In this document: positions 1 through 64,000 of the stretch, in pieces | Position numbering within the stretch: the first letter of the stretch is position 1 | How the letters are laid out: every line of letters starts with the position of its first letter | Assembly (NCBI RefSeq): GCF_001682385.1 | Contig: NZ_CP016210.1 | Span: 3,100,001-3,164,000, forward strand | Reading direction: 5' to 3' | DNA length: 64,000 nt | Origin: Azoarcus olearius | GTDB lineage: Bacteria > Pseudomonadota > Gammaproteobacteria > Burkholderiales > Rhodocyclaceae | Notes under the pieces: model-generated | What the model was told of the DNA's origin: nothing | The model's database searches: none | Seen by the model: the letters and a program-made list of their open reading frames with translations, nothing else | Program-made: the position numbers and the translations under genes

Positions 1-85
1 GCTGGTGGATCGCGGTGGGCGGCGTCGAATAGATCGACGCGCAGCCCGACAGCAGCAGGACGGCAAGGAGGGCGAGCGCTTTCAT
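1..85 (-). CDS. flgH: Flagellar L-ring protein FlgH, N-terminus only (partial)
   Basis: The first 28 codons of a minus-strand gene that runs off the left edge. They encode a lipoprotein signal: Met-Lys, a hydrophobic stretch and the lipobox L-S-G-C with Cys15, then A-S-I-Y. FlgH is an outer-membrane lipoprotein that forms the L-ring around the flagellar rod, and it normally follows flgG. The gene starts 22 bp after the flgG stop codon. The identification rests on the lipobox and the gene order, because the mature domain lies outside the window. Confidence 0.8.
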
Positions 86-107
86 GGCGAAACTCCCGGC
101 GCGGCGA

Positions 108-890
108 TCAAAGCTGGGTCAGCCGGCCGAGCATCGAGTCCGACGTCTGGATTGCGCGCGAATTCATCTCGTAGGCGCGCTGGGTCACGATCATGTTCAC
201 CAGTTCTTCGGCCACGTTGACGTTGGAGGTTTCGACATAGCCCTGGTTGAGCACGCCGGTGCCGTTGGTGCCCGGCTGGTTGGGCGTGGCGACGCCGCTG
301 GAGGCGCTTTCCAGGAACAGGTTCTCGCCGGCGCTCTGCAGGCCGCCCGAGTTGATGAAGGTGGCGAGCTGGATCGCGCCAATCTGGGTCGGCGTGGTCT
401 GCCCCGCCTGCAGCACGCTGACGGTGCCGTCCTTGGCGACGGTGACGGTGAGCGTATCGGCCGGAATGTTGATGTTGTCGGCCAGCGGATAGCCGCTGGC
501 GGTGACCACGTTGCCCTGGTTGTCGAGCTGGAAGGCGCCGTCGCGGGTATAGGCGGTGGTGCCGTCCGGCAGCGCGATCTGGAAGAAGCCGTTGCCCTGG
601 ATGGCGATGTCGAGCGAGCCGCCGGTCTGCTGCAGGTTGCCCTGGGTGAAGATGCGCTCGGTGGCCACCGGCCGCACGCCGGTACCGATCTGCAGGCCCG
701 AGCCGACCTGGGTCTGCTGGGTGGACTGCGCGCCCGGCTGCCGCATGGTCTGGTACAGCAGATCCTCGAACACCGCACGCTGGCGCTTGAAGCCGTTGGT
801 CGAGACGTTGGCGAGGTTGTTGGAGATCACGTCCAGCGAGGTTTGCTGGGCATCCAGCCCGGTACGGGCGGTCCACAGGGAGCGGATCAT
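108..890 (-). CDS. flgG: Flagellar basal-body distal rod protein FlgG
   Basis: A 260-residue protein of the usual FlgG length. The N-terminal rod motif (residues 1-35) contains [13 protein letters not shown], typical of rod and hook proteins. The C-terminal helix carries [11 protein letters not shown] and Q-R-A-Y-E-M-N-S-R, the paired coiled coil that packs the axial filament. FlgG forms the distal rod crossing the P- and L-rings. It is exported by the flagellar type III apparatus and has no signal peptide. It lies between flgF and flgH, with a 138-bp gap after flgF that contains a hairpin. Confidence 0.97.
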
Positions 891-962
891 GATGATTCCT
901 TGTTTGCTTGGCCGGCGGCGGAGGTCGCCGCGCGGTGGTCGGGTAGCCTGGTTGCCAGTCTA

Positions 963-982
963 GGCCGGCAAGGCTGCCGGCC
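963..982. repeat. Hairpin in the flgF-flgG gap
   Basis: GGCCGGCA, a 4-nt loop, then TGCCGGCC: a perfect 8-bp inverted repeat in the 138-bp gap between flgF and flgG. No T-run follows on either strand, so it is probably an mRNA processing or stability element rather than a terminator. Confidence 0.4.
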
Positions 983-1028
983 ATCCTGCGATTAACTAGG
1001 CAAAATCCGTGCTAATCCGCGACGGGGA

Positions 1029-1766
1029 TCAGCTCAGCGACAGCACCTGGGCGGCGGCGCGGTCGTTCTGCTCGGCGGTCTGCAGCATGCGGGTCTGCAT
1101 CTCGAACTGGCGGGCCAGCGAAATCATCGTGACCATCTGGTCGACCACGTTCACGTTGCTGCCTTCGAGGTAACCGCCGGCAACTTTTACCGCCGGATCG
1201 GCAGCCTGTGCCGCCCCGTCGCCGGTGCGGAACAGACCGTCGTCGCCCCGCACCAGTGTGGCTTCGGGCGGATTGACCAGCTTGAGCTGATCGACCACGT
1301 TCACCACGTTCTGGCCGGCCTGCAGCGAGGAGATGGTGCCGTCGGCGCCGATCACGATCTCGGTATCGGGCGGCAGCGCGATCGGCGCGCCGCTGGCCCC
1401 GAGCACCGGCAGCCCGCTGCGCGTCTGCAGCACGCCGTTGGCGCTCAGCTCCAGGCTGCCGTCGCGGGTGTAGGCCTCGGTGCCGTCGGGCATCTGCACG
1501 GTCAGCCAGCCCTTGCCTTCCACCGCGACGTCGTACGGGCGGCCGGTGAATTGCAGCGGGCCGGCGCTGTAGTCGGTGGCAACGCTGGCATCCACGGTGA
1601 AGGCGCGCGTATGCATCGCCTCGGTCTGGACCTCCACCGCGCGCAGCTTGTGCATCTCGGTGCGAAAGCCGGTGGAGGTGGCGTTGGCGAGGTTGTGCGA
1701 GACCGCTGCCTGCTGGTCGAGCGTGCCCTTGGCCCCGGTCATCGCGGTGTAGATCAGCCGATCCAT
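1029..1766 (-). CDS. flgF: Flagellar basal-body rod protein FlgF
   Basis: A 245-residue proximal-rod protein. It begins MDRLIYTAMTGAK, then Q-Q-A-A-V-S-H-N-L-A-N-A-S-T-G-F-R, the FlgF version of the rod motif. The middle carries the G-K-G-W-L-T-V and A-Y-T-R-D-G-S elements shared with FlgG. The C-terminus has E-G-S-N-V-N-V-V-D-Q-M-V and R-Q-F-E-M-Q-T-R. FlgF forms part of the proximal rod with FlgB and FlgC. It starts 25 bp downstream of the flgE stop in the same operon. Confidence 0.96.
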   Translation of the reverse strand: MDRLIYTAMTGAKGTLDQQAAVSHNLANATSTGFRTEMHKLRAVEVQTEAMHTRAFTVDASVATDYSAGPLQFTGRPYDVAVEGKGWLTVQMPDGTEAYTRDGSLELSANGVLQTRSGLPVLGASGAPIALPPDTEIVIGADGTISSLQAGQNVVNVVDQLKLVNPPEATLVRGDDGLFRTGDGAAQAADPAVKVAGGYLEGSNVNVVDQMVTMISLARQFEMQTRMLQTAEQNDRAAAQVLSLS

Positions 1767-1791
1767 GTCGCTCTCCTTGCGCCTTCAGCGT

Positions 1792-3129
1792 TTAACGCAG
1801 GTTCACCAGGGTCTGGAGAATCTGGTCCTGGGTGCGGATCGATTGCGCGTTGGCCTGGTAGTTGCGCTGCTGCACGATCATCGACACCAGTTCCTGCGTC
1901 AGATCCACGTTGGATTCCTCGATCTGGCCCGCGGTGACCGAACCGAGCACGCCGGTGCCCGGCGCGCCCACGGTCGGCTGGCCGGATTCGAAGGACTCTG
2001 CCCACAGGTTGTCGCCAAGCGAGGTGAGGCCCTGCGGGCTGGAGAAGTTGGCCAGCGCCAGGCGGGCGATGTCGCGCACCTGGCCGTTGGAGAAGGTGCC
2101 CTGCACGACGCCGGTATTGCTGACGGACAGCCCGGTAAGGCGGCCGGTGGTGTAGCCATCCTGGCGCGGCGAGGTGGTCACGCCCGAATCGGTGTTCCAC
2201 TGCGTGGAGCGCGACAGGTCGAGCGTGAAGTTGAGGTCGTCCGCGCCGGTACCGAGCTGGGCCCCGGTGCGGGTGACGTTGAACACGCCATTGCCGGCAA
2301 TCGTGCTATCGGGCACGCCCAGGTTGGTAAACGTGATCGTGCCGAGGTTCTCGAGCGGCGCGCCGGTGGAGAGCGCAGGGTCCGCGGGGTCGGGCACCAC
2401 GTCGTTCGACAAGCGGCCATACACCGTCCAGGTATTGGGCGACACGCCCGCCACGTCGGGATCGCGGACGAAGTACAGGTTCATCAGCGAGGCGTTGCCG
2501 AGACTGTCATACACCGTCATCGAGGTGGTGTAGTTGTAGCTCTCGACCGGGATCGCGGTGTAATTGAGGAAGTTGTTGATGTCGCTGCCGACCGGGTTCT
2601 TGTTGAGCGGGTTCTTCTCGCTCGAGTCCAGGTTCACACCGACCGACGCCGTGCCGGTTTCACGCGGGGCGATGTTGGTGGTGTCGATGTAGATCACCGA
2701 CGGCTCGCCGGAGAACACCGTCTGCGTGCCGGAGGTGTCCAGCGCCTGGAAGCCGGTGAGCTTTTCACCCGTGGCATTGACGATGTTGCCGTTGCGATCG
2801 ACGTCGAACTGGCCGTTGCGCGAGTAGGCGATGCTGCCGTCGCTGCGCGACAGACGGAAGAAGCCGTTGCCGTTGATCGCCATGTCGAGCGGGTTGTTGG
2901 TGGCGGTGAGGTTGCCCTGCGTGAAGGACTGGGTGACCGCCGCAACCTTGCTGCCGATGCCGACCTGCAGCGAGGAGGTGCCACCGGTCATCGCCGATGC
3001 GTACATGTCGGCAAAGATGGTGTTGCTGGCCTTGAAGCCGACCGTACTCGCGTTGGCGACGTTGTTGGAAATGACGTCGAGCGCCTTGGACGACGAATTC
3101 AGCCCGCTCAAACCTTGTTGGAATGCCAT
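1792..3129 (-). CDS. flgE: Flagellar hook protein FlgE
   Basis: A 445-residue protein, within the usual range for betaproteobacterial hook proteins. The N-terminal motif (M-A-F-Q-Q-G-L-S-G-L-N, then I-S-N-N-V-A-N-A-S-T-V-G-F-K) and the C-terminal helix (E-E-S-N-V-D-L-T-Q-E-L-V, Q-R-N-Y-Q-A-N-A-Q) bracket the variable surface domains. FlgE polymerises under the FlgD cap to form the universal joint between rod and filament. It starts 15 bp after flgD, which supports co-transcription. Confidence 0.97.
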   Translation of the reverse strand: MAFQQGLSGLNSSSKALDVISNNVANASTVGFKASNTIFADMYASAMTGGTSSLQVGIGSKVAAVTQSFTQGNLTATNNPLDMAINGNGFFRLSRSDGSIAYSRNGQFDVDRNGNIVNATGEKLTGFQALDTSGTQTVFSGEPSVIYIDTTNIAPRETGTASVGVNLDSSEKNPLNKNPVGSDINNFLNYTAIPVESYNYTTSMTVYDSLGNASLMNLYFVRDPDVAGVSPNTWTVYGRLSNDVVPDPADPALSTGAPLENLGTITFTNLGVPDSTIAGNGVFNVTRTGAQLGTGADDLNFTLDLSRSTQWNTDSGVTTSPRQDGYTTGRLTGLSVSNTGVVQGTFSNGQVRDIARLALANFSSPQGLTSLGDNLWAESFESGQPTVGAPGTGVLGSVTAGQIEESNVDLTQELVSMIVQQRNYQANAQSIRTQDQILQTLVNLR

Positions 3130-3144
3130 GATCGCCGCTCCGGA

Positions 3145-3819
3145 TCAGAGAATCTGCTTGATTTCGCTCATTTTGAAGATGCCCAGATCGCCGACCTGGA
3201 GGTCCGTGCTGGAGGCGCCGCGGATCACGCTGGTGACGGCCGCGAACTGCAGCGGACGCGACACCACGGTCTTGTCGCCCTGCACCGCGGTCACCGACAC
3301 GGTGTAGGTGCCGTTGGCTGCCTTGCCGCCGCCCGAGGCGGTGCCGTCCCACATGTAGTTCTGGCTGCCGGCCTCGACGTCGGTCATCGTCATCGACGCC
3401 ACTTCGATGCCGGCGGCGTCCTTGATCGACAGCTTCACTTCGTCGGCAGGGCCGTCGAGTTCGAAACCGCCGATGGCGCCGGCGTCGGTCAGGGTGAGGT
3501 TCTTGCCTTCGACGAGCACGCCGCGGCCCACCAGCGCTGCGGCCTGCAGGCCCTCCGCGGAGGCCTGCGACTGGAGCAGCTGCGTCATCATCGAATTGAG
3601 CTTCTCGATGCCCTCCACCGTGGAAAGCTGGGCGAGCTGGGAGGTCAGCTCGGCGTTCTCCATCGGGTTCATCGGGTCCTGGTTCTGCAGCTGGGTCGTC
3701 AGCAGGGTCAGGAACTGGTTCTTGCTCTGCTGCGTGGTGCTGGTGGTGGTGGTGTCCTTGCGCGCGAGACTGGCGAGGATGTCCTGCGCGGTCTGCGTTG
3801 CGGATGTCACGGTGCTCAT
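3145..3819 (-). CDS. flgD: Flagellar hook assembly (cap) protein FlgD
   Basis: A 224-residue scaffold protein. The conserved N-terminal segment around residues 30-65 contains N-Q-F-L-T-L-L-T-T-Q-L-Q-N-Q-D-P-M-N-P, the FlgD signature. The C-terminal half holds the FlgD immunoglobulin-like and tudor-like domains (for example G-T-A-S-G-G-G-K-A-A-N-G-T-Y). FlgD caps the growing hook, guides FlgE polymerisation and is later discarded. It precedes flgE, as in most flg operons. Confidence 0.95.
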   Translation of the reverse strand: MSTVTSATQTAQDILASLARKDTTTTSTTQQSKNQFLTLLTTQLQNQDPMNPMENAELTSQLAQLSTVEGIEKLNSMMTQLLQSQASAEGLQAAALVGRGVLVEGKNLTLTDAGAIGGFELDGPADEVKLSIKDAAGIEVASMTMTDVEAGSQNYMWDGTASGGGKAANGTYTVSVTAVQGDKTVVSRPLQFAAVTSVIRGASSTDLQVGDLGIFKMSEIKQIL

Positions 3820-3860
3820 TTCTTTCTCCTGCCGGCGGCGGCAACGGTTGCCGGTCGTGC

Positions 3861-4301
3861 TTATTGACCGATCTGCAAGGTCCGCTGCAGCAAGGTCTGT
3901 GCCGTGTTCATCACTTCGGCGTTGTTCTGGTACGAGCGCGATGCCGAGATCATGTTCACCATCTCTTCGACGACATTCACGTTGGGCATCTCGACATAGC
4001 CCTCGGCGTTCGCCGCGGGGTTGTGCGGCTCGTACACCAGCCGCATCGGCGCCGCGCTCTCCACCACCTGGGTAACCTGCACGCCCACCGATGCCGCGGC
4101 GCCCTTGTCGCGCACGCCGCCCACCGGCGGCGTGGCGCCCACGGGCTTGGCGGCAAACACCACCTGCTTGGCGCGGTAGGGCTGGCCGTCCTCGGCGATC
4201 ACGCTGTCGGCATTGGCCAGGTTGGAGGCGGTGGTATTCAGGCGCAGCGACTGCGCGTTGAGCGCCGAACCGGCGATCTGGAAGACGTTGAGCATGCTCA
4301 T
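3861..4301 (-). CDS. flgC: Flagellar basal-body rod protein FlgC
   Basis: A 146-residue proximal-rod protein of typical length. It starts [14 protein letters not shown] and carries [11 protein letters not shown]. The C-terminus has [16 protein letters not shown] and [11 protein letters not shown]. FlgC stacks on FlgB to form the proximal rod. The gene follows flgB by 21 bp. Confidence 0.97.
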
Positions 4302-4322
4302 GAGCGCCTACTCCCCTAAGCC

Positions 4323-4724
4323 TTACTGGCCGCTGATCGCGGTTTGCATGCCGCGCAGCAGGCCATTGATGAAGGTGATGCTGGCCTCGTAATGGATGGC
4401 GTTCTCGGCGAAAGCCGCGCGTTCCACGTCCATGTTCACCGTGTTGCCGTCCACCGCGGACTGCAGCTCGGTGCGGTACTTGGTGGCGCCTTCCAGCACG
4501 TCGCCCCCGCCACCGGCGATGTGCCGGCTCTGCGTGGTCGCGAGCGCGAGGTTGCTCTGCTTGCCGAGCGCCCCCTGCAGGGCCTCGCGGAAATCGATGT
4601 CGCGCGCCTTGTAGTGCGGCGTATCGGCGTTGGCGATGTTGGACGCGAGCAATTGCTGGCGGTGAGCCTGCAGGTTCAGCGCGGTCTGATGGAACTGCAG
4701 TTGTTGGTCGAGTTGTGTCTTCAT
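4323..4724 (-). CDS. flgB: Flagellar basal-body rod protein FlgB
   Basis: 133 residues when started at the ATG whose reverse complement ends at 4724, where GAGGTGAC gives a good ribosome binding site. The frame stays open for 23 more codons upstream, but that extension looks unlike FlgB. The motifs L-A-S-N-I-A-N-A-D-T-P-H-Y-K-A-R-D-I-D-F near residues 25-45 and the C-terminal helix are typical. FlgB sits at the base of the rod near FliE. It is the first gene of the minus-strand flgBCDEFGH operon, which diverges from flgA. Confidence 0.95.
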   Translation of the reverse strand: MKTQLDQQLQFHQTALNLQAHRQQLLASNIANADTPHYKARDIDFREALQGALGKQSNLALATTQSRHIAGGGGDVLEGATKYRTELQSAVDGNTVNMDVERAAFAENAIHYEASITFINGLLRGMQTAISGQ

Positions 4725-4976
4725 GGCGTCACCTCGGGGTCGGGCTGCCGTGACCGTGGGGCGGTTCGGCAGGCACCCCCTCCATCGCAGCATTCATGCC
4801 ACGCATCTTAGCCAGCGCCCCTCCCCGCCCTTGGCGCGATAAGACCGGTAAAGCCCGGCCAATTTCGCCGCTTGCCAGGGCCTGCGGCAGCCGGGCGGGG
4901 CAAGAATTGCCGGCGCCGGCTGCCGGCGCTGCCGCCCGCGGTTGCCTCCGCGCGGTGGGCGTGATGCAATCCGGCC

Positions 4977-5747
4977 ATGAACCGAACCCGCCTCCCGGCG
5001 CGCCCGCCCCGCCGCCGCGGCCCCGCCGCCCTCTCCGCCTTCCTCCGTCCCGCCGCCTTCGCCCGCCTGCCCTTCACGCTGCTGGCTGCAGCGGGCGCGC
5101 TCCTGGCGGGCAACGTCAGCGCCCAGCAACCGGCCGCGCCGGTGACGGCCGCGGTTACCCGCTTTCTCGAACAGGAGGCGCGCGGACTGCCCGGCCGGGT
5201 GGCGGTGTCGGTCACGCCGCTCGATGCCCGCAACCAGTTGCCGCCGTGCATGAGCCTCGTGCCCTTCCTGCCCGCCGGCACCCGCGCCTGGGGACAGATC
5301 AGCGTCGGCGTGCGCTGCGACTCGCCGGTGGAATGGACCGCCTACCTGCAGGCGCGGGTGAGCGTGCTGGGGGAATACCTCGTCACCGCGCAACCGCTGC
5401 GCGCGGGGCAGATCATCGGCCCCGCCGATCTCGTGCGCCGCGACGGCGACCTCGCGACCCTGCCCGACAACACGCTGACCGACGTGGCCCAGGCGAGCGG
5501 CCAATACACGCGGTTCGCGATCGCTCAAGGCAGCCCGCTGCGTGCCGATATGTTGAGGATTCCTCCCGCGGTGAGACAGGGCCAGACGGTGCAGGTCGTC
5601 ACCGTCGGCAGCGGCTTCCGCGTTTCCAGCGAGGGCGTGGCCCTCAACAACGGCGCGCCCGGCGATCCGGTGCGCGTGCGGCTGGGCGGCGGCCAGGTCG
5701 TCACCGGCGCGGCGCGCGCCGGCGGCGTGGTCGAAGTTACGCCTTGA
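4977..5747 (+). CDS. flgA: Flagellar P-ring assembly chaperone FlgA
   Basis: A 256-residue exported protein. An Arg/Pro-rich N-terminus precedes a hydrophobic signal segment (about residues 30-48) ending near A-G-N-V-S-A-Q. The C-terminal half contains the SAF-type fold (R-A-G-Q-I-I-G-P-A-D-L-V-R-R-D-G-D). The last segment (R-Q-G-Q-T-V-Q-V-V-T-V-G-S-G-F-R-V-S-S-E-G) is diagnostic of FlgA. FlgA helps FlgI assemble the P-ring in the periplasm. It diverges from flgB across a 252-bp shared regulatory region. Confidence 0.94.
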   Translation: MNRTRLPARPPRRRGPAALSAFLRPAAFARLPFTLLAAAGALLAGNVSAQQPAAPVTAAVTRFLEQEARGLPGRVAVSVTPLDARNQLPPCMSLVPFLPAGTRAWGQISVGVRCDSPVEWTAYLQARVSVLGEYLVTAQPLRAGQIIGPADLVRRDGDLATLPDNTLTDVAQASGQYTRFAIAQGSPLRADMLRIPPAVRQGQTVQVVTVGSGFRVSSEGVALNNGAPGDPVRVRLGGGQVVTGAARAGGVVEVTP

Positions 5748-5782
5748 AGTAACGCCTCTCGCAGGGCCTGTGATTAAATCGC

Positions 5783-5809
5783 TAAAGTTTTCCGCCGCGC
5801 TGCCGACAT
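5783..5809 (+). promoter_or_regulatory. Sigma-28 (FliA) promoter for flgM
   Basis: TAAAGTTT, 11 bp, then GCCGACAT matches the FliA consensus TAAAGTTT-N11-GCCGATAA in the -35 box and in the first half of the -10 box, with correct spacing. It lies 34 bp upstream of the flgM start. This fits the usual feedback loop in which FliA drives its own anti-sigma factor. Confidence 0.88.
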
Positions 5810-5842
5810 ACCGGGTAGAGAACCTTTATTGGGAGCACTGCC

Positions 5843-6139
5843 ATGAAAATCGAAAGCTCAGGCAAGCCCGTGGCGGGCGTGTCGGTCGCCGAGAACCGCG
5901 GCCGCGTCAACACCCCTAAAACCGAAACCCCGGCCAGCAGCGACAAGGTCCAGCTGTCGTCGCTGTCGTCCACGCTGCAGAAGGCGGAGGCGGCAATGGA
6001 AAACACCCCTGCGGTCGATTCCTCCCGCGTCGCCGAGATTCGCCAGGCGATCGCCGAGGGTCGGTTCAAGATCGACTCCAGCAAGATTGCCGACGGCCTG
6101 ATCAACAGCGTGCGCGACCTGCTGGGCGACAAGAGCTGA
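5843..6139 (+). CDS. flgM: Anti-sigma-28 factor FlgM
   Basis: A 98-residue protein of normal FlgM length. The N-terminal half is polar and probably disordered (T-P-K-T-E-T-P-A-S-S-D-K-V-Q-L-S). The C-terminal half carries the sigma-binding region S-R-V-A-E-I-R-Q-A-I-A-E-G-R-F-K-I-D and I-A-D-G-L-I. FlgM binds FliA and is exported once the hook is complete, releasing late gene expression. GGGAGCACTGCC before the ATG supplies a Shine-Dalgarno. The sigma-28 promoter lies immediately upstream. Confidence 0.95.
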   Translation: MKIESSGKPVAGVSVAENRGRVNTPKTETPASSDKVQLSSLSSTLQKAEAAMENTPAVDSSRVAEIRQAIAEGRFKIDSSKIADGLINSVRDLLGDKS

Positions 6140-6152
6140 GTCTTCCCCGCCG

Positions 6153-6632
6153 ATGCGAGCACCCTCTCCCGCCGACCTCCAGCGCCTCGCCCTGCTGATC
6201 GAAGCCGAGGCCATCCAGTTGCGCGAATTCGTCGCGCTGCTCGAACACGAGGAAGCCCTGCTCGTTGCCGGCGACACGGATGCGCTGCTCACGCTGACGA
6301 AGGACAAGACCGACCGCTACCGCCAATTGCAGCGGCTGGCCGACGACAAGGCCCTGCATCTCGGCCGCCTCGGGCGCAGCAATGCCGACGCGTCCATCCG
6401 CGAACTGTGCGCCGGCCTGCCGCGCGTGCTGGCGCGCTGGGACGAAGTGCTGGAACTCGCCCGCAACGCCCGTGAGCGCAATACGCTCAACGGCAAGCTG
6501 ATCACCGAGCGCATGCAGCACAACCAGGCCGCGCTGTCGGTGCTGCTGTCCGCCGCCAACCATCCCCAGCTGTACGACGCCGCCGGCCAGACCCGCCCCA
6601 CCGGCGGCGGCCGCATCCTCGGCAGCGCCTGA
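6153..6632 (+). CDS. flgN: Flagellar chaperone FlgN
   Basis: A 159-residue, mostly helical protein with the FlgN pattern: an N-terminal helix E-A-I-Q-L-R-E-F-V-A-L-L-E-H-E-E-A-L-L and a C-terminal N-G-K-L-I-T-E-R-M-Q-H-N-Q-A-A-L-S-V-L. FlgN is the cytosolic type III chaperone for the hook-filament junction proteins FlgK and FlgL. It starts 13 bp after flgM and is probably co-transcribed from the sigma-28 promoter. Confidence 0.93.
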   Translation: MRAPSPADLQRLALLIEAEAIQLREFVALLEHEEALLVAGDTDALLTLTKDKTDRYRQLQRLADDKALHLGRLGRSNADASIRELCAGLPRVLARWDEVLELARNARERNTLNGKLITERMQHNQAALSVLLSAANHPQLYDAAGQTRPTGGGRILGSA

Positions 6633-6648
6633 CGCGCGCCGCATCCAG

Positions 6649-6675
6649 AAAAAAGCCGCACCTCACGATGCGGCT
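6649..6675 (-). terminator. Intrinsic terminator (minus strand) for the Spy-like gene
   Basis: On the minus strand, AGCCGCA, an 8-nt loop and TGCGGCT are followed by a run of six T. It ends the LTXXQ protein gene that lies 36 bp upstream on that strand. flgN converges on it. Confidence 0.85.
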
Positions 6676-6710
6676 CGTCGATGCCGCCTCAGGAGGCGGC
6701 GCCTCGTAGC

Positions 6711-7250
6711 TCAACGCGGTTCGACAGCGCGGCCACCGTGCATGCCTTCGTGCCGCGGGCGGTGCTCCCCCCGCATGCCGGCATGACGCGGTCCGTCGCC
6801 GCCGAAGCCATGACGGAACTCCGCGTCGAACACCTTCTTCTGCGCATCGCTCAGCTTGCCGTACAGCGCCTCGACGTCGTTGCGCGTCTCCGCGAGTTCC
6901 GCCAGATGCGCCTTGCCGCGGACTTCCATCCGCTCCATGCGTTCGAGCGCCGTCTTGGGGGCTGCCTCCTTGGCACGCGCTTCGAAGTCGGCGCCCATGC
7001 GTTCGGCGCGACGCAGCATCGCCGTCTTGAACTGATCCCACGCGCCCTTCTGTTCGGGTTTGATTGCCAGCGCGAGTTCCAGCCGCGCGAGGCCGAGATC
7101 GGCCTTGTCCTTGACGCGCTCGGCGGACATCGCATGCCAACCGCAATCGCGCGGCATGCCGTCGCCGCCGCGGGCGGCGGCGAGGCCGGAACCCAGCACG
7201 CCGAGGGCCGCGAAGAGGACGATGGCGGTGCGCTTGATGGGGGTCTTCAT
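6711..7250 (-). CDS. Spy/CpxP-like periplasmic LTXXQ-motif protein
   Basis: 179 residues from the ATG ending at 7250, which has AGGAG 8 bp upstream. The frame runs 46 codons further upstream without a credible start. A signal peptide (M-K-T-P-I-K-R-T-A-I-V-L-F-A-A-L-G-V-L) ends near A-A-A-R-G-G. The helical body contains L-S-D-A-Q-K-K-V-F, a variant of the LTXXQ motif of Spy and CpxP, and an earlier Q-K-G-A-W-D-Q-F repeat of the same helical type. The C-terminus is rich in His, Gly and Arg, which may bind metal. The family acts as ATP-independent periplasmic chaperones or stress sensors. Divergence from an OmpR/EnvZ-like pair mirrors cpxP-cpxRA, so the gene is a likely target of that system. 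Confidence 0.8.
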   Translation of the reverse strand: MKTPIKRTAIVLFAALGVLGSGLAAARGGDGMPRDCGWHAMSAERVKDKADLGLARLELALAIKPEQKGAWDQFKTAMLRRAERMGADFEARAKEAAPKTALERMERMEVRGKAHLAELAETRNDVEALYGKLSDAQKKVFDAEFRHGFGGDGPRHAGMRGEHRPRHEGMHGGRAVEPR

Positions 7251-7371
7251 GATCCTGCTCCTGTGATAATGCCCGGCGCTGCGGGCGACGGAGCCATTTG
7301 AGCAGCGCGATGTAAGCCCCATTTGTCTGCCGGCGGCCGATTTGCATGGGCGTGTCAGCCGCGGCCGGTTT

Positions 7372-7386
7372 GATACGCTGGGATAC
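7372..7386 (+). promoter_or_regulatory. GATAC-N5-GATAC direct repeat, probable response-regulator operator
   Basis: Two identical GATAC pentamers separated by exactly 5 bp, giving a 10-bp period of one helical turn. OmpR-family regulators typically bind such tandem repeats as a head-to-tail dimer. The site is 48 bp before the regulator start and 122 bp from the divergent Spy-like gene, so it could serve both. Assignment to the neighbouring regulator is inference. Confidence 0.55.
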
Positions 7387-7433
7387 ATACCGGCCCCGCT
7401 GCCTCCCTAAGATGCGGGCATGGAGACCCACGC

Positions 7434-8192
7434 ATGACCAACCAGCCAGATCACATCCTCATCGTCGATGACGATCGCGACATCCGCAGCCTGCTCGCCG
7501 ATTACCTGGAGAAGCAGGGCCTGCGCTGCACCACCGCGGCGGACGGCCGCGAGATGAAGGCGGCGCTGGAACGCCACCGTGTCGACCTGATCGTGCTCGA
7601 CCTGATGCTGCCGGGCGAAGACGGCCTGACGCTGTGTCGCAACCTGCGCGCCGGCGGCAGCCACGCCAACACGCCGATCCTGATGCTGACCGCGCGCGGC
7701 GAGGACATGGACCGCATCATCGGTCTGGAGATGGGAGCCGACGACTACCTGCCCAAGCCCTTCGTGCCGCGCGAACTCTATGCCCGCGTACGCGCCATCC
7801 TGCGCCGCGCGCGCGCGTTGCCCCCCAACCTCGACACCCAGCCGCAGGCGCAGGCGCGCGAGCTGCGCTTCGCGCAGTGGCGGCTCGACACCGTCAACCG
7901 CCACCTCATCGATGCGCAGGGCACGGTGGTACCGCTGTCGGGCGCCGAATACCGCATGCTCGGCGTGTTCCTCGCCCATCCGCAGCGCGTGCTGTCGCGC
8001 GATCAGTTGATGGAGCTGACCCAGGGCCGCGAAGCCGACGTGTTCGACCGCTCGATCGACCTGATGGTGAGCCGCCTGCGCCAGCGCCTGGGGGATAACG
8101 CGCGCGAACCCGCCATCATCAAGACCGTGCGCAACGAGGGCTATGTGCTCAGCGCCGAGGTCGTTGCCGGCGACGGGAGCCTGAGCCAGTGA
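7434..8192 (+). CDS. OmpR-family two-component response regulator
   Basis: A 252-residue regulator. The receiver domain (about 8-120) has the acidic pair D12-D13, phosphoacceptor D56 in L-I-V-L-D-L-M-L-P, and K in Y-L-P-K-P-F. A winged-helix trans_reg_C domain occupies about residues 145-240 (L-S-G-A-E-Y-R-M-L, R-S-I-D-L-M-V-S-R-L-R-Q-R-L, I-K-T-V-R-N-E-G-Y-V-L). This is the OmpR/RstA layout. The stop overlaps the kinase GTG start by 4 bp, so the two are translationally coupled. The upstream GATAC repeat is a candidate autoregulatory site. Confidence 0.93.
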   Translation: MTNQPDHILIVDDDRDIRSLLADYLEKQGLRCTTAADGREMKAALERHRVDLIVLDLMLPGEDGLTLCRNLRAGGSHANTPILMLTARGEDMDRIIGLEMGADDYLPKPFVPRELYARVRAILRRARALPPNLDTQPQAQARELRFAQWRLDTVNRHLIDAQGTVVPLSGAEYRMLGVFLAHPQRVLSRDQLMELTQGREADVFDRSIDLMVSRLRQRLGDNAREPAIIKTVRNEGYVLSAEVVAGDGSLSQ

Positions 8193-9523
8193 AGCTCCTG
8201 CCCCGAAGCCTGTTCGCGCGCCTGATGCTGATCTGGCTGGTCGGCATCGCCGCGGTGCTGACCGTGAGCGTGCTGCTGTTCGTCGGCGAGCGCGACCGCG
8301 TGGGACGTGACGCGCTGTTCGAAGGCATCGCGCAGGAGATTGCCGCCGCGGTCGACGTGCTCGACCGCCTGGCGCCCGACGAGCGCGCGCGCTGGATCGA
8401 CGAATTCGGCCGCCGCCGCCTGCGCCCCAGCCTGCGCCCGCTTCCGGACGAGGCACGCAACCTGCCGGACGATCATCCGCTGCTGGTCGCGCTGCGCCAG
8501 GCCCTGCCGGGGCGCGCGGTCACGCTGCACGCCTTCCATCGCCACGAAGGCGGCCACGCGATCCTGCTCGCAGCCATCACGCTGGGTGACGGCACGCCGC
8601 TGACCGTGCGCCTGCCGGGCGTCGCGCCGGTGCCGCATCCGCCGCCTCCGCCACCCGGCAGACTGCTAGCGGCACTGAGCGCGTTGGTGGTCGGCATCAC
8701 CTTGCTCACCTGGCTTGCCGTGCGCCTTGCGACCCGGCCGCTGTCGCGCATGGCGGCCGCGGCGCGCGCGCTCGGCGAGGACCCCGACCGCGCGCCGATG
8801 GAAACCCGCGGGCCGACTGAAGTCGCCCAGGCCGCGGCGGCGTTCAACCAGATGCAGCAACGCATCCGCGAGCACGTGAGCGAGCGCACCCGCATCCTGG
8901 CCGCGATCTCGCACGATCTGCAAACCCCGATCACCCGGCTGCGCCTGCGCGCCGAAATGGTGGATGACGACACCCTGCGGGGGCGCATCCAGTCCGACCT
9001 GGATGCGATGCAGGCGCTGGTGAAGGAAGGACTGGCCTACGCCCGCAGCATGGACACCGACACGCCCGCTCAGCCGATCGACCTCAATGGCTTGCTCGCT
9101 GCGCTGCACGACGATGCGGCCGACCTCGGCTGGTCAGTGTCGGTCGAAGGCCACGCCGCCCGCCCCAGCCTTGGCCGCCCCACGGCCTTGCGGCGCGCGC
9201 TATGGAATCTGATCGAGAACGGGGTGAAGTTCGGCGAACGGGTCGAGCTGAGCCTGACGGAATATCCGGACCGCCATGAAATCCGCGTCCGCGACCACGG
9301 CCCCGGACTCGACGCCGCCGAGCTGGAGAAGGTGTTCGAACCCTTCTACCGTACCGAAGCCTCGCGCAATCGCGAAACCGGCGGCACCGGGCTGGGGCTG
9401 GCAATCGCGCGCAACCTGCTGCGCACTCAGCGCGGCGAGGTCGCGCTGCGCAACCTGCCGGGCGGCGGGCTGGAAGCGCGGGTGACGCTGCCGCGTGCCC
9501 CGACCCATGCGCGCCGGGCCTGA
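8189..9523 (+). CDS. EnvZ-like sensor histidine kinase
   Basis: A 444-residue membrane kinase starting with GTG, inside the regulator stop codon. TM1 is at about residues 9-31. A short periplasmic domain of about 125 residues follows, with a proline run before TM2 (about 159-181). Then come HAMP, a HisKA domain with H242 in A-A-I-S-H-D-L-Q-T-P-I-T-R-L, and a HATPase domain with N-box L-I-E-N-G-V-K-F and G-boxes D-H-G-P-G-L and G-T-G-L-G-L-A. It phosphorylates the upstream regulator. The ligand is unknown, but the divergent Spy-like protein suggests an envelope-stress signal. Confidence 0.92.
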   Translation: MKLLPRSLFARLMLIWLVGIAAVLTVSVLLFVGERDRVGRDALFEGIAQEIAAAVDVLDRLAPDERARWIDEFGRRRLRPSLRPLPDEARNLPDDHPLLVALRQALPGRAVTLHAFHRHEGGHAILLAAITLGDGTPLTVRLPGVAPVPHPPPPPPGRLLAALSALVVGITLLTWLAVRLATRPLSRMAAAARALGEDPDRAPMETRGPTEVAQAAAAFNQMQQRIREHVSERTRILAAISHDLQTPITRLRLRAEMVDDDTLRGRIQSDLDAMQALVKEGLAYARSMDTDTPAQPIDLNGLLAALHDDAADLGWSVSVEGHAARPSLGRPTALRRALWNLIENGVKFGERVELSLTEYPDRHEIRVRDHGPGLDAAELEKVFEPFYRTEASRNRETGGTGLGLAIARNLLRTQRGEVALRNLPGGGLEARVTLPRAPTHARRA

Positions 9524-9534
9524 AAATGATGAAG

Positions 9535-9563
9535 CCCGCACACGGCAAAACAGCCGTGGCGGG
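9535..9563. terminator. Hairpin after the kinase gene, possible weak terminator
   Basis: CCCGC-A-CACGGC pairs with GCCGTG-GCGGG across a 6-nt loop, giving 11 bp with one bulged A. It begins 12 bp after the kinase stop. There is no T-run on the plus strand, so termination efficiency is doubtful. Confidence 0.45.
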
Positions 9564-9572
9564 ACTTCGGTG

Positions 9573-9600
9573 TAAAAAGGCCCCCGGACAAGCCGGGGGC
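9573..9600 (-). terminator. Intrinsic terminator (minus strand) for the phasin gene
   Basis: On the minus strand GCCCCCGG, a 5-nt loop and CCGGGGGC are followed by CC and TTTTT. It lies 30 bp beyond the phasin stop codon. Confidence 0.85.
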
Positions 9601-9629
9601 AAGCGACAAAACCCGGCCCTCCCGCCGGG

Positions 9630-10163
9630 TCAAGCAGCCTTCTTCGACGCCTTCGCGCTCGCCACGATGGGCTGCAGCGCGTTGCTCGCGGCGGCGAACT
9701 GGTGTTCAGTCGCCTCGCGGGTGGTGCGAAGGATGTTCTCGTAAGCCTCGGTGACGCTGTTGAGCGCGGTCTTGACCTTGCCCACCACTTCGGCGGTGCC
9801 GGCCGGCCCCGTCCTGGCGACGTCGTCGAGCAGTTCGTTGACCTGCTGCGATACGCCATTGAGGCGCTCGGAATTGAGGCGGGCGATGTCCGCCTGCGCC
9901 TTCACATAGATGTCGCTGACGTTGCGAAGGTAGTCGGTCGCCTGCTCGATGCCCTGCACCGGGGTCTTGAACTGCCCGGAAAACTGCTCGAAGACGTCCT
10001 CGCCGAGCGGCTTGTAGCCGGCGGACAGGGAACGCAGCGTGGCGAAGTTGAGCGCCACGAAACGCTCGCTGGCATCAAGGCCGATATCGAAGGCCGACTT
10101 CAGGGCGTTGCCGTTCGCGTTGGCAGCGTCAGTCAGCTTTTGCAGCGAAAAATACGAACTCAT
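9630..10163 (-). CDS. Phasin family protein (polyhydroxyalkanoate granule-associated)
   Basis: 177 residues from the ATG ending at 10163, preceded by AGGAGGA. It begins with Met-Ser-Ser and continues as amphipathic helices: K-S-A-F-D-I-G-L-D-A-S-E-R-F-V-A-L-N, then A-T-D-Y-L-R-N-V-S-D-I-Y-V-K-A-Q. An Ala/Lys-rich tail (A-K-A-S-K-K-A-A) ends it. This is the Phasin_2 pattern. Phasins coat polyhydroxybutyrate granules and control their number and size, so the organism probably stores PHB. The gene stands alone, with its own terminator and no pha biosynthesis gene beside it. Confidence 0.9.
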   Translation of the reverse strand: MSSYFSLQKLTDAANANGNALKSAFDIGLDASERFVALNFATLRSLSAGYKPLGEDVFEQFSGQFKTPVQGIEQATDYLRNVSDIYVKAQADIARLNSERLNGVSQQVNELLDDVARTGPAGTAEVVGKVKTALNSVTEAYENILRTTREATEHQFAAASNALQPIVASAKASKKAA

Positions 10164-10688
10164 AAGACTTCCTCCTGGAAAGTTGATTGCATTCCTGCCA
10201 GTGGCAACAACACCCGCTTCGGCAAGGCGGCCATCTGCTGCATGCCGCCTTGTCGCCAATTCACCCTGCTTGCCGATCCATCGGGAACAGCCCCGGCAAC
10301 GGGAAGTCTGCACATCACTTTGCTCGCTCCTGGTAGCGCGTACCCGCTGTTCCACCGCAACCACCGCACCCCGCGTCCGCTACTCATGAACGAACGCCCG
10401 GGTGCGATGGCGTCTTGCGACTGGTGGCGCATCGGCGAGGGTGTCTCCCCCCATCACGCTTCCCGCTTGCAGCCCCTCCTCCCTGATGCGCATTCTCCTC
10501 ATCCGCCGGGGCACGGTCTGTCGGACTGGCGGCCGCCATGCGTCGGAACTCTCCGCTAATCGCGTAGGATTTTTCTGACAGGCGGCGGGGCGCAAGTGGT
10601 GTAAATATGCGGACCTGCGGTTGCGCGTTCGCGCGCGTCTGCGCCCCGAAGTCACGGGCGCCCGACTCAGCGACAGGAGAACATTGGC
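10164..10688. other. 525-bp gap without a recognisable gene
   Basis: The interval between the phasin start and the PAS kinase. It contains a perfect odd palindrome (TGCCA-G-TGGCA, 10196-10206) 33 bp upstream of the phasin start, and a spaced dyad GGCGGC-N12-GCCGCC. Open frames here resemble no protein I know and lack ribosome binding sites. It presumably carries the promoters of both divergent units. Confidence 0.5.
10196..10206. promoter_or_regulatory. Palindrome upstream of the phasin gene, possible operator
   Basis: TGCCA-G-TGGCA is a perfect 11-bp dyad close to where the phasin promoter should be. Phasin genes are often repressed by PhaR in PHA-producing betaproteobacteria. I cannot say from sequence alone that this is a PhaR site. 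Confidence 0.3.
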
Positions 10689-12752
10689 ATGGGCGAACAC
10701 CCGACAGGAAAGACGGCGTCCGCCCGCAGCGATGACGCCAGCGGCGGCTTGCAGACACAACTGGCTGCCTGTTACGACGCGCTGCGCGAGCACGAGGACG
10801 CCTTGCAGCGCGCGCGCCAGCAACACGCCGAAAGCGAGGCGCGCTTCGCCATGCTGGCGGACGCGGCGCCGGTGATGATCTGGATGACCGGGGCGGACTC
10901 GGAGTGCGTCTTCGTCAACCAGGCCTGGCAACGTTTCACCGGCCGCAGCGCGGACGAAGAGCGCGGCGGCAACTGGACGCAGAACCTGCATCCGGACGAC
11001 ACCGCGCGCTGCATCGCGGCCCACACAGCCGCCTTCGAGGCGCGCACCCCGTTCAGCATCGAATACCGCCTGCGCAGGGTGGACGGCGTGTACCGCTGGC
11101 TGCTCGATTCGGCCCAGCCGCGCTACGACGGCAAGGGCCGCTTCCTGGGTTTCGTCGGCTGCTGCGTCGACATCACCGAGCGCCGCGAAGCCGAGGACGG
11201 ACTGAGACTGAAAGCCCGCTACCAGCGCGCGCTGCTCGACAACTTTCCGTTTCTCGTCTGGCTGAAGGACACCGAAAGCCGCTTCCTGGCGGTCAATGCC
11301 GCCTTCACGCAAGCATTCGACATTGCCAGCCCGGACGACCTCATCAACGGCACCGACTTCGACATCGTGCCCCCGGCGCTCGCTGAAAGTTACCGCGCCG
11401 GCGACCGCAAGGTGCTGCGCGAGGGCCATCAGCTGAGCATCGAAGAGGAGATTCCGTACCACGGTGGCCGCCGCTGGTTCGAGACCTACAAGGCGCCGGT
11501 GTTCGACGACGACGGCCGCATCGTCGGCACCGTGGGCTTCGCACGCGACGTGACCGAGCGCAAGGACGCCGAAGGGGCGTTGCTGCGCTTGAAGGACACG
11601 CTGGAGGAACAGGTGGCGCTGCGCACCGCGGAAGCCGAAGCGCGCGCCCGCGCGCTGTGGGAATCCGAACGTTTCTCGCGCGCCACCATCGACGCCCTGC
11701 CCTGCGCCCTGTGCGTGCTGGACGGCAGCGGCGTCATCGTGGCGGTCAACAAGTCGTGGCGGGCGTTGGTGATCACCAACGGCGGCGACATCGAAACCAT
11801 GTGCGAAGGCGCCAGCTACCTCGCCGCCTGCCAGCCCGCCACGCGGATGAACGATGCCGCGCTGACGAACGCGACCATGGCGGTGCGCGGCATCCTCACC
11901 GGAGAACTCGACAGCTACGCATTCGAGTACGAAGGCCTGCTCGGCGAGGACCGGCGTTGGTTCAGCTTCGAAGTCAGCCCCTTCCCCGACCACGGGCCGG
12001 TCCGCCTGCTGGTCAAGCACGACGACATGACCGAGCGCCGCCACCTGCAGGAAGAGCAGGTGGAAACCGCGGCGCGCTTCAAGCGTCTGGCCGCCCACCT
12101 CGACATGGTGCGCGAGGAGCAAAGCACCAAGATCGCCCGCGAAGTGCATGACGAACTCGGCAGCACGCTGACGATGCTCAAGCTTGGCCTCGCCACGGTG
12201 GCCGACGACGAAACCACGCCCCCCAGGATCCGCAACAAGTTCGCCGGCATGCTGGAGCAGATCGATGCCGCGCTGCAGACGGTGAAGCGCATCTCGACCA
12301 GCCTGCGTCCGGCCACGCTGGACACGCTCGGCCTGATCGCGACCATCAGCTGGTACGCCCGCCAGTTCTCCAGCATGACCGGCATCGACGTCGCGCTGCA
12401 GATGCCCGAATACGTGCGGCTGACGCCGGCCGCCAACACCGCGGTGTTCCGCATCATCCAGGAAGGTCTCACCAACGTCGCCAAGCACGCCGGCGCCAAT
12501 CGGGTGGACCTGACCCTGCAGAAGCAGTCGGGACAGCTCGTCGTCCGCATCAGCGACAACGGCGTCGGCCTGACCTCCGACAGCCTCAGCAAGCGCAATT
12601 CCTTCGGCGTCATCGGCATGCACGAACGCGCCCAGCACCTCGGCGGGCGCCTCACGCTGAGCGGCGCGCCGCAAACCGGCACCCGGCTCACGCTGACCAT
12701 TCCGCTGGACGCGGGCGCCGCGCACAGCCCGGAGAAAACCCCATCATGGTGA
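10689..12752 (+). CDS. Cytosolic multi-PAS sensor histidine kinase, NarX/UhpB type
   Basis: A 687-residue kinase with no membrane segment. It has three PAS regions: about 48-170 (with PAC motif I-T-E-R-R-E-A-E), 175-300 (V-T-E-R-K-D-A-E), and a divergent one at about 320-450 preceded by a coiled-coil linker. A HisKA_3 domain follows, with H487 in R-E-V-H-D-E-L-G-S-T-L, and a HATPase domain with I-I-Q-E-G-L-T-N-V-A-K-H-A-G. GACAGGAGAACATTGGC supplies the ribosome binding site. It overlaps the NarL-type regulator by 7 bp, so the two form a pair. Multiple PAS domains suggest redox, oxygen or small-molecule sensing in the cytosol; the signal is unknown. Confidence 0.9.
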   Translation: MGEHPTGKTASARSDDASGGLQTQLAACYDALREHEDALQRARQQHAESEARFAMLADAAPVMIWMTGADSECVFVNQAWQRFTGRSADEERGGNWTQNLHPDDTARCIAAHTAAFEARTPFSIEYRLRRVDGVYRWLLDSAQPRYDGKGRFLGFVGCCVDITERREAEDGLRLKARYQRALLDNFPFLVWLKDTESRFLAVNAAFTQAFDIASPDDLINGTDFDIVPPALAESYRAGDRKVLREGHQLSIEEEIPYHGGRRWFETYKAPVFDDDGRIVGTVGFARDVTERKDAEGALLRLKDTLEEQVALRTAEAEARARALWESERFSRATIDALPCALCVLDGSGVIVAVNKSWRALVITNGGDIETMCEGASYLAACQPATRMNDAALTNATMAVRGILTGELDSYAFEYEGLLGEDRRWFSFEVSPFPDHGPVRLLVKHDDMTERRHLQEEQVETAARFKRLAAHLDMVREEQSTKIAREVHDELGSTLTMLKLGLATVADDETTPPRIRNKFAGMLEQIDAALQTVKRISTSLRPATLDTLGLIATISWYARQFSSMTGIDVALQMPEYVRLTPAANTAVFRIIQEGLTNVAKHAGANRVDLTLQKQSGQLVVRISDNGVGLTSDSLSKRNSFGVIGMHERAQHLGGRLTLSGAPQTGTRLTLTIPLDAGAAHSPEKTPSW

Positions 12753-13375
12753 AAGTGCTCATTGCCGACGATCACGCCGTCGTGCGCGGCGGGCTGCGCC
12801 AGTTCCTGTCCTCCACCGAAGAGTTCGACATCGTCGCCGAGGCCGCCAACGGCCAGACCGCGCTGGAACTGGTGCGCACCAGCGGGTGCGACGTCGTGCT
12901 GCTCGACATCACGCTGCCGGACCTGAACGGCCTGGAAGTGCTCAAACGCATCAAACGCAGCAAGCCCGACCTGCCGGTGCTGATCTTCAGCATGTTCTCG
13001 GAAGACGAGTTTGCGTTGCCGGCGCTGAACGCGGGCGCCTCCGGCTATCTCAACAAGGACAGTCCGCCGGCCCAGATCCTGGCCGCGCTGCACACCGTGG
13101 TGGCCGGTGCGCGCTACGTCAGCCCCTCGCTCGCCGAACGCCTGCTGGCCGGCACGATGTCGCCCGGCAAGCGGCTGCCGCACGAGAACCTGTCGCCGCG
13201 CGAAATGGCGGTGCTGCTGCTATTGAGCAAGGGCGTTCCGCTCACCCGCATCGGCGAGCAGCTCCACCTCAGCGTGAAGACCATCAGCACCTACCGCGCC
13301 CGCATCCTCGAAAAGCTGGACCTCGCGTCAAACGCCGAGATCACCCGCTACGTGCTGCAGCACAAGCTCGGCTGA
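12746..13375 (+). CDS. NarL/FixJ-type (LuxR-family) response regulator
   Basis: A 209-residue regulator. The receiver (1-120) has D8-D9, phosphoacceptor D54 in V-V-L-L-D-I-T-L-P, and K near 105 in Y-L-N-K-D-S. The LuxR helix-turn-helix at about 145-205 reads L-S-P-R-E-M-A-V-L and L-S-V-K-T-I-S-T-Y-R-A-R-I-L-E-K-L. It is translated from an ATG inside the kinase gene. Its last 35 bp overlap the 3' end of glpD on the other strand. Confidence 0.92.
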   Translation: MVKVLIADDHAVVRGGLRQFLSSTEEFDIVAEAANGQTALELVRTSGCDVVLLDITLPDLNGLEVLKRIKRSKPDLPVLIFSMFSEDEFALPALNAGASGYLNKDSPPAQILAALHTVVAGARYVSPSLAERLLAGTMSPGKRLPHENLSPREMAVLLLLSKGVPLTRIGEQLHLSVKTISTYRARILEKLDLASNAEITRYVLQHKLG

Positions 13376-14930
13376 GGGACGCGCCGTAGGCGCTGGCCAA
13401 CGCGTGAAATGCGTCGGTCTGCGCAGCCACCCAGCCCTCATCCCGGCCCAGTTCGGCGGCAAGTATCTGCGCCACCGCCGGCGCGGCGCACGCGGCCAGC
13501 GTCGCATCCAGGAACAAGGCGCGGTGGCGCCGCGCGAGCACGTCCTCCACGCCGCGCGCCCACTCCGCACGGGCGGCATGGCGGACCTCGGCTTCGGTCA
13601 GGTCCAGCCCTTCGACCAGCACTCGGCCCGCGCCCGGCAGTGATTCGAGCCCGCTCAGGTCGCTTCCATACGCATCCAGCCGATCCCCGCGCGGCGCCGC
13701 TGCCCCGTGCAGACGCAGGCTGGCGGTAGCGCACGGCCGCGCCGGCAAACCCGCCCACTCGATCGCCGCATCCACCGCGTCTGCCGCCATGCTGCGGTAC
13801 GTCGTCCACTTGCCGCCCAGCATGCTCACCAGCCCCTGCGCAGAGACCTCCACGACGTGCTCGCGCGACAGCTCGCCGCTGTTGCGCGCGGCGGCGCTTT
13901 CAAGCAAGGGGCGCAGGCCGGCGAACACGCTGAGCACGTCGGCACGCCCGGGGGGACGTTCGAGATAGCGCGCCGCGGTCGACAGGATGAAATCCACCTC
14001 CCCGGGCAGCGCCTCTGGTTCGAGCGGAAGGTCGGCCCGCGCGGTGTCGGTGGTGCCGAGCAGCAGCCGGTCCTGCCAGGGAATCATGAACAGCACGCGG
14101 CCATCCTCGGTGCGCGGCACCAGCAGCGCCTGCCGGCCAGGCAGGAAGGCGCGATCCACCACCAGATGCACGCCCTGGCTGGGACGCAGCGTGGCCGGTG
14201 CCGCGGGGTTGGCGAGCCGGCGCACCTGGTCGCTCCACACGCCGGTGGCGTTGATCACCACCCGCGCGCGCAGCGCAAAGGTTTCCGCGCGCTCCGTGTC
14301 GCGCACCACGGCGCCCCGGATCACGCCGTCCTCGATCAGCAAGCGTTCGAGCGCACAGTGGTTGAGCGGCACGCCGCCCAGATCGGCAAGGGTGCGCGCC
14401 AAGGCGAGCGCGAGGCGGGCGTCATCGAACTGCGCGTCCCAGTAGGCCACGCCGCCGCACAACCCGTCGGCTTTCACGCCGGGCAGCGCGGCGCGGGTTT
14501 CCGCCGCACCGAGCAGACGGCTGCGCCCGATGCCGCCGCGCCCGGCGAGCAGGTCGTAAAGGCCAAGACCGGCGCCCACGGTCGCCAGCTCCGACCAGCG
14601 CCGTGCCGGAACGACGAAGCGCAGCGGACGCACCAGATGCGGGGCGTTCTCCAGCAGCCGCGCACGTTCATGCAGCGCCTCGCGCACCAGCCCCAGCCTT
14701 CCCTGGGCGAGATAACGCACGCCGCCGTGAATGAGCTTGGTGGAGCGCGAACTCGTTCCCTGGGCGAAATCGCGCGCCTCGACCAGCGCAACCTGGTAGC
14801 CGCGCGCGGCCGCATCCACCGCGCACCCCAAGCCGCTTGCGCCGCCGCCGACCACGAGCACGTCCCAGACGGGGTCTGCGCGCAGCCGCGCCAGCAAGGC
14901 GGCGCGGGACTGCCCGGGTGGCCCGCTCAT
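13341..14930 (-). CDS. glpD: Glycerol-3-phosphate dehydrogenase, aerobic (GlpD)
   Basis: A 529-residue flavoprotein. The N-terminal FAD-binding fold has [14 protein letters not shown], followed by the GlpD signature [16 protein letters not shown]. The C-terminal domain carries L-G-G-K-W-T-T-Y-R. It oxidises sn-glycerol 3-phosphate to dihydroxyacetone phosphate at the inner membrane, passing electrons to quinone. Its ATG overlaps the glpK stop by 4 bp, so glpK and glpD are coupled. The extreme C-terminus overlaps the convergent NarL-type regulator gene by 35 bp. Confidence 0.95.
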
Positions 14931-16417
14931 GCAGCCCAGGCGCGGGAACGCGCGACTGCGTCTGCCCAGCGTGCGCGCACTGCCCCACGCTGGTCCTCGC
15001 TCCAGGCCGGCGTGAAGACGCGGTCGATCTGCCAGTGTGGCGCGAGCGCGTCGGTGTCCCGCCATACGCCGGCACCGATGCCCGCCAGACAGGCCGCGCC
15101 GAGCGCGGTGGTCTCGAGCATGCGCGGCCGCACGACCGCAACGCCCAGCACGTCGGCCTGCAACTGCATCAACAGGTTGTTGGCGGCGGCGCCGCCATCG
15201 ACCCGCAGCTCGTGCAAGGGGCCGGCGCCATCGGCCGTCATCGCGCGGACCAGGTCGTCGGTCTGCAGCGCAATCGCGTCCAGCGCGGCGCGTGCAATGT
15301 GGGCGGGGCCGCTGCCGCGGGTAAGGCCGAACAGCGCGCCGCGTGCCGCCGCATCCCAGTACGGTGCCCCCAGCCCGGTGAAAGCCGGCACCAGCACCAC
15401 GCCGCTGCTGTCGGGAACCCGCGCCGCCAGCGCCTCTACCTCGGCCGCTTCGCGGATGAGGCCAAGTCCGTCCCGCAGCCACTGCACGGTTGCCCCGCCC
15501 ATGAAGATGCTGCCCTCCAGCGCATAGGTGTGCGCGGCGCCCTGCGTCCAGCCAACGGTGGAAAGCAGGCGGTGGCTGGACTTCACCGGCGTCGCTCCCG
15601 TGTTCATCAGCAGGAAGCAGCCGGTGCCGTAGGTGTTCTTGGCCATGCCGGGCACAAAGCAGTGCTGGCCGAAGGTCGCCGCCTGCTGGTCGCCGGCGAT
15701 GCCGGCAATCGGCACTGCGGCGCCGAGCACGGCCGGATCGCTCTCGCCGCAGACGCCGATGCTGTCGACCAGACGCGGCAGGACCGCGCGCGGGATGTCG
15801 AACAGCGCGAGCAAGGCGTCGTCCCAGTCGCGCCGGTGGATGTCGAGCAACAGCGTGCGGGCGGCGTTGCCGTGGTCGGTGACGTGCAGCCGGCCCCCGC
15901 TGAGGTGCCACACCAGCCAGCTGTCGACCGTACCGAAGGCCAGCTCGCCGGCCTCGGCGCGCCGCCGCGCGTCAGGCACATGATCGAGCAGCCACGCAAG
16001 CTTGGTGGCGGAGAAATACGGGTCCAGCTCCAGCCCGGTGCGCTCGCGCAGCGCCTCGGACCAGACCCCGCGTGTGCGCAGTTCGGCGCACTTGGCGGCG
16101 GTGCGCCGGTCCTGCCACACGATGGCCGGCGCCAGCGCGCGACCGCTGGCGCGCTCCCACAGCACGGTGGTTTCGCGCTGGTTGGCGATGCCGATGGCGG
16201 CCAGCTGGCCCGCACGCAGCCCGGCATCCGCCAACGCATCGCGCGCGCAGTCGAACTGGCTGCGCAGGATTTCCGCCGGGTCGTGCTCCACCCAGCCGGG
16301 CTGCGGGAAGGACTGGGTGAAGTCGCGCCGGGCGACGCTGCGTACCCTGCCCGCAGCGTCGAAGACCATCGCGCGCGAACTCGTCGTGCCTTGGTCGAGG
16401 GCCAGCACGTAGCTCAT
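14927..16417 (-). CDS. glpK: Glycerol kinase
   Basis: A 496-residue FGGY-family sugar kinase. The start [16 protein letters not shown] is diagnostic, with G-W-V-E-H-D-P next and the FGGY signature around [25 protein letters not shown] lies in the C-terminal domain. GlpK phosphorylates glycerol with ATP to give glycerol 3-phosphate, the substrate of the coupled glpD product. No glpF or glpR gene is nearby. Confidence 0.96.
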
Positions 16418-16563
16418 CTCCCGCCTCCCTGCATACGGTGTTCCGCCTAGCCTAGCCTCGGCCGCGCCCGGCTGTCATCCCCACGCCGTCCGCATCGTCC
16501 GGATTCGCTGCCGCACCCGCCCTGTGGTTCAATGCCGGGTTGCCCGCCGCCGCCCCTGCCGCC

Positions 16564-17409
16564 ATGCCCTCGTTGTGGATGATCGTCGCCAGTTTCCTGT
16601 TCGCCTGCATGGGTGTGTGCGTGAAGCTGGGCTCCGCCGACTTTTCCACCGCCGAATTGGTGTTCTATCGCGGCGCGATCGGCGTGGTGCTGATGGCCGC
16701 CGTCTCGCGCCTGCGCCCCACCCCGCTGGCCACCCCGTACTGGCGCCTGCAGCTGTCGCGCGGCATATCGGGATCGATCGCGCTGATGTGCTACTTCTTC
16801 GCACTCGGCATCCTGCCGCTCGCCACCGCGGTCACGCTGAGCTACACCTCGCCGATCTTCGTTGCCCTGCTGCTGGTGCTGTGGTTCGGCGAGCGCGTCC
16901 GCCGCAGTGCCTTCGCCGCGATCCTGATCGGCTTCGGCGGCATCGCCCTGCTGCTGCATCCCACGCTGGAACCCAGCCAGTGGAAAGGCGCCGTCGCCGG
17001 ACTGGCCGGCGGCCTGCTCGCCAGCCTCGCGTACTTGAGCGTGAGGGAACTCGGGCGCGCGGGCGAACCCGAGGTGAGAACCGTATTCTGGTTTTCCGTG
17101 ATCACCGCGGCACTCGCGCTGCCGTGGGCGCTGTTCGAAGGCATGCGCATGCCGGACGTGCACGGCGCCCTCGCGCTGCTTGGCATCGGGCTGTTTGGCG
17201 GCGCCGCGCAGCTGGCGATGACGCGCTCCTACCGCTACGGGCGCACGGTGGTTTCCGCCAACCTCAGCTACTCGACCGTGGTGTTCTCCAGCCTGTTCGG
17301 CGTGGCGCTGTGGGGCGAAATGCTGCCTGCCGAAGCCTGGGGCGCGATCGCGTTGATCGTGGCGAGCGGGGTCATGGTGTCCCTCGCCACCGCGCGCCGC
17401 CCGGGCTAG
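16564..17409 (+). CDS. EamA/DMT-family membrane transporter
   Basis: About 281 residues from the ATG at 16564; a TTG eight codons earlier is an alternative, and neither has a strong ribosome binding site. Ten hydrophobic segments form two EamA halves, for example M-I-V-A-S-F-L-F-A-C-M-G-V-C-V-K-L-G at the start and A-G-L-A-G-G-L-L-A-S-L-A-Y-L-S-V-R-E-L-G in the middle. The motif F-Y-R-G-A-I-G-V-V-L is typical. DMT proteins export metabolites or amino acids. The substrate here cannot be told. Confidence 0.88.
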   Translation: MPSLWMIVASFLFACMGVCVKLGSADFSTAELVFYRGAIGVVLMAAVSRLRPTPLATPYWRLQLSRGISGSIALMCYFFALGILPLATAVTLSYTSPIFVALLLVLWFGERVRRSAFAAILIGFGGIALLLHPTLEPSQWKGAVAGLAGGLLASLAYLSVRELGRAGEPEVRTVFWFSVITAALALPWALFEGMRMPDVHGALALLGIGLFGGAAQLAMTRSYRYGRTVVSANLSYSTVVFSSLFGVALWGEMLPAEAWGAIALIVASGVMVSLATARRPG

Positions 17410-17499
17410 CGTTCCGTCATCGCCACCGCCCTGCCCGCGTTGAGCGCACGAGGGGCGAGGACTATAGTTACGCCACACCTTAGCCAAGCGGAGGCAGCC

Positions 17500-17862
17500 A
17501 TGATCAGCACCGAACACAGCGACAGGCTCGTTGCGGTAAGCGTATTCGGCGAGTTCACCCTTGCGGACTACAAGGAGTTCGAGGAGTTGGTGAACTACAA
17601 GATCCGCTTCCAGGGACAGGTGGACCTGCTCTTCGACCTGCGCGAGATGGTGGGCTTCACGCTGGACGTGGCGTGGGAGGAGATCAAGTTTTCGCGCCAG
17701 CACGCGGACGACTTCCGCCGTATCGCAGTGTTGACCGACGACCAGTGGCTGACCTGGAGTGCGTGGGTCTCCCAGCTTTTCGTGGATGCCGAAGTCCAGG
17801 TGTTCGCTGACGAGAACGACGCCCGCCAGTGGCTGGCGGACGTCGCGGAGACCGCCCAGTGA
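17500..17862 (+). CDS. SpoIIAA-like (STAS-fold) small protein
   Basis: 120 residues from the ATG at 17500, which has GGAGG upstream; a longer in-frame start at 17440 lacks one. The pattern D-R-L-V-A-V-S-V-F-G-E-F-T-L-A-D-Y-K-E-F-E, then D-L-L-F-D-L-R-E-M-V-G-F-T-L-D-V-A-W-E and R-I-A-V-L-T-D-D-Q-W matches the SpoIIAA-like family (CRAL-TRIO/STAS-like fold). Function is unknown, possibly lipid or partner binding. It overlaps the sulfurtransferase start by 4 bp, so the two are co-translated. A TATAGT sequence at 17463-17468 may be its -10 box. Confidence 0.82.
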   Translation: MISTEHSDRLVAVSVFGEFTLADYKEFEELVNYKIRFQGQVDLLFDLREMVGFTLDVAWEEIKFSRQHADDFRRIAVLTDDQWLTWSAWVSQLFVDAEVQVFADENDARQWLADVAETAQ

Positions 17863-18713
17863 ATGCTTCCTACGCGACGCTGATCGGTGCCCTCGAACTG
17901 GCCCAGCACCTGAAGGATCCGGACTGGGTCATCTTCGATTGCCGCTTCGACCTCGCAAACCGCAGCTTTGGCGCCGACGCCTACAGCCGCGGTCACCTTC
18001 CCGGCGCTTTCTACCTCGATCTGGAAGACGACCTGTCCGGCCCCAAGACCGGACGAAACGGGCGCCACCCGCTGCCGGACCCCGCGAAACTCGCGGCGCG
18101 CCTCGCGGCGTGCGGCGTGGGCAACCAGACCCAGGTGGTGGCCTACGACGACGCCGCAGGCATGTTTGCCGCCCGGCTGTGGTGGCTGCTGCGCTGGCTG
18201 GGCCACCACCGCGTCGCGGTGCTCGACGGCGGCCTGCAGGCGTGGTGCCGTTCGGGACAGACCTTGAGCACGGAAGAGCCACAAGCGCGTCCTGCCACCT
18301 TCACGCTCGCGTTGCAGCCCGGTCGCGTGGACGCCGACTACGTGCTCGCCCACCTCGGCAAGCCCGACATGATGCTGATCGACGCGCGCAGCCCCGACCG
18401 CTTCCGCGGCGAGAATGAAACGCTCGACCCGGTCGGCGGCCACATTCCGGGCGCAAGCAACCGCTTCTTCCGTGACAACCTCGCGCCCGATGGATGTTTC
18501 AAGCAGGCCTCGCTGCTGCGCGAGGAGTACGGCACGCTGCTGAAAGGCCGCGATCCGCATCGGGTGGTGATGCAATGCGGATCGGCCGTCACCGCCTGCC
18601 ACAACCTGCTTGCAATGGAAACCGCGGGTCTGCCGGGTGCGCAACTGTATGCCGGCTCGTGGAGCGAATGGTGTTCTGACCCGGCGCGGCCGGTGGCGAC
18701 CGGCGCCGCATGA
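17859..18713 (+). CDS. Tandem-rhodanese sulfurtransferase (thiosulfate/3-mercaptopyruvate type)
   Basis: 284 residues starting with GTG inside the upstream stop codon. There are two rhodanese domains. The first (about 10-135) has G-H-L-P-G-A-F-Y-L-D and lacks a catalytic Cys. The second (about 165-275) has G-H-I-P-G-A-S-N and the active loop C240-G-S-A-V-T-A, close to the CG(S/T)GVTA loop of 3-mercaptopyruvate sulfurtransferases. It transfers sulfane sulfur to thiol acceptors or cyanide. Sequence alone does not settle whether thiosulfate or mercaptopyruvate is preferred. Confidence 0.9.
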   Translation: MNASYATLIGALELAQHLKDPDWVIFDCRFDLANRSFGADAYSRGHLPGAFYLDLEDDLSGPKTGRNGRHPLPDPAKLAARLAACGVGNQTQVVAYDDAAGMFAARLWWLLRWLGHHRVAVLDGGLQAWCRSGQTLSTEEPQARPATFTLALQPGRVDADYVLAHLGKPDMMLIDARSPDRFRGENETLDPVGGHIPGASNRFFRDNLAPDGCFKQASLLREEYGTLLKGRDPHRVVMQCGSAVTACHNLLAMETAGLPGAQLYAGSWSEWCSDPARPVATGAA

Positions 18714-18747
18714 CCGGTCCGGCCTTTACCGGCCCGGCAGATTCCCG

Positions 18748-19563
18748 CTACCAGTCGACCCGTTCGACCCTGCCCAGGGAGCGTCCCAGAAAGCGCTCGC
18801 CGATGGTCTGGAAGCGCAGCGGCACGTCGGTGACGTAGTAGCGGTAATTGGCCGGCGCGCTTCCGCCTTGGGCAAGGCCGCAGTCGTTGAGCCGTTCCGC
18901 GGCCAGTTCCGCAGTGGTAAGCGCTGAGTCGATCAGCTTCACCCCCGGCCCGGCCACGTCGCGCAGCAGGGGTTTGAGCAAGGGGTAGTGGGTACAGCCC
19001 AGCACCAGGCTATCCACCTCTTCCGCCAGCACCGGACGCAGGTATTCCTGCGCCGTCATCCGCGTCACCGGGTGATCCAGCCAGCCCTCTTCCACCAGTG
19101 GCACGAACAAAGGACAGGCCTGCGAATAGACGCGGGCGCCGGCGTCCAGCTCGTGGATGCGGCGTGCGTACGCATTGCTGTTGACCGTGGTTGGCGTGCC
19201 GATCACGCCGATGCGCCCGCCGGGCGAAGCCGCCACCGCCGCCCGGGCGCCCGCCTCGATCACGTCGAGCACGGGGATGCCGCCGGCGCGCGCCGCCACG
19301 ATGTGCGCAGCAACCGCAGCCATCGTGTTGCACGCCACGATCAGCATCTTCACGTCCTGCTGGAGCAGGAAGTCGGTGATCTGCGCGGTGAACTGCTCGA
19401 TGGTGGCGACCGACTTCACCCCGTAGGGCACACGCGCGGTATCGCCGAAGTAGATGATGTTCTCGAAGGGCAGGCGCTCCATCAGCGCCCGCACCACGGT
19501 AAGGCCGCCGATGCCCGAATCGAACACGCCGATCGAGCGGGAGGCCCGGGCGTCTGCGGTCAT
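18748..19563 (-). CDS. murI: Glutamate racemase
   Basis: A 271-residue enzyme that converts L- to D-glutamate for peptidoglycan. Motifs: [13 protein letters not shown] at residues 11-23, I-V-A-C78-N-T-M and V-L-G-C190-T-H-Y-P. The two Cys are the catalytic acid/base pair. Its start overlaps the tyrS stop by 4 bp, so it is the second gene of a tyrS-murI unit. Confidence 0.96.
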
Positions 19564-20759
19564 TCGAGCACGACCGCCGCGAACTTGCGCTTGCCCACCT
19601 GCAGCACGACGGTATCGCCCGCTGCCAGCACCAGCCCCTTGTCCTCCACACGGTCGCCGTTGAGGCGCACCGCGCCCTGGTCGATCATGCGGATCGCCTC
19701 GGAAGTGGTGCCGGTCAGCCCTGCCTGCTTGACGACCTGGAACACCGGCAAGCCTTCGGCGCCAACGCTCACCCTTACCTCGGGCAGGTCATCGGGGATG
19801 GCATTGCGCTGGAAACGCGCCTCGAAATCGGCCAGCGCCTCGTCGGCCGCCAACTGACCATGAAAGCGCGCGACGAGTTCGAGCGCGAGCATCACCTTGA
19901 CGTCGCGCGGGTTGCGACCGCCTTCGACCTCACTGCGCAGCCGCGCGATCTCAGCCGTCGACCGGAAGGACAGCAGATCGTAGTAACGCCACATCAGCTG
20001 GTCCGACACCGACATCGTCTTGCCGAAGATCTCCTTCGGCGCCTCGGCAATGCCGATGTAGTTGCCGAGCGACTTCGACATCTTGTTGACGCCGTCCAGC
20101 CCCTCCAGCAGCGGCATCATCAGCACGCACTGCGGTGCCTGCCCGTAGTGCTTCTGCAGCTCGCGCCCCATCAGCAGGTTGAAGCGCTGGTCGGTGCCGC
20201 CGAGTTCGACATCGGCCTTCATGGCCACCGAGTCGTAGCCCTGGCACAGCGGATACAGGAACTCGTGGATGGCGATCGACTGGTTGTTGGCGTACCGCTT
20301 GGAAAAGTCGTCGCGTTCCAGCATGCGTGCCACCGTCTGCTGCGCGGCCAGGCGGATCATCCCGGCCGAACCGAGCCCTTCCATCCATGCGGAGTTGAAG
20401 CAGATTTCGGTCTTTGCCGGGTCGAGGATCTTGAACACCTGATCCTGATACGTCTTCGCGTTCTCGAGAATCTGCTCGCGCGACAGCGGCGGGCGGGTTG
20501 CATTCTTGCCGCTCGGGTCGCCGATCATGCCGGTGAAGTCGCCGATGAGGAACAGGACCTGATGCCCCAGCTCCTGGAAATGGCGCAGCTTGTTGATCAG
20601 GACCGTATGACCGAGGTGGAGGTCGGGAGCGGTGGGGTCGAAGCCCGCCTTGATCCTCAGCGGACGGCCGGACTTCAGTTTCTCGACGAGTTCGGCCTCG
20701 ATCAGCAGCTCGTCTGCGCCACGCTTGATCAGCTCGATCGCGGCCTGGACGTCAGTCAT
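19560..20759 (-). CDS. tyrS: Tyrosyl-tRNA synthetase
   Basis: 399 residues from the ATG ending at 20759; a TTG one codon earlier is unlikely. Class I motifs: a HIGH-like D-L-H-L-G-H-T near residue 45 and K-M-S-K-S in [11 protein letters not shown] near 230. A C-terminal S4 RNA-binding domain ends [10 protein letters not shown]. This is the TyrZ-like form common in Proteobacteria. It charges tRNA-Tyr in the cytosol. It diverges from the M23 peptidase gene across 77 bp. Confidence 0.96.
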
Positions 20760-20788
20760 CAAAATCTCTCCAATTCAAACGCGAATCA

Positions 20789-20820
20789 CCCGCGATTTTT
20801 GATAGACTCGCGGGAGTTTT
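20789..20820 (+). promoter_or_regulatory. Terminator-like hairpin in the M23 peptidase leader
   Basis: CCCGCGA, a 12-nt loop and TCGCGGG are followed by AGTTTTTTG, directly before the peptidase start at 20837. In the plus direction this has the form of an intrinsic terminator with a short stem. It may block transcription entering from the tyrS side or act as an attenuator. The loop TTTTTGATAGAC could instead carry a -10 box. Confidence 0.4.
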
Positions 20821-20836
20821 TTGCCCGAAAAAGCCA

Positions 20837-22165
20837 ATGCTGGTCAGGAAAAGCAGGATTCTAGCCGATCTCCCGGCCCATCTCCTCTCTCGTAAGCGCA
20901 GCTGGCTGGTCGCCGGCGTCCTCGGCTCTTCGCTGCTCGGCGTGGTTGCGGCCACCGCGGTGGTGCCGGACGCGCCCGAGGCGATCGCCACCCAGGCCGT
21001 CATCGAGCGACTCCCCAAACCACTCGCCAGCAGCACGGCGGTGGAGTCCGACCTGCCTTTCGTGCATGACGACAGGGTCCAGCCCGGCGATACGGTGAAC
21101 TCCATTTTCCGCCGGCTCGGTATCCGCGACGACGAAGCGCTGGCCTTCCTGCTCGAGTCCGATGACGGCCGCAACGCGCTGCGTCAGTTGCGCGCCGGGC
21201 GTTCGGTCACGGCCACGATCCGGTCCGACGGCGTGCTGACATCGCTCAGCCTGCCCACCGGAGCCAACGGCGACCGGATTACCCTCGAACGCGCGGACGA
21301 GGGCCTGCGCTTCCGCACCCAGACAGCGGCCCTTTCCACCGTGGTGGAAATGCGTTCCGGCACCATCCGCCACTCGCTGTTCGCAACAACCGACGCTATC
21401 GGCCTGCCCGACAGCATTGCAACGAAACTCGCCGACCTCTTCGGCACCGAGATCGACTTCCACACCGACCTGCGCAAGGGCGACCGCTTCGGCGTCGTCT
21501 ACGAGTCGATCTACGACCAGGGCGTGCCGGTCCGCACCGGGCGCATCCTGGCGGCGGAATTCGTCAACCAGGGCAAGCGGCACGCGGTGGTCCTGTATGC
21601 GGGAGCAAGCGGCAAAGAGCAGTACTACACCGAAGACGGCCGCAGCCTCAAGCAGGCTTTCCTGCGCTCGCCGCTCGAATTCTCCCGCGTGACCTCCGGC
21701 TTTGGTCGCCGCCTCCACCCCATCCATAACAACTGGCGCAGCCACAACGGGGTGGACTTCGGCGCCCCCACCGGCACCCCGGTCAAGGCAACATCGGACG
21801 GCGTGGTTGAATTCGTCGGCACCCAGCGGGGCTACGGCAACATCATCGTGCTGCGTCACCGCGGCAAGTACGACACCGCCTACGGGCACCTCAACGCGTT
21901 CGCCGCGCGCCTGCGCAAGGGCGCAACCGTCGAGCAAGGTGATGTCATCGGCTACGTCGGCTCTACCGGCTGGGCCACCGGGCCGCACCTGCATTACGAA
22001 ATCCGGGTGAACGACGTACCCCAGGACCCCCTCAAGATCGCACTTCCCACCGCCGAGCCGCTGTCGCCGCGGGAGGTCGCGTCTTTCAAGACGGCTACCG
22101 CCCCGGTTCTTCGGCAACTCGGGCTGCTTAACAACAACACGCAGATGGCGAGCGCGACCCAGTAA
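20837..22165 (+). CDS. M23-family murein DD-endopeptidase (MepM-like)
   Basis: A 442-residue envelope protein. One N-terminal transmembrane segment (about 24-42) is followed by a LysM/OapA-like region (P-G-D-T-V-N-S-I-F-R-R-L-G) and a linker. The LytM domain (about 290-400) has zinc ligands in R-S-H-N-G-V-D-F-G-A-P (H and D) and the H-x-H in G-P-H-L-H-Y-E-I-R. It cleaves peptide crosslinks in peptidoglycan to allow insertion of new strands. A strong bidirectional terminator follows at 22184. Confidence 0.93.
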   Translation: MLVRKSRILADLPAHLLSRKRSWLVAGVLGSSLLGVVAATAVVPDAPEAIATQAVIERLPKPLASSTAVESDLPFVHDDRVQPGDTVNSIFRRLGIRDDEALAFLLESDDGRNALRQLRAGRSVTATIRSDGVLTSLSLPTGANGDRITLERADEGLRFRTQTAALSTVVEMRSGTIRHSLFATTDAIGLPDSIATKLADLFGTEIDFHTDLRKGDRFGVVYESIYDQGVPVRTGRILAAEFVNQGKRHAVVLYAGASGKEQYYTEDGRSLKQAFLRSPLEFSRVTSGFGRRLHPIHNNWRSHNGVDFGAPTGTPVKATSDGVVEFVGTQRGYGNIIVLRHRGKYDTAYGHLNAFAARLRKGATVEQGDVIGYVGSTGWATGPHLHYEIRVNDVPQDPLKIALPTAEPLSPREVASFKTATAPVLRQLGLLNNNTQMASATQ

Positions 22166-22183
22166 CGCGCAGGAAGACCAAAT

Positions 22184-22212
22184 GAAAACGGGGCGCCAGG
22201 CGCCCCGTTTTC
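22184..22212. terminator. Bidirectional intrinsic terminator
   Basis: GAAAACGGGGCG, a 5-nt loop and CGCCCCGTTTTC form a perfect 12-bp stem with A/T tracts on both sides. It separates the convergent M23 peptidase and erpA genes. Confidence 0.9.
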
Positions 22213-22233
22213 ATTGATGCCGCAAGATCGGAC

Positions 22234-22584
22234 TCACGCGGAGAACGATGAGCCGCACCCGCACGTGCTGGTTGCATTGGGGTTGCGAATCACGAACTGC
22301 GAGCCCTCAAGCCCTTCGGTGTAATCGATTTCAGCGCCGACAAGGTACTGATAGCTCATCGGATCGATCAGCAGGGTGACGCCGTTCTTTTCGAAAGCGG
22401 TGTCGTCTTCGTTCACTTCCTCATCGAAGGTGAAGCCGTACTGGAAGCCGGAACAGCCGCCCCCAGTGACGAACACGCGGAGCTTCAGCGCCGGATTGCC
22501 TTCCTCATCGATGAGTTCGCGCACCTTGTTGGCGGCGTTGTCGGTGAAGACGAGAATTTCGGGGGTTTCAACTGCTGCGTTCAT
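22234..22584 (-). CDS. erpA: Iron-sulfur cluster insertion protein ErpA
   Basis: 116 residues from the ATG ending at 22584 (AGAGG upstream). The A-type carrier motif has C44 in [11 protein letters not shown] and C108 and C110 in S-T-C-G-C-G-S-S-F. ErpA carries 4Fe-4S clusters to apo-enzymes, including those of isoprenoid synthesis and respiration. The N-terminal [16 protein letters not shown] matches ErpA better than IscA. It lies downstream of rpsI but beyond the rpsI terminator, so it probably has its own promoter. Confidence 0.94.
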
Positions 22585-22780
22585 ATGTTTTCCTCTGTCA
22601 GGGAACGAATGGATGATGCGCCAACCATCCGCACACGTCAAAATCCGATCATCAGGCGCCGGACAAGTTCCCTACCGTTATCGGCAGCAGCGTATTTGCG
22701 GCCCGGCGGGGCATCGCACCACCCAGCACCGCGCACACGAAGCACCCCACCCGGCCGGCAAAAGCGAACAACCCCAATGC

Positions 22781-22804
22781 AAAAAGCCGTCCCACGGGAC
22801 GGCT
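22781..22804 (-). terminator. Intrinsic terminator (minus strand) of rplM-rpsI
   Basis: On the minus strand AGCCGTCCC and GGGACGGCT form a 9-bp stem with a tiny loop, followed by a T-run. It lies 21 bp beyond the rpsI stop codon. Confidence 0.85.
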
Positions 22805-22824
22805 TCTTCGGCAGATACGAGCGA

Positions 22825-23217
22825 TTAACGCTTCGAGAACTGCTTGGCGCGGCGGGCCTTGCGCAGACCGACCTTCTTACGCTCGACTTCACGCGCATCA
22901 CGCGTGACGAAGCCGGCGGCACGCAGTTCGGACTTCAGTTCGGCACTGTAGTCGATCAGCGCGCGGGTGATACCGTGACGCACCGCACCGGCTTGACCGG
23001 ACTCGCCACCACCGGTGACGTTGACCATGATGTCGAAGCGGCCTTCGTTGCCCGTCAGCACCAGCGGCTGACGAACGATCATGCGGCCGGTTTCACGCGA
23101 GAAGAACTCGTCGACCGGCTTGCCGTTGACGACGATGTTGCCGGAGCCCGGCTTGATGAAAACACGGGCAACCGCGGTCTTGCGACGGCCCGTACCGTAG
23201 TTGTAAGTCACGGCCAT
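22825..23217 (-). CDS. rpsI: 30S ribosomal protein S9
   Basis: 130 residues, the standard bacterial length. It starts [19 protein letters not shown]. The conserved [15 protein letters not shown] and a basic tail ending [11 protein letters not shown] follow. The tail reaches into the P site and contacts tRNA. The gene starts 13 bp after rplM. Confidence 0.98.
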
Positions 23218-23230
23218 TTATCGGCTCCTG

Positions 23231-23659
23231 TCAGATCTCGAGAACTTTGGGCTGCTGGGCGGCATGCGGGTGCTCGGCACCGGCGTAGCACTTCAGCTTC
23301 TTCAGCATGGCGTAGCCCAGCGGGCCCTTCGGCAGCATGCCCTTCACCGCCTTTTCCAGCACACGCTCCGGGAAGCGCTGCTGCAGCTTGGTGAAGTTGG
23401 TCTCGTAGATACCGCCAGGATAACCCGAGTGACGGTAGTACTTCTTGTCCAGGGCCTTGTTACCGGTCACGCGCAGCTTGTCGACATTGACGACGACGAT
23501 GTAATCGCCCGTATCGACGTGCGGGGTATAGATAGCCTTGTGCTTGCCGCGCAGGCGACGCGCAACTTCGGCAGCCAGGCGGCCAAGCACTTTGTCCGTG
23601 CCATCAACCACGAACCAGTCGCGCTGAACCTCGTGCGGCTTGGCAGAAAACGTCTTCAT
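23231..23659 (-). CDS. rplM: 50S ribosomal protein L13
   Basis: 142 residues, the standard length, from the ATG ending at 23659. Conserved segments: [37 protein letters not shown] and M-L-P-K-G-P-L-G. In E. coli L13 represses its own rplM-rpsI operon. A strong sigma-70 promoter lies 57-85 bp upstream. Confidence 0.98.
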
Positions 23660-23715
23660 TCGAACCTCGATCTTTGTCAGGCCTGGCGAGCCGGCCACCA
23701 AACGGAAAGCTCGCA

Positions 23716-23744
23716 ATAGTAATGGCAGACTACCCGCGTGTCAA
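23716..23744 (-). promoter_or_regulatory. Sigma-70 promoter of rplM-rpsI
   Basis: On the minus strand: TTGACA (-35, 23739-23744), 17 bp, TACTAT (-10, 23716-23721). This is a near-consensus promoter with ideal spacing. It gives an rplM leader of about 50 nt containing an inverted repeat (GCGAGC at 23709-23714, GCTCGC at 23686-23691) that might take part in L13 autoregulation. Confidence 0.85.
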
Positions 23745-23769
23745 ATCATCGCGAGGCGTGCAGCTGCAG

Positions 23770-23801
23770 AAAAAAAAACGCAGTCCGTTTGGGACTGCGT
23801 T
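23770..23801 (-). terminator. Strong intrinsic terminator of the small RNA
   Basis: On the minus strand AACGCAGTCC, a 5-nt loop and GGACTGCGTT form a perfect 10-bp stem followed by nine T. It ends the candidate small RNA 26 bp before the rplM promoter, so the two units are separate. Confidence 0.92.
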
Positions 23802-23882
23802 AAATCCACACCAAAGGAGGAGGGTGGAGGAGACACCGTTTGGATCGTCCGCTGCTTCCGCAGCGCGTCTTTCGATCCGACT
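23771..23882 (-). ncRNA. Candidate small RNA with anti-Shine-Dalgarno motif, upstream of rplM
   Basis: A transcription unit of about 112 nt with a sigma-70 promoter at one end and a strong terminator at the other, and no convincing ORF. Reading 5' to 3': GGATCG pairs with CGATCC (6 bp); inside this, after an asymmetric internal loop (AAAGACG opposite GA), CGCTGC and GCAGCG close a GGAA tetraloop of GNRA type. Next is an unstructured CU-rich segment (23812-23832) reading CUCCUCCACCCUCCUCCUUU in RNA. It contains two CUCCUCC copies and resembles the 3' end of 16S rRNA (CACCUCCUUU). The terminator hairpin follows. The form suggests an RNA that pairs with Shine-Dalgarno sequences. I recall an Rfam family called Betaproteobacteria toxic small RNA with an anti-SD motif; membership is untested. 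An alternative, an rplM attenuator, is less likely because rplM has its own promoter after the terminator. Confidence 0.68.
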
Positions 23883-23889
23883 GAGGCGA

Positions 23890-23918
23890 ATTATCCGGAA
23901 ACGCCAAGCCCGCAGCAA
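23890..23918 (-). promoter_or_regulatory. Sigma-70 promoter of the candidate small RNA
   Basis: On the minus strand: TTGCTG (-35, 23913-23918), 17 bp, GATAAT (-10, 23890-23895). Transcription should start near 23882, an A on that strand. Confidence 0.72.
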
Positions 23919-23920
23919 GG

Positions 23921-23947
23921 AGATTTTGTGCATTGCACTATAAATCT
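23921..23947. promoter_or_regulatory. Nested dyad upstream of the small-RNA promoter
   Basis: AGATTT (23921-23926) and AAATCT (23942-23947) flank a perfect GTGCA-T-TGCAC palindrome (23928-23938). The dyad abuts the small-RNA -35 box on its upstream side, about 40-65 bp from the predicted start. That is a normal position for an activator, and a repressor is also possible. The protein is unknown. Confidence 0.45.
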
Positions 23948-24148
23948 TTTGATTGCGCGATTAACTGCACTTATCCACCGTAAGACCCTGCTGGCGCTAA
24001 GGCGGGAGCCGCCCCCATCCTCCTCAGCACGCGCTCCGCGGCTGCCGCATATTGCAGCGCAAGGGGAAACTCCGGGCCATCCGCGGCCTGCTTCGGTAGA
24101 ATCGAAACCCCGTCCGGCTCAGCGCCATACATAAGGAGAACCGAAGCA

Positions 24149-24571
24149 ATGGAATGCACTGTCAAGTGGGTAGGCGGGATGGCCTTCCTGGCCGAAACCG
24201 GCACCGGTCACCTGGTTGCCATGGACGGCGCGCCCGAAGCGGGCGGCCGCAACCTCGCCCCTCGCCCGATGGAACTCCTGCTCGCCGGCGCCGGCGGCTG
24301 CACGGCCTTCGACACGGTGCTGATCCTGAAGCGGGGCCGGCAGGACATTCGTGACTGTACCGTACGCGTAGAAGCGGACCGCGCCGAGACTGACCCGAAG
24401 GTGTTTACCCGCATCCGCTTCTTCTACACCGTCACCGGGAAGAACCTGAAGCCGGAATCCGTCGAGCGGGCAATCCATCTCTCGGCCGAAAAGTACTGTT
24501 CGGCCTCGATCATGCTCGGGAAGACCGCGGAAATCTCCCACGAGTGGGAAATCGTCGAGGCGGCCGGCTGA
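24149..24571 (+). CDS. OsmC/Ohr-family protein (YhfA-like)
   Basis: 140 residues with the OsmC fold. It has two conserved Cys: C51 in L-L-A-G-A-G-G-C-T-A-F-D and C117 in A-E-K-Y-C-S-A-S. R-P-M-E-L-L-L-A precedes the first. The family reduces organic peroxides through the Cys pair. The short N-terminus and C-T-A-F-D sequence place it nearer the YhfA branch than OsmC or Ohr proper, so the substrate is uncertain. AAGGAG before the start gives a good ribosome binding site. Confidence 0.9.
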   Translation: MECTVKWVGGMAFLAETGTGHLVAMDGAPEAGGRNLAPRPMELLLAGAGGCTAFDTVLILKRGRQDIRDCTVRVEADRAETDPKVFTRIRFFYTVTGKNLKPESVERAIHLSAEKYCSASIMLGKTAEISHEWEIVEAAG

Positions 24572-24593
24572 CCCGGCCTTTCGTGAAGAAGAA

Positions 24594-24616
24594 CCCTTCG
24601 CGCCGAAAGCGAAGGG
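24594..24616 (-). terminator. Probable terminator between osmC-like gene and coq7
   Basis: CCCTTCGC, a 7-nt loop and GCGAAGGG; on the minus strand TTCTTCTTC follows. It lies between convergent genes and most likely ends coq7 transcription. Confidence 0.55.
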
Positions 24617-24704
24617 CATGGCCCAGCAATGGATGCAGCAAGGACGGCGCGATCGTTCACGGCGCCCTCCCCGACCAAGTCAATCCACCGAGAGACGCAA
24701 TACC

Positions 24705-25325
24705 TCAGACGCGATAAGCGGCTGTCGTCATGACCCGCGACGCCAGTTTCATGGCGCTGCGCACTGGCAACGGGAGTTCCCGCCCGCCCAGCTTGAGCGC
24801 GGTTTCGGCATGCTCGACTTCGTCGGTCCGCATCTGCTCCACGATCGCGCGCGACTTGCGATCGTCGGCCGGCAGACGTTCGAGGTGGCTCGTGAGATGG
24901 GCCTCGACCTGCCGCTCCGTCTCCGCTAGAAAGCCGAGGTTCCAGCGATCGCCGAAACGACCCGCCAGCATGCCGATGGCGAGCGCGCCGCTGTACCACA
25001 AGGGATTGAGCAGGCTCTTGCGTCCGCCGAGTTCGGCGATGCGCTGCTCGGTCCACGCGAGGTGCTCGGTTTCCTCATGGGAAGCGCGTTGCAGTTCTTC
25101 GCGCACCCGCTCGTCAGCGGACATGATGGCCTGCCCCTGGTACAGCGCCTGGGCGCAGATTTCGCCGACGTGATTGACGCGCATCAGCGCCGCCGCATGC
25201 CGCTTCTGTTCGTCGTCCAGCGGCGCGTCGGGCACGTCGTCTCCCGGTACGGGGCGGACACTTCGCGCCGGCGCGAAAACGGTGCGCAGCGCCTTGTCGA
25301 ACTCGATGATGGCCTTGTCGAACAT
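24705..25325 (-). CDS. coq7: Demethoxyubiquinone hydroxylase Coq7
   Basis: 206 residues from the ATG ending at 25325. It is a ferritin-like di-iron protein with ligands in [20 protein letters not shown] and R-T-D-E-V-E-H-A. It hydroxylates 2-polyprenyl-3-methyl-6-methoxy-1,4-benzoquinone, the penultimate step of ubiquinone synthesis, at the inner membrane. It is the oxygen-dependent enzyme found in many Betaproteobacteria in place of UbiF. It starts 2 bp after the CNP1-like gene. Confidence 0.94.
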
Positions 25326-25327
25326 GA

Positions 25328-25858
25328 TTACACCCCGCGCTTGAGTGGATCGGCGTATTCCCGCTGGCCCCGCAACCGGTCCAGCACATGCTGACGGGTG
25401 CGCGGAGGCGCGGGACCATCGCAGAAGTAGTCCAGCGCGAGCGCGGCACGCGGCCGGTTGTAGGTGTTGTCCACGATCCGCGTCCACTCGCTACGCTTCA
25501 TCATCGACCACTCCCCGCCCTTGCCCGCGGCGGCGTAAATCCGCCGTTCCGTCGTGCCGCACCGTATGCCCTCGAAGGTCACGTTCTCCGCGCCACCGGG
25601 CGTACGCACCACCATGACGTAGCGGACGACACCGTCGGTGCCAACGGTGAGCGTATCGACGTCGATCAGGAAGACGTTGGGCGAAGGCGTTCCGATCGAA
25701 AACGGACGCAGCGAGGACTCACGGGGCGGCGCCGGCAGGACGAGTTCCGCCTCCTTCCACTCGGGCTCCAGATCGACCAGTTCTTCGGCGGCAAGGGCCC
25801 GGCCCACGCCGCCGCCCAGCAGCGCGAGGGTCAGCACACCAGTAATGCAACGCTTCAA
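25328..25858 (-). CDS. CNP1-like family secreted protein
   Basis: 176 residues with a signal peptide ([17 protein letters not shown], cleaved near A-L-A-A-E). The body matches the CNP1-like family: [38 protein letters not shown] and W-T-R-I-V-D. Two Cys (in I-R-C-G and Y-F-C-D-G) may form a disulfide. The family is of unknown function and common in Betaproteobacteria. It lies between rppH and coq7 on the same strand. Confidence 0.82.
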
Positions 25859-25921
25859 GGGAATGCTCCAAGAGTAGGAACAGGCGGGGCCAGCCCGCGG
25901 ACCGCGGCGCCCCGCTCGGCA

Positions 25922-26449
25922 TCACGCCTGCGAGGCAGTGCCTTGGCGATAGCCTTCCGGCAATTCGGCCGGCTTGCTGCGGAACAGCAGACGCGACAAC
26001 TCGGTCAGCGCCTGCTGATACACCTGCCGCTTGAACTCGATCACCGCTTCCAGTGGCACCCAGTATTCGCTCCAGCGCCAGGCATCGAATTCCGGATGCG
26101 TGCTGGCCCGAAGGCAAACGTCGGTATCGCGACCGACGAGGCGGAGCAGATACCAGATCTGCTTCTGCCCGCGATACGTGTTGCGCCACTCCCGCCTGAT
26201 CCAGTGCTTGGGAACGTCGTACCTCAACCAGCCACGCGTGCGACCGAGAATCTTCACGTGCTCGGGACGCAATCCGACTTCTTCGTACAGTTCCCGGTAC
26301 ATGGCCTGCTCCGGCGACTCGCCGTGCTTGATGCCGCCTTGCGGAAACTGCCAGGAATGTTCGCGGATCCGTTTGCCCCAGAACACCTCGTTGCGCGCGT
26401 TCACCAGAATGATGCCGACGTTCGGGCGATAGCCTTCGCGGTCGAGCAT
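25922..26449 (-). CDS. rppH: RNA pyrophosphohydrolase RppH
   Basis: A 175-residue Nudix hydrolase. It starts [17 protein letters not shown]. The Nudix box [20 protein letters not shown] follows, then V-G-L, and W-L-R-Y-D-V-P after it is typical of RppH. It removes pyrophosphate from mRNA 5' ends and so triggers RNase E decay. The divergent proS neighbour is common in Betaproteobacteria. Confidence 0.95.
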
Positions 26450-26602
26450 GATGAACCTTCAGATTTCTTTGACTGTGTCGGATTTTTTCACACTTGCCCG
26501 TGGTTGGAAAGCGCGCCGGGAGGGCGGTTCCGCGCCGCAGCGGCCGTTGGCGCCGGCGGTGCGCTAGAATCGGCGGCTATTTCAACGCAACACCCGGACA
26601 GC

Positions 26603-28348
26603 ATGCGCGCACGTCAATTCTTCATCTCCACCCTCAAGGAAGCCCCCGCGGACGCGGAAGTCGTCAGCCAGAAACTGATGCTCCGCGCGGGCATGATCCG
26701 CAAGGTCGCCGCCGGCATCTACAACTACCTGCCGATGGGCCTGAAGAGCATCCGCAAGGTGGAAAACATCATCCGCGAGGAAATGAACCGCGCCGGCGCG
26801 CTCGAACTCACCATGCCGCTGGTGCAGCCGTCGGAGCTGTGGCAGGAAACCGGCCGCTGGGACAAGATGGGCCCCGAGATGCTGCGTTTCAAGGATCGCC
26901 ACGAGCGCGATTTCGCACTGCAGCCCACCTCCGAGGAAGTCGTCACCGACATCGCCCGCCAGGAGCTGAAGAGCTACCGCCAGCTGCCCAAGAACTTCTA
27001 CCAGATCCAGACCAAGTTCCGCGACGAGCGCCGGCCGCGCTTTGGCGTGATGCGCGGACGTGAATTCACCATGAAGGACGCCTACTCCTTCGACCGCAGC
27101 GCGGAAGCGGCCGGTGAAAGCTACGACGCGATGTATGCCGCCTACAGCCGCATCTTCGATCGCCTCGGCCTCACCTACCGGGCGGTCGCGGCCGACACCG
27201 GCGCCATCGGCGGCGACCGTTCGCACGAATTCCAGGTCATCGCCGACACTGGCGAGGACGCCATCGTCTACTGCCCCGATTCCAGCTACGCGGCCAACAT
27301 CGAACTCGCCGAAGCGCTGTCGCTGCTTCCGGCGCGCGCGGGCGCGTCCGCCCCGCTGGCAAAGACGCCGACGCCGGGCAAGTCGACCTGCGAGGATGTC
27401 GCCGCGCTGCTCAGCGTGCCGCTTGCCACCACGGTGAAATCGCTGGTGCTCGCCACCGACGACGAGGACGAGAGCGGCAAGGTGGTGAAGAGCACCGTGT
27501 GGCTGCTGCTGGTGCGTGGCGACCACGAACTCAACGAAGTGAAGGCAGGGAAGATCGAAGGACTGAAGGCCGGGTTCCGCTTCGCGACCGAGGCGGAAAT
27601 CCTCGACCATTTCGGCTGCAAGCCGGGCTACCTCGGTCCGATCGGCCTCGCCAAACCGGTCAAGGTGATCGCCGACCGCACCGTCGCCAACATGGCCGAC
27701 TTCGTGTGCGGGGCCAACGCCGAGGACTTCCACTACACCGGCGCCAACTGGGGCCGCGACCTGCCGGAACCGGACCTCGTGGCCGACATCCGCAACGTGG
27801 TCGAAGGCGATCCCAGCCCGGACGGCAAGGGCAAGCTGGCGATCCAGCGCGGCATCGAGGTCGGGCATGTGTTCTACCTCGGCACCAAGTACTCGAAGGC
27901 GATGAACGCCACCTTCCTCGACGTCGACGGCAAGCCCAAGCACTTCGAGATGGGCTGCTACGGCATCGGCGTCACCCGCATCCTCGGCGCCGCCATCGAG
28001 CAGAACCACGACGAGCGCGGCATCATCTGGCCCGCCTCCATCGCGCCGTTCGAAGTGGTGATCTGCCCGGTGGGCTGGAGCAAGTCGGAAGCGGTGCGCG
28101 AAGAAGCGCAGAAGCTCTACGACGCGCTCCTGGCTGCGGGTGTCGATGTGATCCTGGACGATCGTGACGAACGTCCCGGGGTCATGTTTGCCGACTGGGA
28201 GCTGATCGGCGTGCCCCACCGCGTGACCATCGGCGACCGTGGCCTGAAGGAAGGCGTCGCCGAGTACCAGGGCCGCCGTGATCCCGAAGCCAGCCGCGTC
28301 GCGGTCGCGGACATCGCGCCGCATTTGATTTCCCGGCTGCGCCCCTGA
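26603..28348 (+). CDS. proS: Prolyl-tRNA synthetase (bacterial type, with editing domain)
   Basis: 581 residues. Class II motifs: motif 1 around [10 protein letters not shown], motif 2 in [17 protein letters not shown], motif 3 in [11 protein letters not shown] YbaK-like INS editing domain of about 180 residues (about 225-405) sits between motifs 2 and 3 and clears Ala-tRNA-Pro. A C-terminal anticodon-binding domain ends the protein. A TAGAAT at 26566 is a likely -10 box. Confidence 0.96.
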
Positions 28349-28373
28349 GCCTGTACGCCGGGAATCGCCCCAC

Positions 28374-29045
28374 ATGCCCCGCGCCCTGCTCCCGCCTCCA
28401 CGGCTGCGCCGGTTTGCCGTGGCGGCCGTACTGGCCGCAGGCTGTGGCGCCGCCTGGGGCGGCGCGCAGCAGTACGAACCGCTCGCCGCCAGCGTGCGCG
28501 CCGCGCTGCACGCCGCGGTAAGCGATGCCCGCGCGCCCGAACTGCCCATTGCGGATGCCGGGGAACGGGCGCAATGGCTGGCGGAGATGTCGCGCCGCCT
28601 GCAGAAGCGTATCCCCGACGCGGACTACCGCACCGAACTGCTTACCAGCATCCACTACGAGGCCACCCGGGCGGGCCTCGACCCGCAGTTGGTGCTTGGC
28701 CTCGTTCAGGTCGAGAGCAACTTCCGCAAGTACGCCATTTCCACCGCCGGCGCCCGCGGCTTCATGCAGGTGATGCCGTTCTGGATCCAGGTGATCGGCC
28801 GTCCGGACGACAACCTCTTTCATCTGCGGACCAACCTGCGCTACGGCTGCACCATCCTGCGCCACTATCTGGACATCGAACGGGGCGACCTCTACCGCGC
28901 GCTGGGGCGCTACAACGGCAGTCTCGGCAAGCCGGAGTACCCGAACCTCGTGCGCACCGCGTGGGAACGCGACTGGTCCTGGAAGCCGGCCCGCCTGACC
29001 ACCGCCGCGGCGGAGCCGGGCCCGCTCCCTTCGCTCAGCCGTTGA
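28374..29045 (+). CDS. Lytic transglycosylase, SLT (Slt70-like) domain
   Basis: 223 residues with an N-terminal signal segment (about 10-30). The SLT domain has catalytic E114 in L-V-Q-V-E-S-N-F-R-K-Y-A-I-S, then G-A-R-G-F-M-Q-V-M-P-F-W and A-L-G-R-Y-N-G-S-L-G. It cleaves glycan strands of peptidoglycan to 1,6-anhydro products. Family 1 is likely, as in MltC or EmtA. It starts 25 bp after proS. Its last 11 bp overlap the end of the convergent bactofilin gene. Confidence 0.92.
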   Translation: MPRALLPPPRLRRFAVAAVLAAGCGAAWGGAQQYEPLAASVRAALHAAVSDARAPELPIADAGERAQWLAEMSRRLQKRIPDADYRTELLTSIHYEATRAGLDPQLVLGLVQVESNFRKYAISTAGARGFMQVMPFWIQVIGRPDDNLFHLRTNLRYGCTILRHYLDIERGDLYRALGRYNGSLGKPEYPNLVRTAWERDWSWKPARLTTAAAEPGPLPSLSR

Positions 29046-29631
29046 CCGCAGTCAGCGGCTTGGGCTCGCTGAACACCGGCTTCTCGTCGCGCAGCACCGC
29101 AGGCTTCTTGCTGTTGCACGACTGCACGTCGCCCGACACTTCGCCACCCGCCTCGATCAGGATCTTGCCGTAACGGATCTTGCCGCTCACCCGGCCCGTA
29201 GCGTGGATGATCAACTGCTCGCGCGCGGTCAGTTCCCCCTCGAAGCTGCCGTGGATTTCCGCGACGTCGATGCAGACGGTGCCCGAAAAAGCGCCGCGCT
29301 CGGCGATGCGGATCACCCGGCTGTCCATCGTGGCTTCGACCCGACCTTCCACCACCAGGGTGTCGCAATCCAGGATCTCGGCACCCTTCAGCTTGACGTC
29401 CGGACCGACGATGAGACTGCTGCCCGCGTGATCGGCGGCCGGACGTTGCGCCTCCTGGGTCTCGTTCTCGGGCACGGTGGGCTCCGCGACCGACGGCGTC
29501 TCCTTGGGAGGCGCCTGTACGCCGGTCGCCTGACCGACCGGACCGCCGTTCAGGCCCGTGCCCGCCGGACGCACGGTGCGCGGCGGCAGGGAATCGGCGT
29601 TCTTGGGAAACAGAGCGGGCTTGTTGAACAT
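29035..29631 (-). CDS. Bactofilin (polymer-forming cytoskeletal protein)
   Basis: 198 residues. A flexible Pro/Ala-rich N-terminus (about 1-68) precedes the bactofilin beta-helix (about 70-175) with its repeating pattern: L-I-V-G-P-D-V-K-L-K-G, L-V-V-E-G-R-V-E-A-T, G-S-F-E-G-E-L-T-A, L-I-I-H-A-T-G-R-V-S-G-K-I. Bactofilins polymerise without nucleotide, often on the membrane, and position peptidoglycan enzymes. GAGGAGAG before the ATG is a good ribosome binding site. A sigma-54 promoter about 55 bp upstream makes it an unusual regulated bactofilin. The gene ends inside the lytic transglycosylase gene. Confidence 0.92.
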   Translation of the reverse strand: MFNKPALFPKNADSLPPRTVRPAGTGLNGGPVGQATGVQAPPKETPSVAEPTVPENETQEAQRPAADHAGSSLIVGPDVKLKGAEILDCDTLVVEGRVEATMDSRVIRIAERGAFSGTVCIDVAEIHGSFEGELTAREQLIIHATGRVSGKIRYGKILIEAGGEVSGDVQSCNSKKPAVLRDEKPVFSEPKPLTAVNG

Positions 29632-29685
29632 GTTCTCTCCTCGAAGTCTGGGAAAGCCGTGAATTGCGGCTTGAGTCCGACTAGG

Positions 29686-29701
29686 GCAAACACCGTGCCA
29701 G
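29686..29701 (-). promoter_or_regulatory. Sigma-54 promoter of the bactofilin gene
   Basis: On the minus strand CTGGCACGGTGTTTGC matches the sigma-54 consensus YTGGCACGRNNNTTGC at every fixed position, with the GG and GC elements 12 bp apart. Transcription should start near 29674, giving a 5' leader of about 43 nt. The divergent operon encodes a sigma-54 activator. Confidence 0.88.
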
Positions 29702-29720
29702 AAAACGCCACTTCTTTATT

Positions 29721-29733
29721 TTTCAATTGCTTG
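29721..29733 (+). promoter_or_regulatory. IHF-like site between UAS and sigma-54 promoter
   Basis: TTTCAATTGCTTG differs at one position from WATCAANNNNTTR and adjoins an A/T-rich tract (TTTATTTTT). It sits between the -24 box and the upstream activator sites, where IHF normally bends sigma-54 promoters. Confidence 0.5.
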
Positions 29734-29743
29734 AACGGCATTT

Positions 29744-29773
29744 CTGAGAAACAGGCTTCAGAACTGAGAAACA
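29744..29773 (+). repeat. Direct repeat CTGAGAAACA, two copies 20 bp apart
   Basis: Copies at 29744-29753 and 29764-29773 are identical over 10 bp and spaced by about two helical turns. They lie between the IHF-like site and the first TGTC-N10-GACG site. Confidence 0.45.
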
Positions 29774-29785
29774 TGCGGCCAAATC

Positions 29786-29803
29786 TGTCGTGAGTACCCG
29801 ACG
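29786..29803. promoter_or_regulatory. GlrR/QseF-type activator site, promoter-proximal
   Basis: TGTC-N10-GACG, one mismatch from the TGTC-N10-GACA sites that GlrR binds upstream of glmY in enterobacteria. The centre is about 120 bp upstream of the predicted bactofilin start. Confidence 0.55.
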
Positions 29804-29850
29804 CCACACCGGCCCGTTCTTTCAAGCTGTTGAAATAACATCGCTTTTTA

Positions 29851-29868
29851 TGTCGCCAGCGAACGACA
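29851..29868. promoter_or_regulatory. GlrR/QseF-type activator site, promoter-distal
   Basis: TGTC-N10-GACA, a perfect match to the enterobacterial GlrR site. The centre is about 185 bp upstream of the predicted bactofilin start and about 114 bp before glrK, so it may also affect the kinase operon. Confidence 0.65.
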
Positions 29869-29973
29869 GCGGAGCGCATCCGGTTGCACTTCCTTACGTG
29901 GCGAGCGCCGCTGCGGCTCGTACACTCGGCTGTCCGTCGCATCCTCGCGGCCCCCGTACCTCCCCACCCGCCG

Positions 29974-31368
29974 ATGCGCCATCCCTCGTTCCGCTTCACC
30001 TTGCTGGCCGGTTTTCTGCTCGTCGCGGGCGTGCTCGGCGCCATCGCCGCGAGCGCTTGGCTGGGCCTCGCCGACTTCGCCGCGCGCACCCGCGCGCAAG
30101 CAACCGAGGCCATCGCGATGTCGGCAGCACTGCAGCAACTGGGCGAGCGGACGATCGATCTGGAGCGCGCGCTGCGTCAATTCCTGGTGCTGCGCGATCC
30201 GGCCTTGCTGGAGCGGATCCAGTCCGCGCGCGCGGAAGCCACCGCAGCGCTCGACCGCCTCGATGCCGCGCACCCGGTGTTGCGAGGCCTCAGCGATGAG
30301 TGGCGGCGGCTCTCCGAACCCTCCGCCCTCGCCCCCGAAACCGTGCTTCCACACAGTGCCAGCGAGGCCGCCGCCGCGCTGCAACGCCTGCGCGAAATCA
30401 ACGCCACGCTCGCGCGCCGTCTCAACGATCTGCTCGAAAGCCAGAAGGCAACCGAACTCGACGCGCTCGACCAGCGCCGCGAGCAGCTGGCCGCCGAACT
30501 TGGCGCGGGTGTCGTGCTGGCGGCCCTGTTCGCGCTGCTGATCGCATGGTGGATCCTGCGACCACTGCGCCAGCTCAGCCACGCGATCGCAGCCTTGGGC
30601 GAGGACCGCTTGGCGGCACGGGTTGCGGTGGGCGGGCCGGCGGATCTGCGTGAACTGGGCACACGGCTGGACTGGTTGCGCCAACGCCTGGCCGACCTCG
30701 AAGCCAACCGCAACCGCGTGCTGCGCCACGTTTCGCACGAGCTGAAGACGCCGCTCGCATCGCTGCGCGAAGGCATCGCACTACTCACCGACGGCGTGCC
30801 CGGCCCGCTCAACGCGGCCCAGCGCGAAGTCACCGGCATCCTCGCAGCCAATGCCCGCAGCCTGCAGGAACGTATCGAACAGTTGCTCGACTACAACGCA
30901 AGCCAGTTCAATGCCGCCCAGCTCAACCGCCGCCCGGTTTCGCTACGCGAGCTGGCCGCCGCGGTCCTCGACGAGCTGCGCCTGCCTGCCGAAAGCAAGG
31001 GGCTGAAGCTGTCCCTCGAAGGCGAAGTGCCGGCGCTGGCTCTGGACGCGGACAAGATGCGTGTCGTGCTCTCCAACCTCATCACCAATGCGATTGCCGT
31101 CAGCCCTGCCGGCGGCGGGATCAGGCTGAGCCTGTCGCAGCAGCGCGACGGCGTCAGCCTCGACTGCACGGACGACGGGCCCGGCGTCGCGCCCGAGGAT
31201 GCGGAGCGCATCTTCGAGCCCTTCGTGCGCGGACCGACCGCCGCGGGCAAGGGCAGCGGCCTGGGCCTCGCCATCGCGCGTGAATTCGTCCGGGCCCATG
31301 GCGGCATCATCGGCTTGCGTCCGGCCTCGCGCGGCGCGTGCTTTCACATCGAGCTGCCTTATGCCTGA
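29974..31368 (+). CDS. glrK: Sensor histidine kinase GlrK/QseE-like
   Basis: 464 residues from the ATG at 29974 (a TTG at 29884 is in frame but adds an unlikely extension). TM1 is at 9-31, a helical periplasmic domain of about 140 residues follows, and TM2 is at 176-195. Then HAMP, HisKA with H255 in R-H-V-S-H-E-L-K-T-P-L-A-S-L, and HATPase with N-box L-I-T-N-A-I and G-S-G-L-G-L-A-I-A. The order kinase, small lipoprotein, sigma-54 regulator is the qseE-qseG-qseF (glrK-yfhG-glrR) operon. It phosphorylates GlrR, probably in response to envelope state. Confidence 0.88.
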   Translation: MRHPSFRFTLLAGFLLVAGVLGAIAASAWLGLADFAARTRAQATEAIAMSAALQQLGERTIDLERALRQFLVLRDPALLERIQSARAEATAALDRLDAAHPVLRGLSDEWRRLSEPSALAPETVLPHSASEAAAALQRLREINATLARRLNDLLESQKATELDALDQRREQLAAELGAGVVLAALFALLIAWWILRPLRQLSHAIAALGEDRLAARVAVGGPADLRELGTRLDWLRQRLADLEANRNRVLRHVSHELKTPLASLREGIALLTDGVPGPLNAAQREVTGILAANARSLQERIEQLLDYNASQFNAAQLNRRPVSLRELAAAVLDELRLPAESKGLKLSLEGEVPALALDADKMRVVLSNLITNAIAVSPAGGGIRLSLSQQRDGVSLDCTDDGPGVAPEDAERIFEPFVRGPTAAGKGSGLGLAIAREFVRAHGGIIGLRPASRGACFHIELPYA

Positions 31369-31933
31369 CCTGCGCCCCATCTGCCTCGCCCTCGTGCTCG
31401 CCCTTGCGCTGCAGGGCTGCGTTACCGCGCCGCCGGCCGAACCGCCACCACCACACCGTGCCGCCCCCAGCGCGGACACCCGTGCGACGCCCGCCCGCGT
31501 GCTGGACTGGTATCACGGACTGGGCGACGTGGATGCGCAGGAACTCGCCCGCTTGCGGCGCCAGTACGCGGACCGCGCGACCGACCCCGAAGTGCAGGCA
31601 CGCCAGGCGCTGCTCGCGCTGCACCCCGCCGCGCCTGCGCTCGCCCGCGCCCGCAGCCTGCTCGAAGGCCTGCTCGCCAACCCGGCGGCGGAGGCGCGCG
31701 AACTCCAGCCGCTCGCACGCGTGTTGCTCGAACAAGTCGCGGAACGGCAGCGGCTCGACGGCCTCGCCCAGCGCCAGCTCCAGCAAGCCGAGCGCAGCAG
31801 CCAGCAACTGCGGGAACTGCAGCAGCTCAATAGCGAGCTGCAGGGCAAGCTCGACGCGCTCAGCGAAATCGAGCGCAGCCTGTCCGGCGGCGCAACGCGG
31901 CCCCCCGTACCGGAACCGGACCGCCCCCGATGA
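31361..31933 (+). CDS. QseG-like outer-membrane lipoprotein
   Basis: 190 residues starting inside the kinase stop region (8-bp overlap). A lipoprotein signal ends in L-A-L-Q-G-C20. The mature part is helical with many Arg/Leu/Ala residues and ends in a coiled coil (Q-Q-L-R-E-L-Q-Q-L-N-S-E-L-Q-G-K-L-D-A-L-S-E-I-E) and a Pro-rich tail. Sequence similarity to QseG is loose, so the assignment rests mostly on position between kinase and regulator. In enterobacteria QseG contacts QseE and tunes its activity. Confidence 0.75.
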   Translation: MPDLRPICLALVLALALQGCVTAPPAEPPPPHRAAPSADTRATPARVLDWYHGLGDVDAQELARLRRQYADRATDPEVQARQALLALHPAAPALARARSLLEGLLANPAAEARELQPLARVLLEQVAERQRLDGLAQRQLQQAERSSQQLRELQQLNSELQGKLDALSEIERSLSGGATRPPVPEPDRPR

Positions 31934-33327
31934 CGCCGACCGAGCACCGCCATCTGCTGGTGGTCGATGACGACCCCGACCTGCTGCGCCTGCTGGCGAT
32001 GCGGCTGCAGGCCAACGGCTATCGCGTCAGCCCGGTGGGCACCGCCGAAGCAGCACTCGCACGTCTTGCGGTGGAACGGGTGGACCTGGTGTTGAGCGAT
32101 GTCCGCCTGCCCGACCGCGACGGCCTGGCTCTGTTCGAAGAGGTACGGCGCCTGTATCCCGCGCTGCCGGTGATCCTGCTCACGGCGCACGGCACCATCC
32201 CGGACGCGATCGATGCGACCTCGCGTGGCGTCGCCGGCTACCTGACCAAGCCCTACGACAGCCAGGACCTGCTGGACAACGTGGAGCGCGCGCTGCATCT
32301 GGCCGCGCCGGCCGGCGATACGGGCAGCGGCACCACCACCGAGGCCTACGCATTCGAAGGCATGCTCAGCCGCAGCACGCGCATGCACGCGCTGTTCGAC
32401 GAAACCCGGCTGGTCGCGGCCTCCGACGCCAGCGTGCTGATCCGCGGCGAGAGCGGCACCGGCAAGGAAGTGCTCGCGCACGCCATCCATGCCGCCAGCC
32501 CGCGCGCCGCGGCGCCCTTCATTGCGGTCAATTGCGGCGCGATCCCGGAAGCGCTGCTCGAATCGGAACTGTTCGGTCACGTCCGCGGCGCCTTCACCGG
32601 CGCGGTGACCAATCGCCGCGGCCTCTTCCAGGCGGCCCATGGCGGCACCTTGTTCCTGGACGAGATCGGCGACATGCCGCTGACGCTGCAGGTGAAACTG
32701 CTGCGCGTGCTGCAGGAGCGCGCGGTCCGCCCCGTGGGCTCGACGCGCAGCGAGCCGATCGACGTCCGCATCGTCTCGGCCACCCACCGCGATCTCGACA
32801 GCGAACTCACCGCCGGCCGGTTTCGTGAAGACCTGTATTACCGGATCAACGTGGTCAACCTCAACCTGCCGACGCTGAGCGAACGGCGCGAGGACATTCC
32901 TCTGCTTGCCGAGCACTTCCTGCGCGAACAGGCGGCGCGCTACGGGAAACCCCTGCGCGGCTTCGCCCCCGGCGCACTGGAAGCGCTGGTCACCGCCAGC
33001 TGGCCGGGCAACATCCGCCAGTTGCAGAACGTGGTGGAACAGACCTGCGCCCTCGCCACCACGCCACTGATTCCGCTCGCGCTGGTCAAACGCGCGCTGC
33101 GCGCAACGCCGCCCGCGGCACTGAGCTATGCCGAGGCCAAGCAGCGTTTCGAACGCGGCTATCTCGTCCAGTTGCTCAAGCTCACCGAGGGCCGCGTTGC
33201 CGATGCTGCCCGCCTGGCGCAACGCAACCGCACCGAGTTCTACCGCCTCATCCAGCGCCACGGCCTGGATCCGGCGCTGTTCCGCGGCCCCGCATCGCCG
33301 CGCGAATCCGCTGACGACGGCGCTTGA
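31930..33327 (+). CDS. glrR: Sigma-54-dependent response regulator GlrR/QseF-like
   Basis: 465 residues, overlapping the lipoprotein gene by 4 bp. The receiver has D57 in V-L-S-D-V-R-L-P. The AAA+ domain has Walker A G-E-S-G-T-G-K-E (173-180), the sigma-54 loop G-A-F-T-G-A (220-225) and Walker B L-F-L-D-E-I-G-D (241-248). A Fis-like helix-turn-helix lies at the C-terminus ([19 protein letters not shown]). The intact GAFTGA loop means it should activate sigma-54 promoters, and the one at 29686-29701 is the obvious candidate. Confidence 0.92.
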
Positions 33328-33359
33328 CCCACCGCGCCGAGGAGGAGGAAACTCGGCGC

Positions 33360-34463
33360 ATGACTGTACAAAAACACAGCCCTCTCAACAGTGCCGTCGC
33401 TGCCGGGCCACGCGGCCGCGGCAGCGCCGTGCGCCCGGACGGCCGCTTTCTCCAGTGGCAGCGCGAGGGTTTCGACGACGGCTGGCCCACCGCGGGCGAC
33501 GAGGACGACACCCGGCTCGCCACCGAATTGCGGATCGACAGCGCCAAGACCGTCATCACCTACAACCAGTCGCCGGACATTCCCTTCGACCGTTCGATCA
33601 ACCCCTATCGCGGTTGCGAACACGGCTGCGTGTATTGCTTTGCGCGCCCGAGCCACGCCTACCTCGACCTCTCTCCCGGGCTCGATTTCGAGACCAAGCT
33701 GTTCTGGAAGCCCGATGCAGCCACGGTGTTGCGACGCGAACTGGCAAACCCCCGCTACCGCTGCGCGACCATCGCGCTGGGGGTGAATACCGACGCCTGG
33801 CAGCCCGTGGAACGTCACACCGGGCTGACCCGGCAGATCCTGCAGGTGCTGGCCGAAACCCGCCACCCGGTCAGTCTCATCACCAAGTCGTCCTTGATCG
33901 AGCGCGATCTCGACCTGCTGGCCGATCTGGCGCGCGATGATCTGGTCCAGGTCATGCTGTCGATCACCACGCTCGACGACGACCTGGCGCGAGTGCTGGA
34001 GCCTCGCGCAGCCCGGCCGGCGCGGCGGCTGGAAACCCTGAGCCGGCTGCGCGCCGCCGGCGTGCCGGTCGGCGTGCTGTGCGCGCCGCTGATACCCGCC
34101 TTGAATGATCACGAACTGGAAGCGGTGCTCACCGCGGCGCATGCTGCGGGCGCGGATACCGCCGGCTATGTGGTGCTGCGCCTGCCACACGAACTGCGCC
34201 AGATCTTTACCGACTGGCTGGCACGCCACCGGCCCGACCGCGCCGCCCACGTCATGAGCCTGGTGGAGCAACTGCGCGGCGGGCGCAGCTACGACAGCCG
34301 CTTCGGCCACCGCATGCGCGGCACCGGCGTCATCGCGGACCTCTACAGCCAGCGCCTGCGGCGCATCTGCCGCCGGCTGGGCTTGAACGAGTCCCGGCGC
34401 ACGCTCAACACCGCGGCGTTCCGCCCGCCGGCCGCGGACACGCCTCAGCTGTCGCTGTTCTGA
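33360..34463 (+). CDS. Radical SAM protein, PA0069 / SPL-like family
   Basis: 367 residues from the ATG at 33360, 14 bp after a GGAGGAGGAAA stretch. The radical SAM Cys motif is C-E-H-G-C-V-Y-C in N-P-Y-R-G-C-E-H-G. D-I-P-F-D-R-S-I-N-P-Y-R-G before it and L-I-T-K-S-S-L-I-E-R-D later are typical of the PA0069 family, related to spore photoproduct lyase. Cluster binding and SAM cleavage are expected. The physiological substrate is unknown. It follows glrR by 32 bp, but no functional link is evident. Confidence 0.88.
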   Translation: MTVQKHSPLNSAVAAGPRGRGSAVRPDGRFLQWQREGFDDGWPTAGDEDDTRLATELRIDSAKTVITYNQSPDIPFDRSINPYRGCEHGCVYCFARPSHAYLDLSPGLDFETKLFWKPDAATVLRRELANPRYRCATIALGVNTDAWQPVERHTGLTRQILQVLAETRHPVSLITKSSLIERDLDLLADLARDDLVQVMLSITTLDDDLARVLEPRAARPARRLETLSRLRAAGVPVGVLCAPLIPALNDHELEAVLTAAHAAGADTAGYVVLRLPHELRQIFTDWLARHRPDRAAHVMSLVEQLRGGRSYDSRFGHRMRGTGVIADLYSQRLRRICRRLGLNESRRTLNTAAFRPPAADTPQLSLF

Positions 34464-34482
34464 AGGCCGGCGCGCTGCGGCG

Positions 34483-35607
34483 TCAAACGATGACGCCCCC
34501 GCCCAGGCAGACCTTGGACTCGTACACCACCACGCTCTGTCCCGGGGTCAGCGCCCATTGCGGGGTGGCAAACGCGATCTCCGCGCGGCCTTCGCCCAGC
34601 GCGTCGATTTCGCATGGCATGTCGGCGGTGCGGTAGCGCGGCTTTGCGGTGTATACCCAGTGGGTGCGCGGGTCGCGCCCGGCGATCCAGTTGAGATCGG
34701 TGGCGAGCAGACGGTCCTTCAGCAGTGCGGGGTGGTCGTGCCCCTGCACGACGTAAAGCACATTGGCCTTCACGTCCTTCTTTGCGACGTACCAGGCCTC
34801 GTGCTCGCCCGCCTCGTCCTGGTTGCCCTTGATGCCGCCGATGTGCAGACCCTTGCGCTGGCCGATGGTGTGGTACATCAGCCCCTGGTGCTCGCCGAGC
34901 ACACGGTCGTCGTCCAGGCAGCGGATCTCGCCCGGCTTGGTCGGCAGGTAGCGCATCAGGAACTCGCGGAACGGACGCTCGCCGATGAAGCAGATGCCGG
35001 TCGAATCCTTCTTGGTCGCCACGTGCAACCCGGCCGCCTCGGCGATCTTGCGCACTTCGCGCTTGTACAGGCCACCCAGCGGGAACAGCGTCTTGGCGAG
35101 CTGGGCCTGGTTCAGCCGGTACAGGAAATAGCTCTGGTCCTTGGTGCCATCCTCGGCCTTCAGCAGCTGGAATTCGCTGCGGCCGTCATTGATCCATTCG
35201 CGCACCTGGGCGTAATGGCCGGTGGCGATGCGCTCGGCGCCGAGCTGCATCGCGTGGTCGAGGAAGCAGCGGAACTTGATCTCTGAATTGCACAGGATGT
35301 CCGGGTTGGGCGTGCGGCCGGCCTCGTATTCGCGCAGGAAGTCGGCGAACACGCGGTCCTTGTATTCGACACTGAAGTTCACCACTTCCAGGTCGATGCC
35401 GATCACGTCGCACACCGAGGCAACATCGACCAGATCCTGCCGCGTCGAGCAGTACTCGTCGTCGTCGTCGTCCTCCCAGTTCTTCATGAACAGGCCGGTG
35501 ACCTCGTAGCCCTGCTGCTTGAGCAGCAGCGCGGTCACCGACGAATCGACGCCGCCGGACATGCCGACGACCACCTTCATCCCTTGCGGGTCTTGCTTAC
35601 TGGACAT
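34483..35607 (-). CDS. mnmA: tRNA-specific 2-thiouridylase MnmA
   Basis: 374 residues from the ATG ending at 35607, chosen because GGAGAAGG lies 7 bp upstream; starts at 35622 and 35580 are possible. The PP-loop is [13 protein letters not shown]. Catalytic Cys lie in N-P-D-I-L-C-N and [10 protein letters not shown]. It makes 2-thiouridine at the wobble position of Glu, Gln and Lys tRNAs. The start overlaps the upstream secreted-protein gene by 11 bp. Confidence 0.95.
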
Positions 35608-36259
35608 TCGGTCCTTCTCCATCTAGCCAGTCCGCGAGCGGCAGCACCACGGCCGGCTCGCCATTGTCGACGAACCAGCTGTCGACGACATAGCGGCGCG
35701 CCAGCGAGGTCGCAGCCGCGTCCGCAAGCGGCGCCTGCGCGTCGCACGCGCAATCCTCGCCGGCCTCCGAATGGGTCACAGCGGGCGCCCCGCCGGAAGC
35801 CGACATCTCAAGTTCTTCGATCACCGCCGAATAATGCTGGAAAAAGCGTCCGCGCCGCTCGCGCTCGAGCACCCGGTGAAAGCGCAGCGCCCCTCTCGAT
35901 TCAAGCAACTGCAACAGCCGCGTGGTGGAGGTCGAGTGATCGATGCAGTCCATCCGCCCGCTTCCCTCCTCGTCGGCAAAATTCCCGCCGCGATCGGCGG
36001 CCACCACGGTCTGCTCGCCCGCCACCCGGTACAGGCCACCGATCGCGCCGGCGAGGATGGCGCGTTCCGCGGCCGCAGAATCCGCGCCCTGCAGGCGATG
36101 CACGACGGCCTGCAGCAGCTCACTGTCGTAGTGCACCACGGATTCGGCCGCGCATCCGTAGCCGTGGCAGATGCTGACCCACGCTTCCTGCGCAGCCGCT
36201 TCGCCGCCCCACGCCAGCAGGACGCAGCAGGCGGCCATCCAGGCGAGGGCGCGACTCAT
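35597..36259 (-). CDS. Uncharacterised secreted protein with a Cys-His-Asp triad pattern
   Basis: 220 residues with a signal peptide ([17 protein letters not shown], cleaved near A-A-A-Q-E). I do not recognise a named family. Conserved-looking segments: C105 in G-R-M-D-C-I-D-H-S, a helix [15 protein letters not shown]142 in F-F-Q-H-Y-S-A-V-I and D193/D198 in [13 protein letters not shown]. The order and spacing resemble transglutaminase-like cysteine peptidases. That is inference and has no search behind it. A C-A-C-D pair near 150 is also present. It lies between nudJ and mnmA, overlapping both. Confidence 0.7.
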
Positions 36260-36711
36260 CAGCCGTAGTGGCGGATCAGTTCGAGCGGATAGCGGCGGCC
36301 GGCGATCCAGTCATCCACGCACTGCAGGATCAGCGGGCTGCGATGACGATCGGCGGACGCGGCCAGCTCGGCCCGCGTCATCCACACCGCGCGCACGATG
36401 CCCGCGTCCAGCGTCCGCACTTCCGGCGCCGCGGCAACGGAGCCGCCGAAAGCGAAGCGCAGATAGGTGATGTCCTTCTGCGGCCGCGGCCACTGGTAGA
36501 TGCCGACGAGGTATTCCGGGCTGAAGCGGTACGCGGTTTCCTCCAGCGCCTCGCGCGCGGCGGCGGCCAGCAGCGATTCCCCCTCGTCGAGGTGGCCGGC
36601 CGGCTGGTTGAAGCGCAGCCCTTCGGGGGTTTCCTCCTCAACGACGAGGAAGCGCCCGTCGCGCTCGATCACCGCGGCAACGGTGACGTTGGGTTTCCAT
36701 CTGTTGTCCAT
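36259..36711 (-). CDS. nudJ: Nudix hydrolase, NudJ-like
   Basis: 150 residues from the second in-frame ATG (ending at 36711, start M-D-N-R-W-K-P-N-V-T-V-A-A-V); an ATG ten codons upstream would give 160. The Nudix box reads G-H-L-D-E-G-E-S-L-L-A-A-A-A-R-E-A-L-E-E, then T. It matches NudJ (YmfB), which hydrolyses thiamine pyrophosphate and nucleoside di- and triphosphates. In E. coli nudJ precedes mnmA, and the same order occurs here with one gene between them. Confidence 0.88.
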   Translation of the reverse strand: MDNRWKPNVTVAAVIERDGRFLVVEEETPEGLRFNQPAGHLDEGESLLAAAAREALEETAYRFSPEYLVGIYQWPRPQKDITYLRFAFGGSVAAAPEVRTLDAGIVRAVWMTRAELAASADRHRSPLILQCVDDWIAGRRYPLELIRHYG

Positions 36712-36864
36712 CTTTGCCTGCGCCCGCCCAAAGTCCGCCATTTTACCCGCCGACGCGCGGAATCGTTTGCAGGCCGCGACCGGCCCTTTCCTTTGCGATA
36801 GAATTCGGCAGTTAAGCCCGGCCGCCGGGCAGATTCGAACTCATTTCCGCTGGAGATTCCCACC

Positions 36865-37785
36865 ATGTCCATGGCCGACCGCGACGGTTTCATCTGGTAC
36901 GACGGCAAGCTCGTACCGTGGCGCGACGCAACCACCCACGTCCTCACCCACTCCCTGCACTACGGGCTGTCGGTGTTCGAGGGCGTGCGCGCCTACAAGA
37001 CCGCCAAGGGCACCGCGATCTTCCGCCTCGCCGAGCACACCCAGCGTCTGCTCAACTCCGGCAAGATCTACATGATGGACATCCCCTACTCCAAGGAAGT
37101 CCTGATGGAAGCGCAGAAGGAAGTCGTGCGCGCCAACAAGCTGGAATCCTGCTACCTGCGCCCGATCGCCTTCTACGGCTCGGAAAAGATGGGCATCTCC
37201 ACCCGCGGTGCCACGGTGCACGTCGCCATCGCGGCCTGGCCCTGGGGCGCCTACCTGGGCGAAGACGGCCTGGAGAAGGGCATCCGCGTCAAGACCTCGT
37301 CCTTCGCCCGCCAGCACGTCAACGTGACCATGGCGCGCGCCAAGCTCGCCAGCACCTACGCCAACTCCATCCTCGCCAACCTCGAGGCCACCCAGGACGG
37401 CTACGACGAGGCGCTGCTGCTCGACACCCAGGGCTTCGTCGCCGAAGGCTCCGGCGAGAACCTCTTCGTCATCAAGGACGGCGTGATCTACGAACCCGAG
37501 ATCGCCTCCGCGCTGACCGGCATCACCCGCGACTCCGTCATCCGCGTCGCGCGCGAACTCGGCTACGAAGTGCAGTCGCGCCGCATGACCCGCGACGACA
37601 TCTACATCGCCGACGAAGCCTTCTTCACCGGCACCGCGGCGGAAGTGACGCCGATCCGCGAACTCGACAACCGTACCATCGGCGAAGGCCGCCGCGGCCC
37701 GATCACCACCAAGGTGCAGGCGCGCTTCTTCGACATCGTCAATGGCCGCGCCCCCGAGTACGAAAACTGGCTGTCCCTGGTCTGA
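36865..37785 (+). CDS. ilvE: Branched-chain amino acid aminotransferase
   Basis: A 306-residue fold-type IV PLP enzyme. Features: F-I-W-Y-D-G-K-L-V-P-W near the start, H-S-L-H-Y-G-L-S-V-F-E-G-V-R, the PLP lysine region in M-A-R-A-K-L-A-S-T-Y-A-N-S, and G-S-G-E-N-L-F-V-I-K-D-G. It transfers amino groups between Val, Leu, Ile and 2-oxoglutarate. A second Met two codons in is an equally good start. It diverges from nudJ. Confidence 0.95.
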   Translation: MSMADRDGFIWYDGKLVPWRDATTHVLTHSLHYGLSVFEGVRAYKTAKGTAIFRLAEHTQRLLNSGKIYMMDIPYSKEVLMEAQKEVVRANKLESCYLRPIAFYGSEKMGISTRGATVHVAIAAWPWGAYLGEDGLEKGIRVKTSSFARQHVNVTMARAKLASTYANSILANLEATQDGYDEALLLDTQGFVAEGSGENLFVIKDGVIYEPEIASALTGITRDSVIRVARELGYEVQSRRMTRDDIYIADEAFFTGTAAEVTPIRELDNRTIGEGRRGPITTKVQARFFDIVNGRAPEYENWLSLV

Positions 37786-37795
37786 GGAATCCGAG

Positions 37796-37996
37796 ATGCC
37801 CGAAAACAAAGACAAGTCGCAACCCATCGCCGTCAGCGCGCACGACCTGCCGCTGTACTGTCCGCAGCCGGACGCGCCGCTGTGGGCGCGCCACCCGCGC
37901 GTGTTCCTCGACGTGCTGACCGAAGGCAAGGCCGTGTGCCCGTATTGCAGCGCGCAGTACGAATTCACCGGCGAAGCCCCCAAGGGTCATCACTGA
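37796..37996 (+). CDS. Small CHCC zinc-finger protein
   Basis: 66 residues. A C-x7+-H spacing (L-Y-C-P-Q-P then A-R-H-P-R) and C-P-Y-C-S-A-Q-Y complete a zf-CHCC site like that of the mitochondrial complex I subunit NDUFS6. The family is common in Proteobacteria, often near ilvE, and its function is unknown. It starts 10 bp after ilvE and is probably co-transcribed. Confidence 0.88.
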   Translation: MPENKDKSQPIAVSAHDLPLYCPQPDAPLWARHPRVFLDVLTEGKAVCPYCSAQYEFTGEAPKGHH

Positions 37997-38096
37997 CCCC
38001 TGCCGGGGGCTTCCACACGGGAGCCCCCGCGCGGCATCGAGCCGCAGGCCGTGCGCCTGCGTTCCTGCATTTCCGCCCCACGCTGTCACCCCGATC

Positions 38097-39116
38097 TTGC
38101 CCCTTTCTCCGGCACGCGCTCCGCTTGCTTCGTATGAAGCGCCCTGGTGGCTACCGGGCGCTCACCTGCAGACCATCTGGCCGCTCGCCCGCCGCATCCG
38201 CTGCCCGGACTACCGCCGCGAACGCTGGACAACGCCTGACGGCGACTTCATCGACCTCGACTGGCACGGTCCGGCGAAGCCCGCGTCACACGCGCCGCTG
38301 CTGGTGCTGTTTCACGGCCTGGAAGGGTCCAGCCGCTCCCATTACGCCCGCGCACTGACCACGGCCGCTGCGGCGCGAGGCTGGACCGCGGTGGTGCCGC
38401 ACTTTCGCGGCTGCTCCGGTGAGCCGAACAACCTGGCCCGCGCCTACCATTCCGGTGACAGCGACGAGGTCGACTGGATACTCCAGCGTCTCGCCGCCCT
38501 GAACCGCAAGCGCCCGGTGCTCGCAGCCGGCGTGTCGCTGGGTGGCAACGCCTTGCTCAAGTGGCTCGGGGAGCGCGGCCAGGCGGCATTGCAGGTAGTG
38601 GATGCGGCCGTTGCGATCTGCCCGCCGCTGGACCTCACGCTGTCGGGCCACGCGCTGGCGCGCGGCTTCAACCGCGTCTATACCCGCCACTTTCTCGCCA
38701 CGCTCAAGGCCAAGGCGCTGCAGAAGGCCGCCCGTCACCCGGGCTGCTGCAATCCGGCAAAAGTGCGCAGCGCCCTCACCCTGTTCGACTTCGACGACGC
38801 CTACACCGCGCCGGCCCACGGTTTCGCCGGGGCGGACGACTACTGGCGGCGCGCCTCCAGCAAGCCCTGGCTGCGCGGCATTGCCTGCCCCACGCTGCTG
38901 CTGAGCGCCGCCAACGACCCCTTCGTGCCGGCGGCGGCCCTGCCGTCGGCCGCGGAGCTTGCGCCCGCCGTGCGCTTCGAATGCAGCCGCCACGGCGGCC
39001 ACGTCGGCTTTCTGGGCACACCCTGGCCCGGCGGCCAGGACTGGCTGCCCGCCCGCACGCTCGACTTCCTCGCCGGACGCAACGGCAGCGGCCGGCTTGC
39101 AAACCCAAACATCTAG
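38097..39116 (+). CDS. YheT-like alpha/beta hydrolase
   Basis: 339 residues, apparently starting with TTG because no in-frame ATG or GTG precedes the conserved N-terminus P-W-W-L-P-G-A-H-L-Q-T-I. The nucleophile elbow is G-V-S-L-G-G-N-A-L-L-K-W. F-H-G-L-E-G-S-S-R-S-H-Y is the oxyanion region, and the catalytic His is probably in R-H-G-G-H-V-G-F. This is the YheT/ABHD family of esterases with uncertain substrates. The TTG start deserves a check. Confidence 0.87.
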   Translation: MPLSPARAPLASYEAPWWLPGAHLQTIWPLARRIRCPDYRRERWTTPDGDFIDLDWHGPAKPASHAPLLVLFHGLEGSSRSHYARALTTAAAARGWTAVVPHFRGCSGEPNNLARAYHSGDSDEVDWILQRLAALNRKRPVLAAGVSLGGNALLKWLGERGQAALQVVDAAVAICPPLDLTLSGHALARGFNRVYTRHFLATLKAKALQKAARHPGCCNPAKVRSALTLFDFDDAYTAPAHGFAGADDYWRRASSKPWLRGIACPTLLLSAANDPFVPAAALPSAAELAPAVRFECSRHGGHVGFLGTPWPGGQDWLPARTLDFLAGRNGSGRLANPNI

Positions 39117-39175
39117 CAGCGCACTGACATACTATCCTTCCCCGCTACCCATCCTGATCGCATCGGAAGCCCTCC

Positions 39176-40567
39176 ATGACCCAGTCCAAGCCCTTTGTTC
39201 CCGCCCCTGAAATCTTCAAGGCCTACGACATCCGCGGCATCGTCGACAAGACGCTGACGGTCGAGGCGGTGCGCGCCATCGGCCAGGCCCTCGGCTCCGA
39301 GGCCCGCGCCCGCGGCCAGAAGGCGATCGCGGTCGGCCGCGACGGCCGCCTGTCCGGCCCGGCACTCGCCGGCGCACTGGCCGACGGCATCCGCGCCGCC
39401 GGCGTGGACGTGGTCGACATCGGCTGCGTACCCACCCCGCTCACCTACTTCGCCGCCTACCACCTCGGCACCGACTCCTGCGTGTCGGTCACCGGCAGCC
39501 ACAACCCGCCGGACTACAACGGCCTCAAGATGGTGCTCGGCGGCCAGACGCTGTACGGCGAACAGATCCTCGACCTGCGCCGCCGCCTGATCGAGGGCGA
39601 CCTCACCGAAGGCGCCGGGGAGCTGCGCACGGCGGACGTCAACGCGGCCTATCTGGAACGCGTCACCTCTGACGTCAAGCTCTCCCGCCCCATGAAGATC
39701 GTCATGGACTGCGGCAACGGCGTCGCCGGCGCAATCGCCCCGGCGCTGTTCAAGCAGCTCGGCTGCGAACTGGTGGAACTCTTCTGCGAGGTCGACGGCA
39801 ACTTCCCCAACCACCATCCGGATCCGTCCAAGCCGGAAAACCTGGAAGACGTGGTGCGCGCGCTGAAGGAAACCGATGCCGAACTCGGGCTGGCCTTCGA
39901 CGGCGACGGCGACCGCCTGGGCGTGGTGACGAAGGACGGCGAGATCATCTTCCCCGACCGCCAGCTGATGCTGTTCGCCGAGGACGTGCTCTCGCGCGTG
40001 CCCGGCGGCGAGATCATCTACGACGTCAAATGCACCCGTAACCTCGCGGGCTGGATCAAGCAGCGCGGCGGCAAGGCGACCATGTGGAACACCGGCCACG
40101 CACTGGTCAAGGCCAAGCTCAAGGAAACCGGCGCCCCGCTCGCTGGCGAGATGAGCGGCCACATGTTCTTCAAGGAACGCTGGTACGGCTTCGACGACGG
40201 CCTCTACGCCGGCGCCCGCCTGCTCGAGATCCTGTCGCGCTCGGGCGACGCCAACGCGGTGCTGAAGGGCCTGCCGGACGCGGTGAGCACGCCCGAACTC
40301 AACATCAAGATGAACGAAGGCGAACCCTTCGAACTGGTGAAGCGCCTCAAGGAACAGGCTCAGTTCGACAGCGCGGTCGAGCGCATCACGCTCGACGGCG
40401 TGCGCGTGGAATACGCCGACGGTTTCGGCCTGGCGCGGCCGTCCAACACCACGCCGGTGGTGGTGCTGCGTTTCGAGGCCAATGACGCGGCCGCGCTCGC
40501 GCGCATCCAGGACGCCTTCCGTACCGCCATCACTTCGGTGTGGCCGGGGGTCAAGCTGCCCTTCTGA
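39176..40567 (+). CDS. Phosphomannomutase/phosphoglucomutase (AlgC-like)
   Basis: A 463-residue alpha-D-phosphohexomutase. F-K-A-Y-D-I-R-G-I lies near the start, the phosphoserine loop is S-V-T-G-S-H-N-P-P-D-Y-N-G, the metal loop is A-F-D-G-D-G-D-R-L-G, the sugar loop is A-G-E-M-S-G-H-M-F-F, and R-P-S-N-T-T-P is the phosphate site. It interconverts 1- and 6-phosphates of mannose or glucose, feeding LPS, exopolysaccharide and storage pathways. Confidence 0.94.
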   Translation: MTQSKPFVPAPEIFKAYDIRGIVDKTLTVEAVRAIGQALGSEARARGQKAIAVGRDGRLSGPALAGALADGIRAAGVDVVDIGCVPTPLTYFAAYHLGTDSCVSVTGSHNPPDYNGLKMVLGGQTLYGEQILDLRRRLIEGDLTEGAGELRTADVNAAYLERVTSDVKLSRPMKIVMDCGNGVAGAIAPALFKQLGCELVELFCEVDGNFPNHHPDPSKPENLEDVVRALKETDAELGLAFDGDGDRLGVVTKDGEIIFPDRQLMLFAEDVLSRVPGGEIIYDVKCTRNLAGWIKQRGGKATMWNTGHALVKAKLKETGAPLAGEMSGHMFFKERWYGFDDGLYAGARLLEILSRSGDANAVLKGLPDAVSTPELNIKMNEGEPFELVKRLKEQAQFDSAVERITLDGVRVEYADGFGLARPSNTTPVVVLRFEANDAAALARIQDAFRTAITSVWPGVKLPF

Positions 40568-40663
40568 CCGCCCGCCTCCGCACGCGGAGACCATGTCAAG
40601 ACCGGGGGTTCGTGCTAGCCTCGCACGGATCCCCTTTTCATTTGTTCACGCCCCTCCGGACGC

Positions 40664-41524
40664 ATGCGGACCATCGACGAATCCCGACTCGAAGAAGCCC
40701 TGAAGGGCGTCTCCATCCCCTCCTGCCCCGCCATCCTGACCGAACTGCTGGCTGAACTGCGCAAGCCTCAGGCCAATGGCAAACGTGTCGCACAACTCAT
40801 CAGCCAGGACGTCGGCTTGGCCGCAATGGTGGTGAAGTCCGCCAATTCCCCGCTGTTCGGCAGCGCGCGTCAGATCGCATCCGTGGCCGACGCGATCAAG
40901 CTGCTCGGGTTCAGCACGGTTTCCAACCTCGTCTGCGAAGGCCTGCTGCGAAGCACCATCGGCACCCAGGACGCCTCGCTGGAGCGCTTCTGGGACAGTT
41001 CGGTGCACACTGCTTCGGTCATGGCCGAACTCGCCGGGCGGCTCGGCGGCGCACCGCGCGACACCGCCTACACCTTCGGCCTGTTCCGCGACTGCGGCAT
41101 TCCGCTGCTGGTGCAGCGTTTCCCGGGCTACAAGAAGGTGCTGGGGACGGCCAACGAAAAAACGGACCAGGTGTTTACCGCCATCGAAGACGAAGCCCTG
41201 TCGACCAACCACGCGGTGCTGGGCTATTTCCTCGCCCGCTCGTGGGGCCTCACCGACGTGGTCTCGCAGGGCATCCTCTGTCACCACGACTACAGCCTGC
41301 TGGAAGACCCGGCGGGGCTCGACAGCGCGTCGCGCTCGCTGATCGCGCTCAACGTGCTCGCCGAGCACATCGTCAGCCACTACCTGCGGGTGCGCCAGGA
41401 CATGGAGTGGATCAAGGCCGGCGAGCGGGTGGCCGCCTACTTCGGCATGCCGCTGGCCGATCTGGAGGACCTTGCCGAAGACCTGCTTTACCAGTTGGAC
41501 GAGCGCCGCAACCAGGAAAGCTGA
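40664..41524 (+). CDS. HDOD-domain signal-transduction protein
   Basis: 286 residues with a single HDOD domain (about 15-210): L-A-A-M-V-V-K-S-A-N-S-P-L-F-G, I-A-S-V-A-D-A-I-K-L-L-G and N-H-A-V-L-G-Y-F-L-A-R-S-W-G-L. It lacks the full catalytic HD pair, as is usual for HDOD proteins, which act as scaffolds in stress, chemotaxis or second-messenger pathways. No adjacent gene suggests the partner. Confidence 0.87.
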   Translation: MRTIDESRLEEALKGVSIPSCPAILTELLAELRKPQANGKRVAQLISQDVGLAAMVVKSANSPLFGSARQIASVADAIKLLGFSTVSNLVCEGLLRSTIGTQDASLERFWDSSVHTASVMAELAGRLGGAPRDTAYTFGLFRDCGIPLLVQRFPGYKKVLGTANEKTDQVFTAIEDEALSTNHAVLGYFLARSWGLTDVVSQGILCHHDYSLLEDPAGLDSASRSLIALNVLAEHIVSHYLRVRQDMEWIKAGERVAAYFGMPLADLEDLAEDLLYQLDERRNQES

Positions 41525-41546
41525 GCGGCGCCGCGCGCGGACAAGA

Positions 41547-41580
41547 AAATGGCCGACTCGATGAGTCGGCCATTCTTGTT
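41547..41580. terminator. Bidirectional terminator between the HDOD gene and alaS
   Basis: AATGGCCGAC and GTCGGCCATT pair across a short loop, followed by TCTTGTTT on the plus strand and TTCTTGT on the minus strand. The two genes converge here. Confidence 0.8.
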
Positions 41581-41616
41581 TCGGCGGGGCACCCGCCCCG
41601 CCTTTAAGCCTCTGGC

Positions 41617-44274
<2,658 letters not shown>

Positions 44275-44380
44275 GGATGTTTGGGTACACACGAGACATG
44301 GGGCCCGGCCAGCGGGCGAATGCGCGAGTTTATCATGAGCCTTCGACGCCACTGCCCGCGGCCCTGCCCGGCCCAGACCG

Positions 44381-44401
44381 TATAATTGACGTGCACGTCA
44401 A
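44381..44401 (+). promoter_or_regulatory. TATAAT box and 16-bp palindrome before the adenosyltransferase gene
   Basis: TATAAT (44381-44386) runs directly into the perfect palindrome TTGACGTGCACGTCAA (44386-44401), which would cover the transcription start. The half-site TTGACGT with a short centre resembles operators of MerR-type regulators such as LiuR (ACGT-NN-ACGT core). A protein bound here would probably block transcription. The regulator identity is inference. Confidence 0.6.
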
Positions 44402-44419
44402 CCACACAGAGAGAGACAG

Positions 44420-44971
44420 ATGGGACACCGCCTTTCGAAGATCTACACCCGCACCGGCGACGCCGGCACCACCGGCCTGGGCGACGGCAAGCGCGTATCG
44501 AAGAACAGCCTGCGCATCCACAGCCTGGGCGAGGTGGATGAGGTGAACGCGATCATCGGCGTGCTGCTGTGCGAAGAACTGCCGGAAGACGTGCGCGCGC
44601 TGCTCACCAATGTGCAGCACGACCTCTTCGACCTCGGTGGCGAGGTCTGCATCCCGGGCATGAGCATGATCACCGGCAAGCAGGTCGACCACCTCGAAAC
44701 CGAACTCGACCGCCTCAACGAGCCCCTCGAACCGCTCAAGGATTTCATCCTGCCCGGCGGCACGCGCGCCGCCGCACTCGCCCACCACGCCCGCACGGTC
44801 TGCCGCCGCGCCGAACGCGCGCTGGTGGCGCTGGCGCTGGAAGAAGCGGTCAACGACGGCCCGCGCCAGTACCTCAACCGGCTGTCGGACCTGCTGTTCG
44901 TGCTCGGCCGCGTGCTCAACCGTGCCGGGGGCCGCGGCGACGTGCTGTGGCAGAAGCGCAAGAACGCCTGA
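44420..44971 (+). CDS. PduO-type ATP:cob(I)alamin adenosyltransferase
   Basis: 183 residues. It begins M-G-H-R-L-S-K-I-Y-T-R-T-G-D-A-G-T-T-G-L, the ATP-binding signature. S-L-G-E-V-D-E-V-N-A-I-I-G follows, and the C-terminal R-A-E-R-A-L-V-A-L-A and Y-L-N-R-L-S-D-L-L-F-V-L-G-R match. It makes adenosylcobalamin, the cofactor of methylmalonyl-CoA mutase and similar enzymes. No cobalamin riboswitch is evident; a palindromic operator lies over the promoter instead. Confidence 0.94.
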   Translation: MGHRLSKIYTRTGDAGTTGLGDGKRVSKNSLRIHSLGEVDEVNAIIGVLLCEELPEDVRALLTNVQHDLFDLGGEVCIPGMSMITGKQVDHLETELDRLNEPLEPLKDFILPGGTRAAALAHHARTVCRRAERALVALALEEAVNDGPRQYLNRLSDLLFVLGRVLNRAGGRGDVLWQKRKNA

Positions 44972-45000
44972 TACCACCGCGCCGGCAAGGGCCCTCGCCC

Positions 45001-45369
45001 TCAGCCGGCCCGCAGCGCCGCGCGGTGCGCTGCCCGCGCGGCGTAGTAGTGCGCCAGGGCTTCGTCGATCGCTTCCCAGGCATAGTCGCCCACGCCGGCG
45101 ATGCCTTTCGCCTTCAGCTTTTCGGTGGGACCATCGCCGATCTTCGCCACCAGCACCGCCTCGCAATCGGCCACAGCGGCCAGGATGCCCGCCAGCGCCC
45201 CCTGGTCCGAACTGCCGCCCAGGCAGTAGTGCGCCACCTCGCGTTTCTCCACCGGCCGCGCACCCGCCGCATCCACGTCGTACACATGGAATACCTTGGC
45301 GTGGCCGAAGTGTTCGCTGACGGCCAGCCCGTCCTTGGTGGCCACCGCCACTCTCGCTTGTTCCTGCAC
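45001..45369 (-). CDS. NifX/NafY-like iron-molybdenum cofactor-binding family protein
   Basis: 122 residues, starting at a GTG preceded by GGGAGGA (6-bp spacing); no in-frame ATG fits. The fold pattern V-A-V-A-T-K-D-G-L-A-V-S-E-H-F-G-H-A-K-V-F-H-V-Y-D and the C-terminal A-V-L-V-A-K-I-G-D-G-P-T-E-K-L-K-A-K-G-I match the Nitro_FeMo-Co domain of NifX, NafY and the NifB C-terminus. Such proteins carry FeMo-co precursors. No other nif gene is in the window, so the role is open; it could serve a different Fe-S or Mo cluster. Confidence 0.85.
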   Translation of the reverse strand: MQEQARVAVATKDGLAVSEHFGHAKVFHVYDVDAAGARPVEKREVAHYCLGGSSDQGALAGILAAVADCEAVLVAKIGDGPTEKLKAKGIAGVGDYAWEAIDEALAHYYAARAAHRAALRAG

Positions 45370-45435
45370 GGTTCCTCCCGGCGCTATGCTTGACGAACCT
45401 TTCCGGAAGCAAGAGCCGCGCCGCTGCAGACCCTG

Positions 45436-46020
45436 ATGACACCGCTCGCCCGACATCCGCTGCTCGCCCTCACCCCGCTGTACGACGCCACCGCCGCGCA
45501 GGCGCTGTTCGATACCCTGTGCGCCGAAATCCCGTGGAACGATGGCGACTACACCGCGGCCGGGCGGCGTTTCCGGCTGCCGCGCCTGCAGTGCTGGTTT
45601 TCCGATCCGGGCGCCACCTACCGCTACGCCGACAACCTGATGAACTCCCACCCGTGGACGCCGACGCTGGCCGCATTGCGGGCGCGGGTGGAAGCCGTCA
45701 GCGGCGTCCGCTTCAACGCCGTGCTCGCCAACCTCTACCGCGACGGCGAGGATGCGGTGGGCTGGCATGCCGACGACGAGGATGACCTCGGCCCCGCGCC
45801 GCACATCGCCTCGCTCAGCCTCGGTGCCACCCGGCGTTTCCACTGGCGACCCAAGCCTGGCGTTGTCGGAGAGGCGGACGCGCTCCCCCTGCCCGCGGGC
45901 ACGCTGCTGCTGATGCGCGCGCCCTTCCAGCAACAGTGGGAACACGCTGTGCCGGCCGAGCCCGCGGTCCGGGGCGCGCGCCTCAACCTCACCTTCCGCA
46001 ACGTGGTGGCGCCGGCCTGA
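45436..46020 (+). CDS. AlkB-like 2-oxoglutarate/Fe(II) dioxygenase
   Basis: 194 residues. The iron-binding H-x-D is in V-G-W-H-A-D-D-E and the distal His in Q-W-E-H-A-V-P. The 2-oxoglutarate Arg is in R-L-N-L-T-F-R, and N-x-Y is in L-A-N-L-Y-R-D-G. The layout (P-R-L-Q-C-W-F, Y-R-Y) resembles ALKBH2/3-type repair enzymes, which remove 1-methyladenine and 3-methylcytosine from DNA. It is not next to ada. Confidence 0.88.
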   Translation: MTPLARHPLLALTPLYDATAAQALFDTLCAEIPWNDGDYTAAGRRFRLPRLQCWFSDPGATYRYADNLMNSHPWTPTLAALRARVEAVSGVRFNAVLANLYRDGEDAVGWHADDEDDLGPAPHIASLSLGATRRFHWRPKPGVVGEADALPLPAGTLLLMRAPFQQQWEHAVPAEPAVRGARLNLTFRNVVAPA

Positions 46021-46206
46021 ACGGCGCCCCGCGTTCTGCAGCAAAGCCCACATCCCCGCGCCCACTGCAGGCAACCCGACGAGGCCTCGCCGCGGCCGTC
46101 GCGCCGCATCCCGCGCGGCCGGCGGGCTGCGCAGCGATGGGTTGCGTGGCCCGAAGCTTGCAGACCTCCCCGCGTCCCGATCATTTTTCCGATGCGAGGT
46201 GGCACC

Positions 46207-47298
46207 ATGCTGGAAGTTGCAATCGTCGGCGGCGGTCTGTGCGGACTCGCTCTCGCCAACACGCTGCAGCACGCGAACCGCTCGTTCGCGCTGTTCGAAG
46301 CCCGCGACCGCCTCGGCGGCCGCATCCTCACCCGCAAGGATGCCGCCGGTACGCCGGTCGACCTTGGCCCCACCTGGTTCTGGCCCGACACCCAACCGCG
46401 CATTGCGCGCCTGATCGCCGACCTGGGCCTCGAAACCCGCGCCCAGCAGGAAGACGGCACGCACCTGATGCAGGTCGAGCCGGGCGGCAAGCCGAGCCCG
46501 CTGTCGCAGCCCGACTTTCACGGCGGCGCGCGACGCGTGGCGGGCGGCATGGACGGACTCGTGCAAGCGCTCGCCGCGCGCCTCCCCGCGGCAGGCGTCC
46601 ACCTCACCCATGCGCTCACCGCGCTGCGCGACCGCGGCACCCACGTCGAACTGCACTTCAGCGAGCCCAATGGCGAGCGCTTCGTACTCGCGCGCCGGGT
46701 GGTGCTGGCGCTGCCGCCGCGACTGGTGGAAGAGCATGTGCGCTTCGACCCGCCGTTGGCGCCTCGGGTGCGCGAGGCGATGCGCGACGCGCCCACCTGG
46801 ATGGCGGCCCAGGCCAAGCTCGTCACCCGCTACACACGCGCGTTCTGGCGCGAGCAAGGCCTGTCCGGCACCGCGTTCACGCGCTACCCGGGCGCCGTTC
46901 TCGCCGAGACCTGGGACGCCAGCGAAGCCGACGAGGCCGGGGTGCTCGGTGCCTTCCTCGCGCTGCCGGCAGCCCTGCGCGACAGCTTCGGCGCCGGCCT
47001 GCCGATGCTCACCGCCAGCCACCTCGCCCAGTTGTTCGGCCCCGCCGCGCAGGGCGGCGACAGCCTGTACCAGGACTGGGCGCAAGAGCCCCACACCTGC
47101 AGCACGCTGGACCAGACGCCGCCGCTGCTGCACCCCGACTACGCCAACCGCGACCTGCGCCTGTCGCACTGGCGCGACAAGCTGTACTTCGGCGGCACCG
47201 AAACCGCCGCGTATGGAGCGGGCTACATGGAAGGTGCGCTGGAGGCCGCGGGTCGCATCCAGCGCGACCTTGCGCTCGACTGGGCCGAGGCCGCCTGA
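46207..47298 (+). CDS. FAD-dependent amine oxidase-like protein
   Basis: 363 residues from the ATG at 46207, which has GAGGTG at a proper distance; an ATG five codons earlier has none. The Rossmann motif is V-A-I-V-G-G-G-L-C-G-L-A-L-A. F-E-A-R-D-R-L-G-G-R-I follows, and a C-terminal FAD motif is in F-G-G-T-E-T-A-A-Y-G-A-G-Y-M-E-G-A. These match flavin amine oxidases. At 363 residues it is shorter than most. Substrate unknown. Confidence 0.86.
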   Translation: MLEVAIVGGGLCGLALANTLQHANRSFALFEARDRLGGRILTRKDAAGTPVDLGPTWFWPDTQPRIARLIADLGLETRAQQEDGTHLMQVEPGGKPSPLSQPDFHGGARRVAGGMDGLVQALAARLPAAGVHLTHALTALRDRGTHVELHFSEPNGERFVLARRVVLALPPRLVEEHVRFDPPLAPRVREAMRDAPTWMAAQAKLVTRYTRAFWREQGLSGTAFTRYPGAVLAETWDASEADEAGVLGAFLALPAALRDSFGAGLPMLTASHLAQLFGPAAQGGDSLYQDWAQEPHTCSTLDQTPPLLHPDYANRDLRLSHWRDKLYFGGTETAAYGAGYMEGALEAAGRIQRDLALDWAEAA

Positions 47299-47352
47299 GG
47301 GACGACCACGCCGGGCCGGCCGCGCACCGCAGCGCGGTCGGCCCGGCGCGTA

Positions 47353-49236
47353 CTACGTAGCGCCGCCGCCCTGCTCCGGCACGACAGCGGCCGCCTGGTG
47401 GCCGCCCTGCGCCGCCAGCAGTTCGCGGAACAGCGGGGAGCCCTGCGCGAGCGCCCACGCGCTACCCACCGCCTCGACACGGCCGTCGCGCATCAGGATC
47501 ACTTCGTCGAAGCGGTCGAGCAGGTGCAGGCGATGCACCGACGACACCACCGCGGCTTCCCCGAAGCGGCTGAACAGGCCTTCGTAGACGCGCGTTTCGG
47601 ATTCGGGATCGAGGCTGCTGGTCGGCTCGTCAAGCAGCACGAGTGCCGACCCCTCGGCCGCCAGCACGCCGCGCGCCAGCGCCAGCCGCTGACGCTGGCC
47701 GCCGGACCAGTTCGCACCGCCCTCCGCGACCCGCGTCCCCAGCCCCTCGGGCAACGCCTCCACCAGCGCCTCCGCGCAGGTGGCGTGCAGCGCTTCCCGC
47801 ACCCGCGCCGCCGCCACCTCCTCGCCCACCGCCAGGTTCTCGCGCAGCGTGCCGTCGAACATCTCCGCCTGCTGCGGAATCAGCGTCGCCCAGCCGCGCA
47901 AGGCCATCACCGCCTCGTCGCCGGCCACCACCGCCGGCTCGCGGCCATCGCCCTCCACCCGAAGCTCGGCCCCCGCCGCGTCCAGACCGGCCAGCACCCG
48001 CAGCAACGTGGTCTTGCCGGCGCCGCTCGGCCCCACCAGGGCATAGCGGCGGCCACGCACGAACCCTAGGCGGTCGATCGCCAGCCCGCCGCGCCCGCCT
48101 GCGTGAGTGAGGCGCAGCCCGCTCACCAGCAGCCGGTGCCACCCTTCCGGCGCGCTCGCCGCGGTGACCGGTTTCACCTGGGGCGCTTCGAGCAAGGGCC
48201 GCGCCGCCGCGTAGTCCGCCCGCTGGCGCGACAGCGACTGGAAGTGCGCGGCGATCGCGGTGATCACCCCGCCCGCCTGCTGGGCGTACTCATAGACCAT
48301 GAAGACCTTGCCCAGCGCCACGCCGCCCGCCACCGCGGCGCCGCCGATGAGGCCGCCCGCCTCGGCCGCATAGACGCCGACCAGCACGCACCACAGCAGG
48401 CTCGCGAGCAGATCGACCGAGCACCACTTGATCTCGTTGAGCACGATGCTCCGCCGCAAGGGGCCGAACGCGGCCGCCAGCCGCGCCGCCACCAGGCGCG
48501 CCGCACCACCACCGCGCCGCAGCGCGAGCACCGAGAACACGTTGCCGAGCACATCGACCACGGTGGCCGCATAGCGGCGCTCGGCGTGGTTCTCATCCAC
48601 CGCAAGCCGCATCATGCGGCGGTCGAAGCGGGTGATGAGCAGGCCGATGAGACCGTAGCCCACCACCGCCACCGCCCCCACCAGCGGCGAGATCAGACAT
48701 AGCGCCACGATCGGCCCCACTAGCCGCACCGTGTTCTGCAGGTAGATGAACTGACTCTGCGCGAAGTCGTAGAGCGCGTGGGTGCTCTGCTGCACCCGAT
48801 GCGTGGTTTCACCCGAGTGGTGTCGCTCGTGCCAGGCCAGCGGCGCCGCCATCAGCCGCCCCACCAGCAGCGCCGAGAGCCGCTCGCGCACGCGCAGCGC
48901 GACGTTGCGCTCCAGGATGCGGCCCGGCCCGTGCAGCAGCCAGCTGGCCGCGATCGCCGCGAACACCAGCGCCAGCCAGCGCCCCGCCCCCGCCAGCCCG
49001 TCGATGCCGCCGTGCTGGATCGTATCGATCGCCCGCCCCGCCAGCCACGGCACCGCCAGCTTGAACAACTGCGACGCCAGCAGCAGCAAAAAGCCCCACA
49101 GGATCAGGTGACGAACGCCGGCCGCGTGGCGCCACAGCGCGCGGTAGAGGCCGGCGAGGCTGACCGGGCGGTCGCTGCCCTCCGGTCCCGGATCGGGGGT
49201 TTCCAGCGCAATGGACTGCGGATCACTCATGGACAT
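47353..49236 (-). CDS. ABC transporter, fused permease and ATPase (exporter type)
   Basis: About 627 residues (start M-S-M-S-D-P-Q; the second Met two codons on is also possible). An ABC membrane domain with six hydrophobic segments spans about 45-330. The ATPase has Walker A G-P-S-G-A-G-K-T-T, Q-loop I-P-Q-Q-A-E-M, signature W-S-G-G-Q-R-Q-R-L and Walker B L-V-L-L-D-E-P-T-S-S-L-D. It is a half-transporter that should dimerise. Substrate cannot be inferred. The H-loop His is in S-S-V-H-R-L-H. Confidence 0.88.
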   Translation of the reverse strand: MSMSDPQSIALETPDPGPEGSDRPVSLAGLYRALWRHAAGVRHLILWGFLLLLASQLFKLAVPWLAGRAIDTIQHGGIDGLAGAGRWLALVFAAIAASWLLHGPGRILERNVALRVRERLSALLVGRLMAAPLAWHERHHSGETTHRVQQSTHALYDFAQSQFIYLQNTVRLVGPIVALCLISPLVGAVAVVGYGLIGLLITRFDRRMMRLAVDENHAERRYAATVVDVLGNVFSVLALRRGGGAARLVAARLAAAFGPLRRSIVLNEIKWCSVDLLASLLWCVLVGVYAAEAGGLIGGAAVAGGVALGKVFMVYEYAQQAGGVITAIAAHFQSLSRQRADYAAARPLLEAPQVKPVTAASAPEGWHRLLVSGLRLTHAGGRGGLAIDRLGFVRGRRYALVGPSGAGKTTLLRVLAGLDAAGAELRVEGDGREPAVVAGDEAVMALRGWATLIPQQAEMFDGTLRENLAVGEEVAAARVREALHATCAEALVEALPEGLGTRVAEGGANWSGGQRQRLALARGVLAAEGSALVLLDEPTSSLDPESETRVYEGLFSRFGEAAVVSSVHRLHLLDRFDEVILMRDGRVEAVGSAWALAQGSPLFRELLAAQGGHQAAAVVPEQGGGAT

Positions 49237-49297
49237 CTCGGCGGGGGTTGGCAAACAGCCGATTATCGCCCGGAGCCTGCCCTCCGCTGCGCAGCGC

Positions 49298-50371
49298 TCA
49301 GCCCGCGGATTCGCCGAACAGGCCGATCTGGCGCGCCACCGCTGCGTCGCGGCCTTCTTCGGCGAAGCGTACCCCCACGCCGAGCAGGCGCACCGGCAGC
49401 CCGCGACGGGCATGGCCTTCGGCCAGCAGCGCCTGCCAGACCGCGGTGTCCGGCGCGCTCGCGACGCACTCCACCGTGGTCTGCGAGAAATCCGCAAACT
49501 TGATCTTCACCACCGCCTTGTGCACCGGCCGCAGGTCGCGCGCCCTGCCGAAACGGCGGCCGAACTCCTCGATCAATGCCGGCAGCGCCGCCGCGCAGGC
49601 GGCGAGATCGGGCAGGTCGGTGACGTAGGTGGTTTCGACCGACAAGGACTTGCGGACCCGGTCGGGCTTGACCTCACGCTCGTCGATGCCGCGGCACAGC
49701 CGGTGCAGGCTGGCGCCGAAGCTGCCGAACTCGCGCGTCAGCGCGGCCAGCGTCCAGGGCCGCAGATCGCCGCAGGTGTGCACGCCGAGGCGGTTGAGCC
49801 TGGCCGCGGTGACCTTGCCGACGCCGAAAATCTTCTTCACCGGCAGCGCGGCGACAAAGGCATCCACCTCGTCCGGCCGCACCACGAACTGCCCGTCCGG
49901 CTTGTTCCAGTCGCTCGCCACCTTGGCCAGAAACTTGTTGGGTGCGATGCCGGCCGACGCGGTGATGCCCACCTCGGCGCGGATGCGGGCGCGGATCTCC
50001 TGCGCCATCAAGGTCGCCGAGCCCTTGCAGCGATCCACCCCGCTGACGTCCAGATAGGCCTCGTCGAGCGACAGCGGCTCCACCAGCGCGGTGTAGTCGC
50101 GGTAGATCGCGAGAATCTGGCGCGAGGCGGCGCGGTAGCGTTCGAAGTCGGGCGGCAGCAGGATCAACTGCGGGCAGCGCTGCAGCGCACGCGCGGTGGA
50201 CATCGCCGAATGGACGCCGAAGGCGCGCGCCTCGTAGCTGCAGGTGGCGATTACGCCGCGGGTTTCCGCCCGCCCGCCCACCGCTACCGGCTTGCCGGCG
50301 AGCGCGGGGTTGTCGCGGACCTCGACCGCAGCGTAGAAGCAATCGCAGTCGCAGTGGATGATCTTGCGCAT
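49298..50371 (-). CDS. dinB: DNA polymerase IV (DinB)
   Basis: A 357-residue Y-family polymerase. It begins M-R-K-I-I-H-C-D-C-D-C-F-Y-A-A-V-E, with metal ligands. S-L-D-E-A-Y-L-D-V is the second catalytic motif, and Y-E-A-R-A-F-G-V-H-S-A-M is typical. A helix-hairpin-helix region and a little-finger domain follow. The start motif has Cys-Asp-Cys-Asp where many have Met-Asp-Ala-Asp, and it keeps the acidic residues. It performs error-prone bypass. No LexA box was recognised upstream. Confidence 0.93.
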   Translation of the reverse strand: MRKIIHCDCDCFYAAVEVRDNPALAGKPVAVGGRAETRGVIATCSYEARAFGVHSAMSTARALQRCPQLILLPPDFERYRAASRQILAIYRDYTALVEPLSLDEAYLDVSGVDRCKGSATLMAQEIRARIRAEVGITASAGIAPNKFLAKVASDWNKPDGQFVVRPDEVDAFVAALPVKKIFGVGKVTAARLNRLGVHTCGDLRPWTLAALTREFGSFGASLHRLCRGIDEREVKPDRVRKSLSVETTYVTDLPDLAACAAALPALIEEFGRRFGRARDLRPVHKAVVKIKFADFSQTTVECVASAPDTAVWQALLAEGHARRGLPVRLLGVGVRFAEEGRDAAVARQIGLFGESAG

Positions 50372-50425
50372 GCTGTGTGCAGGACGAACCGGGACGTGCC
50401 GCCAGCCGCTCGGGGACCGGCCGCG

Positions 50426-51841
50426 TCAGCCCGCCTCGTCGCCCGCCACGCGCAGCGCCGGGCGCACCGGCGCCGCATCCGCCGCGTCGTCTTCCAGCGC
50501 GCGCTCGACCAGCGCGGGCGACAACGCCTTGGCCGGCGTTACGCCGAGTTCGCGCAGCATCTCGGCCTGCCGCACCAGGTTGCCACGGCCGCGCGCGAAC
50601 TTGCCGTAGGCGGCGTCGAAGGATTTCTGCGCCTGGGCCAGGCGGTTGCCGAGCGCATCCATGTCGTCGACGAAGCCGACCAGCTTGTCGTACAACTCGC
50701 CGCCGCGGCGGGCGATCTCCTGCGCATTGCGGCCCTGCGCCTCCTGCCGCCACAGGTGGGCGACCGTGCGGACCACGAACAGCAGCGTCGACGGCCCGAC
50801 CAGCAGCACGTTCTTCTGCCACGCATCCATGAACAGCGCGTCGTCGTGCGTCACCGCGAGCATGAAGGCGGGCTCGATCGGGACGAACATCAGCACGAAA
50901 TCGAGCGAGCCGACGCCGTGGATCTGCTGGTAATTGCGCTCCGCCAGCCCCTTGATGTGGGCCCGCACCGATTCCAGATGGCGCCGCACCGCCAGCTGGC
51001 GCGCGGCCTCGTCCTCGGCCACCACGCAGGCTTCGTAGGCGGTCAGCGAGACCTTGGCATCCACCACCAGGTGGCGGTCTTCAGGCAGGTGGATCACCAC
51101 GTCCGGCTGCGCCCGGCTGCCGTCCTCGCGCGCATGGCTCTGCTGGGTGTCGTACTCCACCCCCTTGCGCAGGCCGGAGGCTTCCAGCACGCGCTCCAGC
51201 ACCAGCTCGCCCCAGTTGCCCTGCGCCTTCACCGACCCCTTGAGCGCCCGGGTCAGGTTCTTCGCGTCCTCGCCGAGCGCGCGGTTGAGTTCCATCAGCT
51301 GCCGCACCTGCTCGGCCAGCGCGCTGCGGTCCTTGCCTTCCTGCACGTAGACCTGCTCGACGGTGCCCTGGAACGCCTGCAGACGCTCCCGCAGCGGCTC
51401 GAGCAACTGGCCGATGTTGGTCTGGTTCTGCTCGGTGAAGCGCTTCGATTTCTCTTCGAGGATGTCGGCCGCGAGCGCCTTGAACTGGTCGCTCAGCGCC
51501 TCGCGCGCCTGCTGCAGCAGGGCGATCTTCTCTTCCGCATTGCGCCGCTCGGCAAGCAGGCGCTCGGCCAGCACGGCGCGTTCGGCGCGGGTCTTCTCCA
51601 GCGCCTCGCGCCAGCCCTCCGCGCGCGCCAGCACGTCCGCCCGCTCCACGCGCAACGCCTCGCGCTCCGCCTCCAGCAGGCGCGCCCGTTCGCGCAGCGG
51701 GGCGAGCGCCGCCTCCGCCTCCAGCCGCGCGCGTTCCAGCGCCTGGGCACCGCGCCCGCGCTGCAGCAGCCAGGCGAGCACGAAGCCCGCGCCCAACCCA
51801 GCGAGTGCCGCCAGGGTCATCTGCAAGGGGATGTCGATCAT
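50426..51841 (-). CDS. rmuC: DNA recombination protein RmuC
   Basis: 471 residues from the ATG ending at 51841 (start M-I-D-I-P-L-Q-M). One N-terminal membrane anchor (about 8-25), a long coiled coil (about 30-150), then the RmuC nuclease-like domain: G-N-W-G-E-L-V-L-E-R-V-L-E-A-S-G-L and D-V-V-I-H-L-P-E-D-R-H-L-V-V-D-A-K-V-S-L. RmuC limits inversions at short repeats. It lies upstream of dinB on the same strand. Confidence 0.94.
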   Translation of the reverse strand: MIDIPLQMTLAALAGLGAGFVLAWLLQRGRGAQALERARLEAEAALAPLRERARLLEAEREALRVERADVLARAEGWREALEKTRAERAVLAERLLAERRNAEEKIALLQQAREALSDQFKALAADILEEKSKRFTEQNQTNIGQLLEPLRERLQAFQGTVEQVYVQEGKDRSALAEQVRQLMELNRALGEDAKNLTRALKGSVKAQGNWGELVLERVLEASGLRKGVEYDTQQSHAREDGSRAQPDVVIHLPEDRHLVVDAKVSLTAYEACVVAEDEAARQLAVRRHLESVRAHIKGLAERNYQQIHGVGSLDFVLMFVPIEPAFMLAVTHDDALFMDAWQKNVLLVGPSTLLFVVRTVAHLWRQEAQGRNAQEIARRGGELYDKLVGFVDDMDALGNRLAQAQKSFDAAYGKFARGRGNLVRQAEMLRELGVTPAKALSPALVERALEDDAADAAPVRPALRVAGDEAG

Positions 51842-51875
51842 GCCGCCACCATCGGTTCCGCCCCGCCGGCCGGCG

Positions 51876-51916
51876 GCAACAAACGCAACGCCCGCCGGCA
51901 TTGCTGGCGGCGGGCG
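51876..51916 (-). terminator. Probable terminator of the DAHP synthase gene
   Basis: CGCCCGCC (51889-51896) pairs with GGCGGGCG (51909-51916). On the minus strand a T-rich stretch (TTGCGTTTGTTG) follows. It lies 39 bp beyond the aroG stop and before rmuC. Confidence 0.55.
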
Positions 51917-51954
51917 TCGGTGATTGCGCTACGCGGCGCGGGCAAGGCCGGGCC

Positions 51955-53040
51955 TTACTCCGTCTCGGCCGCGCGCTCCACGCGGCGCTGGCGCACGGCG
52001 CCGGCCAGCGTGTCGAGCACGCCGACCGAGTCTTCCCAGCCGATGCAGGCGTCGGTGATGCTCATGCCGTATTCCAGCGTGCAGCCCGGCTTGAGGTCCT
52101 GACGGCCTTCCTTCAGGTGGGACTCCACCATCACCCCGATGATGCGGTCCTCGCCGCGCGCCAGCTGGGCCGCGACGTCGTGCGCCACCTCGATCTGCAG
52201 GCGGTGCTGCTTGCGGCTGTTGGCGTGCGAGAAGTCGATCATGACCTTGCCCGGCACGCCGGAGGCCGCGAGTTCCTTGCACGCGGCATCCACGCTGGCG
52301 GCATCGTAGTTGGTGCTCTTGCCGCCGCGCAGGATGGCGTGGCAGTCCTCGTTGCCGCGGGTGGAGACGATGGCCGAGTGGCCGGCCTTGGTGACGCTGA
52401 GGAAATGATGCGGCGACTGCGCCGCCTTGATCGCATCGACCGCGATGCGGACGTTGCCGTCGGTGCCGTTCTTGAAGCCCACCGGGCACGACAGGCCGGA
52501 GGCCAGTTCGCGGTGCACCTGGCTCTCGGTGGTGCGGGCGCCGATCGCGCCCCAGCTGATCAGGTCGGCGATGTACTGCGGCGTGATCATGTCGAGGAAC
52601 TCGGTGCCGGCGGGCAGGCCGAGTTCGTTGATTTCCCACAGCAGCTTGCGCGCGAGCCGTACGCCTTCGTTGATCGCGAAGCTGCCGTCCAGGTGGGGGT
52701 CATTGATCAGGCCCTTCCAGCCCACCGTGGTGCGCGGCTTCTCGAAATACACCCGCATCACCACCAGCAGGTCGTTCTTCAGCCGCTCAGCCTCGACCTT
52801 CAGGCGGCGGGCATATTCCATCGCCGCGTCAGCATCGTGGATGGAGCACGGCCCCACCACCACCAGCAGGCGGTCGTCGGCGCCGTAGAGGATGCGGTGG
52901 ATCGCCTGGCGCGCCTCGTACGCCGTTTCCGCGGACTTGGCGGTCGCCGGAAACTCGCGCAGCACATGGGCGGGCGGCACCAGTTCCTTGATCTCCTTGA
53001 TGCGGACGTCGTCGATATGGATCTTCATTGAGGCGGACAT
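51955..53040 (-). CDS. aroG: 3-deoxy-7-phosphoheptulonate (DAHP) synthase, class I
   Basis: 361 residues. L-V-V-V-G-P-C-S-I-H-D holds the metal-binding Cys. R-V-Y-F-E-K-P-R-T-T-V-G-W-K-G-L, K-N-G-T-D-G-N, T-K-A-G-H-S-A-I and I-D-F-S-H-A-N-S are all conserved in AroG/F/H. It condenses PEP and erythrose 4-phosphate, the first shikimate step. Which aromatic amino acid inhibits it cannot be told here. The first Met of M-S-A-S-M-K-I-H was taken; the second is possible. Confidence 0.95.
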   Translation of the reverse strand: MSASMKIHIDDVRIKEIKELVPPAHVLREFPATAKSAETAYEARQAIHRILYGADDRLLVVVGPCSIHDADAAMEYARRLKVEAERLKNDLLVVMRVYFEKPRTTVGWKGLINDPHLDGSFAINEGVRLARKLLWEINELGLPAGTEFLDMITPQYIADLISWGAIGARTTESQVHRELASGLSCPVGFKNGTDGNVRIAVDAIKAAQSPHHFLSVTKAGHSAIVSTRGNEDCHAILRGGKSTNYDAASVDAACKELAASGVPGKVMIDFSHANSRKQHRLQIEVAHDVAAQLARGEDRIIGVMVESHLKEGRQDLKPGCTLEYGMSITDACIGWEDSVGVLDTLAGAVRQRRVERAAETE

Positions 53041-53178
53041 GACGAAACCTGGCCGAAAGCGGTAAAGCGGACGATTCTAGCGAACTTTTGTGCCTGTCCG
53101 CGCCGGCTCCAGCATGTTGCGGCGCAAAAAGAACAGGATTAAGGTGAGCCTCCTTTCCTCCAGCCAAGGGAGAACGCC

Positions 53179-54435
53179 ATGCCGCCCTTGCTCGCGCTTG
53201 TCTTCGACGCGCTCGTGTTCGTACTGCTGCCGTGGCTGATCTGGCGCGGACTGGGCCGCCGCCTGCCGCTGGCGGTGTTACCGATTCTGGTGGGCCTCGG
53301 CCTCGCCGCCGCCCACCTGCCGGCGGTCGCGATCGGCATTCCCTCGTTGATCGGCCACCAGATCGGCTTTGTCGGCGTGCTGCTGCTCGCGTTCGCCGCC
53401 GGGCTGGAAATGCGCCAGACACCCGACAGCACCGAGACGGTTCACGCGCTGCCCGCACAGCGGCTGTCGGTATCGCGCCTGGCCAGCAGCGCCGCGGCCG
53501 CGCTCGCGCTGCCGTTCATCGTCGGCACGGTCGCCGCGCACTATCACTTTCTTGGCCTGCCCGGCTGGGCCGCCCCGCGCGGCGACGGCTGGATCGGCGC
53601 GCTGGCGATCGGGCTGTGCGTGGCGGTCAGCGCGCTGCCGGTGCTGATCGGCCTGGTGCGCGAACTTGCGCCGCCCGAACGCCCGCTCGGCCAGATCGCG
53701 CTCGGCGTCGCCGTGATCGATGACGCGGTGCTGTGGATCGGGCTCGCGGTGCTGCTGCTGTTCGCCAACGGGGGCACCGCCTTTGCCACCTGGGACGGCA
53801 GCGAACTGCTCGCGGTGGGGGCGCTTGGCGTGCTGGGGCTGCTGGGCGTGGTGGCATCGCGCACCGGCTGGGTAGCGCCAGCGTGGATGCTGTGGCCGGT
53901 TGCCGCGCTCTACCTGACGGTGGGTGCGTGGGCGAGTTCCAGCATCGGCCTGCACGCCCTGCTCGGCGCCTACTTTGCCGGCGCCATGATGGCGCCGAAC
54001 TGGGCCGCGCGGCTGCCGGTGGAAGGCATCGGCAAGTTCGCGCTGGTGGGCCTCGCGCCGCTGTTCTTCGGCCATAGCGGCCTCGGCATCGACGGCAACG
54101 CGCTGTCGTGGTCCTCGCTTACCGCCTCGCTCGGCCTGCTGGCCCTGGCGGTGGTTTCCAAACTGGCGGCGGTGCTCGCCTACCCGCCCTCGCCCATGCT
54201 GTCGCGCCGCCAGGCGCTGGCAGTGGGCGCCCTGCTCCAGTGCAAGGGGCTGATGGAGATCGTCGCTGCCACCATCCTGCGCGATCAGGGTCTACTCTCG
54301 GAGTACGCCTACGCCGCGCTGGTGACGCTGGCGGTGCTGTCGACCACGCTGACCGGCCCGCTCTACCGCCTGTGCCTGCCGCGCGCGGCCGCGCCGGCGC
54401 TGGAACCCGCGGACTGTCCGCGCAACGGTTCCTGA
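53179..54435 (+). CDS. Monovalent cation:proton antiporter-like membrane protein
   Basis: 418 residues with about 12 hydrophobic segments and no C-terminal TrkA-N domain. Sequences such as H-Q-I-G-F-V-G-V-L-L-L-A-F-A-A-G-L-E-M-R, I-G-L-C-V-A-V-S-A-L-P-V-L and G-V-A-V-I-D-D-A-V-L-W-I-G fit the CPA2 (KefB/NapA-like) family; the Asp-Asp pair matches the ion site. It probably exchanges sodium or potassium for protons. AAGGGAGAA precedes the ATG. Confidence 0.86.
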   Translation: MPPLLALVFDALVFVLLPWLIWRGLGRRLPLAVLPILVGLGLAAAHLPAVAIGIPSLIGHQIGFVGVLLLAFAAGLEMRQTPDSTETVHALPAQRLSVSRLASSAAAALALPFIVGTVAAHYHFLGLPGWAAPRGDGWIGALAIGLCVAVSALPVLIGLVRELAPPERPLGQIALGVAVIDDAVLWIGLAVLLLFANGGTAFATWDGSELLAVGALGVLGLLGVVASRTGWVAPAWMLWPVAALYLTVGAWASSSIGLHALLGAYFAGAMMAPNWAARLPVEGIGKFALVGLAPLFFGHSGLGIDGNALSWSSLTASLGLLALAVVSKLAAVLAYPPSPMLSRRQALAVGALLQCKGLMEIVAATILRDQGLLSEYAYAALVTLAVLSTTLTGPLYRLCLPRAAAPALEPADCPRNGS

Positions 54436-54549
54436 GCCGGGCCGCGGGTGAGCCCCAGGGCGACGGTGCGGTTTTGAACGTCGCCCAAGGATGGATTGTC
54501 AGTGTGGCAGCGTGCCGCAGCCCTCGCCCACGCCGCCCGGAGCCCAACC

Positions 54550-55506
54550 ATGTTGATCAAGCGTCCTGCCGATATCCCCCCCTCCGAAATCACCCCGCGC
54601 GCGCTGTTCGAAGACCGCCGCCGCTTCATTGCCACCGCCGGCGCCGGGCTTGCCGGCGCGCTGCTCGGCCCTGGCCTGCTGTCTGCACACGCCGCGCCCG
54701 CCCCGGGCCCGGGGCGCACCGCGCTGTCGCCGCTGGCGCCCTCGCCATTGAGCACGACGGAGGAAAAGACCAGCTACAAGTCCGTGACCACCTACAACAA
54801 CTTCTACGAATTCGGCACCGACAAGGCCGACCCCGCGGAGAACGCCGGCAAGATGGCGCTGCGGCCGTGGACGCTGCGGGTGGAGGGCCTCGCCAACAAG
54901 CCCCGCACCTTCGACATCGACGAACTGCTGCGGCTCGCCCCGCTGGAAGAACGCATCTACCGGCTGCGCTGCGTGGAGGCGTGGTCGATGGTGATCCCGT
55001 GGGTGGGCTTTCCGCTCGCCGCGCTGCTCAAGCAGGTGGAGCCCCAGGGCAGCGCGAAGTACGTGGAGTTCGTCAGCCACTACGATCCCAAGATCATGAC
55101 CCGCCGCCCGGTGCTGGAGTGGCCCTATGCGGAAGGCCTGCGCATGGACGAAGCGCTGCACCCGCTGACCATCCTGGCGGTGGGCCTGTATGGCGAGGTG
55201 CTGCCGAACCAGAACGGCGCCCCGCTGCGGCTGGTGGTGCCGTGGAAATACGGCTTCAAGAGCGCGAAGTCCATCGTCGCGATCCGCCTTGTCGACAAGC
55301 AGCCAGCCACGGCATGGAACCGCGCGGCGCCCGACGAATACGGCTTCTATTCCAACGTCAATCCCGAGGTGTCGCACCCGCGCTGGAGCCAGGCGACGGA
55401 GCGCCGCATCGGCGAATTCCGCAAGCGGCCGACGCTGATGTTCAACGGCTACGCCGACCAGGTGGCGCGGCTGTACCAGGGCATGGACTTGCAGCGCAAC
55501 TTCTGA
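54550..55506 (+). CDS. msrP: Methionine sulfoxide reductase catalytic subunit MsrP
   Basis: 318 residues from the ATG at 54550. A Tat signal ([16 protein letters not shown]) directs folded export. The molybdenum ligand is C141 in [27 protein letters not shown] is typical of YedY/MsrP. It repairs oxidised methionine in periplasmic proteins with electrons from MsrQ, which is encoded 14 bp downstream. Confidence 0.95.
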
Positions 55507-55520
55507 ATCCGGACCTCACG

Positions 55521-56198
55521 ATGGCGATCCTGCGTCACCCTACCTCGTTCCAGATCGCGGTCATCAAGGCCGCGCTGTTTCTGCTGTGCCTGCTGCCCGC
55601 GGTGCAACTGGCGCTCGGCGCCTACCGGGACACGCTCGGCGCCAATCCGGTCGAGGCGATCACGCACGCCAGCGGCGAATGGACGCTGCGCTTCCTGCTG
55701 ATCACGCTCACCGTCACGCCGCTGCGGCGCGCCACCCGCCTGCACTGGCTGCTGCGGCTGCGGCGGATGCTGGGACTGTTCGCATTTGCCTACGGCGTCG
55801 CCCACCTGTTCACCTACCTGTGGCTGGACCAGTTCTTCGACTGGATGGCGATCGCGCTCGACATCCTGAAGCGCCCCTTCATCACGGTGGGCTTTGCCGC
55901 ATTGGTGCTGATGCTGCCACTGGCGCTGACCTCCAACGCGTTCTCGATCCGTCGCCTGGGCGGACGCCGCTGGCAATCGCTGCACCGCTCGGTGTATGGC
56001 ATCGCCATCCTCGGCGTGGTGCATTACTGGTGGCTGGTGAAGGCCGACGTGCTGGCGCCGGCGGTGTATGCGCTGCTGCTGGCAGCGCTGCTGGGGGTGC
56101 GGGCGTGGTGGCGTGAGCAGGAGCGCCGCCGGCAACTCGCGGCCGCGTTGCCGGCCCGGGTGCCGCGCGGCAAGGTCATCCCGCTGGTGCCGAAATGA
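55521..56198 (+). CDS. msrQ: Haem-binding membrane subunit MsrQ
   Basis: 225 residues with six membrane segments of the ferric-reductase-like type. His in A-Y-G-V-A-H-L-F-T-Y, W-Q-S-L-H-R-S-V-Y and V-V-H-Y-W-W are the likely haem ligands. G-E-W-T-L-R-F-L-L-I-T-L-T-V-T-P-L is typical. It passes electrons from the quinone pool to MsrP and forms an operon with it. Confidence 0.94.
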   Translation: MAILRHPTSFQIAVIKAALFLLCLLPAVQLALGAYRDTLGANPVEAITHASGEWTLRFLLITLTVTPLRRATRLHWLLRLRRMLGLFAFAYGVAHLFTYLWLDQFFDWMAIALDILKRPFITVGFAALVLMLPLALTSNAFSIRRLGGRRWQSLHRSVYGIAILGVVHYWWLVKADVLAPAVYALLLAALLGVRAWWREQERRRQLAAALPARVPRGKVIPLVPK

Positions 56199-56228
56199 AG
56201 ACCGCCGCCCGGAGGCGGCGGCAAGTGC

Positions 56229-56822
56229 TCAGACGGCAGGCTTCGGGCGGATGGCGTGCTTGGGCCGCCAGGCCTTGATCACCGTCTCGTCGGTCTCCAC
56301 GTAGGGGCCGCCGATCAGGTCGATGCAGTAGGGGATCGCCGCGAAGATGCCGACATGTTCGACGCTGCCGTCGGCGCCGCGCAGGCCTTCGAGGGTTTCG
56401 CGGATCGACTTCGGCTGGCCCGGCAGGTTCACGATCAGGCTGCTGCCACGGATCACCGCCACCTGGCGCGACAGGATCGCCGTGGGCACGAAGTTGAGGC
56501 TGATGCGGCGCATCTCCTCGCCGAACCCAGGCATCACCTTGTCGCCCACCGCCAGCGTGGCCTCGGGCGTGACATCGCGCGGCGCCGGGCCGGTGCCGCC
56601 GGTGGTGAGGATGAGGGAGCAGCCCGCGGTGTCGGCCAGTTCGACCAGCGTGCGCTCGATCGTGGGCTGGTCGTCGGGAATCAGCCGCGTCACCGCGGTC
56701 CACGGCGAGGTCAGCGCGCGCCCCAGCCACTCCTTCAGCGACGGGATGCCCTGGTCTTCGTAGGTGCCGTCCGAGGCACGGTCGCTGATTGAAACCAGGC
56801 CGATGGTGATGCTGTCGCTCAT
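56229..56822 (-). CDS. mog: Molybdopterin adenylyltransferase MogA
   Basis: 197 residues. L-V-S-I-S-D-R-A-S-D-G-T-Y-E-D-Q-G-I-P lies near the N-terminus; the MPT-binding motif is L-T-T-G-G-T-G-P-A-P-R-D-V-T-P-E-A-T; L-P-G-Q-P-K-S-I is conserved. It adenylates molybdopterin before molybdenum insertion. It converges on msrQ, next to the molybdoenzyme gene msrP. Its start overlaps the darP stop by 4 bp. Confidence 0.94.
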   Translation of the reverse strand: MSDSITIGLVSISDRASDGTYEDQGIPSLKEWLGRALTSPWTAVTRLIPDDQPTIERTLVELADTAGCSLILTTGGTGPAPRDVTPEATLAVGDKVMPGFGEEMRRISLNFVPTAILSRQVAVIRGSSLIVNLPGQPKSIRETLEGLRGADGSVEHVGIFAAIPYCIDLIGGPYVETDETVIKAWRPKHAIRPKPAV

Positions 56823-57382
56823 GCTTGCTCCGGGGAGTCGTCGGGGGTGTCGTCATCCGCGCCCGCGGCTTCCAGGTCGCGCAGCACGCGGAAGATTTCG
56901 CGGAAGGACTTGGGCGGCTTGTTGTTGTCGCGCTCTTTCAGCGCATTGCGGCGCAGGGTGCGCAGATGCTGCAGATCGGCCTGCGGCCAGGTGTTGGCGA
57001 TGTGCTCCAGCACCTTCTCGTCTTCGATGAAGTCGGCGCGCAGCTTTTCCAGGCGGTGCTGGCGCGCCACTTCGGCGGCGGAGACGCCGTTGAACACGTC
57101 GAGCTGGGCCTGGATCGGCTCCGGATCGACGTTGCGCATCAGCTTGCCGATGTACTGCATCTGGCGCCGGCGCGCCTCGTGGGAGGTGAAGCGCTGGGCG
57201 TCGCGCACCGCGTCGAACAGCTCTTCGGGCATCGGCACCTTGCGCAGCCGTTCGACCGAGAGATCGACGAGTTGCTGGCCAAGATCCTGCAGCGCGTGCA
57301 TCGCCCGCTTGCGGCTGCTCTTGCTCGGCGGCTCCATGCCGTCTTCGTCGGCGGGGTCGTGATATTCAGGGCGGGAAACCAT
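56819..57382 (-). CDS. darP: Ribosome biogenesis factor DarP (YjgA)
   Basis: 187 residues. P-P-S-K-S-S-R-K-R near the start, then D-L-G-Q-Q-L-V-D-L-S and R-R-R-Q-M-Q-Y-I-G-K-L-M-R are the YjgA signature. It ends in an acidic tail. YjgA acts late in 50S assembly. Coupled to mogA downstream and divergent from pmbA; the yjgA-pmbA pair is conserved in Proteobacteria. Confidence 0.94.
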   Translation of the reverse strand: MVSRPEYHDPADEDGMEPPSKSSRKRAMHALQDLGQQLVDLSVERLRKVPMPEELFDAVRDAQRFTSHEARRRQMQYIGKLMRNVDPEPIQAQLDVFNGVSAAEVARQHRLEKLRADFIEDEKVLEHIANTWPQADLQHLRTLRRNALKERDNNKPPKSFREIFRVLRDLEAAGADDDTPDDSPEQA

Positions 57383-57446
57383 TGTGGGTCAAGCGTCAGG
57401 CGGGATCGGGGTAAGATTATAGCCTTTGCCTCCCGGTGTTCCGCCC

Positions 57447-58787
57447 ATGTCCGCTCAAGGCTTCTCCTTCTCCCAGGCGCAGCTGCGCGAAATCGCCGCC
57501 GACATCCTCAAGTACGCCCGGAAGCGCGGTGCGACAGCCTGCGAAACCGACGTGTCGGAAGGGTTCGGCCAATCGGTCGCGGTGCGCAAGGGCGAAGTCG
57601 ATACCATCGAGTACAACCGCGACAAAGGCATCGGCGTCACCATCTACCTGGGCCAGCAGCGCGGCTATGCCAGTACCTCCGACTTTTCCAAGGCGGCGCT
57701 GAAGGCCACCGTGGATGCCGCGGTGTCGATCGCCGGTTTCACCGCGCCCGACCCCTGCGCCGGCCTGGCCGACGCCAGCCTGATGGCGCAGGACATGCCG
57801 GACCTCGACCTCTTCCATCCGTGGAAGATCGGCGTCGATGATGCGATCGGCCTCGCACGGCGCTGCGAAGAGGCCGCGTTCGCGGTGTCGCCCAAGATCA
57901 CCAACTCCGAAGGCGCCAACGTTTCCATCCAGCAGTCGCAGTTCGTGTCGGCCAACAGCCACGGCTTCATGGGCGGCTACGCCACCACGCGGCACGGCCT
58001 GTCGTGCTCCGTCATCGCGGGCGAAGGCGATGGCATGCAGCGCGAATACTGGTACGACTCGCGCCGCGACGCGGCGGACCTGATCAGCCCCGAAGAAGTC
58101 GGCCGCATCGCCGGCGAACGCGCGATCAGCCGCCTGGGCGCCAAGAAGATCCGCACCTGCGAGGTGCCGGTCATCTTCGAAGCGCCGCTTGCGATCGCCC
58201 TGCTCGGCAACTTCGTGCAGGCGGTGTCCGGCGGTTCGCTCTACCGCAAGTCCAGCTTCCTGCTCGACAGCCTCGGCCAGCAGGTGTTTTCGCCGGTGGT
58301 CACCATCGCCGAACGGCCGCACCTGAAGAAGGCCTTCGGCACCAGCTGGTTCGACAGCGACGGCGTCGCCACGCGCGACCGCGACGTGGTGGTGGACGGC
58401 GTGCTGCAGGGCTACTTCCTGTCGACCTACTCCGCGCGCAAGCTGGGCATGCAGACGACCGGTAACGCCGGCGGTTCGCACAACCTCACGGTCACGCCGG
58501 GCACCGACGACTTCGCCGGCCTCATCAAGCGCATGGAGCGCGGCCTGATCGTCACCGAGCTGCTCGGCCACGGGGTCAACTACGTCACCGGCGACTACTC
58601 CCGCGGCGCGGCCGGCTACTGGGTGGAAAAGGGCAAGATCAAGCACGCGGTCGAGGAAGTCACCATCGCCGGCAACCTGCGCGACATGTTCCGCAACATC
58701 GTCGCGGTGGGCAACGACGCACTGCCGCGCGGCGCCAAGCACTGCGGCTCGCTGCTGATCGAACGCATGAAGATCGCGGGCCGCTGA
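57447..58787 (+). CDS. pmbA: Metalloprotease PmbA/TldE
   Basis: 446 residues from the ATG at 57447; a TTG seven codons upstream is unlikely. The PmbA/TldD fold is shown by E-T-D-V-S-E-G-F-G-Q-S-V-A-V-R-K-G-E, G-G-S-L-Y-R-K-S-S-F-L-L-D and G-N-A-G-G-S-H-N-L. PmbA pairs with TldD to form a protease that processes some peptides; tldD is not in the window. It lacks the TldD HExxxH zinc site, as expected. Confidence 0.95.
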   Translation: MSAQGFSFSQAQLREIAADILKYARKRGATACETDVSEGFGQSVAVRKGEVDTIEYNRDKGIGVTIYLGQQRGYASTSDFSKAALKATVDAAVSIAGFTAPDPCAGLADASLMAQDMPDLDLFHPWKIGVDDAIGLARRCEEAAFAVSPKITNSEGANVSIQQSQFVSANSHGFMGGYATTRHGLSCSVIAGEGDGMQREYWYDSRRDAADLISPEEVGRIAGERAISRLGAKKIRTCEVPVIFEAPLAIALLGNFVQAVSGGSLYRKSSFLLDSLGQQVFSPVVTIAERPHLKKAFGTSWFDSDGVATRDRDVVVDGVLQGYFLSTYSARKLGMQTTGNAGGSHNLTVTPGTDDFAGLIKRMERGLIVTELLGHGVNYVTGDYSRGAAGYWVEKGKIKHAVEEVTIAGNLRDMFRNIVAVGNDALPRGAKHCGSLLIERMKIAGR

Positions 58788-58821
58788 GCGGCCGGCACCT
58801 TCCCCGTCTCCGCACCTTCCC

Positions 58822-58860
58822 GGCCCGCCCGACCGCCCCCATCCGGGGCGGTGGCGGGCC
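58822..58860 (+). terminator. Hairpin after pmbA, probable terminator
   Basis: GGCCCGCC and ACCGCCCC pair with GGGGCGGT and GGCGGGCC, giving two stacked 8-bp stems. Only GTT follows, so termination without a long T-run is uncertain. Confidence 0.5.
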
Positions 58861-58952
58861 GTTCCACATCCGCCGCCACTACGCCTTCCGGCGCATGTCC
58901 GCGCGCCTTCCCCACGCCCGCAAGCCCCGCGCCGATTAGGGTTTTCCTCCGG

Positions 58953-58980
58953 TTTTGGGGGCAAGGCAGCGGCCTATAAT
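58953..58980 (+). promoter_or_regulatory. Possible sigma-70 promoter of the TRAP binding-protein gene
   Basis: TTTTGG, 16 bp, TATAAT (58975-58980), 53 bp before the GTG start. The -10 box is perfect and the -35 weak. Confidence 0.45.
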
Positions 58981-59033
58981 CGGCCCGTGGCATAAGTCGT
59001 AAAACTACTGTTCACAGTCAAAGAGGAGAGATC

Positions 59034-60182
59034 GTGGAACGTCGTTCATTCCTGCAGAAAGCAGGTGCCGGCCTGGTCGCCGGCGCCGCCGTGGGCCTTA
59101 CCGCCTGCGGCAAGAAAGAAGAAGCCGCACCTGCTGCTGCCCCCACGGGTGCCGCTGGCGGCGCGCCTGCCGTCCAGACCGGACTGCCGGAAATCAAGTG
59201 GCGCCTGACGTCCAGCTTCCCCAAGAGCCTGGACACGATCTACGGCGGCGCGGAAGTCATGGCCAACCGCCTGCGCGCGATCACCGACGGCAAGTTCGAC
59301 ATCCGCGTCTTTCCCGCGGGCGAAATCGTGCCGGGCCTGCAGGCGCTGGACGCGGTGCAGCAGGGTACCGTCGAGCTGTGCCACACCTGCTCCTACTACT
59401 ACGTCGGCAAGGACAAGACCTTCGGCTTCGGCACCTCGGTGCCCTTCGGCATGAACGCGCGCCAGATGAACGCGTGGATCATGTTCGGCGGCGGCCAGCA
59501 GCTGCTCGACGAGTTCTATGCCAACTACAACGTCCTGTCGCTGATGGGCGGCAACACCGGCACCCAGATGGGCGGCTGGTACCGCAAGCCGGTCAAGACC
59601 GTGGCCGACCTGCAGGGTCTGAAGATCCGCATCGCCGGCCTGGGTGGCGAGGTGTTCTCGCGTCTGGGCGCGATTCCGCAGCAGATCGCAGGCGGCGACA
59701 TCTACCCCTCACTGGAAAAGGGCACCATCGATGCCGCGGAGTGGGTCGGCCCCTACGATGACGAGAAGCTCGGCTTCTACAAGGTTGCGCCGAACTACTA
59801 CTACCCGGGCTGGTGGGAGCCGGGTCCGGTCGTGCATTTCTTCATCAACCGTGACGCCTGGGCCAAGCTGCCGAAGTTCTACCAGGAAGCCCTGCGCGCA
59901 GCCGCGCATGAAGCCAACATCACGATGATGGCCTCGTACGACGACAAGAACCCGCAGGCGCTGGCGCGTCTGCTGTCGAATGGCGTGAAGCTGGAAGCCT
60001 ATTCGGACGAGATCATGAAGGGTGCTTACAAGGCCGCATTCGAGCTGTACAACGAAGAAGCCGGCAAGAACCCCGCATGGAAGAAGATCTTCACCGAGTG
60101 GGACAAGTACCGCCGTTCGCAGAATGCGTGGTTCAGTGTGGCGGAGGCGACGATGGACCGCTTCCTCCAAGCGGCCCGCTGA
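59034..60182 (+). CDS. TRAP transporter solute-binding protein (DctP family)
   Basis: 382 residues starting with GTG, 6 bp after GAGGAG. The N-terminus M-E-R-R-S-F-L-Q-K-A-G-A-G-L-V-A-G is Tat-like and ends in the lipobox-like L-T-A-C-G, so the protein may be an exported lipoprotein. The body has W-R-L-T-S-S-F-P-K-S-L-D, H-T-C-S-Y-Y-Y-V-G-K-D-K and Y-Y-P-G-W-W-E-P-G, close to TakP-type binders of 2-oxo acids. It delivers a carboxylate to the DctQM permease, whose genes converge on it. Confidence 0.9.
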   Translation: MERRSFLQKAGAGLVAGAAVGLTACGKKEEAAPAAAPTGAAGGAPAVQTGLPEIKWRLTSSFPKSLDTIYGGAEVMANRLRAITDGKFDIRVFPAGEIVPGLQALDAVQQGTVELCHTCSYYYVGKDKTFGFGTSVPFGMNARQMNAWIMFGGGQQLLDEFYANYNVLSLMGGNTGTQMGGWYRKPVKTVADLQGLKIRIAGLGGEVFSRLGAIPQQIAGGDIYPSLEKGTIDAAEWVGPYDDEKLGFYKVAPNYYYPGWWEPGPVVHFFINRDAWAKLPKFYQEALRAAAHEANITMMASYDDKNPQALARLLSNGVKLEAYSDEIMKGAYKAAFELYNEEAGKNPAWKKIFTEWDKYRRSQNAWFSVAEATMDRFLQAAR

Positions 60183-60203
60183 CCGACCTACCCCGGCATC
60201 CAA

Positions 60204-60232
60204 AAGCCCGCAGCGCGCTGCGGGCTTTTTTT
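60204..60232 (+). terminator. Strong intrinsic terminator of the TRAP binding-protein gene
   Basis: AAGCCCGCAGC and GCTGCGGGCTT form an 11-bp stem followed by seven T. It lies 21 bp after the stop codon. Confidence 0.93.
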
Positions 60233-60285
60233 CGTCCGTCGCGCCAGCCCAAGTCGGTGCTGGCGCTGCGGTGGGCCCGGCGCTC

Positions 60286-60310
60286 CAAAAAAAGGGCCCC
60301 GAAGGGCCCT
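60286..60310 (-). terminator. Intrinsic terminator (minus strand) of dctQM
   Basis: On the minus strand AGGGCCC, a short loop and GGGCCCT are followed by seven T. It lies 22 bp beyond the dctM stop. Confidence 0.88.
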
Positions 60311-60332
60311 GTTCGCTGGAACCGCTCGGATA

Positions 60333-62015
60333 TCAGCGGCTGCCGCCGCCCTGCTGCTGGAGTTGCTGCAGCAGATCGAGGCTCGGACCGCCGCTGCTGC
60401 CACCCGAGCCCGCACCCTCGGCGGCGCCGCTCGGTGTATCACCCCCCGCGGCAGGCAACTGCAGCTGCAGCTCTGTCGGCGCCGACTGGGCCTTGCCGTG
60501 GTCGTACGAGACGATGTTCGGGAACATGATCACCAGCGCCACCATAAGGATCTGGATGCAGACGAACGGCACCGCGCCCCAGTAGATCTCGGTGGTCTTG
60601 ATCTTCGGCGGCGCGACAGAGCGCAGGTAGAACAACGCGAAGCCGAACGGCGGGTGCATGAACGAGGTCTGCATGTTCACCGCCAGCAGCACACCGAACC
60701 AGATCAGGTCGATGCCCAGCTTGTCCGCCACCGGCGCCAGCAGCGGCACGATGATGAAAGCAAGTTCGAAGAAGTCGAGGAAGAACGCCAGCACGAACAC
60801 CAGGATGTTCACCGCGATCAGGAAGCCGGTCTGGCCGCCGGGGAGCGCGGTCAGCAGGTGTTCCACCCACAAGTCGCCATTGACGCCGCGGAAGGTGAGG
60901 CCGAACACCGTGGAACCGATCAGGATGAAGACCACGAAGCACGACAGCTTGGTGGTGACGTCCATCGCCTGCTTGGTCAGCGCAAAGCTCAAGCGCCCGC
61001 GCGACATCGCCATCAGCACCGCGCCCACGGCACCCATGGCGCCGCCTTCGGTGGGGGTGGCGATGCCGAGGAAAATGGTGCCGAGCACGAGGAAGATCAG
61101 CCCGAGCGGCGGAATCAGCACGAAGGTGACGCGTTCGGCCATCTTCGACAGCAGGCCGAGCTTGAACAGGCGGTTGATCACCGATGCGATGAAGGCGACG
61201 CCGATCGCCACCAGCGAGGAAATCACCACCACCTCGTCGGTCGGCTTGCCCACACCCCAGGTCTTGGCGAAGGCCACCGCAGCGGCCACCGAGATCACGA
61301 ACAGTACCGCCAGCGAACGCAGGCCCGAACTGCCGTCCTCCTCCCGGATGGTACGGGCCTCGACCGGCATCGCGGGCGCGAATTTCGGGCGGAACAGCGT
61401 GATCAGGAACACATAGCCCACATACAGGCCAGTAAGCACCAGCCCCGGCAGCAGCGCGCCCTGGTACATGTCGCCCACGGAGCGGCCGAGCTGGTCGGCC
61501 ATGATGATCAGCACCAGCGATGGCGGGATGATCTGGGCCAGGGTGCCGGACGCCGCGATCACGCCCGAGGCCAGGCGGTGGTCGTAACCGTAGCGCAGCA
61601 TGATGGGCAGCGAGATCAGTCCCATCGAGATGACCGAAGCCGCGACCACGCCTGTGGTGGCCGCCAGCAGTGCGCCGACGAAGATCACCGCGTAGGCGAG
61701 ACCCCCACGGATCGGGCCGAACAGCTGGCCGATGGTATCCAGCAGATCCTCCGCCATGCCGCTGCGCTCGAGGACCAGGCCCATGAAGGTGAAGAAGGGA
61801 ATGGCCAGCAGCGTGTCGTTGGCCATGATGCCGAAGATGCGTTCCGGCAGCGCCTGGAACAGCGCGGGGCTGAGCAGGCCGAGTTCGATGCCGATGAGGC
61901 CGAACACGATGCCGTTGGCCGCGAGCGCGAACGCGACCGGAAAGCCCATCAGCAGGAAGAACACCAGCGCCACGAACATCACCGGCGCCATGTTGGCAAT
62001 CAGGAACTGGGTCAT
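60333..62015 (-). CDS. dctM: TRAP transporter large permease (DctM)
   Basis: 560 residues with about 14 hydrophobic segments. I-P-F-F-T-F-M-G-L-V-L-E-R-S-G-M-A, A-T-T-G-V-V-A-A-S-V and P-T-E-G-G-A-M-G-A-V-G-A are DctM signatures. It couples carboxylate import to the sodium gradient. It is longer than the usual 430 or so residues, with an insert in the middle and a polar Gly/Gln-rich C-terminal tail (L-L-Q-Q-L-Q-Q-Q-G-G-G). It overlaps dctQ by 4 bp. Confidence 0.93.
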   Translation of the reverse strand: MTQFLIANMAPVMFVALVFFLLMGFPVAFALAANGIVFGLIGIELGLLSPALFQALPERIFGIMANDTLLAIPFFTFMGLVLERSGMAEDLLDTIGQLFGPIRGGLAYAVIFVGALLAATTGVVAASVISMGLISLPIMLRYGYDHRLASGVIAASGTLAQIIPPSLVLIIMADQLGRSVGDMYQGALLPGLVLTGLYVGYVFLITLFRPKFAPAMPVEARTIREEDGSSGLRSLAVLFVISVAAAVAFAKTWGVGKPTDEVVVISSLVAIGVAFIASVINRLFKLGLLSKMAERVTFVLIPPLGLIFLVLGTIFLGIATPTEGGAMGAVGAVLMAMSRGRLSFALTKQAMDVTTKLSCFVVFILIGSTVFGLTFRGVNGDLWVEHLLTALPGGQTGFLIAVNILVFVLAFFLDFFELAFIIVPLLAPVADKLGIDLIWFGVLLAVNMQTSFMHPPFGFALFYLRSVAPPKIKTTEIYWGAVPFVCIQILMVALVIMFPNIVSYDHGKAQSAPTELQLQLPAAGGDTPSGAAEGAGSGGSSGGPSLDLLQQLQQQGGGSR

Positions 62016-62605
62016 TGCGCACCTCCGGTGGCCTGCTGCTTGATCGCGGCGGCCAGTTCTTCTTCAGCGGAAGGCGCGCCATGCTTGACCAGCGCGTTGG
62101 GGCCGTGCCCGGTGAGGAAGGCGATGCGCTTGATGAGTTCGGACAGTGCCTGCAGGATCAGGAAGAACATGCCCAGCGGCAGCATCAGCTTGACCGGCCA
62201 GCGGATCAGCCCCCCGGGATTGGCGGACATCTCGCCGGACACGATCGAGAGCTTCACGATCGGCAGCGACAGCCACAACAGCAGCACGGCCATCGGCAGC
62301 ATGAAGAGCGCGATGCCGATGATGTCGACGATGTTCTGCCCGCGGGGCGACAGTCGTCCGGTGAGCACATCGATGCGCACGTGCTCGTTGCGCAGGAAGG
62401 TGTAACCCGCGGCGAGCATGAAGATGGCCGCGAACAGGTACCACTGAATTTCGAGAAGCGCGTTGGAACTTGTGTTAAACAGCTTGCGGACGAGCGCGTT
62501 TCCCGCGCTGATCACCACGGCGATCAGCACGAGCCACATCACGCTACGTCCTACCCGTTCGTTGATCCAGTCGATCAACCGGGAAAGACTCAGCAGGAAG
62601 GACAC
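62012..62605 (-). CDS. dctQ: TRAP transporter small permease (DctQ)
   Basis: 197 residues with four hydrophobic segments: V-M-W-L-V-L-I-A-V-V-I-S-A-G-N-A, then L-L-E-I-Q-W-Y-L-F-A-A-I-F-M-L-A-A-G-Y-T-F typical of DctQ, and N-E-H-V-R-I-D-V. It pairs with DctM in the membrane. AAAGGAGT before the start gives a good ribosome binding site. Confidence 0.92.
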   Translation of the reverse strand: MSFLLSLSRLIDWINERVGRSVMWLVLIAVVISAGNALVRKLFNTSSNALLEIQWYLFAAIFMLAAGYTFLRNEHVRIDVLTGRLSPRGQNIVDIIGIALFMLPMAVLLLWLSLPIVKLSIVSGEMSANPGGLIRWPVKLMLPLGMFFLILQALSELIKRIAFLTGHGPNALVKHGAPSAEEELAAAIKQQATGGAQ

Positions 62606-62729
62606 GAAGGACTCCTTTGGAGGACGACTAAATGCGGGACGCCGGTCCGGCTTATTGTCCGCCGGCCCTTGCGGTGGCCGGATTATTCCATAGAGGCCAA
62701 GGGCTTAAAGCTAGGGTATTCCACTATCG

Positions 62730-63404
62730 ATGAACACGCTCCAACACCCCCAGAACCCGCGCCGTTGCAGGATTTGCCTTGTGCGCCACGGTGAGACGCG
62801 GTGGAACGCCGAACGCCGCCTGCAGGGCCATCTCGACGTTCCACTGAACGAGGTCGGCCTTGGCCAGGCGGAAGCCACGGCGCGCAGCTTGCAAGGCGGG
62901 CGCTTCGCTGCCATCTACGCCAGCGACCTCACTCGCGCGCTGCAGACCGCGGCCCCCGCCGCACGCGACCTGGGCCTCGAGACCCAGCCCAGCGCGGCGC
63001 TGCGCGAACGTCACTACGGCCTCTTCCAGGGGCTCACCTATGACGAAGCCGCCGAACGCCATCCGGACGCCTACGCCCGCTTTCGCGCGCGCGAGGCCAC
63101 GTTCGCCTTCCCCGACGGCGGCGAAAGTCTGGCGGATTTCGCCGCGCGCATCGGTGCCGCGCTGAAGGCGCTCGCACATCGCCACCTCGGCGAACAGATC
63201 CTGGTCGTCACCCACGGCGGCGTGCTCGACATCGCCCATCGCCTCGCCAGCAAACTGCCGCTGGAAGCGCCGCGCGACTTCCCCATCCTCAATGCCGCAC
63301 TGAACTGGCTGGAGTACGACGGCGACGGGCCGGACTGGCACCTGGTCGCCTGGGGCGTGCAAGACCATCTGGCGAGCGCCCGCGACGAGTTGCCGAACGC
63401 CTGA
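62730..63404 (+). CDS. Histidine phosphatase family protein (GpmB/CobC-like)
   Basis: 224 residues. The phosphohistidine motif is L-V-R-H20-G-E-T-R-W-N with L-Q-G-H-L-D-V-P-L-N after it. E-R-H-Y-G-L-F-Q-G holds the acid, and V-V-T-H-G-G-V the second His. The branch includes cobalamin and sugar phosphatases; which one cannot be told. It diverges from dctQ. Confidence 0.9.
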   Translation: MNTLQHPQNPRRCRICLVRHGETRWNAERRLQGHLDVPLNEVGLGQAEATARSLQGGRFAAIYASDLTRALQTAAPAARDLGLETQPSAALRERHYGLFQGLTYDEAAERHPDAYARFRAREATFAFPDGGESLADFAARIGAALKALAHRHLGEQILVVTHGGVLDIAHRLASKLPLEAPRDFPILNAALNWLEYDGDGPDWHLVAWGVQDHLASARDELPNA

Positions 63405-63504
63405 GCGCGGGGGCGCGTCGGTGCAGGAATTAACGGCTTTTTTACAGCGCGTGCGACGGGCTCCGCTATCGTTCCGGCTCCCGTCGCTTCTTCCGCCGCC
63501 AGAC

Positions 63505-64000
63505 GTGACCGCCCCTCCGATCGTGCCGCTCACCCCCTTGCAGCGCGCCCGCCCCTACCTGATGGCGGTCGGCGGCAGCCTGCTGGTGACGGCCTGCGCG
63601 GCCCCGCTGCGCCACCTGCTCGATCCGGCCAACATTGCCATGCTGTTCCTGCTGGCGGTCTTTCTGGCCGCCCTGCGGCTGGGTCGTGGGCCGGCGGTGA
63701 CGGTAGCCTTCGCCAACACGGTGTTGCTCGACTACGTCATCGTCCCGCCCCACTTCGCCTTCATTCCCACCGATCTTCAGTACCTCGTCACCCTGGTGGT
63801 GATGCTGACGGTGGGCCTGATCACCGCGCAGCTGAGCACCGGCCTGGGCCGCCAGACCCGCCTCAGCGCGTCCCAGGAGCGCGATACTGCAGCCCTCTAC
63901 GAACTGGCGCACGAACTGGCGGGTTGCATCACGATAGATCAGATCAGGCGCGCGCTCGACGGCTATCTCGCACGCCAGGACCGGATAGCCCGACTGGTGC
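63505..64000 (+). CDS. KdpD-like DUF4118 sensor histidine kinase, N-terminus (partial)
   Basis: At least 165 residues, cut by the right edge. A GTG start at 63505 is taken; a GTG at 63451 is in frame, and neither has a clear ribosome binding site. Four hydrophobic segments form the DUF4118 membrane domain of KdpD: N-I-A-M-L-F-L-L-A-V-F-L-A-A-L-R-L-G-R-G-P-A-V, D-Y-V-I-V-P-P-H-F-A-F and Y-L-V-T-L-V-V-M-L-T-V-G-L-I-T. A helical segment begins after them. The catalytic domains lie outside the window. It lacks the N-terminal KdpD/Usp part. Confidence 0.82.
   Translation, partial: MTAPPIVPLTPLQRARPYLMAVGGSLLVTACAAPLRHLLDPANIAMLFLLAVFLAALRLGRGPAVTVAFANTVLLDYVIVPPHFAFIPTDLQYLVTLVVMLTVGLITAQLSTGLGRQTRLSASQERDTAALYELAHELAGCITIDQIRRALDGYLARQDRIARLV

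Follow-up and report, generated by a model that had tools for sequence, protein, structure and literature searches.

The intergenic region upstream of rplM in Azoarcus olearius raises the question of what kind of transcript arises there, what controls its synthesis and on which messages it acts. The region lies in a stretch of 64,000 nucleotides, referred to here as the window, between rplM (ribosomal protein L13; 23231-23659, minus strand; ORF, syntenic in relatives) and a divergently transcribed OsmC-like gene (24149-24571, plus strand), which is followed by a coq7-like gene (24705-25325, minus strand); the last two are ORFs with conserved synteny, named from sequence appearance. A cmscan search revealed a match to Rfam family RF02278 (Betaproteobacteria toxic sRNA) at 23770-23835 on the minus strand, with 65.9 bits (E = 2.3e-12) against a curated cut-off of 50 bits and spanning the full model (1-64), so that the family named in the preliminary description was the correct one. 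This core carries anti-Shine-Dalgarno site 1, the site-2 hairpin, the terminator hairpin and the U tract, which is the layout of RF02278: two hairpins, the second being the terminator, along with CU-rich anti-Shine-Dalgarno stretches.

The promoter TTGCTG-N17-GATAAT ascribed earlier to the unit is present on the minus strand (23890-23918), with the -35 box TTGCTG at 23913-23918 and the -10 box GATAAT at 23890-23895, separated by a spacer of 17 nt. Promoter and terminator positions predict a primary transcript of ~112 nt (23771-23884, minus strand), its 5' end being placed from the -10 box. The 10-bp terminator stem with nine U is likewise borne out at 23770-23801; the intrinsic stem-loop covers 23777-23801 (minus strand), beyond which a T run extends to 23770, the nine T occupying 23770-23778. 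Both CUCCUCC copies exist and fall within 23813-23834, site 1, GUCUCCUCC, at 23826-23834 and site 2, CCUCCUCCUUU, at 23813-23823 (minus strand); the second, however, sits in the loop of the conserved first RF02278 hairpin and not in an open stretch, as had been supposed. The fold of the 116-nt RNA has an energy of -44.6 kcal/mol (z = -3.5), and 0 of 200 shuffles were equally stable.

The 6-bp stem with its GNRA-capped 6-bp hairpin was recovered as a 5' leader hairpin (23842-23878, minus strand) from the fold and from an alignment of 24 leaders of the Azoarcus-Thauera-Zoogloea type. In the outer stem (GGATCG/CGATCC) 23873-23878 pairs with 23842-23847, and the inner hairpin of the window genome, CGCTGC-GGAA-GCAGCG with its GNRA cap, lies at 23850-23865. 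The leader varies in sequence and usually folds (mean z -1.1 for 129 leaders). Compensatory changes, proposed earlier as a check, occur in the 5' stem, and inspection by eye shows them in the core hairpin as well. In the alignment 88% of the outer-stem cells are paired and 6 are double-change cells, either value being reached in 0 of 500 shuffles, and sliding the partner strand abolishes the pairing, although the covariation score gives a less clear result (69 of 500 shuffles). The alignment supports a structured precursor. By analogy with S17 and ncS27, the RNAs discussed below, the ~112-nt transcript is probably trimmed to a stable ~66-nt form starting at UGUCUCCUCC, the conserved 5' start at UGUCUCC being the sole sequence trace of this short form.

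Of 200 genomes in the window's GTDB family 189 contain RF02278, as do 188 of 300 from the order, and the Azoarcus olearius genome itself has a second copy, flanked by can-like and priA-like genes. At least 120 public stretches share the 32-nt core letter for letter; most come from Azoarcus, Thauera, Aromatoleum, Zoogloea and Dechloromonas, others from Herbaspirillum and Limnobacter. The order coq7-osmC (opposite strand)-sRNA-rplM-rpsI is kept in most related loci. Two locus types can be distinguished: osmC/rplM-linked copies, in which a leader of ~30 to 120 nt precedes the core, and orphan copies, in which a -10-like box nearly abuts the core, a placement resembling that of the short Burkholderia double-hairpin RNAs. 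In both Aromatoleum tolulyticum (L129, 2271-5563) and Azoarcus sp. Aa7 (L136, 4618-7925) the core recurs in four exact copies within ~3.3 kb. Two further exact cores, on L121 and L139, come from metagenome bins labelled Chloroflexi and Steroidobacteraceae and display the usual betaproteobacterial gene order; these contigs are probably mis-binned.

Comparison with characterized members places the RNA more closely. The RF02278-type RNAs of B. cenocepacia, described in PMC5688073 as ncS03, ncS05, ncS27 and ncS62, share with it the core sequence, two hairpins, CU-rich anti-RBS sites and several copies per genome; the longer form of ncS27, which is processed according to the same paper, is an analogue of the predicted precursor. 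The Rfam model spans only 64 nt, and the window copy adds the hairpin leader. S17 of Bordetella pertussis adjoins coq7 and represses by RBS pairing (PMC11722255); its 5' part is nearly identical and it has a precursor and a short form (PMC11722255), the precursor being ~190 nt as compared to the ~112 nt predicted here. As S17 adjoins coq7, and as the loci that we read as Bordetella-like have coq7 beside the sRNA, the window sRNA is very probably the S17 orthologue; the arrangement coq7-osmC-sRNA-rplM is found in the window and in relatives. ncS27 (BCAL3348a/3349) is likely its counterpart by position. Neisseria NmsR and NgncR_162/163 are alike in their three stems, in anti-Shine-Dalgarno sites in the linker and second loop, and in metabolic targets (PMC5362039, PMC9973317), but differ in their dsbB-lrp locus, tandem pairing and link to RelA. 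Membership in the NmsR family (RF02877) was rejected, since the score of 34 bits falls short of the cut-off, 52. As a member of RF02278 and the positional counterpart of S17 and probably of ncS27, the RNA is thus known in kind; its likely controller seems new.

That controller is suggested by a feature overlooked in the preliminary description, a PhaR-type operator (TGCRNYGCA) upstream of the sRNA promoter, which recurs at the second genome copy and in most relatives. PhaR is a repressor that leaves DNA on binding granules of the carbon store polyhydroxybutyrate (PHB). The Azoarcus olearius genome encodes PhaR, and two of its phasin genes are each preceded by two PhaR-type sites ~60 bp apart. 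The proximal operator TGCAATGCA, within TAGTGCAATGCACAAAA (23929-23937, minus strand), stands upstream of the -35 box at the sRNA promoter and fits the R. eutropha PhaR consensus YTKNTGCRNYGCANMAR (PMC12849132); its placement is comparable to that of site BS1 of R. eutropha phaP1, and the spacing between the -10 box and the site is alike in relatives. The motif TGCNNNGCA lies at most 120 nt upstream in 98 of 129 osmC/rplM-linked copies (2.9 in shuffles) and in 32 of 36 orphan copies (1.0 in shuffles), the latter group excluding 11 copies of uncertain class, some of which also carry the operator. As controls, 118 stretches immediately 3' of the sRNA and 115 from inside rplM were searched, and no PhaR-type motif was found in them. 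The Bordetella-like loci carry the same site.

A distal PhaR-type palindrome, TGCAGCGCA (24053-24061, plus strand), is located near the OsmC-like gene. Since 78 of the 128 intergenic regions between osmC and the sRNA contain a distal TGCRNYGCA, most frequently 60-120 nt ahead of osmC, this gene may share the control. Elsewhere in the window, a PhaR-like palindrome, TTGCGGCGCAAAA, occurs at 53117-53129, ~50 bp before an ORF starting MPPLLALVFDALVF (antiporter-like by eye), and 9864-10139 (minus strand) has a weak Phasin_2 match of 25.0 bits against a cut-off of 24.9.

As regards the direction of control, R. eutropha PhaR is also reported to activate phaP3 (PMC12849132), and the window site, being upstream of the -35 box, could also be in an activator position. 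A precedent for repression of an sRNA by PhaR (AniA) is MmgR of S. meliloti (PMC12542648, PMC8401924). MmgR (alpha-r8) is Hfq-dependent and repressed via a promoter palindrome, and so resembles the model proposed here; it differs in being alphaproteobacterial and in its reported action on phasins, the likeness to RF02278 being one of regulation. For the ncS RNAs, PhaR control is not mentioned in the main text of PMC5688073, and a common upstream motif is reported for three homologues (Fig. S3 of that paper). No link between PhaR and RF02278 was found in the literature searched, a scope that excluded Kimelman 2012, Sass 2019 and the said Fig. S3.

Whether the operator follows its presumed regulator was examined in 40 sRNA copies from PhaR-positive and 38 from PhaR-negative genomes of the order, PhaR being called by PF07879 and TGCRNYGCA sought in the 160 nt upstream of each copy. 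The site is present at 30 of 40 PhaR-positive copies as compared to 1 of 38 PhaR-negative copies (p = 6e-12 by copy, 7e-10 by genome), the strict form being missing at the other 10 PhaR-positive copies. Because relatives are not independent, the counts were collapsed by GTDB family. At least one site then occurs in 16 of 16 PhaR-positive and 1 of 10 PhaR-negative families (p = 3e-6), and under a majority rule in 13 of 16 and 1 of 10 (p = 0.0008); PhaR and operator are both inherited, and the family-level test lessens this non-independence without removing it. PhaR loss is concentrated in ~10 families. The same contrast is seen inside one genus, where PhaR and the site are both present in G371 and both absent from G487. 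The operator thus tracks PhaR presence with two exceptions: G319, a PhaR-negative assembly of 85% completeness with a full site, in whose family the other sampled members have PhaR, and G015 (Rhodocyclaceae), which has no PhaR match and keeps a one-mismatch site. Within the window's own GTDB family PhaR is nearly universal (192 of 200 genomes), which leaves hardly any contrast. In genus g52 of that family, three genomes without a PhaR match (G054, G106 and G141) have no strong RF02278 copy, and two others (G171 and G195) have both PhaR and such a copy.

The upstream palindrome might instead be bound by another regulator whose distribution happens to follow that of PhaR. Binding of PhaR to the site is a prediction, and the PhaR-negative families carry a different palindromic promoter, aatATTAGATAATtCTAATaac, so that other regulators do act on RF02278 RNAs; on the other hand, the motif fits the published PhaR consensus, stands before the phasin genes of the window genome and tracks PhaR in 16 of 16 as compared to 1 of 10 families, which together make this explanation unlikely. 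A palindrome resembling AATATTAGATAATTCTAATAAC is shared by PhaR-negative loci L253-L290 upstream of the RF02278 core and replaces the PhaR-type site in several families; the palindrome in PhaR-negative families suggests another regulator. Control by PhaR need not be exclusive either. Input to S17 is Bvg-dependent and an unidentified repressor has been postulated (PMC11722255); the dependence of the S17 level on BvgA in Bordetella implies that inputs other than PhaR exist.

Candidate targets were sought genome-wide as ATG starts preceded, at a distance of 2-10 nt, by GGAGGAGA, which is complementary to site 1. The complement GGAGGAGAC of site 1 precedes many ATGs in the genome, and GGAGGAGA-N2-10-ATG occurs at 42 distinct genes as compared to 0 for the reversed-pattern control. 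A C, by which the duplex with the sRNA is lengthened, follows GGAGGAGA in 25 of 42 cases, versus 32 of 98 AAGGAGA starts (p = 0.005; counted by eye). Assigned by Pfam, 25 of 40 candidates versus 6 of 31 controls belong to uptake, catabolism or their regulators, the grouping being made by the author and not blinded. The uptake candidates are of the Peripla_BP_6, DctP, SSF and FadL type; those for catabolism include phenol hydroxylase, catechol dioxygenase, LigA, LigB and acyl-CoA enzymes; and the regulators are of the sigma-54 and AraC types. Extended site-1 matches fall mostly at genes for nutrient uptake and aromatic degradation. These predictions are consistent with what has been reported for S17, whose targets include transporters and sigma-54 activators, and with the effect of ncS27 on growth. 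One candidate start, L333, appears by eye to be that of a PHB depolymerase-like gene and is without a Pfam match. Extended site 2, AAAGGAGGA, precedes ATG at only 4 places in the genome and at 3 in the reversed control; this search is therefore not informative.

The preliminary description had proposed a candidate ribosome-targeting RNA that could sequester Shine-Dalgarno sequences broadly or regulate specific mRNAs; on the broad reading it would slow translation in general. Site 2 does resemble the 16S 3' tail, and overexpression of ncS27 slows growth, as stated in PMC5688073, where family members are cited as toxic in E. coli (Kimelman 2012). Overexpression of S17S, however, left exponential growth of E. 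coli unimpaired (PMC11722255), relatives are described as pairing with particular mRNAs (PMC11722255, PMC5688073), and extended complementarity is confined here to ~42 gene starts, enriched in uptake and catabolism. A general effect on translation is consequently disfavoured, and appears very improbable. Still less credible is the reading of the RNA as an attenuator, the terminated 5' leader of an rplM transcript made chiefly by read-through; it is suggested by the same strand and close upstream position in most loci, and is rejected in view of the unit's own promoter and strong terminator, the near-consensus rplM promoter that follows (TTGACA-N17-TACTAT, 23716-23744, minus strand; the sole such match in the window, 0.01 expected) and the occurrence of the same RNA at loci without rplM, such as priA/can; the separate rplM promoter and the independence of the sRNA from rplM had both been anticipated.

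Selective repression under PhaR control fits these observations best, and on the comparative evidence it is quite likely that this RF02278 sRNA is placed under a PhaR operator and blocks uptake and catabolic mRNAs during PHB storage. The window sRNA, which is encoded at the conserved chromosomal position of RF02278, with osmC and rplM on either side, would be a trans-acting, probably Hfq-dependent RNA; its primary transcript would be trimmed by RNase E, by analogy with S17. PhaR bound to the operator at the sRNA promoter would repress it; at carbon excess, when PHB is laid down, PhaR would be titrated off the DNA and the sRNA would be made. Through its two CU-rich sites the sRNA would then base-pair with selected mRNAs at their Shine-Dalgarno regions and prevent their translation, turning down transport (of branched-chain amino acids and acetate, and of the TRAP type), aromatic degradation and sigma-54 activators. 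The binding of PhaR and its repression of the promoter, the involvement of Hfq, the trimming of the transcript and the repression of these targets are steps that we infer.

Extended to the PHB-storing Betaproteobacteria at large, the comparisons make it probable, with slightly less assurance, that PhaR directly represses RF02278 sRNAs and that granules release an anti-Shine-Dalgarno RNA lowering uptake and catabolism, PhaR being a candidate for the S17 repressor. The sRNAs of this family occur widely among Betaproteobacteria and are able to slow growth, and PhaR would supply the switch that has so far been unclear. If true, the link fits the reported rise of RF02278 sRNAs in glucose medium, biofilm and starvation, opens the proposed repression of S17 to direct testing and parallels the PhaR-MmgR circuit of Alphaproteobacteria. 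It would also let carbon storage feed back on carbon intake, and would offer a handle on how aromatic-degrading PHB producers limit uptake during storage.

Follow-up and report, generated by a model that had tools for sequence, protein, structure and literature searches.

The stretch of Azoarcus olearius DNA analysed here (64,000 nucleotides, hereafter the window) belongs to a genome assembled as a single contig of 4.45 Mb. On its minus strand, a gene at 29035-29631 codes for a 198-residue bactofilin, the predicted GlrR target of this study, with a PF04519 domain scoring 63.3 bits (E-value 2.6e-17), above the Pfam cut-off of 27.9. The N-terminus of the protein, MFNKP, is similar to MFSKKKK, the bactofilin membrane-targeting consensus given in the available part of PMC12448750, and is compatible with membrane binding. 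According to the same excerpt, BacA of Caulobacter resembles the window protein in its bactofilin domain and in an N-terminus of the form MF.K, as in the membrane-targeting peptide. A gene for an SLT lytic transglycosylase-like protein (28374-29045) converges on the bactofilin gene and slightly overlaps its 3' end; an SLT-domain gene adjoins the bactofilin gene in locus L031 as well.

Divergent from the bactofilin gene, three genes with overlapping frames on the plus strand form a predicted operon. The first codes for a GlrK-like sensor kinase (29974-31368), for which Pfam detects HAMP, HisKA and HATPase domains on the open frame from 29884. The second (31361-31933) codes for a QseG-like lipoprotein with the lipobox LALQGC, whose sole Pfam match, to the YfhG (=QseG) lipoprotein family PF13942, is weak (E-value 2.9e-4, 21.3 bits, below the cut-off of 27). 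By eye, its C-terminal motif KLDALSEIERSL is similar to the enterobacterial KLENLTDIERQLSS; an NCBIfam search with the lipoprotein returned no match, and an hmmsearch of three enterobacterial loci no hit. The third gene, glrR (31930-33327), codes for a response regulator with a receiver domain, a sigma-54 AAA+ domain and a DNA-binding helix. Its top NCBIfam model is PRK15115 GlrR, at 604 bits versus 414 for the next model, with the model cut-off of 763 not reached, and it is 56% identical to enterobacterial GlrR (loci L064, L066 and L073). The receiver keeps the VVDDDPD motif, the phospho-acceptor Asp in DVRLPD and the acidic pocket, and the recognition helix is nearly identical to the enterobacterial RNRTEFYKLL. 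The initial annotation of this DNA had described a divergent operon for GlrK-, QseG- and GlrR-like proteins, with an intact GAFTGA loop in GlrR. The loop is indeed present, and the kinase domains, the overlapping frames and the top GlrR model agree with that description; the QseG and GlrR assignments remain below the family cut-offs. The gene that follows glrR in the window (33324-34463) differs from the BON-domain gene found at that place in relatives.

Inspection of the gap between the bactofilin gene and glrK revealed a near-perfect sigma-54 promoter aimed at the bactofilin gene (CTGGCACGGTGTTTGCC, 29701-29685, minus strand). It matches every position of YTGGCACGrNNNTTGCW, which we take to be the sigma-54 promoter consensus and used for scoring, except the last W, which is a C at 29685. 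As deduced from the -12 position, transcription would start at about 29674, giving a predicted leader of approximately 43 nt that contains a Shine-Dalgarno-like GAGGAG ahead of the ATG. Read on the minus strand from glrK to the bactofilin gene, the order is distal GlrR-type site, IHF-like sequence, proximal GlrR-type site, IHF-like sequence, sigma-54 promoter and leader. The promoter-proximal IHF-like site (TTTCAATTGCTTG, 29721-29733, best on the plus strand) and the one between the two GlrR-type sites (TTTCAACAGCTTG, 29835-29823, minus strand) each deviate at one position from the IHF consensus WATCARNNNNTTR. The proximal GlrR/QseF-type site, TGTC-N10-GACG (29786-29803; CGTCGGGTACTCACGACA on the minus strand, 29803-29786), has one mismatch, and the distal one, TGTC-N10-GACA (29851-29868; TGTCGTTCGCTGGCGACA on the minus strand, 29868-29851), is perfect. 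Their starts are 65 bp apart, and about 105 bp separate the distal site from the start of glrK. The initial annotation had placed a promoter with all fixed positions matched at 29686-29701, one IHF-like site and both GlrR-type sites exactly where we find them; the IHF-like site at 29835-29823 is an addition to its list. It had also likened the two sites to those of glmY in enterobacteria, which is borne out by the published GlrR/QseF consensus TGTCN10GACA (PMC8745638, available part); the portion available of PMC6075780 gives TGTN12ACA, with help from IHF. A consensus scan of 29400-30100 found no sigma-70 promoter or terminator, and an Rfam search of 26000-36000 found neither GlmY nor GlmZ. 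The sole Rfam match in that interval, to a NiCo riboswitch (35476-35564, antisense to an mnmA-like gene at 35622-34483), is below threshold (27.1 bits versus a gathering score of 37) and was judged to be a chance match.

Searches of the whole genome gave the chance level of these patterns. TGTC-N10-GACA alone occurs at 51 places, versus 29 for the reversed pattern, and a single site combined with a promoter at 11 places versus 7 in the control. Such sites are therefore common, and single ones prove nothing. The two sites together with a sigma-54 promoter have one match in 4.45 Mb, the bactofilin-glrK gap, and none with the reversed pattern. With the module score defined as the promoter score minus twice the number of site mismatches, for sites 62-70 bp apart and with weights set by us from the consensus, the window module reaches 15.1, versus at most 1.9 in 40 shuffles of the bactofilin upstream region. 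The second bactofilin gene of this genome (C1:2445044) has one single-mismatch site only within 3.3 kb. Among 61 genomes, the double-site and promoter search yielded 21 places in 17 genomes, of which eight are upstream of a full bactofilin and one upstream of a truncated bactofilin-like frame (best blastp to intact N-termini, 9e-7), and none in reversed controls; in the wider order, 30 genomes out of 300 gave a hit with the double-site pattern and the controls gave none. In genome G021, a module (L036:4932-4948) precedes a 92-aa frame resembling a bactofilin N-terminus only, and no bactofilin of the window type was found in that genome.

Conservation was assessed in a family sample of 199 genomes, the window genome included, with orthologs collected at E-values up to 1e-120 for GlrR and up to 1e-25 for bactofilins of the window type. 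GlrR was found in 98 genomes and the bactofilin in 94: 80 genomes have both, 18 GlrR only, 14 the bactofilin only and 87 neither, which corresponds to a Fisher odds ratio of 27.6, uncorrected for kinship. The module score was computed over 890 bp upstream of the bactofilin core, or over 870 bp around the hit start for eight unlinked or GlrR-negative rows. Of the 56 bactofilin genes with a linked glrR locus, 46 score at least 11 and 52 at least 9. The corresponding numbers are 15 and 18 of 22 for bactofilin genes in GlrR-positive genomes that are unlinked, meaning that gene and glrR locus lie on separate contigs or that the gene lies beyond the fetched locus on one contig (at a distance of about 10 kb in G100). 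Only 1 of 13 bactofilin genes in genomes scored GlrR-negative has the module. The unlinked GlrR-positive and the GlrR-negative groups differ with a Fisher p of 0.001, again uncorrected for kinship, and dinucleotide shuffles of the upstream regions never reached 9 (0/1140, 0/320 and 0/220, 0/1680 in total). These counts represent related genomes rather than independent events, and GlrR-negative genomes are few. At the genus level, before the eight additional rows were included, the promoter and both sites are kept in 22 of 27 genera with the gene pair versus 1 of 8 GlrR-negative genera, in keeping with the conservation expected from the initial annotation. The linked group comprises 57 rows for 56 genes (L206 and L277 represent the same gene of G138), and the linked gene L180 (G069), with an unrecognised motif, is outside the count, having scored 11.4 in an earlier scoring. 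In all, 77 of the 80 genomes with both genes were counted as linked or unlinked, G069, G140 and G186 being left out.

Ten of the 56 linked genes score below 11. L034 reaches 9.4, and L037 has one perfect site and a promoter score of 16.9. Five belong to genus g77 (scores of 9.6-9.9), where the distal site is kept with 0-1 mismatch, the proximal site is degenerate and the promoter ends in TTGAT. The last three are from genus g88 (G138, G172 and G090), in which a glycine-zipper gene of like orientation lies upstream of the bactofilin gene. The seven of 22 unlinked genes below 11 are L282 (10.3), L284, L285, L288 (9.6), L290, L295 and L299 (9.3).

Among the GlrR-negative genomes, a module is present in G115 alone, which has a completeness of 86% and shares its genus with the GlrR-positive G049. 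We rechecked the 13 GlrR-negative genomes together with G003: the best match has 348 bits versus at least 418 for orthologs, and identity does not exceed 48% in near-full-length matches but goes up to 54% in short matches to the AAA domain. G082, scored GlrR-negative and devoid of the module, has a GlrR fragment of 258 aa (64%) at a contig edge. In G003 the module is present, and no more than about 400 bp of the contig lie beyond glrK, which would be too few to reach the start of glrR; its missing glrR is therefore probably an assembly gap. In the bactofilin tree, which is built from few columns and has many weak forks, 11 GlrR-negative rows are scattered in several places among GlrR-positive ones, with five label changes, at least three of them forced by well-supported branches. 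The sites have thus probably been lost more than once. As evidenced from these analyses, the bactofilin-glrK gap holds a real, conserved regulatory module, and its sites follow the regulator rather than gene order: they are mostly present with GlrR and nearly always absent without it.

The geometry of the module was analysed for 41 modules from 43 rows read, nine further rows having been dropped through a narrow motif. The two sites are 65-69 bp apart in relatives, and the promoter-to-site gap is 63-65, 71-76 or 83-86 bp, with none between; further gaps are 50-51, 62, 94 and 105 bp at unlinked genes and 66 bp at one linked gene. When each genus and cluster contributes a single value (n=25), phasing at 10.5 bp gives R = 0.82, and none of 20,000 uniform random sets was as high. 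Well-conserved sites read TGTCGCC-N4-GGCGACA. In most loci with a recognised start the promoter is 35-69 nt from the ATG, a range based on guessed start codons and missing several loci. IHF-like sequences with at most one mismatch are found in the promoter-proximal spacer of 16 of 36 loci, versus approximately 9% of mononucleotide shuffles, and in the inter-site spacer of 11 of 36, versus approximately 5% (8 of 52 rows were dropped through the narrow motif).

Enterobacterial loci provide a known counterpart. Rfam detects GlmY upstream of glrK in L064, L066 and L073. In L073, two sites 63 bp apart are followed by a sigma-54 promoter at 5593 and by GlmY from 5621; in L066, two perfect sites, also 63 bp apart, are followed after a gap of 105 by a weaker promoter at 5065 (score of 14.7) and by GlmY from 5095. 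L064, with GlmY, has no module above the thresholds used. Consensus sites, IHF and sigma-54 have been described for glmY (PMC6075780 and PMC8745638, available parts). The E. coli QseE-QseG-QseF system (GlrK-QseG-GlrR), which controls glmY and rpoE, has the same three components as the window, and its glmY shares with the window the site consensus, the sigma-54 promoter, a target that adjoins the operon and IHF, the window having IHF-like sequences only (PMC6075780, available part). In E. coli, however, the target is a small RNA gene located upstream in the same direction, preceded by three reported sites in the part of that article at hand, whereas the window has two sites, and its predicted target is a cytoskeletal gene that encodes a protein and diverges from glrK. 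The glmY-qseEGF locus of Proteus mirabilis has the TGTCN10GACA consensus in common with the window and has a sigma-54 promoter along with putative sites for IHF (two) and QseF (three); its glmY is co-transcribed with qseEGF, in contrast with the window bactofilin gene, which is transcribed away from glrK (PMC8745638, available part). Regulators of the QseF/GlrR type are mentioned broadly in PMC3162934 and PMC8895600, in the latter also for beta-proteobacteria, with no bactofilin target in the excerpts available. The initial annotation knew of no GlrR-controlled bactofilin; likewise, the open-licence literature that we searched yielded no such link, no paper naming both, and no case of a bactofilin, such as Caulobacter BacA, controlled by GlrR or sigma-54. 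A GlrR-controlled bactofilin would be a new target for a circuit of known type, in a new arrangement.

In two genera, a GlrR homologue is encoded head to head with the bactofilin. In genus g81, its phospho-acceptor region is lost (L196, L219 and L223, by eye), the Pfam receiver scores being 47.9, 39.4 and 24.0 bits, respectively, versus 95 in the window GlrR; no glrK was found beside these bactofilin-linked genes, and L231 has the same gene order. In genus g91 (L279-L281), the protein has no Pfam receiver domain and reads GAFSGA, and there is no glrK between its gene and that of the bactofilin in the approximately 2.2 kb fetched. Over the matched part, these activators are 56-66% identical to the window GlrR, L281 aside, which is at 63%. 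The bactofilin module is kept in both genera, which argues for a direct link between GlrR and the bactofilin. It also suggests phosphorylation-independent activation by GlrR in g81 and g91.

The module is not restricted to bactofilin genes. A double module scoring at least 11 is present somewhere in 82 of 101 glrR loci read, versus 0 of 101 reversed sequences. Of 29 loci with a BON-domain gene downstream of glrR, 21 have the module at this gene; for a glycine-zipper gene at that place, the count is 23 of 29. BON-domain genes with their own sigma-54 promoter and double sites are found for instance in L154, L157, L159, L160 and L187-L190. Sites and promoter precede BON-like genes in Herbaspirillum, Janthinobacterium, Duganella and Chitinimonas, an OpgH-like glycosyltransferase gene in Variovorax and Pseudacidovorax, and MdoG/OpgG in Rubrivivax. 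Pfam assignments were made on examples: BON for L052 and L061, GT2 for L053 (presumably OpgH), MdoG for L060, EF-hand for L038 and L065, and glycine zipper for L040. Periplasmic-glucan genes (OpgH-like or MdoG/OpgG) with the module adjoin glrR in L053, L058, L060, L321 and L322. By blastp to seeds, 27 further loci of the wider order comprise seven BON, three bactofilin (one of which, L329, is the G088 gene already in the family counts), two OpgH, two glycine-zipper, two EF-hand and 11 other genes. Outside betaproteobacteria, several GlrR loci, e.g., in Halomonas and Neptuniibacter, have no module in the fetched flanks. In L324, L325 and L330, double sites and a sigma-54 promoter lie upstream of large genes, presumably akin to cyanophycin synthetase genes, and the short flanks fetched contain no glrR; in G035 (L131 and L148), two further double-site modules precede a glycosyltransferase-like and a LuxR-like gene, respectively, as judged by eye. 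The GlrR output gene thus differs between lineages, comprising GlmY, bactofilin, BON-domain, glycine-zipper, EF-hand and periplasmic-glucan genes, a pattern that we did not find described in the literature searched. The suggestion of the initial annotation that the circuit is self-contained holds for the window genome by the strict pattern. It does not extend to many relatives, in which a second predicted GlrR target, e.g., the BON-domain gene, lies by the operon. Similarly, its proposal of a bactofilin rather than a small RNA as the target is supported in the window on sequence grounds and is now widened, the bactofilin being one of several predicted GlrR outputs.

Taken together, the conserved and phased module, its tracking of glrR, the GlrR recognition helix and the GlmY controls indicate that GlrR and sigma-54 most probably activate the bactofilin gene. 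We give a probability of roughly 0.88 to the bactofilin gene being controlled directly by the GlrK-QseG-GlrR system encoded next to it. GlrK, together with the lipoprotein QseG, would sense an envelope cue, leading to phosphorylated GlrR, which would bind the two sites approximately six helical turns apart; IHF may bend the DNA, so that looped GlrR could open the sigma-54 promoter. Transcription from the predicted start would yield more bactofilin, presumed to polymerise into a membrane-bound scaffold with a possible role in guiding the synthesis or hydrolysis of the wall. The initial annotation likewise proposed that envelope sensing may be linked in this way to cell shape or peptidoglycan hydrolysis.

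Because each of these genomes encodes many paralogous sigma-54 activators, with at least 41 matches in the window genome, another activator could use the same sites, the proximity of glrR being incidental. We regard this as very unlikely: the sites mostly accompany GlrR, whether or not the genes are linked, and are hardly ever found elsewhere, the recognition helix of the window GlrR is nearly identical to the enterobacterial one, and the kinase-free activators head to head with the bactofilin are GlrR copies. It is quite improbable that the sites mainly serve autoregulation of glrK-qseG-glrR, with the bactofilin promoter secondary. Despite the short distance between the distal site and glrK, the high-scoring promoter faces the bactofilin gene, the best plus-strand score in 29365-30189 (14.5) lies within glrK, and the module is kept at unlinked bactofilins.

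The enterobacterial arrangement, in which the module precedes GlmY, could also mean that the promoter makes a GlmY-like small RNA and that the bactofilin gene is downstream by accident. This is very improbable in view of the short leader with its GAGGAG, the similar promoter-to-ATG distances in other loci, the outcome of the Rfam search and the fact that the module accompanies the bactofilin to unlinked places. As for chance matches to short consensus patterns, single sites are common and, with a promoter, occur near control level, but the double module has a single occurrence in the genome and none in controls, and it is conserved and helically phased; the conservation counts refute this explanation, whose probability is practically negligible.

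We therefore favour direct activation of the bactofilin gene by GlrR. More broadly, we consider it likely that GlrK-QseG-GlrR is a portable envelope-sensing sigma-54 switch, with a fixed double-site architecture and a neighbouring output exchanged in evolution. This output would be GlmY in enterobacteria and the bactofilin in Rhodocyclaceae and a small number of other families; elsewhere, BON-domain, glycine-zipper, EF-hand or periplasmic-glucan genes would take its place. The bactofilin of two genera would have retained a private GlrR copy that is no longer under phosphorylation control.

If this is true, a poorly understood envelope-sensing system would be tied directly to a cytoskeletal scaffold, the bactofilin would gain inducible control, and there would be a hint at the role of GlrR in bacteria that do not use GlmY. 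Changing outputs under one conserved module would make a clear case for regulators that keep their wiring while their targets change. The protein outputs identified are envelope or probable envelope proteins, which may give a clue to the signal perceived by GlrK.
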